NCBI GenBank assembly: GCA_025060695.1
Contig: JANXBH010000024.1
Location: 1 to 5,008 of the forward strand
DNA from: Caldifarciminota bacterium
GTDB lineage: Bacteria; Hydrothermota; Hydrothermia; LBFQ01; DSFT01
Length of the DNA: 5,008 nucleotides
Direction of reading: 5' to 3'
Shown here piece by piece: positions 1 to 5,008 of the stretch (the stretch's first letter is position 1; every line of letters begins with the position of its first letter). Under the pieces are notes generated by a model. The model made no database searches and was not told the origin of the DNA. It worked only from the letters and a program-made list of their open reading frames with translations. A program made the translations under genes and the position numbers.

Positions 1-142
1 TATCTCTCTCGCGTCCAAGAATACCTGCTACTAATCCAACAAGTGTAGTCCTTGGAGGAAAGTAATAACTTATAGCAGTTGCATTTGAATAAAATGCCCT
101 AAAGTGTGCGAATTTGCCCTTTAGTTCAAATGAAATTAACAT
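1..142 (-). CDS. cas5: Cas5 (type I-B Cascade subunit), N-terminal part, runs off the window edge
   Basis: Reading the minus strand from the ATG at 142-140 gives 47 codons that continue past base 1. The protein begins MLISFELKGKFAHFRAF and goes on through SNATAISYYFPPRTT to a GLVAGILGRERD segment. This is the conserved Cas5 N-terminus: a first RAMP/ferredoxin-like beta strand, the aromatic YYFPPRTT stretch and the small-residue G-L-V-A-G-I-L-G helix. In the family, Cas5 caps the 5' handle of the crRNA and contacts Cas8 and the first Cas7; in most type I systems it is not the crRNA-processing nuclease (that is Cas6). The start overlaps the cas7 stop by 17 nt and has no obvious Shine-Dalgarno, so translation is probably coupled to cas7. 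Most of the gene is outside the window, so nothing can be said about whether it is intact. Confidence 0.92.
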   Translation of the reverse strand, partial: MLISFELKGKFAHFRAFYSNATAISYYFPPRTTLVGLVAGILGRERD

Positions 143-1079
143 ATACTTGACTTAGTTTATTTTTAATCTCATTTTCTAAATAGCTCATATTAGTGTCAAG
201 CCTTACTACCAACTTACTTATTTTATGTTGTATATTCAATATTCTATCTATAAGCCTTGATATATCTAATTCAAAGTCTCTTGTATTTTCAATTCCTTTT
301 TTCTTGTCAATATCTACAAACCTTCTTAAATCTCCAAGTAATACAAGATTGTCATTGTACTCAATTCTCATATATAAAAGTGGATGATGACCTATTTTTG
401 AACGTGTTGAAGTTTCACATAGTATTGCTTCAAATATATTTTCATCAAGCTTTTTTATATCATCATAAGTTAAACCCGTATATTCTGCAAGTTTTCCATT
501 TATCCTACCATAAAAAGAAATTAGTGAGTACTTTACTATCCAAAATTTTCCTATTGAACCACCTGTTTCCTTTGCACCTGCAAAATGACTAGTAATACTT
601 GGACTATTTAATATTTCTACCTCATTTAGAGAATATCCCCAAGTAAATTGAAGAGGACCTGTAAGTGTAATTGAACTACCCTTGCTACCTTGTTCCTTTA
701 CTTGTTTCTCTACTTGTTCCTTTACTTGTTTCTTTCCTTGTTTCTTTAAAGGAAGTGTTACACCAAAAAATCTTATATCTATAAATTCCTTTAGCAATTC
801 AAGGTCTGCACCCTTTTTCCCTTTTTTTTGTGCTATATTATTTGCCCTTGTAGTTGCATCTACTGTTGAACCATCATCCTCTTTTCTAACAAAAATATCC
901 ATACCTAAGTGTTTGTAAAAGAAATCCCTAATAAATCTCTTTAGCCTTACATCGCTTACAATATTTCTACTAGTAGCATAGTCCATCCTTGGTTTATTTT
1001 CGTTATCGGGATCCCCATTAGGATTTGTATATTTTGCTTCATATATTAGCAAAATCTCACTATTGTTTATTTTGTTCAT
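126..1079 (-). CDS. cas7: Cas7/Csh2, type I-B Cascade backbone protein
   Basis: 317 aa. The N-terminus SEILLIYEAKYTNPNGDPDN followed by NKPRMD (about residues 7-33) is the Csd2/Csh2-type Cas7 signature. Other conserved blocks are FIDIRFFGVTLP (99-110), SITLTGPLQFTWGYS (136-150) and the HHPLLYMRIEY segment (231-241). Cas7 polymerises along the crRNA spacer to form the helical Cascade backbone. Residues 112-131 are an unusual low-complexity insert of five K/E/Q-rich tetrapeptides (KKQG, KKQV, KEQV, EKQV, KEQG) encoded by a 12-bp tandem repeat, placed just before the conserved SITLTGP block. The start is well defined: a perfect AAAGGAGG lies 5 nt upstream, inside the end of cas8b, and the two genes overlap by 20 nt. 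The stop overlaps the cas5 start. The strong ribosome site fits the need for many Cas7 copies per complex. Confidence 0.95.
   Translation of the reverse strand: MNKINNSEILLIYEAKYTNPNGDPDNENKPRMDYATSRNIVSDVRLKRFIRDFFYKHLGMDIFVRKEDDGSTVDATTRANNIAQKKGKKGADLELLKEFIDIRFFGVTLPLKKQGKKQVKEQVEKQVKEQGSKGSSITLTGPLQFTWGYSLNEVEILNSPSITSHFAGAKETGGSIGKFWIVKYSLISFYGRINGKLAEYTGLTYDDIKKLDENIFEAILCETSTRSKIGHHPLLYMRIEYNDNLVLLGDLRRFVDIDKKKGIENTRDFELDISRLIDRILNIQHKISKLVVRLDTNMSYLENEIKNKLSQVYVNFI
687..746 (-). repeat. 12-bp minisatellite, five units, inside cas7
   Basis: On the plus strand, units such as ACTTGTTCCTTT, ACTTGTTTCTCT, ACTTGTTTCTTT and CCTTGTTTCTTT follow each other with a strict 12-bp period, differing by one to three bases. 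On the coding strand they give five tetrapeptides of the form (K/E)(K/E)Q(V/G). A 12-bp period keeps the reading frame whatever the copy number. Confidence 0.85.
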
Positions 1080-1464
1080 CTTGCCCTCCTTTTGTCATTA
1101 TTCTATGAGTTTCAAAAGCATATCCTGAAATTATATAGTATGTATTTTCTAAAGGATTTAAATCCCAAGATTTCACATGTTGATTAAATAGTTCTTTACT
1201 TTCACTATAAAACTTTTCAGCGGAATATAATTCCCTTTGTTTGATTTTTTCAAAAACTTGAATATATAAGTTTTTCACTTCCTGTATATTCATACCATTG
1301 AAGTTTATTTTATTCAATACAGGTTTGTATCCGTAGTCTTTGTATTCTAATGCGCCTATTTTAGCAATAGCAACTCCAAGCAAGAACAAGGCTTGCTCCT
1401 TCGGGCTAAGTGAACATTTTTGCATATATTCCCTATAATCATCCAAATGATTATCCAATCTCAT
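1060..1464 (-). CDS. cas11b: Cas11b, predicted small Cascade subunit from an internal start within cas8b
   Basis: Inside cas8b, in the same frame, codons for K-G-G-S-A create AAAGGAGG at 1479-1472, exactly 7 nt before ATG 1464. Translation from there gives 134 aa, starting MRLDNHLDDYREYMQKC and ending at the cas8b stop. The segment is predicted mostly helical (SPKEQALFLLGVAIAKIG, then EVKNLYIQVFEKIKQRE), as expected of Cas11. It is known for type I-B, I-C and I-D systems that the small subunit is made by internal initiation in the cas8/cas10d gene. Cas11 lines the Cascade belly and stabilises the displaced DNA strand. No separate cas11 gene is visible. What is seen here is the ribosome site, start and length; that the product exists in this organism is inference. 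Unlike full-length Cas8b, this product is unaffected by the upstream frameshift, provided the operon is transcribed. Confidence 0.72.
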   Translation of the reverse strand: MRLDNHLDDYREYMQKCSLSPKEQALFLLGVAIAKIGALEYKDYGYKPVLNKINFNGMNIQEVKNLYIQVFEKIKQRELYSAEKFYSESKELFNQHVKSWDLNPLENTYYIISGYAFETHRIMTKGGQDEQNKQ

Positions 1465-2772
1465 AGCACTTCCTCCTTTTTCTTCCTCTAAAACTTTTAA
1501 AAAAGTTAATAACTGATTTGTTTTTATGATGTATCTAACAAGGTCAGTATTAGAATTTTTATACTCCTCTACTATGTGATATTGTTTATTTTCAAAATAT
1601 ATACTCTTTGCACCAAGCACAAAGTCAGATATTAAGCTTTCATAAGCTATAGGATAGTTATTTAGTATATGAACGAATAAGTCAACTATTTTTCTTATAT
1701 CAATTAGCTTTCCACCTGAAACTCTTGAAGGAACAAGAAAATATATATCTCCAAGCGAATTAAGTTTATATTCTTTTTCTAGAAATCCAAATATTTCTCC
1801 TATTATATTGAAATCTTCTATCACTTTTTCAATCCTCCCAATGGGCACATCTCTTACTATATTATAAACCTTAAATTGAGACCTTTCCTGTTCGTAAAAT
1901 ATGTAATTCAGATTAAAATAGTTTTTGTCAATAATTTGAATATAATTATTCAATTTATTTTTAAATTTCTGATATTCAAATAATTCAAAAAGGTTTTTGT
2001 TTATATCCTTTACTTCATTGCTCCAATGCTCCAAATGTTTAATACTAAATTCAACCTGTTTAATAAACTCAGGTATTACAAGGTAGTTTATCTTTCCTAT
2101 TTTTCCAGAAAGTTCATTTAGAATGAAATTTTGTCCTTTTATGAGATTAACATAACAATCTCTACAAACCGCAAAATTACCATGCCAATTATCACTAAGC
2201 TTTTGAGAAAATCCTATTTTATCGTTTATATAAATTTTTAACTTTAACCTTTCAAAACTATCGTAGTATTCATCAACGTTCTTACCACACACATAGCATA
2301 CTATTCTATTGCCTTTTTTAAGTTTTTCCTCTAAAATCTTCTTTTTTATTAAATTTAGGTATTCCTCATTTTCCCAAATTGGTTCACCATCTATTCTAAT
2401 AGCATAAAATACGACATTTTTATAATTTTCTAAATCCTTCAGGCCCTCTCTTTTGTCATTTTTCAGTGAGTATATTTTTACTTTATTTTCATCCTCTTTC
2501 TCTTCCTCGTAAAAAATTCTAATAACCTCTTCAACTTTATCTTTTAAATCTCCATTTTCAAGCTCCTTGGCTAATGAAATCCAAAGTGAGTATTCCTCGC
2601 CTTCAATAAGTTTTTCTTTAAGTTTTTCTTTACCCTTAAAAACTACATAGAATTGATTTGACTTTCCAGTTAGCCCCAATTCTACAAAATTGTATTCTTT
2701 TTCCTTTCCTTTGCTATAATCTATAGATTTCATTTCAATTTTTCCTTCTCTCAGTATCAAAGTTAATTTCAA
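1060..2772 (-). CDS. cas8b: Cas8b (Csh1/TM1802 family), Cascade large subunit; main reading frame, lacks its N-terminus by frameshift
   Basis: This is the main open frame of the large Cascade subunit, which in type I-B recognises the PAM and contacts Cas5 and target DNA. Numbered from the TTG at 2772 it has 570 aa. C159-x2-C162 (CYVCGK) and C203-x2-C206 (CRDC) form the zinc-finger-like motif of the TM1802/Csh1 family. The C-terminal SPKEQALFLLGVAIAKIG and KPVLNKINFNG segments (from about 456) form the helical domain homologous to the small subunit. The family normally has about 50 more N-terminal residues, and these are found immediately upstream in another frame (2735-2887). Removing one base from the A5 run at 2739-2743 would give about 608 aa, a normal length. 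Possible starts for this frame as it stands are TTG 2772 (AAAGG 8 nt upstream) or ATG 2733 (AGAAGGA upstream, one base after the TGA of the upstream frame). Family assignment is firm; the native start and intactness are not. Confidence 0.9.
   Translation of the reverse strand: MKLTLILREGKIEMKSIDYSKGKEKEYNFVELGLTGKSNQFYVVFKGKEKLKEKLIEGEEYSLWISLAKELENGDLKDKVEEVIRIFYEEEKEDENKVKIYSLKNDKREGLKDLENYKNVVFYAIRIDGEPIWENEEYLNLIKKKILEEKLKKGNRIVCYVCGKNVDEYYDSFERLKLKIYINDKIGFSQKLSDNWHGNFAVCRDCYVNLIKGQNFILNELSGKIGKINYLVIPEFIKQVEFSIKHLEHWSNEVKDINKNLFELFEYQKFKNKLNNYIQIIDKNYFNLNYIFYEQERSQFKVYNIVRDVPIGRIEKVIEDFNIIGEIFGFLEKEYKLNSLGDIYFLVPSRVSGGKLIDIRKIVDLFVHILNNYPIAYESLISDFVLGAKSIYFENKQYHIVEEYKNSNTDLVRYIIKTNQLLTFLKVLEEEKGGSAMRLDNHLDDYREYMQKCSLSPKEQALFLLGVAIAKIGALEYKDYGYKPVLNKINFNGMNIQEVKNLYIQVFEKIKQRELYSAEKFYSESKELFNQHVKSWDLNPLENTYYIISGYAFETHRIMTKGGQDEQNKQ
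1085..1092 (-). promoter_or_regulatory. Shine-Dalgarno site for cas7
   Basis: AAAGGAGG on the coding strand, 5 nt before the cas7 ATG at 1079, embedded in the K-G-G codons near the end of cas8b. It fixes the cas7 start and is as strong as the site for Cas11b. Confidence 0.85.
1472..1479 (-). promoter_or_regulatory. Internal Shine-Dalgarno site for Cas11b
   Basis: The coding strand reads AAAGGAGG, fully complementary to the 16S rRNA anti-Shine-Dalgarno core, followed by a 7-nt spacer and ATG. It lies more than 1.2 kb inside cas8b, so it has no role in starting full-length Cas8b. Confidence 0.75.
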
Positions 2773-2887
2773 TTATTAAGCCTTTATCCTTGGTTTTTGT
2801 ATTCTCCTCTTTTATACTCTCTACATAGGATTTAATTATGTCTGTTCTTTTATCTAATTCGCCTACTTGTATTATCCCCCTTAACAT
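2735..2887 (-). CDS. cas8b: 5' fragment of cas8b, out of frame with the main part by one base
   Basis: From ATG 2887 the minus strand encodes 50 aa, starting MLRGIIQVGELDKR and reaching KGLIIEINFDTERRKN before TGA at 2737-2735. Its opening (ML-x-x-I-I-x-x-G-E) resembles the usual N-terminus of Cas8b/TM1802 proteins, and GLIIEINFD corresponds to the strand that normally leads into the KIEMKSIDY segment of the main frame. The frame is lost at AGG-AAA-AAT-TGA. Dropping one A from the A5 run gives AGG-AAA-ATT-GAA and joins the two parts without loss. AAGGA lies only 2 nt before this ATG, so the ribosome site is poor. The frame is open for 15 codons further upstream but has no other ATG there. I read this as the true N-terminus of Cas8b, displaced by a natural mutation, a sequencing error, or a deliberate split. 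Homology is judged by eye. Confidence 0.72.
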   Translation of the reverse strand: MLRGIIQVGELDKRTDIIKSYVESIKEENTKTKDKGLIIEINFDTERRKN

Positions 2888-2896
2888 GATCCTTGA

Positions 2897-2910
2897 AAAT
2901 TTTATAGCAT
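2897..2910 (-). promoter_or_regulatory. Candidate extended -10 promoter element for the cas8b-cas7-cas5 operon
   Basis: The minus strand reads ATGCTATAAAATTT. TGC-TATAAA has the form of an extended -10 box (TGn-TATAAT), and TTGAGG lies 16 nt upstream as a weak -35. The element ends 9 nt before the cas8b ATG at 2887, so a transcript starting from it would have a leader of only about 7 nt. The same 14-mer occurs inverted at 3051-3064 before cas4, which suggests a shared function; it could be an operator rather than a promoter. Confidence 0.4.
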
Positions 2911-3050
2911 AATAATTAAAACCCTCAAGTTACCCCTATAATGTTATTCTTTCAAGCTTTTAGAACATCTATTACAAAATCCATAATTAACCAGCTTGGC
3001 TAAAAAGTTTTTTTAATATATTAGCGGATTTATTCCACCATCCAAAGACA

Positions 3051-3064
3051 ATGCTATAAAATTT
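3051..3064 (+). promoter_or_regulatory. Candidate extended -10 promoter element for the cas4-cas1-cas2 operon
   Basis: ATGCTATAAAATTT, containing TGC-TATAAA (extended -10 form), ends 11 nt before the cas4 ATG at 3076. No convincing -35 is seen. It is an exact inverted copy of the element before cas8b. A start site about 7 nt downstream would leave a leader of about 8 nt, consistent with the absence of a Shine-Dalgarno before cas4. Confidence 0.4.
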
Positions 3065-3075
3065 ATATATATAAA

Positions 3076-3567
3076 ATGGTAAACGGAACGTTAATTTGGT
3101 ATTATTATATTTGCAAGAGACAAGTTTGGCTAATTTCCCGCTCAATTGGTTCTGACCAAGAAAATGAACTTATGATACTTGGAAAGCATATATTTGACAT
3201 TTTTAAGAAAAGACATAAGTTAGGTTTAAAAGAGATAGTAATTGATAATAAAATAAAGTTAGATTATGTAAAAGATAAAATAATAGTAGAAGTTAAGAAA
3301 AGTTCAAAGTATTTACAGGCATCAAAAATGCAACTATGTTTTTATTTATATTATCACAAGAAGTATAAAAACCTTAGTTTATCTGGAAAGCTCGTTATAC
3401 CAGAAGAAAATAAAATCATAGATATAGCTTTAGACGAAGATATAGAATCAGAAATAGAAAGTGCAATTTCTGATATACAAAATATTATAAATCAAGCCTT
3501 ACCACCAAAACCTATAAAAATTCAATATTGTAGAAAATGTGCCTATAAAGATTTATGTTGGAGTTAG
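3076..3567 (+). CDS. cas4: Cas4, RecB-like Fe-S nuclease of spacer acquisition
   Basis: 163 aa, the usual length for type I-B Cas4. The opening NGTLIWYYYICKRQVWLISR is the family signature with the first cluster cysteine (C13). The RecB-type nuclease motifs follow: H38 in GKHIF, D63 in KLDYV, E72-x-K74 in VEVKKSSK, and QLCFYLYYH around 86-94 (Q-x3-Y). C152-x2-C155 and C161 at the C-terminus complete a four-cysteine [4Fe-4S] site. In the family, Cas4 works with Cas1-Cas2 to choose and trim prespacers with the right PAM and orientation. No Shine-Dalgarno precedes the ATG, and an AT palindrome touches it. The frame is open upstream to 3025 but contains no ATG, and the signature begins right after this Met, so the start is well placed. 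The cas1 ATG follows directly after the stop. Confidence 0.95.
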   Translation: MVNGTLIWYYYICKRQVWLISRSIGSDQENELMILGKHIFDIFKKRHKLGLKEIVIDNKIKLDYVKDKIIVEVKKSSKYLQASKMQLCFYLYYHKKYKNLSLSGKLVIPEENKIIDIALDEDIESEIESAISDIQNIINQALPPKPIKIQYCRKCAYKDLCWS

Positions 3568-4542
3568 ATGCGTAAAAGTTTATATATTTTCAGAAGTGGG
3601 AAAATATACAGAAAAGAAAATACTATATATTTTGAAAATGAAAAAGAAAAAAAGAGTTCTCCTGTAAATGCCATTTTAGATATCCATATTTTTGGAGAGG
3701 TAGATTTAAATAAGAGATTTTTAGAGTTTGCTACTAAAAATAAAATATGTATCCATTTTTACAATAGTTCTAAGTATTACATTGGCTCGTTTTATCCAAG
3801 AGAATTTTATAATTCTGGCTTTATTATTCTTGAGCAAGTTAAACATTATTTAGAACTTGAAAAAAGATTGTTTTTAGCGAAAAGTTTTGTGCTTGGCTCA
3901 ATTTTAAATATTATGAAAAATCTTAGTGCTTATAATTTAAAGGATAAGGAAGAGGAAATTAAGGAGTTTTTGAAAAGTTTAGAAAATGCTAAGTCAATTG
4001 ATGAAGTTAGGGCAATTGAAGGAAATGCAAAGAAAATATACTATCAGACATTCAATAATATTATTAAAAACGAAGATTTTAGAATGCATCAAAGAACTAA
4101 AAGACCTCCAGAGAATTCAATAAATGCACTTATAAGTTTTGGAAATAGTTTGATTTATACTACCACTTTAAGCCAAATATATAGAACATATTTAGATCCA
4201 AGAATAGGTTATTTACATGAAGCAAACTACAGAAGGTTTTCACTAAATTTAGATATATCAGAGATTTTTAAACCTATAGTAGTTGATAGGGTAATATTTT
4301 CACTGCTAAACAAAAGACAAATTAAATCTGAGCATTTTAGAAGTGAGTTAGAGGGTATATATTTAAATGAAGAAGGTATGAAAATTTTTATAAAAGCATT
4401 CAATGACAAACTTTCTACTACAATAAGGTACAAGAATTTAGGAAATGTTAGCTATAGAAGACTAATTAGGATTGAATGCTATAAGCTATATAAACATTTT
4501 ATAGGAGAGGAGATTTATAAGCCTTTTGTAATAAAAGAATGA
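3568..4542 (+). CDS. cas1: Cas1 integrase, type I-B
   Basis: 324 aa, full length for the family. The N-terminal beta domain carries the type I-B features DIHIFGEVDLNKRFLEFA (about 38-55) and FYPREFYNSGF. The helical catalytic domain has the metal ligands E151 (VRAIEGNAK), H217 (GYLHEANYRR) and the acidic pair D229/E232 in LDISEIFKP. Nothing looks damaged. Cas1 forms the integrase complex with Cas2 and inserts new spacers at the leader end of the array. The ATG directly follows the cas4 stop, with GGAG 4 nt upstream, so translation is likely coupled. The stop is 1 nt before the cas2 start. Confidence 0.97.
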   Translation: MRKSLYIFRSGKIYRKENTIYFENEKEKKSSPVNAILDIHIFGEVDLNKRFLEFATKNKICIHFYNSSKYYIGSFYPREFYNSGFIILEQVKHYLELEKRLFLAKSFVLGSILNIMKNLSAYNLKDKEEEIKEFLKSLENAKSIDEVRAIEGNAKKIYYQTFNNIIKNEDFRMHQRTKRPPENSINALISFGNSLIYTTTLSQIYRTYLDPRIGYLHEANYRRFSLNLDISEIFKPIVVDRVIFSLLNKRQIKSEHFRSELEGIYLNEEGMKIFIKAFNDKLSTTIRYKNLGNVSYRRLIRIECYKLYKHFIGEEIYKPFVIKE

Positions 4543-4543
4543 T

Positions 4544-4810
4544 ATGTTTGTAATTTTAGTTTATGATGTAGAAGAAAAAAGAGTTTATAAGGTTCACAAG
4601 ATATGTAGTAAATATCTTACTTGGGTCCAAAATAGCGTTTTTGAAGGAGAAATAACAGAGGCTCAATTAAGAATATTAAAGGATGAATTAAAGGAAATTA
4701 TTGATAAAACAAAGGACTCAGTAATAATTTATAAATTCAGGACCAAAGCTTATTTTGAAAGAGAAGATATTGGTATTAAAAAACCAAGTAGTGAAGACTA
4801 CTTTATCTAA
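4544..4810 (+). CDS. cas2: Cas2, structural partner of Cas1
   Basis: 88 aa, typical size. The start MFVILVYDVEEKRVYKVHKI is the Cas2 first strand with the conserved D8, followed by the SVFEGEIT segment (31-38) and the KDSVIIYKF strand (58-65) of the ferredoxin-like fold. Cas2 dimers bridge two Cas1 dimers during spacer integration; nuclease activity is reported for some members but is not needed for acquisition. The gene begins 1 nt after cas1 and has no clear ribosome site, which suggests coupling to cas1. It is the last gene before the candidate leader. Confidence 0.96.
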   Translation: MFVILVYDVEEKRVYKVHKICSKYLTWVQNSVFEGEITEAQLRILKDELKEIIDKTKDSVIIYKFRTKAYFEREDIGIKKPSSEDYFI

Positions 4811-4819
4811 TAAATCAAC

Positions 4820-4844
4820 TTGACAAATTTTATTTTGACAAATT
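4820..4844 (+). repeat. TTGACAAATT direct repeat in the candidate leader
   Basis: TTGACAAATT occurs at 4820-4829 and again exactly at 4835-4844, a 15-bp period. The core also appears inverted (TTGTCA) at 4940-4945. Confidence 0.6.
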
Positions 4845-4863
4845 AAAAACAAAAATTTTTAAT
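4835..4863 (+). promoter_or_regulatory. Sigma-A-like promoter in the candidate leader
   Basis: TTGACA (4835-4840, perfect -35), a 17-bp spacer and TTTAAT (4858-4863, five of six matches to the -10) make this the best promoter match I found in the window. It points away from cas2 and would start transcription near 4870, as expected for pre-crRNA synthesis from a downstream array. Confidence 0.55.
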
Positions 4864-5008
4864 TATCAATAACTTATATGTTAAAAGTTTATAAAACTGT
4901 ATATTTTCTTATAAATACAAAAATTTATGTTATTTTAAATTGTCATTTTAGGAACATTATTTTTTATTGATTTACAACAATTTAACATAGATAATTCCAA
5001 CTGCTTAA

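Follow-up and report, generated by a model that had tools for sequence, protein, structure and literature searches.

A predicted Cas11b small subunit within cas8b of a type I-B CRISPR operon, with an internal ribosome-binding site conserved among homologues

Background

Does the large-subunit gene of this type I-B CRISPR system also encode the small subunit, Cas11b, from an internal start codon of its own, and how does such a product stand to the frameshift found near the beginning of the same gene? In types I-B, I-C, and I-D, the large-subunit gene is known to yield Cas11 by internal translation (PMC11096372; PMC11899642; PMC10212523; PMC7684278; PMC13199841), and three of these papers cite McBride et al. 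2020 for it (PMC10212523, PMC7684278, PMC13199841). For type I-B, this literature (PMC11096372, PMC11899642) agrees with an earlier note on the same DNA, which had taken internal translation of the small subunit as established and had placed a Cas11b start inside cas8b. Here we evaluated that reading and conclude that cas8b is very probably a gene within which a second gene lies, with the internal start at ATG 1464 yielding Cas11b.

The cas locus

The window (i.e., the whole stretch of DNA analyzed, 5008 bases) is an entire contig of a metagenome-assembled genome (MAG) of 1.5 Mb in 77 contigs. Its minus strand carries an effector operon, cas8b-cas7-cas5, which is truncated within cas5, and its plus strand carries cas4-cas1-cas2, with the following features:

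1..142, minus strand: start of cas5, cut at the contig end
126..1079, minus strand: cas7 (Csh2), 20-nt overlap with the cas8b stop, own AGGAGG at 1090-1085
1060..1464, minus strand: in-frame cas11b predicted in the 3' end of cas8b (134 codons plus stop)
1060..2733, minus strand: cas8b main open frame of type I-B (TM1802/Csh1 family), beginning at the first ATG past the frameshift
1472..1479, minus strand: internal Shine-Dalgarno (SD) AAAGGAGG, 7 nt from the ATG
2735..2887, minus strand: cas8b N-terminal fragment in another frame, ending at TGA (frameshift), clade profile positions 20-67
3076..3567, plus strand: cas4
3568..4542, plus strand: cas1 (type I-B)
4544..4810, plus strand: cas2

The 570-aa cas8b frame matched PF09484 (1.7e-71), TIGR02556 (1.8e-54, above the cut-off), and TIGR02591 (4.1e-41), and the match to the TM1802/Csh1 family of Cas8b was full-length, with PF09484 aligned over positions 39-601 of 602; a direct sequence match for Cas8b in the PDB was not found. 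Its closest named relatives belong to MAGs with the labels WOR-3, Thermotogota, and Aquifex, and a search for closer relatives in plasmids and viral contigs gave no close match. Elsewhere in the genome, contig C2 opens with the last part of a cas5-like frame, after which comes cas3 (L078 1-2667), and the window contig and C2 probably adjoin at cas5, while cas6 (L080 3141-3689) lies on contig C1, apart from the other cas genes and with no CRISPR array in the bases searched around it. Since cas3 and cas6 are thus present besides the cas genes of the window, the type I-B system looks complete in this genome.

Two further features of the contig were observed. Within cas7, a 12-base repeat present five times (689-748) encodes a KQ/KEQV-rich insertion that is absent from the cas7 of two relatives (L045, L046), and the stretch from cas2 to the contig end (4811-5008) is very A/T-rich and may be the leader of a CRISPR array at which the assembly broke off.

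A predicted internal start site in the 3' part of cas8b

On the minus strand, the sequence around the site reads ...GAA AAA GGA GGA AGT GCT ATG AGA..., in which AAAGGAGG (1479-1472) is followed by a 7-nt spacer (1471-1465) and ATG (1464-1462), and the frame from this ATG shares the end of cas8b at 1060 (stop 1062-1060) and encodes 134 aa (15.9 kDa). The SD, spacing, in-frame ATG, and product length given in the earlier note are therefore exact in the sequence, and the predicted product is encoded in frame in the 3' part of cas8b of a type I-B operon.

The strength of this site is unusual both for the window and for the genome. AGGAGG followed after 4-9 nt by ATG occurs at two places in the window, the ATG 1464 site and the cas7 start (1079), where shuffling expects 0.13, and the internal SD pairs with CACCUCCUU at -10.9 kcal/mol, similar to that of cas7 (-11.4), while there is almost no SD at the starts of cas8b, cas5, cas4, and cas2. 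The cas8b reading frame contains five ATG codons, of which ATG 1464 has by far the best SD, and the complementary 16S 3' end GGATCACCTCCTT is present in this genome. Across 20 stretches of the same genome (~290 kb), an SD as strong as -10.9 precedes 2 of 830 internal in-frame ATGs (0.24%), compared to 8.8% of first-ATG gene starts. Local mRNA openness at the internal start was average. Elsewhere in the genome, a zinc-ribbon protein gene (L083 15030-16391) also has an in-frame ATG (codon 224) with a strong SD (AGGAGG) upstream of it, and this internal site may be chance, as it lies in a hydrophobic, membrane-like segment (ILILGGIFMF).

The frameshift in cas8b

As the earlier note had reported, cas8b is frameshifted. 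Positions 2887-2735 encode the Cas8b N-terminus, which a two-sequence search matched to clade profile positions 20-67 (E 1.6e-6). From profile position 64 onward the match continues in the main frame, so that the first ~46 residues are out of frame with the remainder. The frameshift is real in the contig and is perhaps an assembly error in the MAG; the 557 codons past it stay open, which indicates a recent break or else an error.

Two explanations start from this frameshift, and we consider both unlikely, to about the same degree. In one, the frameshifted cas8b is decaying as a pseudogene and retains the internal site as a mere relic, as might be suspected from a break that none of the other 38 distinct homologues shares, all of them being open in one frame; against decay, however, the open codons downstream retain strong profile scores, cas7, cas4, cas1, and cas2 are intact in the window with cas3 and cas6 in the genome, and an assembly error in a MAG would give the same picture as a pseudogene. 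In the other, programmed frameshifting, or a shortened Cas8b translated from ATG 2733, provides both subunits despite the frameshift. AGAAGGA does precede ATG 2733 (-5.0 kcal/mol), but a start there would lose the N-terminal residues encoded upstream, and the lack of a frameshift at that point in any relative means that there is no sign of a programmed site.

The earlier note had further suggested that Cas11b could persist without full-length Cas8b. The geometry of this suggestion stands, as ATG 1464 lies ~1.3 kb downstream of the frameshift, but its premise depends on a frameshift seen in one MAG contig. We know of no job for Cas11b by itself. It would be very surprising if the frameshift were genuine and maintained, such that this lineage makes Cas11b, and perhaps a Cas8b that starts at ATG 2733 and lacks its N-terminus, without full-length Cas8b, in an altered Cascade. 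Broken cas8b genes in two other genomes (G011, G378) were considered as cases of Cas11 kept without Cas8b and rejected, as the interruptions proved to be runs of N in the assembled sequence.

Conservation of the internal site in homologues

In the window gene alone, codon choice is uninformative: 48% of the synonymous shuffles had an SD just as strong (p 0.48), because Lys-Gly-Gly in the usual codons of an A/T-rich genome is AAA GGA GG. We therefore compared 39 distinct TM1802-family Cas8b genes, the window gene included. At the same domain boundary, an SD-preceded start was found in 38 of the 39, with a strong SD (<= -9 kcal/mol) in 35, whose start codons are ATG (32), GTG (2), or TTG (1); one gene (L051) has no SD at the boundary and three (L040, L060, L061) have a weak one. 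The predicted internal products are 125-160 aa long (median 135). The earlier note had named the lack of a conserved internal ATG or SD in homologues as what would speak against its reading, and the comparison found the opposite.

The nucleotides of the SD are conserved and the peptide over them is not. The SD core falls in codon phase 0 in 19 genes, phase 2 in 16, and phase 1 in 3, and the peptide varies among KGG, GG (TGG or IGG), KRR, KKEG, FEEV, FQE, and MEV. Even within the closest clade, L045 and L046 have AAA GGA GGT (KGG), and L047 has AAA AGG AGG (KRR), retaining AAAAGGAGG with a one-base shift and an ATG at almost the same distance. This change of codon phase with a different peptide is explained by conservation of a ribosome-binding site and cannot be explained by a protein linker, and in the sequences compared the binding site and start codon are conserved beyond what the peptide would require.

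Codon usage points the same way. For 22 representatives at <45% identity, compared with 2000 synonymous shuffles, the mean SD was -9.54 versus -6.23 in the shuffles (z -6.9), and 15 sites were strong versus a shuffle mean of 6.7 and maximum of 13; among the other in-frame ATGs of these genes, only 3 of 163 had a strong SD. It is thus very unlikely that AAAGGAGG is a by-product of a Lys-Gly-Gly hinge in an A/T-rich genome, with no start and only full-length Cas8b made: AAA and GGA are the usual codons of the window cas8b, shuffles restore its SD half the time, and a flexible linker would be expected at the domain boundary where the site is found, but homologues retain the SD without the peptide (KRR, KKEG, EEV, MEV, FQE), the start codon at the matching distance is conserved as well, and the shuffle test of the representatives stands against it. 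In addition, in 34 of 37 homologues the internal SD surpasses the best candidate at the presumed own gene start, which fits a need for an excess of the subunit, the Synechocystis complex having a Cas11b:Cas8b ratio of 3:1 (PMC11096372).

Predicted fold of the product

A structure model of the 134-aa product is an all-helical bundle (pLDDT 85), which bears out the earlier description of the product as the helical C-terminal domain, at the level of a predicted model. In VIA-align, each of the ten best solved chains was either type I-C Cas11 or a Cas8c C-terminus (Z 5.7-7.3; next row 4.4), so that the model resembles the alpha-helical bundle of solved Cas11, while Foldseek alone gave no significant E-values, with type I-C Cascade chains in three of its four best PDB rows. 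Model residue 8 pairs with residues 1-2 of the free Cas11c chains in VIA-align, and the predicted start thus agrees with the start of a solved small subunit. The fold match is supporting evidence and not proof, as such Z values can arise between unrelated helical bundles. Together, conservation in homologues and the Cas11c-like predicted fold support the reading of ATG 1464 as a putative internal Cas11b start.

Comparison with known systems

The type I-B system of Synechocystis sp. PCC 6714 produces Cas11b from an internal ribosome-binding site near the cas8b 3' end, and this Cas11b is identical to the Cas8b C-terminal domain and present in three copies in Cascade (PMC11096372). The window resembles it in the position of the site and in the domain encoded, whereas the Synechocystis Cas8b is of the Cmx8/Myxan kind and that of the window is TM1802/Csh1. 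In Haloferax volcanii, mass spectrometry, together with a mutated Met codon, demonstrated an in-frame start inside cas8b (PMC11899642); the likeness is again the in-frame internal start, although this Cas11b is 28.9 kDa, archaeal, and preceded by a weak SD (GGATG). Type I-C Cas11c (PDB 7KHA, 8DEX; PMC7684278) is the closest solved fold and has the same gene-within-gene arrangement, but shares ~10% sequence identity with the window product and belongs with a different large subunit family.

The type I-B1 system of Thermotoga maritima, whose genome matches PF09484, the Pfam family of the window Cas8b, encodes a 15.1-kDa Cas11 in cas8b1 that is required for Cas8b1 to stay in Cascade (PMC13199841). 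In E. coli, its predicted internal site proved non-functional and yielded no Cas11, presumably due to a suboptimal RBS and/or start codon (PMC13199841). This failure in a system of the same subtype counts against our reading of the window; the SD and ATG of the window, in contrast, are both near consensus.

We found no published account of SD codon-phase shifts in the TM1802 family in a search that did not include McBride et al. 2020, and this observation may not be new.

Proposed mechanism and significance

By analogy with the relatives named above, we propose how Cas11b would be translated and assembled, in what number, and to what end. Ribosomes starting at the 5' end would produce the large subunit Cas8b, and others, recruited by the internal AAAGGAGG, would initiate at ATG 1464 and produce just the helical C-terminal domain. 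This Cas11b would then line the belly of Cascade in several copies, beside the same domain of Cas8b, and hold the displaced non-target strand. Judged from its sequence, the window cas11b appears to be a well-supported further case of the established internal translation of Cas11, with a near-consensus site.

Profile libraries assign 1060-1464 only as part of Cas8b, and cas11b is therefore missed by annotation. A reconstitution with cas8b recoded or transferred to another host would then lack a required subunit, as was the case for T. maritima. The change in codon phase of the SD offers a simple, alignment-based, and experiment-free test for hidden Cas11 starts in TM1802 genes, and as the TM1802 Cas8b family is large and mostly unstudied, this test could be applied across the family.
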